Origin: Axinella damicornis
Taxonomy: Eukaryota; Porifera; Demospongiae; Axinellida; Axinellidae
Length of the DNA stretch: 64,000 nt
Direction: 5' to 3'
Assembly: GCA_963931865.1 (NCBI GenBank)
Contig: OZ007506.1
Location: forward strand, 12,892,450-12,956,449
This document shows, one piece after another, positions 1 through 64,000 of this stretch. The position numbers and the translations under genes were made by a program. Below the pieces are notes generated by a model. It searched no databases, was not told the origin of the DNA, and saw nothing but the letters and a program-made list of their open reading frames with translations. How positions within the stretch are numbered: the first letter of the stretch is position 1; each line of letters starts with the position of its first letter.

Positions 1-100
1 TACTGCCCTTCCTCTCCCTCCCTGTCCTCCCCTGCACCACACACACACGCAACACACATACATACATGACATACATCACTCACCCCACATGCTCACACAG

Positions 101-809
101 GCACAATCCTTATCAGAGGCCAGAGAGTACATCCGCTTCATACCTTCCAGCGGCATTCTGGATCGCATCCAGCGAGGCGTTGTCAACACTTCCTTCGTCC
201 AGCTCGCCAACAGTGGGCCACGACAGGAGGTAATCTTCGTGCGGACTGTGGACCACTCCAGATGTAGTGAGGGACAGGTTTGCTGCTGCCTCACGGAATT
301 GCCCACCTGGCAGTACCCTCACCATGGCAACCACGCCGGGATATGAGATCTGTGCATGTGACCAGGGTCACCCAGATGTGGTGGATTGCGACAGAAGGAT
401 GGTTCTCCTGAGGGTGAGTAGAGACCATATCTGCTTGTTCCGATTGTTGCCTTTCATTTCACAGATACAACTATGTTTTGCAAATGAGATGCTGACACAA
501 AATGTCCGTCCAGCTTCTAGCATGTGTCAGGTCGTGTAGTTTCCATGAAGGCCTACCCACGAGATGCTGTTGCTAACGGTCACAGAATTTGTAACTTTCA
601 AGCCCAACTGCAGTCAACACTATGCACCAAGAATTAAGCAGCTGGTAGGTTATGTTAGTGAGCAAGACAGCTACATCGTCTGTGAAGTTTCTTCTCTAGC
701 TGAGCTTTTATCATTCTTTCCAAGTGTAATAAATGGTTGTTGAGAGTTAATGTACATGCACATCTGGACAGATGTGGTCGATTGCATCGGTTGTGTATAT
801 TCATGTCAG

Positions 810-844
<35 letters not shown>

Positions 845-2377
845 TCCCCTCTTCTCCCCTAACTTTATTCCCTCCCTCCCTCCACCTCATCCCTTCTCTC
901 CCCTCGTCTCCTCTTCCTCAGGATGGCCTGTGGGGGACAGTAGACACTACAAATAGTTCGCCTGGAGACCCCCTCTTCACCTACCCGTGTCCAGCTGGTT
1001 ACTGCCGCTGCTTTGTGCGCACAATCAGGGGGCCACAGTCATGTGATTATGTCATGGACAGCAATGACTTCAATCGCCAGTGTAGCTGTGACAGGCAGGG
1101 TCAGTGTATGTGCGTCTGTGTGTTCTGTGTGTGTGTGTGTGTGTGTAAACTTGTGGGCATGCGTGTGTGTGTGTGTTTGTGTGCAGCGTACGCGTGTGTC
1201 TGTGTGGTGTGTGGGTGTTTGCATGTGCACGTTGAAGTGCACTTCAATTCAAATTATCTTTTACTCCGTGGGATCAAACGTTTCTGGAAGAAGACTCAGC
1301 ACTTAACAGCGAGTAGCTTGGACGAGAGTCGAACCTCCACCTAACAGTAATTAGTGAGCTGTGCCTAATAACGCATGACTACGGTACTTCTGACAGTATA
1401 CTGAATTTCCAGTATAAAGTTCAAAACACTTGTGCACATGATATGCCATTTCCTGCCTCCCATACTTCCTGCCTTCCTTGCCCACTTCCTACCTCCCCGC
1501 CACTTCCTGCCTCCCCACCCACTTCCTACCTCCCCACCCACTTCCTACTTCCCCACCCACTTCCTGCCTCCCCACCCACTTCCTGCCTCCCCACCCACTT
1601 CCTACTTCCCCACCCACTTCCTGCCTCCCCACCCACTTCCTACCTCCAGGTGTGCTGTGTGGCAGTTGCAGATCTGGCATGGGAGTGACAGCCCTACTCA
1701 ACAACTGTGATACCTGCAGTGATGCATTTGGAACTCTCATTGCAGCCCTGGCTATCGTGGACCTGCTGATCTACCTGGCAGCTCTCACGTTTGCCCTCTC
1801 TTTCCCCCTCCCGCCATGGCTCTACCCTTGTGTGTTCTACCTCCAGATCCTCCCGCTCATGACGGACTACTTCCCCACCTCATTCGAGAAGTTTCGACCC
1901 TATCTCTACTATGTCGGAAGTGCACTTGGACTCTACTTTCCCTATGATTTCTGCCTATATGGAAATATGACGGAATTAGTCTCCTATGCTGTTAGATATG
2001 TGCCTTTCTTTGTAGCACTTCTGGTGTGTCCAGTTGTGCTGATTATCAGGTGAGTATCACAGTGGAACGTGTAATGCATTGTGGTCATGCTAAGCATTTA
2101 TGTAGTTGTTGATCCATTTACTAGTATGAAAACCTGCTCTTTCACTATAAATTACAAATTCTCTTTCACCATGTACACCTCAATACATACTTTATCACTT
2201 ACAGTACAAAATGTTTCACTTACTAACCTTGCTAACTCAGAGTAATGAAAATACAAAGTAGAGAGTCTTTCCGTGCTTGATAGATAGTAGCAAGCTTCCA
2301 TGCAGTAGCTTGCAAAAGCTTCCATTTTGTCGAGGACTTCTACTATGCAATGATGAGCACATTCTAAAGATCTGTCT

Positions 2378-2427
<50 letters not shown>

Positions 2428-3621
2428 GCACACACACACACATACACACATGCACACACACATGCACACACACATACACACACACACATGCACACACACA
2501 CATACCGCCACAGGCGGTATAAATTTCTCCCGGTACCCTGGCACGGGCTATGGTCCATCATCCTCTTCCTCTATACCCCTCTCGTCCACACTTCCATGTC
2601 CATTCTGAACTGCCCCTTTCTCCCGGGACAGAATGGCACAAGTGTACCTCGTTGGTTCATCAATGGAAACATGAACTGTTTCAATGGTGGACACATTCCT
2701 CTGGGCCTTCTTGCAATATTCATCCTAATCCTAACCACCCTTCTGGTACCATTACTAGCGATAGTCTCACTGGATCTAATTCATAAGGTGCGCTGGTCGC
2801 ACCATATGGTAGAGCCTCTTACGAATGCTTACAAGGAGAAGTACAGATGGTGGTCTGCGGTGGAGCTAGCCAAGAGACTGCTACTGTTGCTGTTCATCAT
2901 TGCATTTCCGACCAATGACTATCCAGCCATCTTCATCATTCTGATCTTGCTGTTTGTGGTGGGTTTTATTCAACCGTACAAACACTGGTCCTACAATACG
3001 TTGGATGTAGTGATGACCGGGAATATCCTAGTGTTACTGCTGCTGCGAAACACAGACCAAGTTGAAGAGGATTTCCAGGTCATACCTCCGCAGTCCCAGC
3101 TACGAAGGATGGGGCGTGGAGGTCGTGCAGAGTGTGGAGAGATTGAAGGAGTTACGAATATGACGTGGCTGCTTTTCCCGTTCGCATACTTTCCACTCCT
3201 CTTGACACTGATCATACTGGTTGTGTGGGCTGTGTACAAGGTAGGAGGATGTGTTAGAAGACTCAAGGGCAGCTGTCACAAGAAAGACAAGAAAGAGGCT
3301 GAGTTACAGAGGGTGACAACTTTAACAGTGCCTCAGAAACCTCGAACCACCACCATAGTGGACATGGCAGAACTGGAAAGCCCTACTAGCCCAGGAGGTA
3401 AGTATAAGCAGTTTCAGAGCCCAACCTTGACTATTGTTGATATAAAGGAATTGGAGGGAGAGCTGAATGCCTGTGATTCTCCAAGTATCAAACATGCAGA
3501 AGCAAGAAGACTCACCAGCTGGCCCATTGAACAGAACTCGAGTAGCAAGGATGATTCTAACACAGCACCAGGCCCCAGCTCTCTGCCCAGGACAATGGTT
3601 AGCATTGAAACCACAATCTAG
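101..3621 (+). CDS. Cysteine-rich multi-pass membrane protein, copy A (5' end uncertain)
   Basis: A plausible exon chain is about 263-413, 922-1099, 1650-2049 and 2514-3621. All junctions are GT-AG and the phases agree (0, 1, 2); the last three exons give 561 residues. The extracellular part has the order CPPG, CxC, YPCPxGYCRC, paired Cys, then VLCGSC and CDTC. About eight hydrophobic segments follow, then a charged cytoplasmic tail of roughly 120 residues containing repeated [13 protein letters not shown]-like strings. I recognise this layout from uncharacterised membrane protein families expanded in sponges and cnidarians; no function is known to me. The segment 101-262 follows a good acceptor (cacacag) but is open only in a different frame from 263-413, so it is either a frameshift or an exon I cannot resolve. 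The gene probably continues left of the window. Confidence 0.75.
811..843 (+). repeat. Pure C homopolymer, 33 bases
   Basis: Uninterrupted C run in the intron before exon 922-1099 of membrane gene copy A. It opens a long pyrimidine tract that leads to the acceptor at 920-921. Confidence 0.95.
1448..1645 (+). repeat. Pyrimidine-rich minisatellite before a 3' splice site
   Basis: About eleven copies of a 17-base unit (acttcctgcctccccac and variants with tacct or tactt) fill the 3' end of the intron and run straight into the acceptor cctccag at 1643-1649. The array acts as an extended polypyrimidine tract. It is absent before the equivalent exon of copy B, where unrelated sequence ends in ttcctccag. 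Confidence 0.9.
2381..2510 (+). repeat. (CA)n tract before exon acceptor, copy A
   Basis: CA repeat with scattered interruptions (gca, tgc, tac) filling the last 130 bases of the intron before the acceptor at 2512-2513. The same tract occurs in copies B and C with different lengths and interruptions. Confidence 0.95.
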
Positions 3622-3894
3622 TGCAGGCATTGTCAGTCTAGTTATGTGATGGTAGTATGACAGTTGTCCTCATCTGCAACTCAGTTCTGACAGTCAGGAA
3701 TCCATGCTGTTTTTAGTAGGATGTGTAAATACAGTATAGACCTATCAATCTGCCCCATGCGTTGGCTGTTTCTGGATATAACCGATCACGGCATTACATC
3801 ATTGCCTGCAACTAATCACCTCATTACATCATTGCATGCAACCAGTCACGGCATTACATCATTGATACATACTGTTACTGTTTTCCAACTGTCA

Positions 3895-5165
3895 CTGCTG
3901 TCTCCACAGTCACAACTGCCACAGTAGTCACAACTGTCACAGTAGTCACAACTGTCACAGTAGTCACAACTGTCACAGTAATCACAACTGTCACAATAGT
4001 CACAACTGTCACAATAGTCACAACTGTCACACAGTAGTCACAACTGTCACAGTAGTCACAACTGTCACAACTGTCACTGTAGTCACAACTGTCACAGTAG
4101 TCACAACTGTCACAGTAGTCACAACTGTCACAGTAGTCACAACTGTCACAGTAGTCACAACTGCCACAGTAGTCACAACTGTCACAGTAGTCACAACTGT
4201 CACAGTAGTCACAACTGTCACAGTAATCACAACTGTCACAATAGTCACAACTGTCACAATAGTCACAACTGTCACACAGTAGTCACAACTGTCACAGTAG
4301 TCACAACTGTCACAACTGTCACTGTAGTCACAACTGTCACAGTAGTCACAACTGTCACAGTAGTCACAACTGTCACAGTAGTCACAACTGTCACAGTAGT
4401 CACAACTGTCACAGTAGTCACAACTGTCACAGTAGTCACAACTGTCACAGTAGTCACAACTGTCACAGTAGTCACAACTGTCACAACTGTCACAGTAGTC
4501 ACAACTGTCACAGTAGTCACAACTCACAGTAGTCACAACTGTCACAGTAGTCACAACTGTCACAACTGTCACAGTAGTCACAACTGTCACAACAGTCACA
4601 ACTGTCACAGTAGCTAGTCTAGTGTCACAGTAGTCACAACTGTCACAGTAGTCACAGTAATCACAACTGTCACAACTGTCACAGTAGTCACAACTGTCAC
4701 AGTAGTCACAACTGTCACAGTAGTCACAACTGTCACAACTGTCACAGTAGTCACAACTGTCACAGCAGTCACAGTAATCACAACTGTCACAGTAGTCACA
4801 ACTGTCACGACTGTCACAGTAGTCACAACTGTCACAGTAGTCACAACTGTCACAGTAGTCACAGTAATCACAACTGTCACAGTAGTCACAGCTGTCACGA
4901 CTGTCACAGTAGTCACAACTGTCACAGTAGTCACAACTGTCACAACTGTCACAGTAGTCACAACTGTCACAGTAGTCACAACTGTCACAATAGTCACAAC
5001 TGTCACAGTAGTCACAACTGTCACAGTAGTCACAACTGTCACAGTAGTCACAACTGTCACAGTAGTCACAACTGTCACAGTAGTCACAACTGTCACTGTA
5101 GTCACTGTAGTCACAACTGTCACAGTAGTCACAACTGTCACAGTAGTCGCAGTTGTCACAGCTGT
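3895..5165 (+). repeat. 18-base minisatellite, left arm
   Basis: Several dozen head-to-tail copies of gtcacaactgtcacagta, with variants gtaatc and caatag and shortened units of 9 or 12 bases. Higher-order blocks recur: about 3900-4070 resembles 4140-4310. Confidence 0.95.
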
Positions 5166-5577
5166 CAGAGTGAGTAGTCACAACTCGCATTTTAGTCACC
5201 ACTTTTACAGTGGTACGTAGAGTAACTATTGACTGCCACAGTACTTTTGTGGTGGTCACCACTGTCACACTATAGGCATCACTATAGGTTGCGCTGATAC
5301 ATTATTTTAATTATTAAAGCATACTGATGAACAAAAATGCCATATACGTTAACTTTTTAATAGAACACTTTTTGAAGCTTTGTGCATTACACAACTTAGA
5401 ATCACAAATCCATGACATTCTCTTATTTATGATTTGTTGTCAGTTTTTGTATGGATATAACAAGCATTTGTTAGTTGTCCTTTTATTTCCTTTAAACGTG
5501 ATCTTTTATGGATATAACAACATCTGTTGGTTATCCCTTCATATTATCGTGATCTGTTGTTGAGTGACTACCTAATG

Positions 5578-6965
5578 TGACAGTTGTGACTAATGTGACA
5601 GTTGTGACAGTTGTGACTACTGTGATAGCAGTGACTACTGTGACAGTTGTGACTACTGTGACAGTTGTGTGATTACTGTGACAGTTGTGACTAATGTGAC
5701 AGTTGTGACTAGCATGCAGTGACTACTGTGACAGTTGTGACTACTGTGGCAGTTGTGACAGTTGTGACAGTTGTGACTACTGTGACAGTTGTGACTAATG
5801 TGACAGTTGTGACTACTGTGTACAGTTGTGACTACTGTGACTACTGTGACAGTTGTGCACGTGACTACTGTGACAGTTGTGACTACTGTGACAGTTGTGA
5901 CTACTGTGACAGTTGTGACCGTTGTGACTACTGTGATAGTTGTGACTACTGTGACAGTTGTGACTACTGTGACAGTTGTGACTACTGTGACAGTTGTGAT
6001 TACTGTGACTACTGTGACAGTTGTGACTACTGTGACAGTTGTGACTGTTGTGACAGTTGTGACTACTGTGACAGTTGTGACTATTGTGACAGTTGTGATT
6101 ACTGTGACAGTTGTGACTACTGTGACAGTTGTGACTACTGTGACAGTTGTGACTACTGTGACAGTTGTGATTACTGTGACAGTTGTGACTAATGTGACAG
6201 TTGTGACTACTGTGACAGTTGTGACTACAGTGACAGTTGTGACAGTTGTGACTACTGTGACAGTTGTGACTACTGTGTGACAGTTGTGACTATTGTGACA
6301 GTTGTGACTATTGTGACAGTTGTGATTACTGTGACAGTTGTGACTACTGTGACAGTTGTGATTACTGTGACAGTTGTGACTACTGTGACTACTGTGACAG
6401 TTGTGACAGTTGTGACTACTGTGACAGTTGTGACTACTGTGACAGTTGTGACTACTGTGATAGTTGTGACTACTGTGACAGTTGTGATTACTGTGACTAC
6501 TGTGACAGTTGTGACTACTGTGACTACTGTGACAGTTGTGACTACTGTGACAGTTGTGACTACTGTGACAGTTGTGACAGTTGTGATTACTGTGACTACT
6601 GTGACAGTTGTGACTACTGTGACACTAGACTAGCTACTGTGACAGTTGTGACTGTTGTGACAGTTGTGACTACTGTGATAGTTGTGACTACTGTGACAGT
6701 TGTGATTACTGTGACTACTGTGACAGTTGTGACTACTGTGACTACTGTGACAGTTGTGACTACTGTGACAGTTGTGACTACTGTGACAGTTGTGACAGTT
6801 GTGATTACTGTGACTACTGTGACAGTTGTGACTACTGTGACACTAGACTAGCTACTGTGACAGTTGTGACTGTTGTGACAGTTGTGACTACTGTGACAGT
6901 TGTGACTACTGTGACAGTTGTGACTACTGTGACAGTTGTGACTACTGTGACTACTGTGACAGCAG
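5578..6965 (-). repeat. 18-base minisatellite, right arm (inverted)
   Basis: Complement of the left arm, read here as tgtgacagttgtgactac. It contains its own higher-order repeat: the stretch ending gacactagactagctactg occurs at about 6620 and again at about 6840. The left arm has a matching agctagtctagtgtc at about 4612-4627. Confidence 0.95.
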
Positions 6966-7378
6966 TGACAGTATGTATCAATGATGTAATGCCGTGACAG
7001 GTTGCATGCAATGATGTAGTGAGGTGATTAGTTGCATGCAATGATGTAATGCCATGATCGGTTACATGCAGAAACAGCCCATGCGTTAGTTATTCATGAT
7101 TGTATTATGCCACTGTTCTTCAAATACAGTGGTGTTGCTGCTCTATAGAACATGCAGTTGGTGATGAACTGTTAGTTGACTGAACTTAATACCTTAATAC
7201 TTAACTCTGATATTCAAGCCCAAGGCCTTGATCAATGTGGGTTTGACCTCTTTCTGCATGACGTAGATTAGCTTATCATAACTGTAACAACCCATACAGG
7301 TCTCAGTCCACAGCAAGTGACACCAATTTTAGTATACGTTGGGTTGATTGAGGACTGGCAAATTAAGTGTAAATATTA

Positions 7379-7904
7379 CGAGGGGCAACCGCACTCCTGG
7401 TAGCCGCGTTGCAACCGGTTGCGACTCGACGGTAGCGCAAGCTAGGTATTGCAACTCATTCCAATTAACGCACATGCCACGTGAGGTCAACGCCGATCGA
7501 TTGAGCTGAGTCAGCAATGGCGGCCCAAGGACACACATGCAAGGAGAAGACAAGAAACTGTTACAGCGCTCACAACTTCGCCAGCACGGTGAGTTTGGCA
7601 TGTAAGCGTCAGTGAACGACAGCGATCACGGCCGTGTGGTCAGAATCTTCGTGTGACTTTCCTAAGAACGGTACTGCCACCGGAAGTCGAGAGAGCGCTC
7701 GCAATGGCGGCCAACGGCGAGACAAAAGCGTTCATATCTCTACCACCAAAGTGAGTTTCAGCACAATTATTTTGATTTTGTGTCACTGCATCATAGCGAT
7801 CACGACGGTGTAGTCAGAATCTTTGTAGCCCATTCCGAAGTAGTCAAACGTTATTTACATTATTTAATTACGCGGCACAATTTTTCCTATACCAGGAGTG
7901 TAAC
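7379..7904. other. Block-A-specific segment containing two first-exon-like pieces
   Basis: Block B runs directly from gtgtaaatattac to taggaatacg, while block A carries this extra segment of about 526 bases. It has short inverted matches near its ends (cactcctggta / taccaggagtg). Inside are two similar cassettes in which ATGGCGGCC starts an open stretch ending at a gtgagt donor: 7517-7588 (24 codons) and 7704-7750 (15 codons plus 2 bases). They look like duplicated first coding exons. I cannot find matching downstream exons, so an origin by transduction or promoter capture is only a guess. Confidence 0.45.
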
Positions 7905-8040
7905 TAGGAATACGTATCCGCATAATTGCCTCGCGCGCACGCCGCGGCCGCATGCGCAGCCTGGCCACGTGCTTACGAATTACGAGTATGATAGATCTCT
8001 AATAGCTAAGTGTGAATTTGCGAGTGTGGAGCTGAGATAA

Positions 8041-8250
8041 ACATGTCGATTACACTCACTGTTCGACTCCACATGTAGCTGCTCTAGCTCTGCAAGCCCT
8101 GAAGGCCCGCTCGCTTGTACCCTAGCCTCTGGCTACGCGAGACTATTGTGGAGTTGCGGTTTAAACAGATGTCGACTGTTTGACTCCATATGTAGCTGCT
8201 CCAGCTCTGCAAGCCCTGGAGCACCGCACGCTCGTCCACTGATCTGTTCC
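8041..8250 (+). repeat. Two-copy tandem repeat of about 120 bases
   Basis: The string ctgttcgactccacatgtag plus tgctc and agctctgcaagccctg recurs at about 8061 and 8184 with similar spacing. The equivalent sits in block B at about 16731-16920. No coding sense is seen. Confidence 0.7.
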
Positions 8251-8369
8251 TCAAGGTTGTAGTTCTCGCACCGTCGAGCCCTCGCAGCAAATAAAACTCA
8301 ATTGGCCGGCAGGAAACCCGCAACATTCCTATCGATCCTATCAACATTCCTGAGCATGACATATTCCAG

Positions 8370-8410
8370 TACGTACGTGCGTACGTACCACGTACGTACG
8401 TACATACGTA
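8370..8410. repeat. (ACGT)n self-complementary microsatellite
   Basis: Alternating acgt units with one ccacgt break. Block B has a longer allele at 17047-17096, so the array has changed length since duplication. Confidence 0.9.
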
Positions 8411-9870
8411 TATAGTGAGAAATAGATCCCCCATTCAAAGCCTCGCGCCAATGCACTCGGCAATGACTGTGGGTAAGCATCACTTGGACAGAGACCTAGC
8501 ACATGTAGCTAGGAAGTTTCCAAGTATACTTGGCCTAGCACCCAACATCAGTAATTGTAAGGTGCCAAATTGGTAAAAGTGCAGGTGGGGTGATGATTAT
8601 TTGGCCTACAGTTGCAGTCATATAAGGCCTGCATGACTAGCGCATGGCTTCGGGAGGTTTTACAGTTTAGTGGGGATGCCTGCTGAAAACTCAGCACATG
8701 TAAAGTCACTCTGAAGCTCAAGTTGTTATAGGGGCATATTTTCTGGACAGATGAGAAGGCCTACAATTAAGTGCATAGGGTGGAAATTAGCATCAATAAG
8801 GGGTTTCAATTAACATGGACCCATTCAGTATTGCCATATATACCTCTGTACGTCTGTACTGGTGGTGCATGCTGGTAGATTGAGAGTCCGTATATAGTGC
8901 TCAGCTCAGGCCTGCATGGGTTTGAATGCCACTAAAGCCCTTGACTTTTCTGTTGATGCCAAAGTCAAGTTCAAAAAAAGGGATTTGCCCTTCCAGAGAT
9001 GCAAGTTTGAGCAATGCCATTTATGGTAACTTCAGTGATGATGTCATCACCATCCCCAGTAAATTAATTAATGGGGCCCAGAACCTGAATGAGAACCTCC
9101 TCGTCTATAGCTCTGGGGATGCAGCATTTGTGGTTGTGGGTTATCAAATCCTATAACCTTATGTTTGACCAATGGAGCTGGTTGAATGCTATAGGGTGAT
9201 GTCGAGAGCTGGACGTTGTGTCTAAGGTGTACATGCCTTAACTTAAATGTCATTCGTGTGTGTGTATGTATACGTATGTATTCTGTGTGTGTACGTATTA
9301 TGTATGTGTGTGTGTTGAAATTCTGTACTGTGATAAAATGCGATGAACTTTGACTGAGAGTTCATCAGACCTCTACACAGAGAGCAGCCGGGCAACCATG
9401 ATAATGGAGTATCTCCTTATAGTTTTGCAACTGGAAGATGATTGATGGCTGTTACGGTTTTTGGGAACACTCACTCAATAGGCTTTCCGTAGTTTCATTT
9501 GACTCTGGTTCACCCCATTTCTTTGAAATAAGAATGATGGATCCGGAGTGCTTATGTAGGTGAATGACTTGAAGTAGCTGAGCGAGCGAATTATTATAAC
9601 AAAGTGGATCAGAGGGGGAAGCAAAGCTATAGCTAGCGTCTACATAATATTATCCAGTAATGTCTGCTCGCAAAATAGGCACACCTATACAAGGCTAAAT
9701 TGCTGTGCTTTAATGCAAAACTTAAAACAGGATGCAAGAAATGACCCAAAACCTCGAGTTGTGCAATAGCCAAGCTACCATTGGCACAAAGTATAAGTTA
9801 CCAACCCAAAGTACAGGAAACCACACATGCAGGCAAATGGATATATCTCCATAAACCTCTGAACAGTGTT
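8411..9870. other. Intergenic spacer, no gene seen
   Basis: Non-coding sequence shared with block B (17100-18535) and partly with block C (25540-26700) at high identity. The open frame at 8926-9156 is conserved in B but not in C and resembles no family I know. Confidence 0.6.
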
Positions 9871-9874
9871 GATT

Positions 9875-10922
9875 TCACACTATATCGGAGTCCACTTCAT
9901 CTTTTTGATCCAAATCAACAGCTTGCTTCTGGCAGCTACCACGACCCGCACTCTGCTCGTTGATGAGGCTCTCTTCGCTGTCGCTAATCTCAACCCAGCT
10001 CTGCCCAAGTCTCTGGGGCAGCACTCTACTCAGACACTTACAGAACTGGCAGTTACGCTTTTGCAGGAGCAGGCGAACAGTCACCCAAAAGCCATGCACA
10101 AAAACAAGGACTCCCAATATATGCAAACCAAAGGTGAGTGCAGCAAACAGTTCTCTCCGGTGCGGGTCTGAGCGTACCTGATGGTTACTATCGCAGGATG
10201 CTGCAATAGATCCTTGGTATAATTATGTGTGAATTTGGATTGTACAAGGTGAAGGCAATTCCAATGATCCATGTGCCACCAATCAGCAAACTAGATGAAA
10301 GACCCATGTTTATTAGCAGGTGACTCCCTCTGATCATACGTAAGAGTGAAAAGACGGCACAAGCTACTGCAGTTACCATCCAAAACAAGTGCATGCGAAT
10401 ATGCAGATCAGTATGGCATCCACGATGGTAATCCTGAATGTAATAGAGAAAACAGCTGGCTTGTTTTGGACGGAAGTGTAATGTGGACAGAAAGGATGTC
10501 TACGACGCCTGAAAGGATGTATGGAGTGTAAAGCACAGCATGTTGGAACTTGGTCACTTCAGGTGCCAGCTTGCCATCAGGTGTAAACACGTGGTGTATT
10601 CTCCAAACGATATGCTCCCGTCCATCTTTGTCATGTAGAACATCAAAACATAGTTCGATAATCATTCCAGCTACATGTGTATTCCAAATAGGATCTTGGC
10701 AATCGGTTCAATTGGTACCTTTGGCCAAAATGGTTGGGGAATCCAGGACAGATTCTGTGGAGCACTCTTGTACTTGGAACAGCAGCCACTGCCATGCTGA
10801 AAATGGTTTTCAATTTTTCGCCAATATCCAGCGTTGAGGTCGGCAAAGGATGTCAGAAACAGCCACCATACTCTGTACAAGATATTCCACGACCCTCCTA
10901 TTATGTGAGCTACAAAACTCAT
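9875..10922 (-). pseudogene. TMEM45/DUF716-like membrane protein, copy A (broken)
   Basis: Read on the minus strand from MSFVAH at 10922, the protein follows the TMEM45 pattern. An N-terminal hydrophobic helix is followed by a region ending ILFGIH, then VAGMIIELCF, VFTPDGKLAPEVTKFQHAVLY, the helix YILSGVVDILSV, and MHLFWMVTAVACAVFSLLRM...GTWIIGIAFTLYNP. A separate 3' part has a further helix (LFAALTFGLHILGVLVFVHG) and an acidic tail ending DEVDSDIV. TMEM45 proteins are seven-helix membrane proteins of poorly known role. Defects: a 2-base excess at about 10674-10678 breaks the frame between FGIH and VAGM, and about 20 bases are missing near 10425-10435 compared with copy B. A join between 10130 and 10240 also stays unresolved. 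The family match is my own recognition. Confidence 0.75.
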
Positions 10923-11173
10923 CTTGAAGGTAGCAAATATGGTTGTGACTGACTTCAGTTTAAAGAAACGCTCTCTTCGACTACAGCGCTTACTGCAAAA
11001 GAGAAGGGTTGCTTTAACCCAGCTCAGTTGCTGCTTCAGTATTGAACAAAGCAGACCATGCAATTACACTGCTAGAGGGCCTCCAACATCAGACCTGCAG
11101 ACGGGTAAACTATTCTATATATATCTACCGCACCAAGAGTTCATAACAATAAGAGTGTGCAACTGCCATATGG

Positions 11174-11399
11174 CAGGGTTTCATCCAGAAAAAAATGTTT
11201 GGGGGGGAAGTAGTGGCAAGTGCCGTGCAAAATGTTTTGAGGTTAATTAATTCCCCGGAAGAGGTGTGGCCTACAGCTGTATCTGAGTCCTAATATGGTA
11301 TTACCTATGATGTAATGATATAGTCAATCTCTTCTTTGGGGGGGAAGCTTCCCCCCTGCCCCCCCCCCCCCCCCCCCCCCCCCAGTAGATAAAACCCTG
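11174..11399. mobile_element. 226-base inverted-terminus element with poly-C core
   Basis: It begins cagggtttcatc and ends gataaaaccctg, which is an inverted terminal repeat. It is flanked by direct tatgg at 11169-11173 and 11400-11404. Block B has the empty site (gccatatgggttcc at about 22049). It contains a run of 25 C (11359-11383). A related end (taaataaaaccctg next to 33 C) occurs at 43426-43482. Confidence 0.8.
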
Positions 11400-11585
11400 T
11401 ATGGGTTCCACTACGGCCATCTCAGCAGTATGATGTCAATTGGTGTGGCCTACCTGTACACATAGGCTGTGTAAACTTGACTACTCATACTGATTGACTA
11501 CTCATACTGATTGACTACTCATACTGATTGACTACTCATACTGCTGTCATACTGCTGAGATGGTGGTAGTGGAACCCATATATGG
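11400..11585. repeat. Inverted repeat with internal minisatellite
   Basis: The arms gggttccactacggccatct / agatggtggtagtggaaccc enclose four copies of attgactactcatactg. The intact version in block B (22015-22340) has longer arms of about 70 bases. The left arm of this copy is split by the insertion 11174-11399. Confidence 0.85.
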
Positions 11586-11804
11586 CAGTTGCACACTCTT
11601 TTTGTTATGAACTCTTGACCGCACCCAACTTGTTAGTTCAACTGCTAATTGAGACGTGTTTGACATTTGGCTGGGGTATAATAATTTAGCATTTCTGAAT
11701 CCATACACTACTTGACCACTGAATAGCCTCCCATGCAGATGTATTTCAATATACCCCACCCAAAATTTTAGTTTGGCTGCTAACCAACTGCTAATTAATA
11801 GAAG

Positions 11805-12020
11805 ATGTGTTTGAAAGCATTTGACTGTGGACCAATTAAACATCCCTGGTTCGAATCCCACCTGTTGTTTCACATGGTAAAGTGCTTTCTTTACCCCTCC
11901 ACTCCTTGGCAGATCAGCCATTGGCTGAAAGGGCTTGGAGGTACAAGAGGCCACCCTCGAATAATAGCTGCACCTCCAGAAGGGCTGAATGAAATAAATG
12001 CCGCCCTTGTTTAGCATTAG
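11805..12020. repeat. Interspersed repeat with tRNA-like B-box
   Basis: It contains ggttcgaatcccacc, a perfect RNA polymerase III B-box type string. This is followed by a stretch (ctcgaataatagctgcacct) that recurs in block B at about 22985 and, inverted, at about 43670. The combination suggests a tRNA-derived SINE-like repeat. No poly-A tail is evident. Confidence 0.5.
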
Positions 12021-12029
12021 TAGCCTTGG

Positions 12030-12900
12030 CTAGCTACATGTATACACACAGCACATGAGCAACTTCGTGTGGATGGCCGGGTGAGGCACTTTGTCTATAG
12101 CGCTCAAGGAGAGAAGCGACCGTGATTGCTTTGCTGTGAGCATGAAGAGAGGAGAACAGACTGTTGGACATGTACCCCCGAGAGCTGTCTAGGAAAGTTT
12201 GGCATTTCCTGAGGCACAGAGGACAAGCGATGTGTGAGCGACCAAACCTTTCACAAAAGTAATGGCTTTGACAGTTTCCTGACATTTTGCCAGGATGATT
12301 TTGATGGTATGCTACCACACAGGGCAGAAGCGAAACTTGACTTCAATCTTCTTTACCAGCTTTTTCTTTGCTACAAGGCTGCTGCTGCAGTACATGATAC
12401 TGCAATCTGTTTCCTTGCTTCCTTGTTCATGCTGAGTTTAATAAATGCCTCCCTTATTAGTGGCCACCCTTGAATAGCAGCCACAGTAAATCGTGTGATG
12501 AAGTAAATAGTAGCCACGGTGTTTGATCACGGAAATACAGTAACTGCATGGCTGTGTATATAAAACATTGTGGCATTACGTACAGTACTACAGTAGTATG
12601 GGATATACGTACCCTTCAGTGTCCCTTGGCAAATATCAGTAGGTGTATGGTGTATTCTGTTGGTGTGTGCGTGTGTGTGTGCAATGTGTGTGTGTGTGTG
12701 CATGTGCTTCATGAATGTGTGTGAGAACGTTGACAAGGCAATGAATACTTCATGCAAGAAGTTTCGCAGATCAGGCTATCCATCAGTGGTATATATAGTT
12801 GATACGTGCAATTGGCAGCAAATGACAAATGAGTAGCTACATCTTCGGATTTTGGCAGTTGATTGCATATTTTGTTTGTGATTGCATGTTCAGACAAATG
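12030..12900. other. Spacer between blocks A and B, no gene seen
   Basis: 12030-12390 is the shared tail of the duplication. 12536-12655 is repeated at 26947-27056 at the end of block C. A minus-strand frame at 12034-12318 with a few Cys and His residues is retained in block B only in altered form. I do not call it a gene. Confidence 0.5.
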
Positions 12901-12905
12901 CAACC

Positions 12906-13555
12906 TTATTCGGCTAGCGCGCGCGCCGTCAATTCCATGGCGGCAGATTCCAATTACTTAATTGCGTGGGCGTTCATCACAGCTGCAACTGTTATAAACT
13001 ATCTTTGCTAGCCCCCTGCACTTTTCTAGGTAACAATCATCAGTGAATACAGTACTTCGGTTTGCGTAGGTGATAGAAGACTACATTGCAAGAGAGTCAA
13101 GCACGTTTACGGCGGCAGGTTTCGACGTTTGTGAAAAATAGTGGCTGCTGTAATAGTACCGTTCTCCATGGGCGTGGCTCGAGGTGGGGATGTGATTCGC
13201 CAGTGAGTTCCTGGACGTGCTCTGCAAGGCAGCTACGGCGAGGCTAGTGCCTTTTCAGTAAATAAATGCGCTCGAAAGTGTTACTCAGCTAGCGCCGACT
13301 TTGCAATACGCTCTTTGAGTCCGCCCACGGCTGTCCCTGAGCCCCTTCACATACGTCGAAACTTGTATCTCGTGAATGACTCTCTCTCTTGTAACGAGTC
13401 TTCCGTCACCTACAAAAAGTAATGCACTATATTCACTGATGATCGTTACCTGAAAACGTACGTAAAGCTAGTTTATAACAGTTGCAGCTATGCGGAACGC
13501 CCACGCAAGTAATTGGATTTTGCCGCTAGTGTCGGCGCGCGCGTTAGCCGAATAA
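12906..13555. mobile_element. Foldback element with arms of about 230 bases
   Basis: The ends are inverted copies ttattcggcta... / ...tagccgaataa. Arms at about 12906-13135 and 13345-13555 match imperfectly across most of their length, including tgcaactgttataaacta and caggtttcgacgt-like strings. It ends about 120 bases before the first retained exon of membrane gene copy B and may have replaced the 5' exons. I see no clear target duplication. Confidence 0.8.
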
Positions 13556-13673
13556 CCCGGAATTATATATATTATTGATCCGCAGACTATAAATCGTGGC
13601 ACAGTATATAGTGTTGTGTGGAGTGCTGTGTGGCTCTTTTTTCTGCGATCCAAAAGTATTAGTCTTCCTCCAG

Positions 13674-14422
13674 GTGTGCTGTGTGGCAGTTGCAGATCTA
13701 TGGGAGTGACAGCCCTACTCAACAACTGTGATACCTGTAGTGACGCATTTGGAACTGTCATTGCAGCCCTGGCTATCGTGGACCTGCTGATCTACCTGAC
13801 AGCTCTCACGTTTGCTCTCTCTTTCCCCCTCCCGCCATGGCTCTACCCTTGTGTGTTCTACCTCCAGATCCTCCCGCTCATGACGGACTACTTCCCCACC
13901 TCATTTGAGAAATTTCGACCCTATCTCTACTATGTCGGAAGTGCACTTGGACTCTACTTTCCCTATGATTTCTGCCTATATGCAAATATGACGGAATTAA
14001 TCTCCTATGCTGTTAGATACGTGCCTTTCTTTGTAGCACTTCTGGTGTGTCCGGTTGTGCTGATTATCAGGTGAGTATCACAGTGTAACGTGCATGTAAT
14101 GCGTTGTGGTCATGCTAAGCATTATTTTAGTTGTTGATCCATTTACTAGTATGAAAACCTGCTCTTTCACTATAAATTACAAATTCTCTTTCACCATGTA
14201 CACCTCAATACATACTTTATCACTTACAGTACAAAATTTTTCACTTACAGAAACCTTGCTAACTCAGAGTAATGAAAATACAAAGTAGAGAGTCTTTCCG
14301 TGCTTGATAGATGGTAGCAAGCTTCCATGCAGTAGCTTGCAAAAGCTTCCATTTTGTCGAGGACTTCTACTATGCAATGATGAGATCTGTCTCCACACAC
14401 ACACACACACACACACACGTAC

Positions 14423-14453
<31 letters not shown>

Positions 14454-14524
14454 ACACACACAATACACATACACACACACATGCACACACACACATGCAC
14501 ACACACACATGCACACACAAACAT

Positions 14525-14574
<50 letters not shown>

Positions 14575-15704
14575 ACACACACACATACCTCCACAGGCGG
14601 TATAAATTTCTCCCGGTACCCTGGCACGGGCTATGGTCCATCATCCTCTTCCTCTATACCCCTCTCGTCCACACTTCCATGTCCATTCTGAACTACAACT
14701 TTCTACCGGGACAGAATGGTACAAGTGTACCTCGTTGGTTCATCAATGGAAACATGAACTGTTTCAATGGTGGACACATTCCTCTGGGCCTTCTTGCAAT
14801 ATTCGTCCTCATCCTAACCACCCTTCTGGTACCATTACTAGCGATAGTCTCACTGGATCTAATTCATAAGGTGCGCTGGTCGCACCACATGGTAGAGCCT
14901 CTTACGAATGCTTACAAAGAGAAATATAGATGGTGGTCTGCAGTGGAGCTAGCCAAGAGACTGCTACTGTTGCTGTTCATCATTGCATTTCCGACCAATG
15001 ACTATCCAGCCATCTTCATCCTTCTGATCTTGCTGTTTGTGGCGGGTTTTGTTCAACCATACAAACACTGGTCCTACAATACGTTGGATGTGGTGATGGC
15101 CGGGAATATCCTAGTGTTACTGCTGCTGCGAAACACAGAACAAGTTGAAGAGGATTTCCAGGTCATACCTCCGCAGTCCCAGCTACGAAGGATGGGGCGT
15201 GGAGGTCGTGCAGAGTGTGGAGAGATTGAAGGAGTTACGAATATGACGTGGCTGCTTTTCCCGTTCGCATACTTTCCACTCTTCTTGACACTGATCATAC
15301 TGGTTGTGTGGGCTGTGTACAAGGTAGGAGGATGTGTTAGAAGACTCAAGGGCAGCTGTCACAAGAAAGACAAGAAAGAGGCTGAGTTACAGAGGGTGAC
15401 GACTTTAACAGTGCCTCAGAAACCTCGAACCACCACCATAGTGGACATGGCAGAACTGGACAGCCCTACTAGCCCAGGAGGTAAGTATAAGCAGTTTCAG
15501 AGCCCAACCTTGACTATTGTTGATATAAAGGAATTGGAGGGAGAGCCGAATGCCTGTGATTCTCCAAGTATCAAACATGCAGAAGCAAGAAGACTCACCA
15601 GCTGGCCCATTGAACAGAACTCGAGTAGCAAGGATGATTCTAATACAGCACCAGGCCCCAGCTCTCTGCCCAGGACAATGGTTAGCATTGAAACCACAAT
15701 CTAG
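13674..15704 (+). CDS. Cysteine-rich multi-pass membrane protein, copy B (5'-truncated)
   Basis: Two exons are kept, 13674-14070 and 14597-15704. The splice sites and lengths equal those of copy A apart from one codon deleted in the first (RSGMG becomes RSMG). Both are fully open, giving about 501 residues with VLCGSC...CDTC and all the transmembrane segments, and only a handful of conservative substitutions from copy A. The exons encoding the CPPG and YPCPxGYC modules are absent upstream; a foldback element sits there instead. No ATG with a plausible signal peptide is evident before 13674. Open frames after loss of the 5' end suggest recent truncation, a distant 5' exon or gene conversion. 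Confidence 0.7.
14395..14586 (+). repeat. (CA)n tract before exon acceptor, copy B
   Basis: Longer allele of the copy A tract with different interruptions (cgtac, aatac). It ends ten bases before the exon at 14597. Confidence 0.95.
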
Positions 15705-16007
15705 TGCAGGCATTGTCAGTCTAGTTATGTGATGGTAGTATGACAGTTGTCCTCATCTGCAACTCAGTTGTGACAGTCAGGAATCCATGCTGTTTTTAAT
15801 AGGATGTGTAAATACAGTATAGACCGATCAATCTGCCCCATGCGTTAGTTATTCATGATTGTATTATGCCACTGTTCTTCAAATACAGTGGTGTTGCTGC
15901 TCTATAGAACATGCAGTTGGTGATGAACTGTTAGCTGACTGAACTTAATACCTTAATACTTAACTCTGATATTCAAGCCCAAGACCTTGATCAATGTGGG
16001 TTTGACT

Positions 16008-16565
16008 GGAGAGATCGACGCCCAGTGATATGATGTTCACGATAGGATTGTATGGGAAGGATGACCAAGATTATGCCCAACTCGTCAGTCCGGGACTACA
16101 TACATACTCAGTGCTCATATTTCACTTCTATCCCGATATACCACTTGCTACCAATATAAAGAAGTCCCTGTCCTAGGCCTGCTGAAATTGGCCGACGGAA
16201 ATGTCTATTTCATCACCAGGTGTCTTGGTTTACCAAATAGTTGGTCCGGTGTCAGGTTTAAGTGCGCACGGATGAGTGTGAAACGCAATGTGGGATTCCC
16301 CAATGAAATGAATAATGTTCTGGAAAAACTAGGTGTTGGAAACATTATGCAACTTGCTATAAATAGACAATACCTTACACAGTGTGTCACAACACTACAC
16401 ATCCGTCACTGGCATATTAATATAATGTGTAGACATTTTCGGATCACCTCGGGGAATGTCATCTGCAGAGGAAGTGAAATGCTTCGGGTCCCTCAAATCA
16501 GAATGCTTTATATCGACGTTAACGTGTACTGCACATGTACCCAATATTGTGACCTTCGTGGCTGA
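16008..16565 (+). other. Block-B-specific insertion with an unrecognised open frame
   Basis: Here block B departs from both A and C after gatcaatgtgggtttga and rejoins A at gtgtaaatattac. The new segment carries an open frame at 16188-16565 (125 residues from a non-ATG start) that extends upstream in frame for several residues. Its composition is protein-like (Cys, Trp and hydrophobic runs, no low complexity), but I do not recognise it. It may be part of a transposon or a captured exon. Confidence 0.35.
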
Positions 16566-18539
16566 GTGTAAATATTACTAGGAATACGTATCCGCATAAT
16601 TGCCTCGCGCGCACGCCGCGGCCGCATGCGCAGCCTGGCCACGTGCTTACGAATTACGAGTATGATAGATCTCTAATAGCTAAGTGTGAATTTGCGAGTG
16701 TGGAGCTGAGATAAACATGTCGATTACACTAACTGTTCGACTCCACATGTAGCTGCTCTATATAGCTCTGCAAGCCCTGAAGGCCCGCTCGCTTGTACCC
16801 TAGCCTCTGGCTACACGAGACTATTGTGGAGTTGCGGTTTAAACAGATGTCGACTGTTTGACTCCATATGTAGCTGCTCCAGCTCTGCAAGCCCTGGAGC
16901 ACCGCACGCTCGTCCACTGATCTGTTCCTCAAGGTTGTAGTTCTCGCACCGTCGAGCCCTCGCAGCAAATAAAACTCAATTGGCCGGCAGGAAACCCGCA
17001 ACATTCCTATCGATCCTATCAACATTCCTGAGCATGACATATTCCAGTACGTACGTACGTACGTACGTACGTACCACGTACGTACGTACATACGTATATA
17101 GTGAGAAATAGATCCCCCATTCAAAGCCTCGCGCTAATGCACTCGGCAATGACTGTGGGTAAGCATCACTTGGACAGAGACCTAGCACATGTAGCTAGGA
17201 AGTTTCCAAGTATACTTGGCCTAGCACCCAACATCAGTAATTGTAAGGTGCCAAATTGGTAAAAGTGCAGGTGGGGTGATAATTATTTGACCTACAGTTG
17301 CAGTCATATAAGGCCTGCATGACTAGCGCATGGCTTCGGGAGGTTTTACAGTTTAGTGGGGATGCCTGCTGAAAACTCAGCACAAAGTCACTCTGAAGCT
17401 CAAGTTGTTATAGGGGCATATTTTCTGGACAGATGAGAAGGCCTACAATTAAGTGCATAGGGTGGAAATTGGCATCAATAAGGGGTTTCAATTAGCATGG
17501 ACCCATTCACTATTGCCATATATACCTCTGTCTGTACTGGTGGTGCATGCTGGTAGATTGAGAGTCCGTATATAGTGCTCAGCTCAGGCCTGCATGGGTT
17601 TGAATGCCACTAAAGCCCTTGACTTTTCTGTTGATGCCAAAGTCAAGTTCAAAAAAAGGGATTTGCCCTTCCAGAGATGCAAGTTTGAGCAATGCCATTT
17701 ATGGTAACTTCAGTGATGATGTCATCACCATCCCCAGTAAATTAATTAATGGGGCCCAGAACCTGAATGAGAACCTCCTCGTCTATAGCTCTGGGGATGC
17801 AGCATTTGTGGTTGTGGGTTATCAAATCCTATAACCTTATGTTTGACCGATGGAGCTGGTTGAATGCTATAGGGTGATGTCGAGAGCTGGACGTTGTGTC
17901 TAAGGTGTACATGCCTTAATTAACTTAAATGTCATTCGTGTGTGTATGTATACGTATGTATTATGTGTGTGTACGTGTGTGTGTTGAAATTCTGTAGCTA
18001 CTGTGATAAAATGCGATGAACTTTGACTGAGAGTTCATCAGACCTCTGCACAGAGAGCAGCCGGGAAACCATGATAATGGAGTATCTCCTTATAGTTTTG
18101 CAACTGGAAGATGATTGATAGCTGTTACGGTTTTTGGGAACACTCACTCAATATAGGCTTTCCGTAGTTTCATTTGACTCTGGTTGACCCCATTTCTTTG
18201 AAATAAGAATGATGGATCCGGAGTGCTTATGTAGGTGAATGACTCAAAGTAGCTGAGCGAGCGAATTATTATGACAAAGTGGATCAGAGGGGGAAGCAAA
18301 GCTATAGCTAGCGTCTACATAATATTATCCAGTAATGTCTGCTCGCAAAATAGGCACACCTATATACAAGGCTAAATTGCTGTGCTTTAATACAAAACTG
18401 AAAACAGGATGCAAGAAATGACCCAAAACCTCAAGTTGTGCAATAGCCAAGCTACCATTGGCACAAAGTATAAGTTACCAACCCAAAGTACATACAGGCA
18501 AATGGATATATCTCCATAAACCTCTGAACAGTGTTGATT

Positions 18540-21500
18540 TCACACTATATCGGAGTCCACTTCATCTTTTTGATCCAAATCAACAGCTTGTTTCTGGCAG
18601 CTACCACGACCCGCACTCTGCTCGTTGATGAGGCTCTCTTCGCTGTCGCTAATCTCAACCCAGCTCTGCCCAAGTCTCTGGGGCAGCACTTTACTCAGAC
18701 ACTTACAGAACTGGCAGTTATGCTTTTGCAGGAGCAGGCGAACAGTCACCCAAAAGCCATGCACAAAAACAAGGACTCCCAATATATGCAAACCAAAGGT
18801 GAGCGCAGCAAACAGTTCTCTCCGGTGTGGCCGCGGGTCTGAGCGTACCTGGCTACTACCGCAGGATGCAGCAATAGGTCCTTGGTATTATGTGCGAATT
18901 TCAGGTATGTTCAGACTCCAATTTTGGCAACTTAGGTGTCAACCAAAATTGCCGTTTTTGGAAACTGTTCACTATGGCAAATTAATGTAGGCGTCCACAA
19001 AGTAGCCAATTGTGGCAAATATGGTGTCAACAATAATTGCCAAGTTTGGCAATCTAATGTAGGCGTCCATAAAGTAGCCAAATGTGGCAAATATGGTGTT
19101 ACCAATAATTTCCAAGTTTGGCAATCTAATGTAGGCGTCCACAAAGTAGCCAATTGTGGCAAATATGGTGTCAACAATGATTGCCAAGTTTCACTATGGC
19201 AAATTAATGTAGGCGTCCACAAAGTAGCCAATTGTGGCAAATATGGTGTCAACAATAATTGCCAAGTTTGGCAATCTAATGTAGGCGTCCATAAAGTAGC
19301 CAAATGTGGCAAATATGGTGTCACCAATAATTTCCAAGTTTGGCAATCTAATGTAGGCGTCCACAAAGTAGCCAATTGTGGCAAATATGGTGTCAACAAT
19401 AATTGCCAAGTTTGGCAATCTAATGTAGGCGTCCACAAAGTAGCCAATTGTGGGAAATATGGTGTCAACAATAATTGCCAAGTTTGGCAATCTAATGTAG
19501 GCATCCACAAAGTAGCCAATTGTGGCAAATAATATTATGGTGTCAACAATAATTGCCAAGTTTGGCAATCTAATGTAGGCGTCCACAAAGTAGCCAATTG
19601 TGGCAAATATGGTGTCAACAATGATTGCCAAGTTTGGCAATCTAATGTAGGCGTCCACAAAGTAGCCAATTGTGGCAAATATGGTGTCAACAATAATTGC
19701 CAAGTTTGGCAATCTAATGTAGGCGTCCATAAAGTAGCCAAATGTGGCAAATATGGTGTCACCAATAATTTCCAAGTTTGGCAATCTAATGTAGGCGTCC
19801 ACAAAGTAGCCAATTGTGGCAAATATGGTGTCACCAATAATTTCCAAGTTTGGCAATCTAATGTAGGCGTCCACAAAGTAGCCAATTGTGGCAAATATGG
19901 TGTCAACAATAATTGCCAAGTTTGGCAATCTAATGTAGGCGTCCACAAAGTAGCCAATTGTGGGAAATATGGTGTCAACAATAATTGCCAAGTTTGGCAA
20001 TCTAATGTAGGCATCCACAAAGTAGCCAATTGTGGCAAATAATATTATGGTGTCAACAATAATTGCCAAGTTTGGCAATCTAATGTAGGCGTCCACAAAG
20101 TAGCCAATTGTGGCAAATATGGTGTCAACAATGATTGCCAAGTTTGGCAATCTAATGTAGGCGTCCACAAAGTAGCCAATTGTGGCAAATATGGTGTCAA
20201 CAATGATTGCCAAGTTTGGCAATCTAATGTAGGCGTCCACAAAGTAGCCAATTGTGGCAAATATGGTGTCAACAATAATTGCCAAGTTTGGCAATCTAAT
20301 GTAGGCGTCCACAAAGTAGCCAAATGTGGGAAATATGGTGTCACCAATAATTGCCAAGTTTGGCAATCTAATGTAAGTGTCCACAAAGTAGCCAATTGTG
20401 GCAAAATATGTGGTGTCAACAATAATTGCCACGTTTGGCAATCTAATGTAGGCGTCCACAAAGTAGCCAATTGTGGCAAATATGGTGTCACCAATAATTT
20501 CCAAGTTTGGCAATCTAATGTAGGCGTCCACAAAGTAGCCAATTGTGGCAAATATGGTGTCACCAATAATTGCCAAGTTTGGCAATCTAATGTAGGCGTT
20601 TCGTTGCTTGACACAAAGTTGCCAGAACTGGAAATAAGATTACTGCATATCTGCTAATTTACCACATTTGGCAATTCTTTGCTTGACACAAAGTTGCCAG
20701 AACTGGAAATAAGTGTACTGAATCTTTAAAAGTGCTTCCTGTGGGTATATAAGCAAGCATGGTTTTCATTTAAGAGCTTTTGGGGTATTGCAGAGGTTGC
20801 CAATTGTGGCAACTCTGCAATAGCACCAAGAAGTTGCCAATTTTGGCAACTTTAGTGGACATATTTTGCCAATATTGGCAATTTTCATGCCTTGCCAGAT
20901 ATGGCAATTTTCCTTCCAAAAGGAATTTCCATATCTGGCAATTTGTGAAAATTGCCATATTCGGCAAAATTTGTCTAAGAAAAGTTGCCAAAATCGGCAA
21001 CTTTGTAACCAAAGTTGCCAAAATTGGCAACTTTGGTTGACACCTAGGTTGCCAAAAGTGGCAACTGAACATAGCTCGCGAATTTGGATTGTACAAGGTG
21101 AAGGCAATTTCAATGATCCATGTGCCACCAATCAGCAAACTAGATGAAAGACCCATGTTTATTAGCAGGTGACTCCCTCTGATCATACGTAAGAGTGAAA
21201 AGACGGCACAAGCTACTGCAGTTACCATCCAAAACAAGTGCATGCGAATATGCAGATCAGTATGGCATCCACGATGGTTTAACAGCAGTAGCCCACTAAT
21301 CCAGAATGTAATAGAGAAGAACAGCTGGCTTGTTTTGGGCGGAAGTGTAATGTGGACAGAAAGGATGTCTATGACGCCTGAAAGGATGTAGCTATGGAGC
21401 GTAAAGCACAGCATGTTGGAACTTGCTCACTTCAGGTGCCAGCTTGCCATCATGCAGGTGTAAACATGTGGTATATTCTCCAAACGATATGATCCCGTCC

Positions 21501-21799
21501 ATCTTTGTCATGTAGAACATCAAAACATAGTTCGATAATCATTCCAGCTACATGTGTATTCCAAATAGGATCTTGGCAATCGGTTCAATTGGTACCTTTG
21601 GCCAAAATGGTTGGGGAATCCAGGACAGATTCTGTGGAGCACTCTTGTACTTGGAACAGCAGCCACTGCCATGCTGAAAATGGTTTTCAATTCGTCGCCA
21701 ATATCCAGCGTTGAGGTCGGCCCAGAATGTCAGAAACAGCCAACATACTCCATACAAGATATTCCATGACCCTCCCATTATGTGAGCTACAAAACTCAT
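18540..21799 (-). pseudogene. TMEM45/DUF716-like membrane protein, copy B (interrupted by transposon)
   Basis: Minus strand from MSFVAH at 21799 to the tail ending DEVDSDIV at 18540. It keeps the piece lost in copy A: SKTSQLFFSITFWISGLLLL, then CHTDLHIRMHLFW, matching the family's long central block up to GTWIIEIAFTLYNPNS. Directly after NPNS the gene is split by the 2.2-kb foldback element 18902-21077. It shares with copy A the 2-base excess between FGIH and VAGM (about 21549), so that lesion predates the duplication or marks something unusual in expression. The 3' part (18540-18840) is open and encodes a final helix and a Ser/Asp/Glu-rich tail. Confidence 0.75.
18902..21077. mobile_element. 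hAT-like foldback element loaded with 72-base tandem repeats
   Basis: It is flanked by the 8-bp duplication gcgaattt at 18894-18901 and 21078-21085. Block A has one copy, gtgaattt, at 10229-10236 (empty site). The termini are caggtatgttcag and ctgaacatagctc, and the inverted matches continue for about 47 bases (for example aggtgtcaaccaaa). The CAG start and 8-bp duplication fit non-autonomous hAT elements. The interior at about 18966-20600 holds some 22 copies of a 72-base unit. After that, about 20740-21060 is a chain of short palindromes of the form ttgccaaNNttggcaa. The 72-base unit keeps several frames open, which gives long but meaningless open frames on both strands. Confidence 0.9.
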
Positions 21800-22014
21800 C
21801 TTGAAGGCACCAAATATGCATATGGTTGTGACTGACTTCAGTTTAAAGAAACGCTCTCTTCGACTACAGCGCTTACTGCAAAAGAGAAGGGTTGCTTTAA
21901 CCCAGCTCAGTTGCTGCTTCAGTACTGAACAAAGCAGACCATGCAATTACACTGCTAGAGGGCCTCCAACATCAGACCTGCAGACGGGTAAACTATTCTA
22001 TATATATCTACCGC

Positions 22015-22340
22015 ACCAAGAGTTCATAACAATAAGAGTGTGCAACTGCCATATGGGTTCCACTACCGCCATCTCAGCAGTATGACGTCAATTGGTGTAC
22101 CTGTACACATAGCTACTATATTAGGCTGTGTAAACTCTGTAATAATCACGTTTTCACACTTAGGATCGAAGTGTGAAATTGTGATTACTACAGAGTTTAC
22201 ACACAGGTTGGCCACACAGATTGACTACTCATACTGATTGACTACTCATATATACTGCCATCATACTGCTGAGATGGCGGTAGTGGAACCCATATATGGC
22301 AGTTGCACACTCTTATTGTTATGAACTCTTGACCGCACCC
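22015..22340. repeat. Inverted repeat with arms of about 70 bases
   Basis: Left arm from ccaagagttcataacaataa to the cagcagtatga string near 22083, and right arm as its near-perfect complement ending in ttgttatgaactcttg. The interior holds a second hairpin and the attgactactcatactg repeats. The block A version is 11400-11585. Confidence 0.88.
22127..22203. mobile_element. 77-base hairpin (MITE-like) nested in the inverted repeat
   Basis: tgtgtaaactctgtaataat... pairs with ...attactacagagtttacaca around a short loop (taggatcga). Block A has only gtgtaaac at this point, so the hairpin is a gain in B or a loss in A. Confidence 0.8.
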
Positions 22341-23725
22341 AACTTGTTAGTTTGGCTGCTAACCAACTGCTAATTGAGACGTGTTTGACATTTGGCTGGG
22401 GTATAATAATTTAGCATTTCTGAATCCATACACTACTTGACCACTGAATAGCCTCCCATGCAGATGGATGAAAAATTCTAGCGTTCCTAGCTTTGTCTTT
22501 AGTCCGGCTATGTATATACCTCAGTCCTGTAATAAACAAGCAGTCATACTGTGTTAGTTTGGCTGCTAACCAACTGCTAATTGAAGACGTGTTTGTTTGA
22601 CATTTGGCTGGGGTACATGTATAATTATAAAGCATTTCTGCTTGACCACAGACATGCAGACAGGTGAACAATTCTACAATTATCCTTTTGGTGGTGTGGC
22701 CATGTATATATACCTCAGTCCTATAGCAAATAACTTACAAGCAGAATTGTGGTCACAGCAAAGTATTTTAATATTCCCCACCCAAAATTTTAGTTTGGCT
22801 GCTAACCAACTGCTAGCTATATAATTAATAGAAGATGTGTTTGAAAGCATTTGACTGTTGACCAATTAAACATCCCTGGTTCGAATCCCACCTGTTGTTT
22901 CACATGGTAAAGTGCTTTCTTTACCCCTCCACCCCTTGGGAGATCAGCCATTGGCTGAAAGGGCTTGGAGGTACAAGAGGCCACCCTCGAATAATAGCTG
23001 CACCTCCAGAAGGGCTGAATGAAATAAATGCCACCCTTGTTTAGCATTAGTAGCCTTGGCTAGCTATACACACAGCACAATGTCATGAGCAACTTCGTGT
23101 GGATGGCCGGGTGAGGCACTTTGTCTATATCGCTCAAGGAGAGAAGTGACCATGACCGCTTTGCCGCTGTTAGCATGAAGAGAGGAGAACAGGCTGTTGG
23201 AGAGCTGTCTAGGAAAGTTTGGCATTTCCTGAGGCACAGAGGATGAGCGATGTGTGAGCGACCAAACCTTTCACAAAAGTAATGGCTTTGACAGTTTCCT
23301 GACATTTTGCCGGGATGATTTTGATGGTATGCTACCACACAGGGCAGAAGCGAAACTTGACTTCAATCTTCTTTACCAGCTTTTTCTTTGCTACAGGGCT
23401 GCTGCGGAAACCGTTCTGAGGCTTACCTTGCGTATCATTCGATCGGTCTTCAACTGGTGTATGCCCAAAGTGGCAACTTTCACTCCTGACAGTCCTGAGT
23501 AACGACTGGTAAGTGCAACAGTACACGGGTATCACAATTTCAGGGATATGTCCGTTTTTGGGGGCAGCCCAAGCATGCTTTTATCTACGAGACTGGAACA
23601 AAACTAACCGCTTTGGGCACACACCGGTTGAAGGTCGATCCGACGGTACAAGAGGTAAGCCCCAGAACAGTCCCTGTGCGGCACCAGAGGGACAACAAAA
23701 AACCGTGCTCTATTATCCATGCTCA
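22340..23725. other. Block B tail and junction to block C, no gene seen
   Basis: Shared with block A to about 23406. There are two near repeats of the tttggctgctaaccaactgc segment (about 22350, 22560 and 22795). 23406-23726 is unique and joins the intron of membrane gene copy C. It contains a short internal repeat around gacggtacaagaggtaag. Confidence 0.6.
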
Positions 23726-23847
23726 GAGTAATGAAAATACAAAGTAGAGAGTCTTGATAGATGGTAGCAAGCTTCCATGCAGTAGTTAGCTTGCAAAAGC
23801 TTCCATTTTGTCGAGGACTTCTACTATGCAATGATGAGATCTGTCTC

Positions 23848-23968
23848 CACACACACACACACACACACACGTACACACGTACACACACAATACATGCCAC
23901 ACATACACATGCACACACACACGCACACACACACACATACACACACACACACATGCACACACACACAT
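23848..23968 (+). repeat. (CA)n tract, copy C
   Basis: Third allele of the CA tract before the membrane gene exon. Confidence 0.95.
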
Positions 23969-23978
23969 ACCTCCACAG

Positions 23979-25100
23979 GCGGTATAAATTTCTCCCGGTA
24001 CCCTGGCACGGGCTATGGTCCATCATCCTCTTCCTCTATACCCCTGTCGTCCACACTTCCATGTCCATTCTGAACTACAACTTTCTACCGGGACAGAATG
24101 GTACAAGTGTACCTCGTTGGTTCATCAATGGAAACATGAACGGTTTCAATGGTGGACACATTCCTCTGGGCCTTCTTGCAATATTCGTCCTCATCCTAAC
24201 CACCCTTCTGGTACCATTACTAGCGATAGTCTCACTGGATCTAATTCATAAGGTGCGCTGGTCGCACCATATGGTAGAGCCTCTTACGAATGCTTACAAG
24301 GAGAAATATAGATGGCCGGTGGTCTGCAGTGGAGCTAGCCAAGAGACTGCTACTGTTGCTGTTCATCATTGCATTTCCAACCGATGACTATCCAGCCATC
24401 TTCATCCTTCTGATCTTGCTGTTTGTGGCGGGTTTTGTTCAACCGTACAAACACTGGTCCTACAATACGTTGGATGTGGTGATGGCCGGGAATATCCTAG
24501 TGTTACTGCTGCTGCGAAACACAGACCAAGTTGAAGAGGATTTCCAGGTCATACCTCTGCAGTCCCAGCTACGAAGGATGGGGTGTGGAGGTCGTGCAGA
24601 GTGTGGAGAGATTGAAGGAGTTACGAATATGGCGTGGCTGCTTTCCCCATTTGCATACTTTCCACTCTTCTTGACATTGATCATACTGGTTGTGTGGGCT
24701 GTGTACAAGGTAGGAGGATGTGTTAGAAGACTCAAGGGCAGCTGTCACAAGAAAGACAAGAAAGAGGCTGAGTTACCGTGAGAGGGTGACAACTTTAACA
24801 GTACCTCAGAAACCTCGAACCACCACCATAGTGGACATGGCAGAACTGGACAGCACTATTAGCCCAGGAGGTAAGTATAAGCAGTTTCAGAGCCCAACCT
24901 TGTCTATTGTTGATATAAAGGAATTGGAGGGAGAGCTGAATGCCTGTGATTCTCCAAGTGAGCAACTCAAACATGCAGAAGCAAGAAGACTCACCAGCTG
25001 GCCCTTGGAACAGAACTCGAGTAGCAAGGATGCATCTAACACAGCACCAGGCCCCAGCTCTCTGCCCAGGACATTGGTTAGCATTGAAACCACAATCTGA
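23979..25100 (+). pseudogene. Cysteine-rich multi-pass membrane protein, copy C (single broken exon)
   Basis: Equivalent of the last exon only (1122 bases against 1108). Three insertions account for the 14-base difference: ccgg near 24314-24318, four bases near 24777-24780 and an in-frame six (gtgagcaactc against gtatc) near 24958. The two 4-base insertions shift the frame within the helices and before the tail. The exon with VLCGSC is absent upstream. The remaining sequence is still about 97% like copies A and B by eye, so inactivation is recent. Confidence 0.9.
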
Positions 25101-26698
25101 GTGCAGACATTGTCAGTCTAGTTACATAATTTATGTGATGATAGTATGACAGTTGTACTCATCTGCAACTCCCTTCTGACAGTCAGGAATCCATGCTGTT
25201 TTTAGTAGGATGTGTAATACAGTATAGACTTCCTATCAATCTGCCCCATGCATTAGATTGTATTATGCCACTGTCACAGTAGTGTTGTTGCTCTATAGAA
25301 CATGCAGTTGGTGATGCATGAACTGTTAGCTGACTGAACTTACCTTAATACTTAACTCTGATATTCAAGCCCAAGACCTTGATCAATGTGGGTTTGATTC
25401 TTTCTGCATGACGTAGATTAGCTTATCATAACTGTAGCCACCCATACAGGCCTCAGTCCACAGCAAGTGACACCAGTTTTAGTATACGTTGGGTTGATTG
25501 AGGACTGGCAATTTAATTAAGTGTATAAACCACAATTATATTATGACCATGGGTAAGCATCACTTGGACATGCAGAAGACCTAGATACACATGTAGGCCG
25601 AAAAAAAAAGTGCAGGTGGGATGATAATTATTTGGCTTACAGTACTGTTGCAGTCATATAAGGCCTGCATGACTAGCGCATGGCTTCGGGAGGTTTTACA
25701 GTTAGTGAGGAGTGCACAATGTCATGCCTGCAGATCAAAACTCACCACAAAGTCGCTCCTAAGCCCTCTGAAGCTTGTTATAGGGACATTTTCTGGACGG
25801 ATGAGAAGCCCTAAAAGTGCATAGGGTGTAAATGGCATCAATTGACCCATTCAGTATTGTCTATACCTCTGGTGGTGCGTGCACTTGTACAGTGAAGTGC
25901 TCAGCTCATGATCAGGCCTGCATGGGTTGGAATGCCACTGAAGCCCTAATTGTTTTTCTTTGACGCCAAAGTTTCGGAGTTTACCCTTATTCCAGAGATG
26001 CAAGTTTGAGCAATGCCATTTATATTATGGCAACTTTGTTGATGAAGTCATTGATTAATTGGGCCCAGGAGCTGCATGATAACTTCCTCCTCTATATAGC
26101 TCTGGGGCTGCAGCATTTCTGGATTATAGTGAACTGTCCCTAACCCCCATGTGTTTGACTGATGGAGCTGCATGGTTGAGTGCTCTATGGTGATGTCGAG
26201 AATTTGATGCCATCGTGTCTAAGGTCTAGCTACGTACATGCCAATGTCATTTGTGTGTGTATGTATACGTATTCCATGTGTGTTGAAATTCTGTAGTGTT
26301 CCTCTCTGGGGTGATATAATTTGACTTTATGAGTTCGTCAGACCTCTGCACAGAGAGCAGCTCAGCATGGAGGATATTTCGATCCCTTAGTTTTGCAACT
26401 GGAAGATGATTGATAGCTGTTACTGTTATGGGAACATTCACTAATCTGCCTGAATATAGGCTTAACTTTCCGTAGTTTCACTTGACTCTGGTTCACCCCT
26501 TTCCTTTGAAATAAGAATGATGGGTCCAGAGTGCTTATGGGAGCTGTTACTGTTATGGGAACATTCACTAACCTACAAGGCAAAATTGCTGTGCTTATAA
26601 TAATTATTATACAAAACTGAAAACAGGATGCAAGAAAATTAATGACCTAAAACCTCAAGAGCTAGCTACCATTGGCAGAAAGTACTAAGTGATCAAGT
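25101..26698. other. Block C spacer, no gene seen
   Basis: Diverged match of the A and B spacers. It contains the empty target site of the 3764-7079 element (25247-25254). A local duplication of gctgttactgttatgggaac lies at about 26417 and 26530. Confidence 0.7.
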
Positions 26699-26940
26699 TC
26701 ACCCAAAGTACAGGAAACCACACAGGCAAAGGGATATGGGATATAAAGTTCTCACGATATCGGAGTCCACTTCATCTTTTTCATCCAAATCAACAGCTTG
26801 CTTCTGGGCCTGGCAGCTACCACGACCTGCACTCTGCTCGTTGATGAGGCTCTCTTCGCTGTCACTAATCTTGACCCAGCTCTGCCTGAGTCTCTGGGGC
26901 AGCACTCTACTCAGAAATTTACAGAACTGGCAGTTGATCG
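26699..26940 (-). pseudogene. TMEM45-like 3' exon fragment, copy C
   Basis: Minus-strand remnant of the C-terminal tail (LPQRLRQSWVKISDSEES and on to DEVDSDIV). The stop codon after DIV is lost and the frame runs on. The rest of the gene is deleted. Confidence 0.8.
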
Positions 26941-27277
26941 CAGAAATAAAGTAACTGCATGGCTGTGTATATACAACATTGTGGCATTACAGTACAGTAG
27001 TATGGGATAATTATACCCTTCAGGTCTGCATCCGTTGGCAATTATCAGTAGGTGCATGACTTCAGTTATGATTCTGAACCTCCTGTAAATTGATGCTACT
27101 AAAATACCACCCCTGATATGTAGTACATTTGCCCACATGACTTGTGTGATTGGAATACTCTGTTTGCCTGTTGCCACACTATAAAGTTTGATGCCTAGTC
27201 AGATCAAAATATCTTCATTGTGACTGCAACAAAAGACCACAACATCATCAATAAACCCATAACCCACTTCTATTCCA

Positions 27278-27316
27278 AGCTAGCCACATTCCCAGGTGCC
27301 TGGGAACAAGACTAGC
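27278..27316. repeat. Palindromic repeat, AGCC...CCCAGG family
   Basis: tagccacattcccaggtgcctgggaacaagacta: inverted halves with the cattcccagg / cctgggaac core shared with 37061, 51040, 56303 and 60213. Confidence 0.7.
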
Positions 27317-27509
27317 TAATTCCAAGCAAGATGTTGCTATACATAGTATAATAGGAGCAATCGGACGACAGACCCCACTCATAAGACATTATTTATGCCT
27401 TCGCAAACTATGATGTTATCCGTAAATTATATAATAGGCTGTGTATACTATAATAGGCTAAAAATTGAACACAATATACGTATCTATGGATGTTCTGACT
27501 ACTAACTGT

Positions 27510-27955
27510 ACACTGTAAAGAGAGATGGATTGCTTTAACCAGGCTTTGGTCACCTCAGTTGCATCTCAGTGCCTCCACCGTGGTGATCAAGGAATGAGCA
27601 CACAAGTGCAATCCTATTAGATAGGAAATCCTAGCTAGTAGGCCTGTTGAGATAATTAACCTAGGTCAAGTTTCTTAATTCCAGGTAACTATAGGAATGC
27701 TATGTAGAAGTGCATGCAGCTGCACTCCTAGCAATTCTACTGATGAACGGTTGCCATAGTTGCTGCTTCAATGCCAAACAATGTATCACTATTATATGTC
27801 CTCCAACAGACATACAGATGGGTTAAATACCTATGATTAAGAACAACATTTGTGCATTCCATGATCACCAAAGTGGAGGAGGCACTGAGATGCAACCTTA
27901 CCTTGGTGATCAGAGCCTGGTTAAAACAACCTTCTCTTTTTGCAGTGTAGAGTGT
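27510..27955. repeat. Inverted repeat with arms of about 100 bases
   Basis: The left arm (about 27512-27602, with ttgcatctcagtgcctcca) pairs with the right arm (about 27845-27955, with tggaggaggcactgagatgc). Parts resemble the sequence upstream of the TMEM45-like gene (about 10990-11110). Confidence 0.7.
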
Positions 27956-28416
27956 ACACTTCATTGAAGAACTCCGTGATGAAGTCTTTGACGATAGCTT
28001 TGTCTGGGATCATACCTACCATCCCATACATCCCTGCCGATCCTTTTTTTAACAAAGAGGGGCAGCCTGCATGCATGTGTGTTGCATGAGGCTACCGTTC
28101 CAGCCTATTTAGGTAATCTCGAGATTGTACACTTGTGTTTTGCGCAATCTCAAGATTGGCATGCAATTTACGGATTCCGAGAAGCGCAGCGCAATCTCGA
28201 GGTTGTGCAAATTCCTAAATTGTGCAGAACATACACACGATGGAAGGGGGACAGAAAGCATGTGCATTGGTGTGTGTACAGTACCTTTCGTTTCCATAAT
28301 ATCAGCAAACACATCGAGCTTGGGGTCAGAGGAACCCATCGCAATAATGGTCATGTTTGGATGCCCACAGATGTGCAGACCCTGGAAAATGTAATTATGT
28401 AATTATTTAGGTTATG

Positions 28417-28540
28417 AGGGAGGGAGGGAGGGAGGGAGGGAGGGAGGGAGGGAGGGAGGGAGGGAGGGAGGGAGGGAGGGAGGGAGGGAGGGAGGGAGGG
28501 AGGGAGGGAGGGAGGGAGGGAGGGAAGGAGGGAGGGAAGG
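28417..28540 (+). repeat. (GGGA)n microsatellite
   Basis: About 30 uninterrupted aggg units followed by a degenerate purine tract to about 28620. It lies in the intron between pseudo-exons 7 and 8. The matching intron of the intact gene (33567-33700) is pyrimidine-rich on the opposite strand but has no pure array, so the repeat expanded after duplication. Confidence 0.95.
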
Positions 28541-29019
28541 AAGGAGAAAGGTAGAGAGGGAAAGAGAGTGAACGAGCGAAGGAGAGAGGGACAAAGGAGG
28601 GAGGAGGCGAGAGAGAGGACACGCCTTCACCATGCTGTTCACTCCATTCTTCAGATGCTCAGTCACGTCCATCAGCCTCCTAGAGATAGCCTGCCTGACC
28701 CACGCTGTTCAGCACCGCCCATGAGGAAGCTATGTTGCCACCTGAGTGGGAGTGGAGAGAGGGGATACGTATAGGTGGGAAGGGGGAAAGAAGGGAGGGT
28801 GGGAGTGGGTACTCTATATACCAAACATTTTTCCTACCTGGTCTGGATCCTGCCATGCCGGGTGACCCAAACAGCCATCCTGGCCAGTCAGCATACGCAA
28901 CTGTGTAATGCAAATAGGTAGTGACGAAACTCTGCACTCCGATAGAGTACAACACTTGCCCCCTGAGTGGACCAGAGCAAATGGAGAGAGAATTAAACAT
29001 ACTATACACTCACATAGTC

Positions 29020-29640
29020 TGCAGAATCCTCACAACACGTTCAGTACATGGAGTACATGTACATGCTTGATGAATAATTAACTGTGGACTTAAAAACATC
29101 ACATCCATGGTTACCATGACTACCTTGGCTTCCAGGTCATAATTGTCAAGGGTTAGGGCTAATTACCAATAGCCATGTTCTGTAGTCCAATTTTGTAGCA
29201 GTGCTGGATATTTGCCGAAGAATGTAATCATAGTGAGGAGCAGGTCACTAATCAGTAATGGTATGAGTTGCTAGTAGTTGAACTTGGTCTGTCCGATTAC
29301 CTATAGTCTACACCCTCAGTCTTGGATATTGGCCAAAGAATGCAATGGAGGAGCAGTTCACAAGTGGGTGTGAGTTTAAACAATCCTAACGGTCACTCCT
29401 GCATAGCTGGCCTGAGATAATAGTAGCAAAGGTAAAGAATTGAGAATAATTCCAGAATAATAGCAAGCATTTGCATGTGGAAGGGGTGTGGTGCAAATTG
29501 ACTTCCAGTTTGCTGCACATGGTAATAATGGCTGGCATTTGCAGTACTAGCACAGGTATTGTAGTTGATTTGTTGACAGTGTAGTCCGAGGACTCTGATT
29601 TGCCGGTACATCGTACATGTGCAATCATTGCTCACTCAAG
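29020..29640. other. Spacer within the inverted lyase copy
   Basis: No exon found. A motif around tgtagtccaattttgtagca and tggatatttgccgaagaatg recurs at 29180, about 29320 and in the lyase intron at about 32505, which suggests a small interspersed repeat. Confidence 0.5.
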
Positions 29641-30159
29641 ACTATGTTGAATGTTGAAGTATAACAAGCGTTGTTATTTGTTGAGAATAATGTGGGGCAG
29701 GAATAATAGCAAGATTTTGAGGAATAGAATTTGAGGCATAATTATCTCAGGCCTACTCCTGCACCAAAAGAGACTACTCACAGTACAAATGATTGGGTGA
29801 GTGCAAAGTGCAGTTACCATGGCAACAAGAATCCTGCAATGCAGGAATCAACGTGCATGGGTAGTCCACACTCCATTGCTGTGCAATCTGAGACACTTCC
29901 TCCACGGGATCCACTATACCATAGCAGTACTCAGGACAGCCCCCTTTTTTCATTGTGTATTAATAGTTTTCTGCCTCTAGAAGGTGGATACGCTTGTACA
30001 GCATGCAGTGAACACCAACAGACGGCCAAGAAGAGCTGGAGAATGGTCCACCTTTGTGGGACATGTGAATATTCCGTTCCTGATCCTGTCTGGTTCCAGG
30101 CGTACGGAATGGGGCGGTGCGCGTGGCGCATGCTCATGTGACACTCTGAAAGCAGAATT

Positions 30160-35184
<5,025 letters not shown>

Positions 35185-36479
35185 CTGCTACAGTTAGTTT
35201 GTATTGTAGGCATCAATGGAGGCTAACTTCATAGTGCTCTCTTTTACGATGTCATAATTATGGCACTGTTTTGGACAAACAGACAGTGCATGGTTGGCAA
35301 TGGGTCTGTGCCTTTACTATATACAGTACAGTTGTAGCTACCAGCGTAGTGTTTAATGTGTTCAGTCTGCACTGAAGACATTCTCTTAGCATTACAGCCA
35401 CTGGTTGCAATTCGACAAGCAGAGTATTCACTAGCTGCCCAGCAAGCAGCTTGATCACCGACAATTGTTGGCAGGCATGCAGGCTGGCCAACTAGTTATC
35501 AACAGCTGCTGGCAAACAGGCACGCAGAGTATTGCAATGATGCGTGCGGGCAAGCGGTACTGCTAATAGTGTTAATAATATTTACAGATCACAATTGAGG
35601 AGAAGCATTGGAGATTGTACTGTTAATAGCATCAGTGATTATTCACAGATCAAAATCGAGGAGAAACATTATGAGAGTGCATGATGACATCATTGCCATT
35701 GTGGCACGATGATGATGATGTCCTTGAGATTATAATTACATATTGTACATACAAATCTTGTATGTAGTCAATGTTAACTTAGTCTAACTGCAAGAACTGA
35801 CCTTACAACAATCATGACGGTTTATAAGGCAACCCAACACAGCGGAGAATGTTCTAGAAGGTGCATGTGTGTGCATCAATCTTGGTTATCCGTATCCTGC
35901 TGTGGTCATTGATTACTTCTAGTCAGGCTAGCTACAAAAACATACAACTAGTACCAGTAGTCTAAGCTCCTCTGGGTATACACATGAAAGCATTACAGAC
36001 TGTCCACATGTATTTTGTTACTGCTGACTATTATGGCCATTTTTGGTAGCTGCCAGTGATTCTAGTCCAGAAACAGTTTGCAGAATACACAAACCATGAC
36101 CATTGGAAAATACTTCTGCGCTGCTTGTTAGTCGTCCTCGGCAGACAAATTCTGTGATCATGATTTTCCGTTGATTGAAGTGACGTAAATTCTTACCTCG
36201 TAAGATGCTTGGATCAACCGATGCAAGATACGGAATACGAGTGATGAGCGGAGAGGAGCTTGGTAAAACTACAATTGGAGGGTGGGGCTAGTCTAGCCGT
36301 ACAGCTAGGGGGTGGGGCTAGTCACGTGTGTGTACTTGTAATTGTCGGAGGAGCTCGATCACATGAGAAGGGCTGCACAGTTGGGGGGGGGGGGGGGGGG
36401 GGGGGCTGGAATGTGGGCAAGACAGAAGTCCCATCATACGTACAACCCCTAAATATATTCTAGTAGCTATAGCTCTGTA
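35185..36479. other. Intergenic, no gene seen
   Basis: Follows the lyase stop codon. It contains a run of 23 G at 36383-36405 and a near repeat of attgaggagaagcattggag (about 35592) and atcgaggagaaacattatga (about 35652). No coding sense. Confidence 0.7.
36383..36405 (+). repeat. Pure G homopolymer, 23 bases
   Basis: Uninterrupted G run in intergenic sequence. Confidence 0.95.
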
Positions 36480-36874
36480 TTGTCTATATATAGAATCTCT
36501 AACTTTGCATGTAACTTTGTTCTACATAACGATCCATACAACAACACGGCTGCAGAACAGCAGATAGACTCAGACCAAGACGCACAATTTGGTCCCCCAG
36601 ACAAGCGAAGTAATTTCAGAAAACGCCATATTGATTTGGATTCAGAGTCTGATTTAGTCCCTCTGGTGGAAAAGGCAAGGGCAGGAGTAACAAGATTACC
36701 AATACTTTCAAAGGAATAGGTCAACGTGTTGAAGTTAGGTACAATGATGGGGTATGGTGTAAGGGAACATTGATAGATTTCAACATTAAGACGGGGAACT
36801 AGATGGCTCGATTTGATGCTGACAATGAAGCAACCACAATCAAATTCCCTGATAAAGATGTCCGTCTGATTTGA
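36480..36874 (+). pseudogene. Tudor-like domain fragment (broken)
   Basis: A first frame (36480-36719) encodes an acidic, basic and Ser-rich stretch (DLDSESDLVPLVEKAR) and stops. A second frame from about 36700 encodes GQRVEVRYNDGVWCKGTLID...MARFDADNEATT...FPDKDVRLI and ends at a natural TGA (36872-36874). That pattern, basic surface strands with YxDGxWYxG and FPDxDVRLI, is like Tudor/PWWP-type folds found next to transposase or chromatin proteins; this is my inference. Two lesions are visible: the frame change near 36700 and an in-frame tag at about 36802 where a Trp codon is expected. Confidence 0.55.
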
Positions 36875-37060
36875 CCACTGCTACTCTTCCATTACTCATT
36901 CATCGTTACCAGTCCAACCACTCAATCTTCCATTATTATGATCACATGCTGCTGTTTATGGTATGTATTATGTTGTTCGTAATCATAACCTGTATTCAAA
37001 CTGTTAGTATGCTGCTTTAATTAACCCAATTGGGGACAACCTTTATGTCATGTAGTTTCC

Positions 37061-37138
37061 TAGCCTCGTTCCCAGGCGCTCGGTAATTGGGGAGAAGGGC
37101 TCTTCTCCCCAATTACCGAGCGCCTGGGAACGAGGCTA
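37061..37138. repeat. Near-perfect 78-base palindrome
   Basis: 39-base arms starting tagcctcgttcccaggcgct and ending agcgcctgggaacgaggcta, with a single mismatch next to the centre. The outer 17 bases recur across the window. Confidence 0.97.
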
Positions 37139-37289
37139 GTAGTTTTCCCTGCTCACAAAATGAGTACGTCCCTTTAATTAACCCAAACAGGGTGAAACAT
37201 AAAATTTTGGAGTGACTAATAGTTTCTGTTCAGCTGCCATTGCAAGACTATTGCCATCTTTTGCCAGCGCATGCGCAAGTACTCAGTCA

Positions 37290-37466
37290 CATGGTTTTGT
37301 GACGTCGCGTCATGCAGCCATATATAGCTAGCTAGCTTAGTATACCGATCGTCGTTTAGTCGCCATCTTTGCTGCTTGCAGCTTCAGACAGAACGCACAC
37401 TTTCCATCTCTCTACTCTATCGATACAATTCCACGGGGAGTGTACTCTCTGGCCCGCGGTGACATG
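37290..37466 (+). promoter_or_regulatory. Possible promoter and orphan first exon
   Basis: tgacgtcgcgtca at about 37300 contains a CRE-like TGACGTC core. A TA-rich patch follows, then a GC-richer stretch ending gacatgg|gtgagt at 37466, which is a start codon directly before a good splice donor. The next acceptor I can see (cctcacag near 37867) gives only a short frame into transposon sequence, so the downstream gene is lost or unrecognised. Confidence 0.35.
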
Positions 37467-37760
37467 GGTGAGTATAAGCATAGATAATATACACGATATA
37501 CCAAATTATCTATGGTATAAGCCAACAGGCTAAAAATATATCAGCAGGATGTGATTGTAGTGGGCATTTTAATTAACAAGATAATAGTATGAGTCACCCC
37601 AGTTTTGCTATATGTGTTCATAGCCTCGTTCCCAGGCCGTTCCCACCGCCAGTATTTCAGTATGAAAACGGCCGTATGGTAACGGAGGGGTTTCCGGACA
37701 GTCTTTTAATTCCGGACACGGTATTCATGCCCCTCACATTCGCTCCGTTAGTATTTCTAT

Positions 37761-37783
37761 GGGGGGGGGGGGGGGGGGGGGGG
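37761..37783 (+). repeat. Pure G homopolymer, 23 bases
   Basis: Uninterrupted G run in spacer sequence between the orphan first exon and the transposase remnant. Confidence 0.95.
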
Positions 37784-37891
37784 TCACAAATAATCATCAA
37801 TAAACGTGTGACATGACAGTGGCTCGATCATCATCCTTGTAACATCCTCCACATGCATTCCTCACAGACTCCTGTAGACGACACATCAGTC

Positions 37892-38696
37892 TCACTCGAG
37901 GAAGATGATGTCAAAGGGGGGGAACTGGTGCCCTTGTTTTTGCCACTCTCCTTGCTGCTGGACTTCTTCGGGTACATTTGCTAGCTCTTGTCCGAGATTC
38001 CTGAGTGTTTTTTTCCACAGACTTTTTTCGCCTTGCAGCATCCTTCTCCTGCTTTGTATCCTTTTGCTTTGCAGCCTTCTTTTGCTCTGTAGCCTTTCTC
38101 TTTGAAGCTCTCTTCTCTGCAGCAGTCTTCTTCTGCTCTTCAGTGATCCTGTCAAAAACTCATCAAGGGTGAGTGCCTCACCATAAAACTTGGGCTTGAG
38201 TTTCTGTTTATTCTCCGTGCATTTCCTTCCCAATTTATTTTTCTGAAGTTGATGGGAAAAGTAACCACGCAAATGGAGGCGAATGGGTGTATTGATGGTA
38301 AATTCCCTGGGAGATGAAGTACCACCTTATTGTTACTAGAGCAATCCGTAGACTCAGTCACCTGGCTGCTAGAAGATTCGTTCCCTTCGCCTGTTGATGG
38401 CTTGTTATGGGGCAGGGCTTTGGATAATTTGTGTGATGGAATTGCTTCCCTATTGAGAGGACAAAGCCCACGCTTCAGAAAGCCACTTTTCATATGAGTA
38501 GGCAAAAACGTTACTTCCCAAAGTCTAGATACAAGCCTTGGAAAATCTTCTTTCGTCACAGTTGCGTCACATGTTTCAAGCTGGTACTCCTTCAGTATTT
38601 TCCTCCATGCGTCCTTCACAGGGCTGAAGACTGACATGTCAAGAGGCTGTATTATGTGAGTGCAATGTGGGGGAAAACAAATCAGGTGAACATTAT
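37892..38696 (-). pseudogene. Pogo/Tigger-type transposase C-terminal fragment
   Basis: Minus strand. [20 protein letters not shown] followed by [11 protein letters not shown] and [11 protein letters not shown]...[19 protein letters not shown] is the hallmark C-terminal part of the DDE_1 transposase domain shared by pogo/Tigger and Jerky proteins. The N-terminal DNA-binding and catalytic Asp parts are missing. A frame change near 38270 separates it from a Lys/Arg-rich continuation (to 37892). Confidence 0.8.
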
Positions 38697-39164
38697 TCTC
38701 CAGTCGCTTTTTGTCGTTGCTGTCCTCTGCTAACTCGTCCGCAGTGTACTCTGCCACGACTCCCCAACCGTATTCGGAGCAGTCGGCGATCTTAATTAGC
38801 TTCTGGCGCTCTGCGAGCAGTTTCATACCTTTGTCAGAGCTTCTTGGGCTCTCTCAATAACGGGTGGGCTGCCATCATCCCCAGATAAGTGGGTCTGTGC
38901 TTCGGCGACTGTGTCCTCTACCTTCTCATTGAAGCCAGCCTGCTCCTCATTTCCCTTCCTCTTGAAGTTGTACGGCCTTTCGTGCCGCGTTTACTTGACG
39001 GCCTTCACGGCAGCATCTTCCTGCCCCTGGCGCACCTCTGCGCAGAACTCGGCAAACTTGTTATCAAACCTCTGTTGCGAGGCCTGGATCGCCGCCATCA
39101 ACTGTGCAAACTGGTCGTCCGAGATGGCCACAGGCGTATCAGCGTCACCAGCAGTGGGCATCAT
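38697..39164 (-). pseudogene. Element-associated coiled-coil ORF fragment, fused to the transposase
   Basis: Minus strand from MMPTAGDADTP through DDQFAQLMAAIQASQQRFDN, then HERPYNFKRKGNEEQ and [18 protein letters not shown] to [15 protein letters not shown], where it joins the transposase sequence. The text looks like a gag-like or accessory ORF I associate with repeated elements in sponges and cnidarians (from memory, uncertain). Lesions: TAA for a Lys codon near 38995 and a one-base loss near 38830. Confidence 0.5.
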
Positions 39165-39239
39165 GCACGAACTGATGGTTTCCTGCAGACGAACGATGAA
39201 ATCTGGTGGGTGGCGGTGGAATGGCAACAACGGGGCAAT

Positions 39240-40649
39240 TAATGCAAATAGTGGCAGTAAGTGCACAAGCTTTACCACATACGTGGCTGAAGATATAGAC
39301 TACAGCCACGTGGGCACCAATACCAAAGTCATGCAACGTCACACATACTTCCAGGAGCATATTTTCTGTCTAGTCAAACAATAGAAAAGTACATGTGTAC
39401 ATAGTGACCTGTTTGTGCAACCCTGGCTGGTTAGTGTGAGGTTTCCTTGACCATATCACACAGTAACTAGCCTAGTTCAGAACATGCAACAGGCTTTAGC
39501 ACCACTGAAAGTGGTTGGTGTTTTGGTGGGTGTACAGGGCCCAGCAAAATTATCCTAACCCTGCCCCTTGAAGAGTTGAACGGTAGTGTGAGGTTTCCCT
39601 GACCATGTCACTCAGTAACCAGTAGCTAATAGCTGTACTGTGCATAAGCCTAGCCTCATTCCCAGGCCATTCCCACTACCAGTTTATGCTAGCTAGACTA
39701 ATAATTGACCTCGTACTGGAGGCAACACTTTATGAACTGTAGCCACTGCAATCCCACACCTCCCGCACACATCGTCCACACACATCTTCACCCCCTCCCT
39801 CTTCTCCCAGACCTCCCCCCACTGGATGCTTGGTCCCTGTTGGGTGGCAACCGGTGCTGCAGCACGGGACAGAGTACCTGGACAACCGGCTCTTTAGGTA
39901 CCTCAACTGTGGATGTAACACTCCCTGCACATGAAACACTCGGTGTACATCACCAACAGCAACTACCTCCTGGTGAACCCGGTAGGCATGATAGATGCAT
40001 CGTGCACACATGGATAGATATATTCACAGAGATAGAGATAAGCTAAATAGATAGATACGTGATATTAAATAGATACATCCACAGCGATGGCTATTAACCA
40101 AGATGGATAGATTGGTAGATGGATACCAGATTTTAATATCAGAAGGGTAGATCCATAAATGGGAAAGTGTGATTATGGTTTGCCCCTACGTACCAATTAC
40201 AAAATGTGCACACTCTGACCCAGAGCTCAGACATTGTGCAAGCAAACACAAGCAAGAGCTTAGAGGTTTCTCTGTTGGTACAACAACATAACCTTGGATT
40301 CTCCTAAATTGTGAGAGTATCTCACTAGTGTTCAGAAGGTCTTGGCACTCTTGGGTTTGATTCTCAGCTAGTCCCACAATTTTCCATGATATTATCTCTG
40401 CTCTCTATCTCCTTGTATGGCCGCAGGGTGGATAACAAGCATGCCATCATCAGTTAGCATTACTGGTTGATGAAGTATAAGAACTTTGCATGAGGAAGTC
40501 ATATTGACCGCCCACTTTCACATACTGTATCTATACTCTTGTGCATGGGCTGAAAACAAGTATGCTAGTATCATCAGCTTCATCGATGATCATTTCCATC
40601 CCCCACACATGCACACACACCACATGTAGCTCCACCTACTAGGCACAGA
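39240..40649. other. Mostly non-coding; one degraded exon-like stretch
   Basis: 39811-39981 is bounded by a good acceptor (ttctcccag) and donor (gtaggc). It reads GWQPVLQHGTEYLDNRLFRY in one frame and HSVYITNSNYLLVNP in another, as if an exon had suffered one frameshift. I do not recognise the protein. A one-sided copy of the tagcctcattcccaggcc repeat is at about 39652. Confidence 0.35.
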
Positions 40650-41200
40650 GCCACAGGCTTGGACCATCTGTGTGATTCCCGATCAGTAACACAGATGTTG
40701 CTATCCTCATCAACAGCAACTCCCGATGGGTACAGCTTGTACCTCTTGATGCCTGAGCTAAATGGTGTCATTGCTCCTGATCCTCTCACCATCTCTACTG
40801 ATTACGGAGAATTTATAGCACTCACTCACAAGAATCTCTCCACTGCTATTGGTGGCTACCACAATAAAGTTTCTGATGATTGCCCAATAGATGAGGAGCT
40901 TGTCTGGCATGGGCTTCCCTGCACTGGCACATCATTCACTGCTACACTCAACTCGTATCGACCTCGTGTGTTAGACTGGTATAAATGTCAGTAGTCTTGT
41001 GTGCTACACTGGCGTGGGGGGTGACTGAACTGTACACGAAGTACCTCAGTGGTACACGGATCACCAGCCATGTCCACCTCAAAGTGAGCTTGTTGATCAG
41101 TACTGTACACTTGTGGGACCTCCTGCATTAGACCGAGTGATGAGGATCCAGTGGGTATTGGTGTGTGGCAGAGAACATTAGCTGCTGCCTGTTCAGTATT
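40650..41200 (-). pseudogene. Filamin/NHL-repeat protein fragment
   Basis: Minus strand. VNDVPVQGSP-like text ends a filamin-type repeat. Then FIVVATNSSGEILVSE...KFSVISRDGERIRS and LYPSGVAVDEDSNICVTD are two NHL-repeat-like blades. Filamin plus NHL is the architecture of TRIM2/3/71-type proteins. The three parts lie in different frames with stops between them, so this is a relic. A further minus-strand piece at 40988-41203 (HFEVDMAGDPCTTEVLRVQF) may be the start of the filamin repeat. Confidence 0.5.
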
Positions 41201-41203
41201 CAC

Positions 41204-42996
41204 TCGTAGGCCATTCTACACAGGCCCAGGAATTGCCTGGACACATCTGGGGGGAGGTCACTGAAGCTCCAAGCCCCGCCCAACCACAGTGCATTTCTGA
41301 GAATCCGGCACATACATGTACTTTTCCCAGGAGTGTGTCTGTCCAAGTCAACCATACTGCGTAGTTCATCTCATGCCTGTATACCAGTCCAGCGCTAGCA
41401 TTATTGGCTGGTCGTCCACTGGGTGAGTCAGTTGATCCACAGCACGGTGTTATGGCAGTAAATCAAACTTTAGCAACCTCATTTGATGTACGTATAATAA
41501 ACAAATGTTGGATACCAGACATTGTGATAAACTGTGTTATTTGGAAACCTGTAAGGAAATCTGCTCTGGAAACCTGTCGTATCCACAGATTCCCAAATAG
41601 GTTAGGAAGTAGTATATCTGTATTGAGGCTATACTCACAGACACACACTGGTCTTGGCCTCCTTCCCAGGCCCCCACGCATGGGCAGAGCCTGGAAACGG
41701 GCTGTTACCACTTTATACCGTTGCATTTTCTACCCACTTAGAGACTACGATGGATGTGCCCCATTGAATACGAACATCTCTTAGGACGGAAACATTCTCC
41801 ATACGTACCTACAGTGTACAACTGTTCCAGACCTGTAAATTAACGATCATGTACTTGCATGTTGTTTTTGAAATATGCTAATCTTGCCATGGTTTGTTAT
41901 CAGTTCGACGTTTTTCTTGGGGGATTGACCTTCATTACTGCCACATTGGATATGCATGGGGGATATAGTGCAAGATGCAGTGGAGGAAACCAACTGCACT
42001 GGAGTGGATAAAACTGATCGCAATATCGGGATATCTGTTAAATTTCTTGCTAACAAACTACATAGCTGAAAACATGCATGCCTCAGAATCCTCTGCAACC
42101 CATGCTACCCACATATGCCTCATCTGAAGGTGCTGAACCTATCTGTGGCAATCACTAAAATGGGGACTGTTCTGCTCATCAGATCGCATAATTAACTTAC
42201 TTGGGAAGCTGGATTTGTCCTCGACAATTGGTGGACTGCCATACTCGTGCTCGAGCACGAGTATACTGCTGTCATCATCCACAAGTCTGTGGTTTCCTTC
42301 ATCACAACACCACTCTGGGTGCTGTCCACGAGTGATTCCCACTTTTTTTCTAGAAGACTAACTCTCATTGGCTTCAGTGCTGAAACAAACAACACCCTCC
42401 ACAGTCCCAATATGCCACATTGACTCAGATGGAGCGTGATAGTTAGCGAGTGCTAGCTCTGTGGACCAATGATGCACTGCAAGTGTTGTGTTTGGATAAC
42501 AACCCGATTGGAGTCTAAGGAGCTGCTGCATTCACTGAAGTTCTGCTCAAGAACTAAAGTTCCTTGACAGTATGTGAAGAGAGCACTGACTCTGAATGAC
42601 GCTCTCACACACAGCTATAGGCTCTTCCACATTACGCTGGCATTGTTTTGAGCATAACAGGTAACTTCTAGCACTGAGGAATTATGCCAGAACAATTGGT
42701 AAACTAATTCACTCATGAGAGGAGACCATGTAAACCCACAATACCATGTGCAGAAATTATGGCTTTTAGTGATAGCAGTAGTGAAGCTACATGTAGCGTT
42801 TCTATAGCAGTAGCGGCTGAATCCTCCATAACGCTCCAATGGAACAGAGATTGAATAGTGCGCCATATAGGAGAGGGTCTGCCGGTCTGGGTTTGAAATC
42901 TCTAAGGGGGGCTCGTACAGGTACTTTATGCTGTATGTTGTTGACAATTATCTGCATGACAGGTTTGATCATACATACACTATGTCAGAGTACAAC
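41204..42996. other. Intergenic, no gene seen
   Basis: No exon pattern I can support on either strand. A perfect short palindrome, actcgtgctcgagcacgagt, is at 42242-42261. Confidence 0.5.
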
Positions 42997-43423
42997 CTAA
43001 ACAGTGTCCGACTTGTCATGTTTCTCTGAGTCTTCCTCCCCTCCTTTGTCCCCCTCTGGCGGTCCCCGTTCATCCTCACCACCCTCTTCAGCTTGGTCGG
43101 TTCCCCCCATCTCACTCTGCAAGGCCTCAGCAAAACCCTGCACATCTGAAGTGAAAGAGGAAACGGTCACAGGCTGTTCCCACCTCCAGTCTTTGATCAC
43201 TTGCAGTATGCAAGTACAGAGGGGGAAGGCCTGGGGGAGATCTGGTGGTGTCAGTTAGACACACAAGGGGCAGGCTCCACTGTATTAATTCCCGATTCGT
43301 GTCGATCGGCCGTCCATGGTGTCGTGAACAACGAATGCTATTGATGCTGACTTGTAAACGCTCTTGCCTCCAGCCCTCGGACTGACATTAACAGTAAGTG
43401 CTTTGAGATTCTTTGTGGGCGAA

Positions 43424-43459
<36 letters not shown>

Positions 43460-46400
43460 ACCCCCCCTAAATAAAACCCTGATTCTTAGACAGCTCTCGG
43501 GGAATACATGTATGACCAATAATCAGTTGTCCTCTCTTCACGCTCACAGCAAAACAGACATGGTCCTCGAGGGCTAGCTAGACAAAGCGCTTCGATCGAT
43601 CACCGACCATTCGAATACTAGCCGTGGCTACTAAACAAGGGTGGCGTTTATTTTGTTCAGCCCTTCTGGAGGTGCAGCTATTATTCGAAGGCGGCCACTA
43701 ATCAAGTGTGACGTTTGATCGCGGAAATACGGTACAAAGCTGGGATCCGCAAAATTGCATCAGCACGAATGAAGCATTCCAATGATGTCCAGTTTGCTGT
43801 AGGTTAAATTTGACTCAAAATCATATATCCATGGCTATCAATATATTTTAACCCGTAATAACCGTGTGTCTGTCTTGGTGTAACGGAAGTGGGATGTTCG
43901 TGGGGCGGGACTAGACTATAGTGACGCGCGACCTTCATGCTACGATTTACTGAACCTCGAACTCTGCGCAGAATGTTCAAGAATAGTGGACATGGCTGGA
44001 ATCTGCTGGCGGGAAGCAGCAGCTGAAGCGGACGCAATCGGGTAGCAGCAGCTGCCGAAGCGGACGCAATCGGGAAGCAGATCAGAACGGTTGAAACGGA
44101 CGCAATCGAGAGCAGCAGCTATCGAGCGGCAATCTTGTCAGGAGCAGCAGCTGAAGCGGACGCAATCGGGGGGCAGCAGCTCTGCACAGAAAGCTGTCCG
44201 GCGCCGGATTACTCACGCAGGCGAACGAGGGGGGAAGTAGCTGAGCGAGCGAAGCTACTTGTATTATATATAACCTTTGTGATGTTTGAAAAAAATGTGA
44301 CCACCATTAAAATGTCATTTTTAGCACATCACTTGAAGGTTCTTTATTATGCTGATCACAACATTTGGCACAATATCAAGCTTCATATCTCAATCATATG
44401 CATGCATACAACATGCTATCTTTAGTAGGAGCTAAGTACTATGCTAGGTATCTTGGAGATACGTAGCTGGGAATTGCACCATTGTGTGATCAGCATGAAT
44501 ATACAATGTAGCATTCCAATGATGTCTATTTCGCTGGCAGTTGAACTTTGATCCAAAAAATCCGATAGATAGCCCTTGGCCAACTGTGATTTTTAAACAC
44601 AGCAAACTCATCTATGTGGCACTCACTCAGGCTCACCCCAATGAGCCCTGCAAAAACTGGATTTAGTTTCATCCCCAGACCCCAAATGAATGTTGAGCTT
44701 AGGAATGTAAAACACGCATTTATATCCGCTCGAGTGCAGTGCATAGTAACGTGCACAGAAAATGTGTCCAACATTCATCCTCTGGTACCAAACTGGTACC
44801 AAACTGGTACCAAACTGGTACCATAGGCCATCCTCAGTGAGTCCCACCCCATCCCCTCGCGGGACTCATAAGTGTTTTTCTTTTAAATCTCCTTGTTTCT
44901 TTGCTTATTTCAAAGGTGGTAAACTCACCTCCGGTACTGGCTGCCTTAGCCACCTCCTCGCCCATCCCAAACTGAGCCATCAGCGGCCCCAACTGCCCAG
45001 AATGGAGGGCAGAGCCAAACACTCCCAGGGCCTGCTGGAACTGGGGGGAGGTGAGGACCTCCTGTGGCGACTCTTGTGAGGGGGGAAGGTGGGGGGAGAG
45101 GTGATCTTGTGCTTCAGTGCCGACAGCAAGGGGACGGAGGACGTCTGCAGTGACCACCTCTGAGAGACTCACTGGATCCTCCTGGGAACCTGGAGATGGA
45201 GGCCGGGAGGGGTGTTAGTATGTGGATGTCAGCATCATCTAGTGTGCGATCTCACCTTCCCCCTCCTGTTGCTGTGGGAGGTTCATCGAAGAAAGGATGT
45301 TCTGCAGGTCACCCAGCTGCAGCTGGCGGGGTCTGGAAGGGAAAGGGAAAGGAACGGGAAGGAGGAAAGGAGCAGAGGGAGGGAGAGAGGGAAGGAGAAG
45401 GAGGGAGGGAAGGAGAAGGAGGGAGGGAAGGAGGAGGGATAGAGAGAGAGGGAAGGAGGAGGGATAGAGAGAGAGGGAAGGAGGAGGGATAGAGAGAGAG
45501 GGAAGGAGGAGGGATAGAGAGAGAGGGAAGGAGGAGGGATAGAGAGAGAGGGAAGGAGGAGGGATAGAGAGAGAGGGAGGGAGAGAGAAGGAGGAGGGAG
45601 GGAAGGAGGAGGAGGGATAGAGAGAGAGGAAAGGAGGAGGGAGAGAGAGAGAGAGATAGAGAAGAAGGAGGGAGGGGTAGTTTAACTTTTTTCCAGTGAA
45701 TTGAGAAGGAAATTCTCTCACTCACTGTGGTTGCTGTTGCCGGGGTGGTTGTGGAGTGGCCCCTGGAGCACTGCCACTGGAGGTGGCAGTGGTGCCAGTC
45801 GAGGACCTGGTACCCCCAGCTGCACTGCTACCACGGCTGTTCAAACAGAAATAAAATACATCCTTCAACTGCTATATGCCCCCCCACCACTTTGACCATG
45901 TACCTGGGAGATCTCACAGCTTCATAGGGACTGAGCATGCCTCCGGGGGGAACAAGGCCACTGGAACTCATGAGCTGTTCCATCAGCTGTTGTTGCTGCG
46001 GACCTGCCATCCCCAGAAGGCTTTGCAGCTGAGAGCCATGGGCCCCTGTGAGGGGAGTGTGTGTGTGTTAACTATACGCCTCATAGACTTGCCATAGCTG
46101 AACTGTATCACTATTCAACGGCCCCAAGAGGTGTATTACAGTGTAATTGTTAAAATACATCTTTGTCCTTGTGCTCACCAAGGAGTGCTTGTGGCAGTCC
46201 GTGCAAGTGCCCTCCTCCCTCCCCTGCTGAGGGGTCAGGCGGGTTGGTAATCAGATCATTCACCTGGAGGGAGGACGTGCTTCACTTACTCATCTTGTAG
46301 CCACTTCTTTCATGTGACTACACTGTACCTGCTCGTTTACCTCCTCCCTCCCACCTCCCCTCCTTCATACTCACCTTCTTCAGTAGGTCTTCATCTTTCT

Positions 46401-46533
46401 CCTCCTTTGGCTCCTGCAGCCAGTAGAAGAATCTCCTTGTTGTAGAGTCTCGGAACTTGAGCAGGAACACTCGGCCAGTGGTACACTGAGGTACACGCTT
46501 CATCTCCGCATCACCAGCAAAGATGATAAAATC

Positions 46534-46599
<66 letters not shown>

Positions 46600-46938
46600 T
46601 GGGACGAGGATCAGTATAGACATCATTAATTATAAGTGTACCAGCAAATTAAGGCCTATCAGTTCGATCCTCATGAAATCTGCAGTTTTCTCTGAGAACA
46701 AGCAAATTGGGTTATCCGCACCACGTCCCCTGTCTTCACTCACATCCACCACCTCCCCACTCTTCCTGTCCTTCCACAGGAAGTGCAGCAGGCCATCCTC
46801 CATCTTCATGAACGCCAATCCCTTGCGAGTGTCTGCCGTCACGGTGGTACCCGTCTGCTTCATCTTTCCAGCGCGAAACTCCACCAGACTCTTGGGCTCC
46901 CGCCTTCCGTCCCCGCTCTGTCCGAACAACGCCGCCAT
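42997..46938 (-). CDS. ADRM1: Proteasomal ubiquitin receptor ADRM1/Rpn13
   Basis: Eight coding exons on the minus strand: 46938-46744, 46533-46375, 46263-46179, 46045-45904, 45836-45726, 45332-45256, 45189-44929 and 43145-42997. GT-AG junctions and phases agree, giving 392 residues (human 407). The N-terminal Pru domain (residues about 15-125: LVEFRAGKM, GTTVTADTRKGL, LLHFLWKDRKSG, RVPQCTTGRVFLLKF, FFYWLQEP) binds ubiquitin and docks on the 19S proteasome lid/base subunit Rpn2. A Ser/Gly/Gln-rich linker follows. The C-terminal DEUBAD (QLGDLQNIL through LTSPQFQQALGVF and GQLGPLMAQFG) recruits the deubiquitinase UCH37 in known homologues. The tail is acidic. The long last intron (43146-44928) holds repeats. 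The start codon lies in gccgccATGg. Confidence 0.97.
43426..43458 (+). repeat. Pure C homopolymer, 33 bases
   Basis: Uninterrupted C run inside the last ADRM1 intron, next to gaccccccctaaataaaaccctg, whose end matches the terminus of element 11174-11399. Confidence 0.95.
43620..43735 (-). repeat. Inverted copy of an interspersed repeat
   Basis: The stretch with cagcccttctggaggtgcag and ctattattcgaaggcggcc is the complement of the repeat at about 11945-12015 and 22985-23050. It ends in ggaaatacggta, like 12530-12541. Confidence 0.75.
43990..44190 (+). repeat. Minisatellite in the last ADRM1 intron
   Basis: About five imperfect copies of a unit around gcagctgaagcggacgcaat. Confidence 0.85.
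44783..44823 (+). repeat. Four-copy 11-base tandem repeat
   Basis: ggtaccaaact repeated head to tail, ending ggtaccat. Confidence 0.95.
45345..45680 (+). repeat. 335-base polypurine tract in ADRM1 intron 5
   Basis: Almost pure A/G, mostly a 25-base unit (ggaggagggatagagagagagggaa) in about eight copies. It lies between ADRM1 exons 5 and 6. On the coding strand it is an extreme polypyrimidine tract ahead of the exon 6 acceptor (45333-45334). Confidence 0.95.
46537..46598 (-). repeat. (CA)n tract before ADRM1 exon 2
   Basis: (TG)n on the plus strand, so (CA)n on the ADRM1 sense strand. It ends two bases short of the exon 2 acceptor (catag). Confidence 0.95.
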
Positions 46939-47120
46939 GGTCACTAGGTATTGTGCTGTAGTGTCTGAGCACAGAGACTGTCGACTACAGTGAGCGCTAG
47001 CGTGCAACTGTGTTCTTCTCTAAATATGCGAACGCAAAGAAATAAAATTGAATAGCACTCTATTATGCTGATTCAGCTTTTTCTCTCATGGGCCGGGGTA
47101 CGGGGTGTGGCTACTAAATT
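46939..47120. promoter_or_regulatory. Shared divergent promoter region, ADRM1 and BTB gene
   Basis: 182 bases separate the two start codons, which point away from each other. No repeat is present. It has no obvious TATA box; there is an attctattatg-like stretch and tctcatgggccggggta. Promoter activity is inferred from position only. Confidence 0.7.
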
Positions 47121-50100
47121 ATGGCAAAACAACAGAGCAAGAAGATAGTGCGTCTAAACGTTGGAGGGGTAAGCCTTTCTTGCGGCAATTTTGATCTAAT
47201 GTTAGGAGAATGCAGACTATGTGCTGATCCCATCCCTCCACCGCATTTCCCCTTCACACATACATTGTAGGAGACATTTGTGACAGCACCTGAAACACTC
47301 CTTTCTGCTGGGGAAAGCTTCTTCTCGTCCCTCCTCTCTGGGAGACATGAGAGTGTCAAGGATGAGAGCGGAGCATTCTTCATTGACAGTAAGCAAGTAG
47401 GCCAGGACTAGAGCAAGTACAGGGATGTCTGGACGGTGAAGGGGTGTCTCGGACACCCCGCTAATTCCACACAGCTGCTGAGAAGCACACCATTCATCTT
47501 TTAATACCTGCGTAGAATAAGGGTAGGGGTGTGTGGATGCTCTGCGAACTTCTTCCTACAAGCAACTGTGCAAACAAATTTGCTGGGTGTCCGGACAACC
47601 CTCCTGTCCGGACACCCCCACACTTACTCTACCAGATAGTTTGTTGCTTGGGCTAGCCTAAATGCAAAATTAACAAATGTGGCAAGCAATCAAAACAAGA
47701 GTCAACAACTACTTGGCTTCATCTTTTACTTCTGCTGACATGTCATGTGCTGTCCAGGATGTCAACCATTCTCCTCTGTGCAAATCGTAGTCTCAAGATT
47801 TGGGAGAGCTCACAAGTTTGTTCTAAACACTACACTAGAGCCAAAGACCGCCTCAACACCCAGCCGCAAGTTCTGTCTGGCAGTCAATGTGTTGGATTGG
47901 CCATGTAACAGTAGATGCATCACGTGAAACTGAGTGAAAATCAAAACCTCTGATCTGCCGGGCCTGAGCATCACCTTAGATGATTTAATAATTACGTTTT
48001 GTTCTGATGATGACGCCATTTTATATAGTGGATGGCAATCAATCAGTATATTTAGGGAGGCACACCATACCCTCTAAGGACTAACGTACATGTAGAATCT
48101 ACTTCAGCGGCAATCACTACCATGCTCCATTCTAGGAGCACTGAGTCTCTTGCAATCACCACCATGCTCCATGCTAGGAGCACTGAGTCCCTCACAAAAG
48201 AGGTAGTTTCCAGACAGGAAGTGCAATTTCAGACAATGTTCTTTTAGAGCAACTGAAGAGCACAGTAAGCCAGCCTTCTGCTTAGCTAGGTCTTCTACTT
48301 CATCTTGCAAGTCTTTCCGCGTCCTCCTTCCTTTTCTTCTTACTCATGTAGCTTCTTCTTCTGCCTCTTCTCATCAAGGTACTGGACCATCTGGTCTGAA
48401 CTCAGATGTACGAGTTTCTTTCTTTAGTAATAGGTTTTGGGTAGTAGGTAATGACATCCAACAAAGCAGGTGATACTTCTCTACTGCTTAGCACACTTGT
48501 GGACCTAGGGCCTACTCTGCTTAGGCATCGATTCACTTGTGGACCTACCCTGCTCAGAACTGTCTGATTTAGGCATCAATCCACCACTAACACCTGACCA
48601 TCCTTTAGTGATAGCTTCTTCAACTTCAGTCATGCGTGAAAGAGCTCATTCTCATCTTTGGCATCATACCCTTCTGCTAATCGTTCCTCATACTTCTTGA
48701 GAGTAGTGGGGTTCATAACTGCCTCAATGGCCTCAAGTGACTGGGTGGTGATTTGTTGGTAGGGAACTTGGTGGGGAGCAGCTGCTCCTCAGATTCCGAA
48801 GATTGCACTGACAAAGCGAATCCTCATACAACTTAGATGGGCTGAGCCGATCGCCACTAAGAACTTTCACCTTATCGAGTGGGAAGATCCCTGCCTTCTC
48901 AAATGAATTGACAATTGTTTGCATCTTCACTGTACTTGTCTATGCATCCTTGAACACAAGCAAAAGTATCTCTTGTCATTGATGCACCAATATTCTTAAG
49001 CTTGTACTCACCAACTTCTTTCTGCCAGTTCTTCAAAGAATCCAATGTCCAACGGTTGTAGCATGTGTGATGTGGGAGGCAATAGAGTAGGAGTCCATTC
49101 TGGGCACAAAACTCCACTAGCAGAAGCACTGGGTGCTCCGAGGGTATTTGCTTGGCAGAGTGATTTGCCAGCCATCCGCAGAACAATTCTGTGGTCATCC
49201 AGCCCTTGTCTGACCTCCCATAATATGCTCCATTCACGCATCCTTCCATGGGGTTGATGTGGCCTTCCGTGGGGTTGATGTGGGGAGCCATCTTGCCGGG
49301 ATAGAGGTGCATTGGTGGGATTACATTTCCCGCTGCACTAGCTGCAACTAATGTCGTAATCTGGCACTTGCTGTCTGAGCTTGCACTGGATACAAACATG
49401 CTTCTGGCTTCTCAATGGGCAACCACTCGAGGGCAGAGTGGGAACCCAGATTCATTGGCATTCCGTATTCGTGTTTGCAGTTTATGAGGCCATGAAGGAC
49501 AAAAAACCTCTCAAACCACTTCTCAACTACTGCAGTTGCGCATGAGTAGGCTCAGGACTTCTGCAGTGGAGTTCTCTGACGGGATGGCGGCATAAGAATG
49601 CATACCTCCAATCTTTCCCAGGCTTGTTTTCAGTAAACGGATTCTTACCGTCATCTTTGTCCAGCATAGTCTTCACCATTTCACATACGTACAGCTGTAG
49701 TTGCTCACGGGTACGGACATAGCCTATCTCAGCCATATCTAATGCCCATTGAGCCAGCAAATTCTCCTCAGCAGTTGTTAACACCGTTGGTGGGCCTCTT
49801 TTACTGCTGGATACTCTGCCACAAACATGGTCATACAAAGTGCTGTGAGGTACCCTGTACCTTGCCTCTGCTGGGCGGAAAGTCAGTTCGTTTGCTTTGG
49901 TCTTCGATACAGCAACTTTAAGGTCCGCAGTTGAATAAGTGGGCGGCTTTTTTCTCATGGCCATATTCCCTACACAATGAAAGTATATGTATTGCATGCT
50001 GTCTACACAGCTTATAAACCAGCTCAGTTCCATTGGCCACTCTTCTTGAGGTCAAATCTCAACAGACCTCATCACGTGCACACGCATGTGCAATCTTGCT

Positions 50101-53100
50101 GCAACCTGGTACTGTGGTGCAATCTACCGTAAGTACAATATTTTTTTGCTAATTGTCTGACTACTACCCGGTACTGCTGTCTGGGATTTCCCCCCACTAC
50201 TCTAGCCATGACGCAGATGCTAGTTACTAGGGTGGAGTTTGACCTGATTGGTTGGCATGGCCGCGGCTGCTTAGTAAACGTGCAATTTTTTTATGGCCCT
50301 CGGGCTACAATAACCGTGCAATTTGGAGAAAAATTGCTGTAGGAGTAAATGTATGGCAACTTTGTGTAGTAATTATACAAGTGAATTGCTAGTGGCAACG
50401 TAAGGCACGAAATTATTGTTTCACCATGGTCCCCCCCCTCCCCCCCCCCTTCCCCCCCCCCCCACACACACACACACACCTTCCTTTCCAGGGTCTCCCA
50501 AGTATTTTGACCCAATCCTGCACTATCTCCGCAGCGGAGTGCTGGAGATCCCGCCTGGTATCAGTCGGACCACTCTGTTAAAAGAGGCGGAGTTCTACGG
50601 GCTGCAGACAATTGTGGCACACATCGAACACATTGAGGAAGAGAAGAAAAAGAAGGCACCAGTAGCAAGTGAGCGGGGAAGGGGAGGTGGGAGGGTGGAG
50701 GTGAGGGGGTGTTGGGAGGGATGCCAAGAATGGTGTACTCACTGCAAAATGAACATTGTGTGAGTGAGTGCTTTAGTGCTCTAGATAGCCCCGTCCCCAG
50801 GCTTTCTCCCACTCTGCTTTCTTGGCTGCACACTTGACCCTTGAATTCAGCGCAACCGATTCGAAGGTCAAGTATGCGGTGACGAAGGTGCAGCAGGAGA
50901 GGGCCTGGGGATGAGGCTGTGCTACTGACTGGAACTAGCAGGTGTCTGTTGGGAATCTTAAGATGACAGTGCATATGACGCTCAACAGGTGGTAGTCATC
51001 AATGAGGCTAGCCTGAGCCGAGCTTCCCACCCTCAAGGATAGCCTCATTCCCAGGCCATGTAGGAGAAACGCAACACGGCCTGGGAACAAGGCTACCCTC
51101 AAGGATGGCTGAATGTGCAAGTATGTCCAGTAAGAGCAGAGCTGTGGAATGTGACTGACTTTGCTTGTTGAGTTAACAGTGATGGTTATGATGGAGGTGT
51201 GTCATTGAGTGTAAGAGCTGAAAACAATTTATTGTAGATGCTCGCTGCATCCTATTTGGGGGACACTACCACTTCTTCATACATGTGCCATTCTCGCAAA
51301 ACCACACATGTACCCTCACACACACCACAATACCCTCACACACACACACACACACCACATGTGCACATATCCCTACACACATCACACATACATGTATCAC
51401 CACACATATCACACAAATGTACTAGCTCTCACATGTACCCCCGCACCCATACACATGTACCCCCACACACACCCTCGCGCACATCCAGTTCTCCCATTCT
51501 CCAAGGAAGTGGGTTGCTATGTGGACGAGGAAGACAAGCGTGCATTCATGTTCTCACAAGAGGGGAAGCTTACCTTCATAACTGGAGACCAGGCATCCAC
51601 GCAGGCAATAGTGAGTTTGGGTCTGACTATACCCAGTGGAGTTTCTTCACCAAACCTCAATCAAATCGCTCTCTAGACCTTCACCATGTCAGCTCTAGCT
51701 GCAATAGATCTATAGAGGTGTCATACAGTCTGTATACAGTGATTTCTAGTGCTGTGAACCTTGTCCTTTTTACACTAACTGGTTATTGGAAGCCTCATAT
51801 TGGATATTGGCAGGTTAATTGGCAATGTGGTATGCTATGTCAACTCATCAATAGTAAACTTGTTAGTACAGCTTGCAGCCTTGCAGACCTTTGCAGGTTG
51901 GTCTCTGAAGGAGGTGATTTGCAAGAGAGAGTATCCTCCTAATTCTTGAGAGACCCCACCTATCTAGTACAGAACTTCAGAAATACATGTAATACCGTAA
52001 ATTTCAGGTTGGTTGTCCCAAAAATTTGGAATGCAAAACTGCAAAAGTATCACGTGACTTGAATCCACCAATAGAATCCAGGTTATCACGTGACAACTTG
52101 GATTCCATATAGATCTATTGGTGGATTCACGTCACGTGATACTTTGCAGTTTTGCATTCCGAGTTTGGACGGAGCAAGCAACCTGAAAAACACGGTACAT
52201 GATGACAATCATGGACTCTGTAAAAGCTGGACTCTGGACTGGACCATGGACTGGACTGTGGACTGGACTGGACTATGGACTGGCCAAAACAGCTGTGTAC
52301 AGACAGCAAACGTCACCAAAGCTATGAAGGGTCGTCTCCAGCTCTGTCTCAAGCTGCTTCCTAGCCTGTTGCGGCATCGTTCCTCGATTTCCGAGAGGTC
52401 AAAGGTCACATGCATATTTGATGAACTTCAACAATGGGCTCAAACTTACAGCCATGGATAACATAGGAATATTCCTTCTGGTTCTACACTTCATGAAAGG
52501 CTGGAGTTTGGTAATAACCGCTCTTCAAGCAGGCAGAGCATCCTAACTGGAGCTCAATTAGAGTTTGACAAGCTCAATTAGAGTTAGAGTGTGTGACCTC
52601 CATAAGAAACAGTGAATACAAGTCATAGCCCACAAGAATTCAGCCATAGCCACTTTTGTTGAAGCTCGGAAATCGAGGAACGATGCCGCAACAGGCTAGG
52701 AAGCAACTTAAGGGAGAGCTGGAGACAACCCTTCATAGCTTGGGTGACGTTTGCTAGCTGTTTTGGTCAGTCCAGTCCAGTCCATAGTCCAGTCCACAGT
52801 CCAGTCCATGGTCCAGTGCAGAGTCCAGCTTTTACAGAGTTCCTGACAATCATGGTTCAAAACAGACCATGGTTCCAGTACAGAAAATAGCTGGCAGTAA
52901 GCCAATAATTGATTGGCAGTGTAAATAATAACTGGTCAATAACCAATTATTGGCTACAGGTTCACAACACAAATAATTTCACACTGGAGGCAAATACACT
53001 CGATTCATGTTCCACAGTGTGGAATTATGATACGTAGATTGAAGGTGCATGCTCGCTGCCTTTGGTGCCTCCTTCGCCCCTGCTATGTTGTAATAATACC

Positions 53101-53656
53101 ATGGTACACAAGTCCAATGATTATACGACGTCGTACTGTACTTATAATATTGTCTTTCACACGCACTCGAAGACGTACTAATCCATACCCATACTCCCTC
53201 CAGGTGATCTACAACCATCCTCAGGTGCCTGCGGAGTGGAAGAAGGACCAAACACACGAGAGAAGCTTTGCCCAATTCTACCAGAGCCACGTCCAGAAGG
53301 GGAACTTCAAGATGAACTCGGAGGGGAGGGTGAGACATTCTGACAGTTACATGTAGTCAGAGGAAGATTGTCTTGACATGCTGAGAAGTAGTTAGTAACT
53401 AAAATGGTCCATCAGGACAACTTATTCTGCTAAGCTAAAAGCTATAAGTGTACTTATGGAAGCCATCTGACTAACACTGCATTGTATTCCGGGAGGCCTC
53501 GTTCCATTGGCTCTGTACTAGCCTCGACTTTTTTGTAGTGGGATCAGGCCATCGGGCTGTGGCTGTCTGCATGCTATCAAAGGTCACACAGTCACTATGG
53601 ACAGCTAGCTATTTAGTTACGATATCGCCTGCAGTTCGGTATGTTATCCCCCCCCC

Positions 53657-53721
<65 letters not shown>

Positions 53722-53803
53722 TCACACACGCACACACAGGGTTTAATCATCACCCTCCCGGGCAGTTCGGCCACCTCCCTCCACCAGCACCTTGCCACCC
53801 TTG
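47121..53803 (+). CDS. BTB/POZ (KCTD-like T1) domain protein, 3' end unresolved
   Basis: Exons 47121-47168, 47271-47388, 50492-50668, 51238-51309 (end uncertain), 51489-51610, 53204-53329 and 53740-53803, with consistent phases. Residues 1 to about 110 form a KCTD-type BTB: VRLNVGG, ETFVTAPETLL, SFFSSLLSGRH, GAFFIDRSPKYFDPILHYLR and LLKEAEFYGL. This is closest in feel to KCTD3/SHKBP1-type domains. KCTD proteins assemble as oligomers, often as cullin-3 substrate adaptors. The part after a charged EEEKKKK linker (GGHYHFF, EVGCYVDEEDKRAFMFSQEG, PAEWKKDQTHERSFAQFY, GLIITLPGSSATSLHQ) is unfamiliar. A last exon with two bases to complete the codon after TLG should follow 53803; I cannot place it. 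Intron 2 is 3.1 kb and carries a dead transposon. Confidence 0.82.
48040..48729. other. Intron sequence, no exon seen
   Basis: Part of BTB gene intron 2. It includes a short tandem repeat, gcaatcactaccatgctcca / gcaatcaccaccatgctcca (about 48110 and 48153). Charged codons on the minus strand (about 48290-48420) may be the far C-terminus of the dead transposon. Confidence 0.45.
48730..50000 (-). pseudogene. Dead pogo/Tigger-type transposase inside BTB gene intron 2
   Basis: Minus strand. An N-terminal helix-turn-helix part runs from MAMRKKPPTYS through RYRVPHSTLYDHVCG (about 49962-49540). The catalytic part begins NESGFPLCPRVVAH where the family has D-E-S/T-G-F, so the first catalytic Asp is lost. 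A stop codon follows near 49412, then QITTLVAASAAGNVIPPM. The second Asp block (DGH type) is deleted at VLLLVEFCAQNG (about 49130). A frame change precedes SHMLQPLDIGFF. A C-terminal piece (FEKAGIFPLDK) is at 48730-48900. It is antisense to the host gene. Confidence 0.88.
51040..51095. repeat. Palindromic repeat, AGCCTCATTCCCAGG family
   Basis: tagcctcattcccaggcc... pairs with ...ggcctgggaacaaggcta around a 20-base loop, in BTB gene intron 3. Confidence 0.85.
52028..52164. mobile_element. 137-base hairpin (MITE-like)
   Basis: Arms of about 58 bases: ggaatgcaaaactgcaaaag... and ...tttgcagttttgcattcc, containing cacgtgac and the stretch aatccaccaatag. It lies in an intron of the BTB gene. Confidence 0.88.
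52210..52850. mobile_element. Foldback repeat with arms of about 190 bases and ggactggact termini
   Basis: The left arm 52212-52403 and right arm about 52670-52848 are inverted copies (for example aaaagctggactct / gagtccagctttt and gcctgttgcggcatcgttcc). Near the outer ends both carry a short ggactggactatgg-type minisatellite, as in the larger foldback elements. The open frames across it are by-products. Confidence 0.85.
53660..53730 (+). repeat. (CA)n tract before BTB gene exon 53740
   Basis: CA repeat with cactcactca breaks, ending in the acceptor cacacacag. Confidence 0.95.
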
Positions 53804-54041
53804 GTAAGGACCAGATGTCCCTCTGTGTCACCAGCTTCAGCTGTACTGGTGGTAGTGGGGTGTTCATGTGTAACCATAGCAACCCACACCATTTCCACAT
53901 CTACAAACTTCACAGGTTTTAGAGGTCGAGATCATATTTATCTGTTGTGTTGTACAGTGCATTGTCTCCCAGAAATTTCCTTGATGTTGATTATGCTAGT
54001 ATGCATCCATATACATGTTGCTGCCTCTATTAGCCCATATC

Positions 54042-54522
54042 TACCGTATAGCGCCAAAGTTTTGAGGCACATAATTTTCGTGGTTTTCACGGATTCGTCT
54101 TGGACCGCGAAAATTATGCTCACAAATTTTTTTCAAACTAGTAGTGCCTATAGAGGCTGTCACTCGACAGTGAATTGTACCACCACACAGCAGAACATGG
54201 AGCACACACTTGATATGTTCTTTGGCACACGACTGACAGTCTCACCACTGCCACGGCGAAGAGATCCTTGCGGTTCCCACTCTCTCTTACACGAAGGTAG
54301 CTGCATCCCTGCTGTCTTGGTACATGTGGTACCCACGAGCCATCGCCTCAATGCTGAACATTTTGGTTGCCACACTCGGCCTAGAACCAACAATTGTGCA
54401 CCCGGCGGTGGCCGCATCAGACTGGGCGTGGCTAACCAGAATCCTCAATTCGTGAAAGTTATTTCTGCGAAATTTGCCAATCCTCAAAAATTTGTCCCTC
54501 AAAAATTTGGCGCTATACGGTA
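54042..54522. mobile_element. 480-base MITE with inverted termini
   Basis: The ends taccgtatagcgccaaagtt and (complement) taccgtatagcgccaaattt continue to gagg. It is flanked by ta-rich sequence, so a TA target is possible (mariner-like) but not proven. It is absent at the matching place in D2 (about 61060-61120), where other sequence lies. Confidence 0.8.
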
Positions 54523-54669
54523 TATTCCTCTGATTATGGGGTGTGAAACTCAAATGTATAACTTTGTGTGCAAGTACACTATAGAACATCTGAAGGTGAA
54601 GGGATAAAGTATAGGAAGGGAACTAGCAAAACTGTGTAGTGTTTTCACTGCTACAAAACGCGTGTCACT

Positions 54670-57600
54670 CTAGTGCCAGTAGAAGGTGGGGCGCTTCATG
54701 TGTACAGGACGCTCCTCCATCGACATGACGCTCACATCAGCACACTGGTAGAACATAGGTGGGGCTCCTGGGTTGTTGGTGTTGTAGACCATCTGCAAGG
54801 GGGGGGGGGGGGGGGGGGGGGGGGCATGTATAGTATGCAATTCCGGTCCGGATGTCCTGTGTGGTTCAGTGTTGTTTTAGTTACCGTCATACCTCAATAT
54901 TAGTAATGCATAGCTAAAAATTCTTAGATAAAACAAAGATGAATTATTAACTATAAGAAGCCATGTGATAATCTCAAAAGTGTACTTACCTGCAGGACAG
55001 CGTGTTTCATAGCCATGCTGGAGGAAATAGAGACAATAATTGACGTCATACACATACTTTTATTTCTATACAAGAAACCACTAGAGTGGCTAACAAGGTA
55101 ACCGGAACTAGGAAGTGAGTGCTAATACTAACCAGTACCCCAGGACCGACGATTCCCTCCGAGGGATGCTATTTCAGGTGGAAACACCCAAAAGAATACA
55201 CCTATACTCATTTTTAAGGGTAGAGTTAAGTAGACTCTAGGAGAGAAAGAAACTCCCCTATGGCATGGTGGGATTCGAACCAGCAATAATTAACCTTGCG
55301 ATTAGCAGTCGAATGCTTTCCACTTGGCCACCAGCCACCCCATTGTACAGTTCTCACTTATGAGTGGAACTGCATGACGCAGAAGGGGGAAAGGCAGAGA
55401 GGTGTGTCAATTGTTCTTTATGCGTACCGGTATTTTGGGGAACCTTCGTTGTCAAAATGCCAGAGCTAAATGCAATCACGTGAATTTTACGAGTCGTTAC
55501 TGAGAAAAGGATAAATGAACACGTGTAAATTACTGTGCAATTCATGGTTTGCTGCTTTCAACGATGGACTTCCAGCCTGACTCAAGATGGAAATACCTTC
55601 TCAAAGTATCGCTCGGAGAGGTTCAAGATGCGGCCAGGAGCAGAACGTTGAGCACATGGTACAAAGGAGTGGACCGGAATAGGCAAGTACTTACATTTGT
55701 CATGGTCATGGTGGGTCCGCAGTTAGAAAGAACGGCAAGTACAGCAAGGTCAGAGTTGTCAAAAACAAATTTGCTTCGATCAGTGCAGTTTGCGAAAATT
55801 TATCACCAATTTTCAACATATATAAGGCTGTCTACGACAGGCTACATATCCTGTTTGTGAGGTGTAGGGCTAATGCTTACTTTGGCAAGACAATGTAGGG
55901 GGAGTAGTCAATGGGGGAGGTGGAGTTCATGTCTGGGATGGAGAGGAGCTTGGTGAACTGGATGTCATCAGCCATCTCACCAATCATCACGTCAAAGGAG
56001 CCCTAAGAGGAGAGAGGGAGGGACATGGATGTAGCAGGCAAGTCGATCCACATAAGGAGAACTGCATGAGGCACTGTTTGACCCACCGGGGTCTGGGGGT
56101 AAAAGTGGTTCAAGTTTTTCTGAAAGATGATGGAGACGTTCTCACCCGGCCTGTGGAATTGAGGGCAGCTGTTGTTAGTGCAGGAGCTCCATGCTCAGAC
56201 ATAATTGACTTGTGTGCCATTATTACGCTAACTGCATGCACATAATCATGTACGTATGTGGTAAATTCTAATGCTAATGTACCCATAATGTATTTCATGA
56301 TCTAGCCTCATTCCCAGGCGGCCTCGGAACGAGGCTATTCATGGTCGTGTTTATGTACTACATTGGTTTTGTGCTGCTTTTTTTGTGGTGCATTCTCTAT
56401 CCTGGACATTCTCTAAGATATTTTCCCCTTGATATCAACATTTCAGCATTCGGGTAGCTACATGCATGATTGTAGTTGGTAGAACATTGGCCCTAAAAGC
56501 CAATAGATACTCATGCATGGCTTCTAGTACCATGAGGCAGCAACGTTTTTGTTTTGCTGGCTGGCTGGCTGGCTGGCTGATTGTTCATGAATATGTACAA
56601 ACAGCAATGCCGTACATCGGAGTAATGTTAGTGCATGTAGCCAGTGTTTACTCACTTAAACATCACTTCAGGCTTCTGTGCCGGGCGACCTCCACAGGGA
56701 GGATTCTTATCCAGGCCACAGTCATTCGACCCTGCAGGCATCAGAGAATCAAATACACTTGTAAAGTATATAGAACTCTTTGTACAGTCGGTGGTGGTAT
56801 AATTGCATGGGCTCTTTTTCATTGTGAAATGTCTGCTTTACAGCTAGTGACACTCTTCATCCCGCATCAAAACAACACAGTGAATAAGTTGTCACCTGAT
56901 GCTCTACGGTTGTAATATCAGAAGTGGATCGATGGTTGTATGGAGGGCTTTATTAGAACAGTGATGACTCAATACAACCATAAACAATTGAGTGTGGGCA
57001 AAGAGCACACAGTACAAAATGCTTGCCCTTAGCAGATGCGCATGTATCAATTTTATATCTTCATAGCTATCTTGCTATCGTGGGTTGGAACATAGCTTTG
57101 GCTAGGTATCAAGAAACTGGTGCAGAGTACTGACAATCTCAAGCTGCCAATGAAATCTGACAGTGCTCCAATGCCATGCAGCCTCTGGCTGTTCCTTCTT
57201 CTGTTGACTACAGTCCGTTGTGTCTATGATAGCAGGTCAGCGATATTGCCCACTCTGTCATAAAAGGGGAAGAGGTGCAGTAGAGGATGAGACCCCTTTT
57301 TACTTGAATGTAACTCCTATGCAGACGAGTGGTGCCTACTATTTCAATCCACAGCAGCCCACCTCCCCTCTTTCTTTTCCTCTCGTGGGGCAGAGCAAAA
57401 ATTTGTACTCCTGACAAGCTCCATGGACCCCACCGTAATTATGTGCATTGCCAAGTTTGTCCATACATGTTTTTTGAAACGTAATGAGTTAATTAAAGTT
57501 CTGACTAATCGGCCGGCCTGGCCTAGAAATGTCAATAAAATTCATTCATATAATGCTTCTCCAAGTTTAGCTACATGCAGCTATAGCTATAGCCTGTCAG

Positions 57601-57902
57601 CCAACTTGTTATCTTCACTTTATTGACGTTAGCTAATGAACAACAGACTGCTGGACACAGAAATGCATGGTGATGACGCATTGAAGGTACACCATATTAT
57701 CCACTAGCTAACGAAATGCTTCGACAATTTCAATCATAATATCTGTGCGTGTGTAGCACCCCTGCATTTTATAGATACTAGACAAATTCCTACCAGCCAT
57801 GTCCAGTCCCTGCGCAGTTCCACGCTGGTGAGGGAACAGCAGGCAGAGGTGAGCGGTGGTCTGTGCCACCATCAGAGCCACAATCACGAGCAGGACCTTC
57901 AT
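54670..57902 (-). CDS. Small secreted protein with N-terminal histidine after signal peptide (LPMO/copper-protein-like, tentative)
   Basis: Six exons on the minus strand: 57902-57794, 56731-56656, 56150-56087, 56002-55881, 55017-54990 and 54792-54670. All are GT-AG and in phase, giving 173 residues. Residues 1-17 (MKVLLVIVALMVAQTTA) are a clear signal peptide and the predicted mature chain begins H-L-C. Four Cys remain (in HLC, SNDC, PPCGG and YQC), enough for two disulfides. The ending is HAVLQMVYNTNNP...MFYQCADVSV. A mature N-terminal His with other His residues (FPHQRG, NLNHFY, MKHAV), a beta-rich pattern and a terminal YQCxD strand recall lytic polysaccharide monooxygenases and related copper proteins (X325/BIM1 type). 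That assignment is inference. A second copy follows at 61257. Confidence 0.75.
54799..54824 (-). repeat. 26-base G/C homopolymer at a splice acceptor
   Basis: Poly-G on plus, so poly-C on the sense strand of the secreted-protein gene, ending six bases before its last exon. It serves as the polypyrimidine tract. The D2 copy has a short broken version (61382-61404). Confidence 0.9.
55261..55337 (-). tRNA. tRNA-Ser(GCT)-like sequence, probably a tRNA-derived repeat
   Basis: Minus strand: tggccaagtgg resembles the Ser A-box, gactgctaatc is a serine-type anticodon loop with GCT, and ggttcgaatcccacc is a B-box. The acceptor stem pairs only in part (tggc/gcca) and the T stem has mismatches, so I think it is a pseudo-tRNA or SINE head rather than a working gene. 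It lies in an intron of the secreted-protein gene. Confidence 0.45.
56303..56337. repeat. Palindromic repeat, AGCCTCATTCCCAGG family (short)
   Basis: tagcctcattcccaggcggcctcggaacgaggcta, 35 bases, in intron 2 of the secreted-protein gene. Confidence 0.85.
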
Positions 57903-60034
57903 CTTTCTGGATCGGCGGAGAAACGAGGTTCCTGTTGTTGATAACAGATGCCAAAAGCTCACCCTTCAATCTGTGCCACTTGATCGGGGTTTTAAACTGT
58001 CTACAATAAAAGTTTGTTGTTTTGTCGAGATACTGTATGGTTCCCTTGGATGGTACAATATGAGACTGGAGTAGCTACGCAATTAACAACTGAGGTTGCT
58101 ATACACAAAGGCTGGCGAACTATTATGGAACAATATTGTCTGTGTACAGCACTTATCTGTGGTCTAAGCAAACTTCCAGCCTTTGTAGCAAACACGTCTG
58201 TTATTGTACCTTATGTAAAAGTACACGGAACTTTACTTAGGTGCTTTAGTGTCAAATGCAGGCATGCAGTTCTCATAAATAGTTGATGTACTCCATACTC
58301 CATGCTGCTAATGCACGGCTGACTGTATAACAAGGGACATACTCCCGGCAATTCAGGCAACAAATGCAATTATCAAAACAACAGGTCAAGCATTATAGTG
58401 TGGTCTGCACACATTTTGGAGATTGCAGCAAGGTCTCTATAGCTAATTATAATGATGGGACTTTTAGATGTTCTATAGTGTTTCTGCATGTAATACAAAA
58501 TACTCTTTGCAAACCGTAGCTACATTGTAGCTACCTAACTCTTGTCAGACCAATTCTTGAATATTAATGCTGTCACATCTGGGACCCCTTTAATTTTCTG
58601 AGTATAAGGACAGTGAGTTGGCTTGCGATTGCTTGCTACCAAAAAATTATGTACAAATTTAAACGCGGCATGAGCCATACATGCATAGCTAGCTAGCTAC
58701 AACTCCTTCCTAATGCTATATACCACCGTTGAAGGAGAGAAGAGCGGTGTTAAAGCATACTGTGGTTATTATAAGTGCCTGAATGGCCGGATGGACATGC
58801 CTTTTGCCCCCCTCACCCACTTGCATAAGCTAACCGTTTGCACACACAAGCAGTTACTTATACTCTTGTGTCCCCAACTTAGTTTCATTGTGGAATTTGA
58901 ACCATTTGCCTGCATGTGTCCGTTCATTGTGTTTCTCTTTTTTATCTTGTAGCTAACCTTTGCACAATAATATTAATGCTATTTGTACATCCTGTTGGTA
59001 TCTAATCTCCTTGCAGCACTTTCAAGAAATCATGATTACCATCATGGTGCACCCATAACGTTTTCAGATTTTCATTATCATACAACTTATGGTTTGCTTT
59101 GAACTCAGTATTAACGTCCCATATCCATCTGCCAGTTGATCTCACATGGTGCACCCCTTATTGACTACTTCCTACGCCAATGATAGTATTTCGCTCGCAG
59201 TCTGTTCTACTCTGTAGTATCTGTATCTTCAGGATGCATTGAAAGTGCAGAGCAGCCTTCTCCCTAGTCTCGAGGCCAGACCACCTTGGTAGAAGAAGTG
59301 ATCTTGTCCTACCCCCACACTGCCACCCTGCCAAAGCATCGCATCTAATGAAGACACTAATTAGTACTTGTATGGAATGTGACCACATTAGCTAAATTAA
59401 ATCGTACCAGCAGTAATGCATGCTATCCACCATGAATCCATGGTCCTCAGGGTAAATGAATGTTCCACAGACGTACGTGGATTATTAGCAAGCAGTACTT
59501 CCTCAATGGAGCCCCTAAATATTGGCTGCTGCCTAAGAGCGCATAGGTAACTTACAGATTAGTACAGAGGCTAGCAAATTAGACAACATCCATCACTGTA
59601 ATAGAAAGTACCTTCAATTTTCTGTGGATGATGGTTTGCTTCATCAACACGATAGACGTTTTTCTCCTCAATTACCAAGCGCCTGACCAGGTCTGCAGCA
59701 GCTCGAATTTTTCTGAAGAAGCTGGGTTGGTGTGTGTGAGTGAAAGTACGGCAAGTACAGCAAGGTCAAGGTTGTTAAAACAACGACATGGATATTGGTC
59801 CGGCAGGAAGTACATACTTTACGTATAGGCAACAGGCACGCATGTGCATCCAGTGCTGGCCCTGGCCCTAATGTATACCCTAGCCCATCGCCCTACTTCC
59901 TGCCGGACCAATAACCACTTCATAAAATGGCGAATGTTTCGATCAGTTCAATAATTGTCACATGAATGATTTTCAATGTAAAAACCCAATGTATACAGTT
60001 ATTAGTGGCCCTTTAGTTTGTGAAATTTAACGTT
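57903..60034. other. Upstream of the secreted-protein gene; no gene seen
   Basis: Promoter of the gene at 57902 should lie here, but no motif stands out. 59785-59915 contains inverted strings attggtccggcaggaagta / tacttcctgccggaccaat. cggcaagtacagcaaggtca at 59751 nearly repeats 55732. Confidence 0.5.
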
Positions 60035-60205
60035 CAGCTCACAAGGGCTGGGTCTGACCACACCCAGTGCAAAAGCTCAGCCTGCAGGGGTTGGGTCTGA
60101 CCACACCGAGTGCAAGTTCAGCTTTTAGAAGATGGATCTGACCACACCCAGTGCAAAGTTCAGTCTGCACTGAGGGGTCCACACCAAGTACAAAGTTCAG
60201 CTTGA
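60035..60205 (+). repeat. Minisatellite, about 45-50-base unit
   Basis: Four imperfect copies around gggtctgaccacacccagtg and caaagttcagc. Confidence 0.85.
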
Positions 60206-60212
60206 TGAGGTT

Positions 60213-60257
60213 TAGCCTTGTTCCCAGGCTGGCCTACACAGCCTGGCAACAAGGCTA
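60213..60257. repeat. Palindromic repeat, AGCCTTGTTCCCAGG family
   Basis: tagccttgttcccaggct pairs with agcctggcaacaaggcta, at the left edge of block D2. Confidence 0.85.
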
Positions 60258-60302
60258 GTTGAGGTTGGGTCTGACCCCAGACAGCTTGTACTAATCCATA
60301 CC

Positions 60303-60850
60303 TGCCGGATCTAGAACCATCCTCTGGTGGCTGCAGAGTGGAAGAAGGAAGGACCAAACACACGAGAGAAGCTTCGCCTAATTCTACCAGAGCCACGTCC
60401 AGAAGGGGAACTTACTACAAGATGAACTCGGAGGGGAGGGTGAGACATTCTGGCAGTTAGTCAGAGGAAGATTGTGTTGACATGCTGAGAAGTAGTTACT
60501 AAAATCATCCTAAAAGCGACTATTAGTGTATTATATAAACACAACAGTTATGGGTGACTTATACTGTATTGTACTGAAGGAGGCCGTTCCATTGGCTCCA
60601 TACTGTTCACATTGATATCGATATCTTTAGTATGATGTCATATCCTGTGATCAAGGTGTGGCTCCCTGTATGGTCACAGAGTTACTACTAGTAGCTACTG
60701 TAGCTATATTTAGCTGCAAGGTCACCTGCAGCTTGGGATGTTACCCTCCCAACAAACACACACACACACACACACACCCTCCCCAAGGTTTAATCATCAC
60801 CCTCCCGGGCAGTTCGGCCACCTCCCTCCACCAGAACCTCACCACCCTTG
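60303..60850 (+). pseudogene. Copied BTB gene 3' exons (broken)
   Basis: 60303 to about 60437 matches exon 53204-53329. It has a gaag insertion after the EWKK codons, a TAA for Gln (cgcctaattc against tgcccaattc) and a 3-base insertion. 60788-60850 matches exon 53740-53803, but its acceptor reads ccaag in place of cacag. No upstream BTB exons are present. Confidence 0.88.
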
Positions 60851-61256
60851 GTAAGGTCGTCTCTCTGTTCTCTGTGTCACTAGCTATGCAGTTTCAGCTG
60901 TACCTGTGGTAATGGGGTGTTCTTGTGTAACCATAGCAACCCACATCATTACCACATCTACAGGTTTTAGAGGTCATGCAGTATTCTGTGGGGTTGTAGC
61001 TACATGTGCATTAATTGTCTGCCAGATGTGAGCTCTCCCATATACACACATTGCTGCCTCTAGTGACATCCTCACTCCAAGGCCCACACCTGGCTCTTAA
61101 TATTTATCTATAGTTATATTCCTTGAAGTGTGAAACTCAAATGCATACCTCTGCATGCAAGTACACTATAGAACATCTGAAGGTGAAGGGATAAAGTATA
61201 GGAAGGGAACTAGCAAAAGTGTGTAGTTTTTTCACTGCTACAAAACGTGTTTCACT

Positions 61257-62630
61257 CTACTGCCAGTAGAAGGTGGGGCGCTTCATGTGTATAGGACGCT
61301 CCTCCATCGACATGACGCTCACATCAGCACACTGGTAGAACATAGGTGGGGCTCCTGGGTTGTTGGTATTGTAGACCATCTGGGAGGGAGGGGGGGAGGG
61401 GGGAGCATGTTTAGTATCCAATTTCGGATGTCCTGTGTGGTTTGATCAGTGTAAGGTGTAGCTGAAAATTCTTAGTTTAAAAAATAAGATGAACCATTAG
61501 TGAAATCACTGTAATTATTTTGAGAAGCCATTTTAATCTCCACAAAATAACCAAAGTGTAGCTACTTAGCTAGCTACTTTACCTGCAAGACAGCATGTTT
61601 CATAGCCATGCTGGAAGAAATAGAGACAATGTGATAATTGACACTGATGTCACGTACATGTCACATGACATTGTACAGTTCTGATTAGTGTGTTCTTTAC
61701 GCATATTCAGTCTCACTTCCACAATCATACAGTTTAAGTGCTGTCTATGACAGGCTACGTATCCTCAATCTGTTCATGAGGTGGAGGGCTAATGCTTACT
61801 TTGGCAAGACAATGTCAGCGGAGTAGTCAATGGGGGAGGTGGAGTTCATGTCTGGGATGGAGAGGAGCTTGGTGAACTTGATTTCATCGGCCATCTCACC
61901 AATCATCACGTCAAAGGAGCCCTAAGAGGAGAGAGGGAGGGAGGGAATATAGCTAATGCAACATGCATGCATGCAGCCAACAAGTCGATGCACACAAAGA
62001 GATCGAACTGAGGCACTGTTTGACCCACCGGGCTCTGGGGGTAAAAGTGGTTCAAGTTTTTCTGGAAGATGATGGAGACCTTCTCGCCAGGCCTGTGAAG
62101 TTGAGTTGTTAGTGCAGACATATGAAGGGCATAAGTGCTTGTGCGCCATTATTACATATAACTGCATAACATCATGAATCTGGTAGGGATTGAGATAATC
62201 AAATGCTAATGCAGCACACATGTAGTTACGTAGTACATTGGTGCTTGTTGGTGCTTATCCTGGCCATTCCCTAGGTAAGTTGTTTCTCCCTTCAGATATC
62301 AAGGTTTCAGCATTCAGGTAGCTAAATCTTTAAATGTTGAGCCTGGCCTGCTATGCTGCATGCTTTGCAGCTCAGTTGATAGAGCATTGGCCCTGATCAT
62401 GAATGCGGATTGACACTCATAATATTATTATGCATGGGGTCTAACCCCATTTGAGGCAGCAACGTTTTTGTTTTGTTGGCTGGAATATCCTGGTTGATTA
62501 TTGATATGTACGAACAGCAATGCAGTGATGTTAGTGCATGTAGTGTTTACTCACATAAACATCACATCAGGCATCTGTGCCGCACGACCTCCACAGGGAG
62601 GATTCATTACCAGCTTGCAGTCATCTGACC
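61257..62630 (-). CDS. Secreted protein paralogue, exon 1 not in window
   Basis: Five exons on the minus strand: 62630-62555, 62092-62029, 61921-61800, 61610-61583 and 61379-61257. They have the same lengths (76, 64, 122, 28, 123) and phases as exons 2-6 of the gene at 54670. All are open. Substitutions include DIQF to EIKF, SPYIVLP to SADIVLP and the final Trp-His to Trp-Gln. The three Cys of these exons are kept. No signal-peptide exon is found in 62631-64000, although the equivalent intron in the first copy is 1.06 kb, so exon 1 is further right or lost. Confidence 0.75.
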
Positions 62631-62990
62631 CTGCAGACAACAGAGAATCAAATACACTTCTATATAAGAACTCTTTGTACAAGGTATACCATAGATGCAG
62701 AAATTTTCGCGTTAAATATATTTTGCCTTTTTAATTTTTCGCATTGTCAGTAGTTGCATGGGCTCTTTTCATTGTGAAATGTCTGTTATACAGTAGTCTG
62801 TTTACCCCCCTCCATAAACCAACATAAGTTGCCACCTAATGTTCTACGGTTGTAATAATATCTGAACTGGATGATTGTATGTATAGGGGCTTAAGAAAAG
62901 CGATGATTTGATCAATACAAGCAATAAAAGCACTGAATGCACGATTATGTGGGTACACAGCACAAAAATGTTTGCCCCAAGTCCACTACA

Positions 62991-64000
62991 TGTACAGCAC
63001 ATTCGTATTGTCTATTTTGCTTGTCAGCTGCAGTAACTAACTTGTATCTTCACTACTGGAGCTCACTCAAGTGAGTAAACCCCTGCAGTTTTGTATGCAC
63101 TATACAACCTCAATTGCTGTCAATGTCGTTAAGTGCATTCAAACATGAACATAATTCATTGTACAAATTAATTGTATCACATGTTGTAAGAATCATGTGC
63201 CTACCAAGTGATGAATTTGCAACACCAATATGAATATGACCAAATTATGTCACTGGTAACATGTACGTATAGCTAGCAAAGATAGTACAAACTTGCTCTG
63301 ATCTTAAGACAAAATTAATGGCACTGGTTATGGACCTCAGCTAGTAGCTAGCACCAATTTTCCAGCACCCACTATCCACTGTATACCTGCTCTATCTATC
63401 TACCGTGAAGTTGGATCATGCATTCTCCTCCATATGCACATGCTTCCCATCAGTGCTCTGCTCCTATATAACGATTTTGAAGATAAGCATTAAATTTTGT
63501 TTTATTACTGAAGGAGATTGGCATAGCATGACTGTCACTCAAAAATGCTACCGTTATCCCATGCAGCTCAAGACAGGTCTGAAGGTCGTACGTACATAGC
63601 ACTCCTTGTGGAGATTCACACAATGTGCCAGGCCAGAAATACAACATCATATTTGTTATGGGCACTTTGAAACAAGCATTCAGGAGCTATGAACAATTAA
63701 GTGATGAGCCTTCATCATTGTAACTTTTATGAAGCCATGCACCCGAACGTTAGTCATAAAAGGAACTTCTGTATCAGTAGTGGCTGATACAGGGTGTTCC
63801 AGGTTCTAGCTATCTTGAGCAAGGGATAGCATTTTGCCAGATCTAGAGGGGCCAGAATGGCCAAGATTGGCTATAGCGGGCCAAGGTACAAGGTACTTTA
63901 GCTAAGATATATCAGTATTCAGATCAGTACCAGTCACACTTGTAAAGATAACTGTTACGCTGTTTTTTGTTGCATTGCATAACGTTTTTGGGGGGAAAAG
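62991..64000. other. Right edge, no gene seen
   Basis: I looked on the minus strand for the missing signal-peptide exon of the gene ending at 61257 and found none. No other exon pattern is visible. Confidence 0.5.

Follow-up and report, generated by a model that had tools for sequence, protein, structure and literature searches.

The window analysed here, a stretch of 64,000 nucleotides of the sponge Axinella damicornis (assembly GCA_963931865.1, contig OZ007506.1, positions 12,892,450 to 12,956,449 of the forward strand), contains a whole foldback element of family A, which is 3316 bp long, occupies positions 3764..7079 (+ strand) and has the ends GGCTGTTTCT...AGAAACAGCC. Flank alignment placed an 8-bp target site duplication, CATGCGTT, to its left (3756..3763) and right (7080..7087). 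This confirmed the intact duplication described in the initial annotation, where a mobile insertion had been drawn at 3756-7087, a span whose limits are exactly the outer edges of the two duplications. In 200,000 trials with randomly placed spans of the window, the 8-mers at the two ends matched exactly in 42. The two empty sites that had been claimed in paralogous blocks are real, and the flank alignments to blocks 2 and 3 continue across the unoccupied site, with a single CATGCGTT in block 2 (15839..15846) and a single CATGCATT in block 3 (25247..25254). The 1.36-kb left flank of the element showed 96.8% identity up to 15846 and 93.2% up to 25254. The right flank matched block 2 from 15839 (98.8% over 168 bp); in block 3, the nearest match to this flank starts at 25256 (89%), beginning at query base 19. 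Block 3 is read as a slightly diverged empty site because it carries CATGCATT and is missing 9 bp immediately to the right. The target duplication and the empty sites establish the mobility of the window foldback. Support for its proposed arrival after the local duplication comes from the target duplication, the unoccupied site in both paralogues and a further copy flanked by a duplication of its own.

The window element is a foldback-type transposon in structure, with repeat-built inverted arms, an outer flanking domain and a middle domain. The left outer terminus (GGCTGTTTCTGGATATAACC) and its 30-bp subterminal repeats (TRF 3780-3864) lie at 3764..3907 (+), and the right outer terminus with its 30-bp subterminal repeats (TRF 6965-7070) lies at 6970..7079 (-); the 30-bp repeat is distinct from the arm repeat and is present in the outer 110-145 bp at each end. 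Tandem-repeat analysis identified 72.9 copies of the 18-bp minisatellite AGTCACAACTGTCACAGT in the left arm (3908..5161, +) and 76.3 copies of the inverted 18-bp minisatellite in the right arm (5603..6951, -). Both arms are thus 18-bp arrays, as first described, but they do not consist purely of the consensus, with 82-83% matches and 6-10% indels. The left and right arms, about 1.3 kb each, agree at 95.3% of aligned bases when gaps are excluded. Another genomic copy with an 8-bp duplication had been named as a check, and one was found on a different contig, at C11:11576763-11579294 (2532 bp, family A, own 8-bp duplication GGCAGCCC). It agrees with the window element at 99.4% of aligned bases between left arms and 99.5% between right arms. 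The middle domain (5162..5575, +) is 98% identical in this copy, with 402 matches, 3 mismatches and 6 gap columns over 5165-5575. The two elements are almost identical copies that differ in arm lengths. The worry of an assembly artefact carries little weight, because the C11 copy matches arm for arm at a different target.

Exact 8-bp duplications were found in 13 of the 15 two-ended elements of families A, B and C. Outside these 15 are L011, a 245-bp remnant of family A whose duplication is ambiguous because 14-bp direct repeats flank the remnant, and the elements without two defined ends (L010, L012-L016, L021, L026-L028, L035-L041, L047 and the C2, C8 and C9 elements). Genome matches numbered 37 for family B and 17 for family C, of which a minority was fetched. 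The outer 35-50 bp are conserved across foldback copies while the minisatellite arms can be swapped, with repeat units of 9, 18 or 20 bp across the families, and a single terminus family bears three unrelated arm repeats. In that family, apparent vestiges of an older arm lie next to a newer one. When the termini were compared with shuffled sequences, 0 of 20,000 shuffles were as good as the match between the right ends of families A and C, and 100 of 20,000 were as good as the weakest A-C pair; judged by this similarity, the termini of families A and C are related. A relation between B and C is suggestive only (best pair, 22 of 20,000 shuffles as good), the same test gave no clear relation between B and A, and no termini were definable for family D (L028 and the right end of the C2 element).

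The middle domain connects the window element with larger, gene-bearing elements, and it has sequence in common with B, C and C2 elements. Its part at 5385..5565 (+) shows homology to the cores of three family B elements, L023 (75.5%), L024 and L025 (69.7%). A conserved motif near GGATATAACAAGCATTTGTTAGTTGTCC, common to the gene-bearing elements, lies at 5451..5480 (+), and a second copy lies at 5510..5536 (+). In the C5 and C2 elements, this motif is located between an ATPase gene, just after the end of the gene, and the right arm. Covariation analysis gave no support for a conserved stem-loop at the right arm's inner edge, with 0 pairs changed on both sides, leaving a conserved motif only.

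A DUF927-type ATPase gene is enclosed by two-sided inverted arms in three large foldbacks (C5, C2 and C9), and the C5 element has the target duplication GTTTCCCT. In the family assignment, the relative P0119 matched DUF927 with E 1.6e-7 and 31.7 bits (Pfam cut-off 22.6), and the cut-off was exceeded by three of six scanned relatives, which were chosen partly by label. DUF927 was matched at E up to 0.1 by 17 of the 44 proteins in alignment A1 (the query and 43 of 106 matches, hand-picked for spread), and other P-loop families gave weak matches there (AAA_22 in 10, T2SSE in 3). Among the 120 relatives listed in a wider search, precomputed labels named DUF927 in three cases and T2SSE in one. The search of solved structures with the ATPase profile gave one chance-level match (E 0.53), and no usable family emerged when three ATPase ORFs were scanned against NCBIfam. 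The family B element L042, which L044 matches, retains a tail resembling the tail of the ATPase-type gene at C9 (24 residues, 58%, E 4e-5).

The genome contains 45 ATPase matches, and 9/18-bp arrays were present at five of the six loci examined with their flanks, a figure biased by C5, C2 and C1, which came to notice by way of nearby arms or termini or were chosen on account of them. Among the loci picked by E-value only (C9, C8 and L050), arrays occur at two of three, L050 having none. The gene adjoins four different array repeats, and identity among those loci is 29-43%, apart from C5 and C2, a near-identical pair (98.6% over 147 residues) with one array in common. This distribution, with diverged ATPases beside different arrays and near-identical ones beside the same array, would fit the doubtful proposal, taken up below, that the arrays are read by a helicase. 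The gene could also be captured cargo in the style of Pack-MULEs, irrelevant to mobility, with the arms as neutral repeat expansions; host gene fragments are often carried by MULEs according to PMC5225508, the L020 element holds a DUF6589-like ORF in place of the ATPase, L050 is without arrays, and flanks were inspected for six of the 45 matches. We regard this explanation as possible but rather unlikely. The association of ATPase and array looks old and repeated rather than a single capture, because four array repeats are involved and the genes are strongly diverged among loci. A direct role of DUF6589, suggested by the L020 ORF, was rejected: among 15 genome matches, solely that of L020 lies within 10 kb of a terminus or arm, as checked against the listed termini and 24 arm positions taken by hand among the matches listed.

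In the C9 element, a MULE transposase ORF (844-aa frame) lies together with the ATPase gene between inverted minisatellite arms, and its inverted left arm was predicted past the MULE stop and then found there. The MULE domain (PF10551) was matched at C9 (E 2.7e-11) and at C8 (E 1.8e-11), 4.2-4.5 kb from ATPase exons, and minisatellite arrays adjoin the transposase ORF at both loci. These two MULE-ATPase pairs could reflect chance clustering, with 0.10 pairs expected (P about 0.005). The orientation of the MULE relative to the ATPase gene differs between C8 and C9, and a 249-residue N-terminal part of the MULE protein is 100% identical between them where aligned (next best, 40%). The C8 copy matched the PHD finger PF00628 with E 6.2e-5 and 23.4 bits, just under the cut-off of 24; a FAR1-like N-terminal match (E 0.009) was no better than that of an unrelated family. 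None of the PF10551 matches listed for the genome lies inside the C5 element, the C2 element or the window, and just one, C2:406817 (10 kb from L048), has a listed terminus of family A, B or C no more than 20 kb away. Pfam detected no transposase domain in 13 scanned C5-core ORFs, comprising one L018 frame and 12 from L017 4357-9901, where 33 stop-to-stop frames reach 55 aa or more; the remaining L017 frames were in the arm, overlapped scanned frames, were of low complexity or were left out. Searches by tblastn with an N-terminal and a C-terminal part of the MULE ORF revealed no second copy among the other loci compared.

These observations make it probable that the window element is a foldback of the Mutator/Rehavkus kind that is non-autonomous and is moved in trans by a MULE. 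The 8-bp duplications of the A, B and C elements fall within the 8-11 bp of the Mutator superfamily. The window element is linked with the MULE only indirectly, by way of the ATPase gene and of how the arms are built and not by termini in common, because C9 is known from its genes and arms and not from its termini or target duplication. A transposase made elsewhere would recognise the outer 20-50 bp or so of the window element, and would most likely be a MULE protein of Rehavkus-like build, which combines a MULE domain with a PHD-like C-terminal end and has a minisatellite beside it. The element would be excised and inserted at a staggered 8-bp cut, a cut-and-paste movement that we infer from the duplications and empty sites directly observed. 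It is probably an internal-deletion derivative of a larger element, because the shared part of the middle domain includes the motif located between the ATPase gene and the right arm in C5 and C2. The arms are probably amplified subterminal repeats whose large length changes occur in whole 9-bp units, and entire arm types have seemingly been replaced on both sides with the termini unchanged.

The likeliest role of the arms would be that of arrays of protein-binding sites bringing the ends together. Alternatively, the arms, being about 1.3 kb long with 95.3% agreement of aligned bases, may matter through a putative read-through transcript that forms a long hairpin and feeds small RNAs, which we consider improbable. 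A similarly doubtful proposal concerns the giant foldbacks with two genes, in which the element-encoded DUF927-type protein might act as a self-loading helicase that reads the 9-bp arm repeats as iterons, in the manner of the replication-initiator helicases of bacterial mobile islands. Bacterial DUF927 proteins have been likened to such helicases, and Cch2 is described as an iteron-dependent helicase that is itself not of the DUF927 type. If this proposal were true, each ATPase lineage would select its own arm motif, the arms would be replication or loading arrays and not passive TIRs, and arm swapping would be the trace of a helper switch.

Other superfamilies were considered as the source of the transposase. 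Membership in the P superfamily, with a P-type transposase as mover, would parallel the Drosophila foldback Galileo, whose conservation is confined to about 40 bp at the ends and whose tandem arm repeats serve as binding sites of its transposase (PMC3688188), and the genome has 67 PF21787 matches; yet 0 of these 67 lie within 20 kb of the 66 listed A, B and C terminus matches or the 45 ATPase matches, and the genes found between arms are the MULE ORF and the ATPase, so that, with a minority of the terminus-bearing elements read, a P-type origin appears very unlikely. The 24 PF18758 matches (KDZ/Zisupton) likewise include none within 20 kb of the 66 listed terminus matches. Merlin, whose signature of terminal 5'-GG-3' and 8- or 9-bp duplications also occurs at these termini, is rejected as extremely improbable, the assembly having no PF12762 (DDE_Tnp_IS1595) match, although intron-split or very diverged copies could escape such a search.

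The preferred placement among Mutator-type foldbacks can be compared with known systems. The modular TU foldbacks of sea urchins, compared here by description only, have tandem-repeat outer arms and 8-bp duplications. A sea urchin foldback case is also cited in PMC4079207. The view that the form of the window element is new did not hold, as repeat-built or minisatellite ends are described in Galileo, Tetris, Tm1, Muta/Phantom and Rehavkus MULEs. According to PMC6446971, Rehavkus, which is MULE-related and has a PHD finger, shares the MULE domain, the PHD-like C-terminal end and the minisatellite adjoining the transposase ORF. In that account, Rehavkus has 9-bp duplications, TIRs of 26-400 bp with the minisatellite before the 3' TIR, and arthropod and annelid hosts, whereas the elements here, in a sponge, have 8-bp duplications in the families measured, a minisatellite that forms both inverted arms (up to 4.3 kb) and, unlike Rehavkus as described there, a second gene for a DUF927-type ATPase. 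The Mutator/Foldback element Tm1 of root-knot nematodes, a Phantom-like MULE, is alike in its composite TIRs with a short tandem motif, in terminal motifs that are unequal between ends and in its many non-autonomous members, but its motif is about 14 bp and its duplications 9 bp (PMC3169594), compared with units of 9, 18 or 20 bp, 8-bp duplications and varied arms per terminus here. In Muta1 and other Aedes MULEs, duplications are 8-9 bp long, subterminal tandem repeats of 9-15 bp follow a short terminal motif, and there are non-autonomous members that vary in repeat number, all as here; the 145-bp TIR of Muta1 contains 9 repeat copies (PMC5225508), against at least 70 copies per arm here. Galileo also has long, internally repetitive TIRs with conservation confined to about 40 bp at the ends, but differs in its P superfamily transposase, and the account in PMC3688188, as far as it goes, reports no unrelated interchangeable repeats under one terminus. 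The present elements are not filed as Rehavkus itself, because the duplication is 8 bp and not 9 bp in families A, B and C.

Foldback elements have been known for decades, and the reason for their repeat-built arms and the identity of their mover have often gone unexplained. The genome of A. damicornis unites a fixed terminus with unrelated arm repeats, apparent remnants of replaced arms, a MULE ORF and a helicase-like gene, thereby making the role of the arms testable by binding and transposition assays. The placement proposed here would extend the MULE/Rehavkus type of foldback to a sponge.

The inserted element occupies positions 3764-7079 of the window (3316 bp), starts with GGCTGTTTCT and finishes with AGAAACAGCC, and CATGCGTT is present at both of its flanks. 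The outer ends (approximately 110-145 bp each) contain 30-bp subterminal repeats, the left arm (3908-5161) is an 18-bp minisatellite of 72.9 copies, the right arm (5603-6951) carries an 18-bp minisatellite in inverted orientation (76.3 copies), and a middle domain of 0.4 kb lies innermost, inside both arms. The initial annotation described a mobile insertion later than a local duplication, and this was borne out by two empty paralogues of the occupied block (block 1). The left flank (1364 bp) runs on in block 2 up to a single CATGCGTT at 15839-15846 (96.8%) and in block 3 up to CATGCATT at 25247-25254 (93.2%). In block 2, the right flank resumes at 15839, with 98.8% identity over 168 bp. Its closest match in block 3 begins at 25256 (89%), and 9 bp are absent beside the site. 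Because two paralogues are empty, an insertion that postdates the block duplication is the simplest reading. A 72-bp tandem array (18975-20599; 22 copies, 93% matches) lies between the second and third of the site blocks, empty or occupied.

Genome-wide searches were performed on the 226-Mb assembly of 120 contigs, in which the window corresponds to C2:12892450-12956449. A further copy with an 8-bp duplication, proposed as a check in the initial annotation, was found on contig C11 (C11:11576763-11579294, 2532 bp, flanked by GGCAGCCC) and is the nearest copy to the window element. The left arms of these two copies agree at 99.4% of aligned bases (648/652) and the right arms at 99.5%, whereas left and right arms within the window element agree with each other at 95.3%; therefore, whole elements moved with both arms together, and no later homogenisation of the arms has taken place. 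The C11 left arm is shortened by gaps of 243, 171, 9, 324 and 23 bp, and the three large gaps are multiples of 9. The arms of the two copies differ by 0.5-0.6% substitutions, and their middle domains differ at 3 of 405 aligned bases with 6 additional gap columns. This divergence is smaller than that between blocks 1 and 2 (1-3%), in agreement with insertion after duplication. Further ends of this terminus family (family A) included a 245-bp remnant at C5:8304710, a single end at C9:8478221 and more diverged ends. Three diverged A-like ends (C2:4940650, C4:12083338 and C4:12536113) have flanks that are alike by eye, and may have arisen by duplication of a single insertion or of some larger repeat.

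Loci retrieved by arm sequence revealed two more terminus families, namely, family B (GGkkGTGACTTGGTGTTGCAAGCACC, at least 37 genome match rows) and family C (GGGTkATTCTTCATGTACC, at least 17), where several rows can fall in one terminus. Exact 8-bp duplications were detected in 13 of the 15 elements of families A, B and C with two defined ends, and inexact ones in L046 (7/8) and L042 (6/8); L043 and L046 share a target, so the 15 elements represent 14 insertions, 13 of them exact. By comparison, 42 of 200,000 random window spans matched in all 8 bp. Loci L043 (C2:8015464, 3417 bp) and L046 (C2:7843369, 2314 bp) have the same target, AGATTTAC, with AGATATAC at one side of L046, and are probably a single insertion duplicated along with its flanks, whose arm lengths changed afterwards. 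The termini of families A and C are related: none of 20,000 shuffles equalled the match between the right termini, and 100 of 20,000 did so for the weakest A-C pair. Family B termini are not clearly related to either; shuffles reached the same level 337-878 times in 20,000 for A-B pairs and 22-1826 times for C-B pairs. The 433-bp family C element L048 (C2:416870-417302) has an exact duplication (GAAATTTC) and very short arms, resembling a MITE-like end state; one match row to the Mutator-type (MULE) transposase lies 10 kb away.

Within one terminus family, the arms differ. Three unrelated arm repeats are combined with the family B terminus, namely, the GTCACTACT type in L022-L025, GGTAATGTAGGTAATACT in L042 and L044, and TGGTCTCCCTTGGTCTCCAG in L043, L045 and L046. 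Family C carries a GTCAC type (the C5 element, L019, L020 and L048) or AACACAGCAAACACGAGG (L041 and L047). Short GGTAAT-type stretches persist in L045, L043 and L046, separating the terminus from the TGGTCTCC array, and can be read as an older arm pushed out on both sides by a newer TGGTCTCC arm. The C8 and C9 elements have a common 82-bp right-end sequence (score 127) that adjoins different arrays. Measured in 21 arms, the repeat unit was 9 bp, 18 bp or a multiple thereof, with the exception of the TGGTCTCC type (10/20).

In the large element on contig C5 (C5:11445724-11457677, duplication GTTTCCCT), the 6-kb core contains an open frame of 275 aa that encodes a P-loop ATPase. This ATPase has 45 genome match rows, and a large protein collection contains 106 relatives, one of them from the sponge Amphimedon queenslandica. 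Pfam DUF927 is matched weakly by the ATPase itself (E 0.017) and by 17 of 44 aligned members, and the relative P0119 exceeds the cut-off at profile positions 91-248. Among six loci of the 45 rows inspected with flanks, 9/18-bp arrays were present at five (the C8 array poorly conserved, 61% matches) and absent at L050, and inverted arms lie on both sides at C5, C2 and C9. Among these six, C5 was retrieved by arm sequence, C2 and C1 were picked for adjoining arms or a family C end, and E-value decided the choice of C9, C8 and L050. The association thus partly reflects locus selection, which slightly tempers our overall confidence, still fairly high. The middle domain of the window element is similar to the cores of L023-L025 and shares a motif placed directly after the ATPase gene in C5 and C2; internal deletion from gene-bearing elements would therefore be the natural reading. 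In family B, element L042 retains a tail exon similar to the one in the C9 ATPase gene and is matched by L044, with frame breaks. A 32-bp coding-like minisatellite at window 44015-44181 resembles by eye, in reverse complement, arrays at L017:5674-6011 (within the C5 core) and L015:3926-4218. The core of one family C foldback, whose duplication (TCAGCTCC) is intact, contains a DUF6589-like ORF (L020:3718-4260, E 6.6e-4, under the Pfam cut-off, 15 genome match rows) that is either cargo or a nested element.

No transposase domain was detected in the 13 C5-core frames scanned, and none of the 51 genome rows matching MULE (PF10551) fell inside the C5 and C2 elements. Two rows, C9:10647065-10647346 (844-aa frame) and C8:10835316-10835597 (852-aa frame), lie 4.2-4.5 kb from ATPase exons, and a third (C9:10639232) lies 12 kb away. 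Where the 249-residue N-terminal parts of the C9 and C8 transposases align, identity is 100%, with the C8 match extending 8 codons further, and the next best match is 40%, which suggests recent movement. These identical regions (C9:10647500-10648246 and C8:10834392-10835162) adjoin strongly diverged ATPase genes. For the N-terminal part, the match to FAR1 was weak (E 0.009) and did not exceed that to an unrelated family; the C-terminal part matched a PHD finger slightly below the cut-off. A short array past the C8 transposase stop matches the C9 right arm at approximately 90%, and an inverted left arm was therefore predicted past the C9 transposase; the 831 bases beyond it contained approximately 0.7 kb of inverted array at the predicted location, continuing past the end of these bases. 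Judged by arms and genes rather than by termini or a duplication, the C9 element thus consists of a left arm, the MULE, the ATPase and a right arm. The two genes are divergent in C9 and run in the same direction in C8. Eight KDZ loci across the genome have nearly the same pattern of scores and contain in-frame stops, which suggests that a KDZ family amplified recently.

In the available portions of published accounts, MULE target duplications span 8-11 bp, Rehavkus combines 9-bp duplications with a PHD finger and a minisatellite located before the 3' TIR, and additional ORFs occur in other MULEs (PMC6446971). Aedes MULEs have 8-9 bp duplications, with 9-15 bp subterminal tandem repeats in 10 of 12 long-TIR families (PMC5225508), Tetris duplications are 8-10 bp (PMC4079207), and the arm repeats of Galileo bind the element's own transposase (PMC3688188). 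Tm1, a Mutator/Foldback family, has a different terminal motif at each end (PMC3169594), a likeness found here in six of nine family B elements (GGGGG or AGGGG versus GGTTG). Among the listed titles and abstract openings on foldback elements in connection with sponges, minisatellites or long TIRs, on DUF927 and transposons, on Phantom or Mutator in Porifera, and on Rehavkus, which included few subscription papers, this combination was not found; Mutator together with DUF927 yielded no papers. Assignment of family A to MULE is probable. We are reasonably confident that the window insertion is a real, probably young, non-autonomous foldback of the Mutator/Rehavkus kind, and that such elements in this genome retain their termini and swap their arms.
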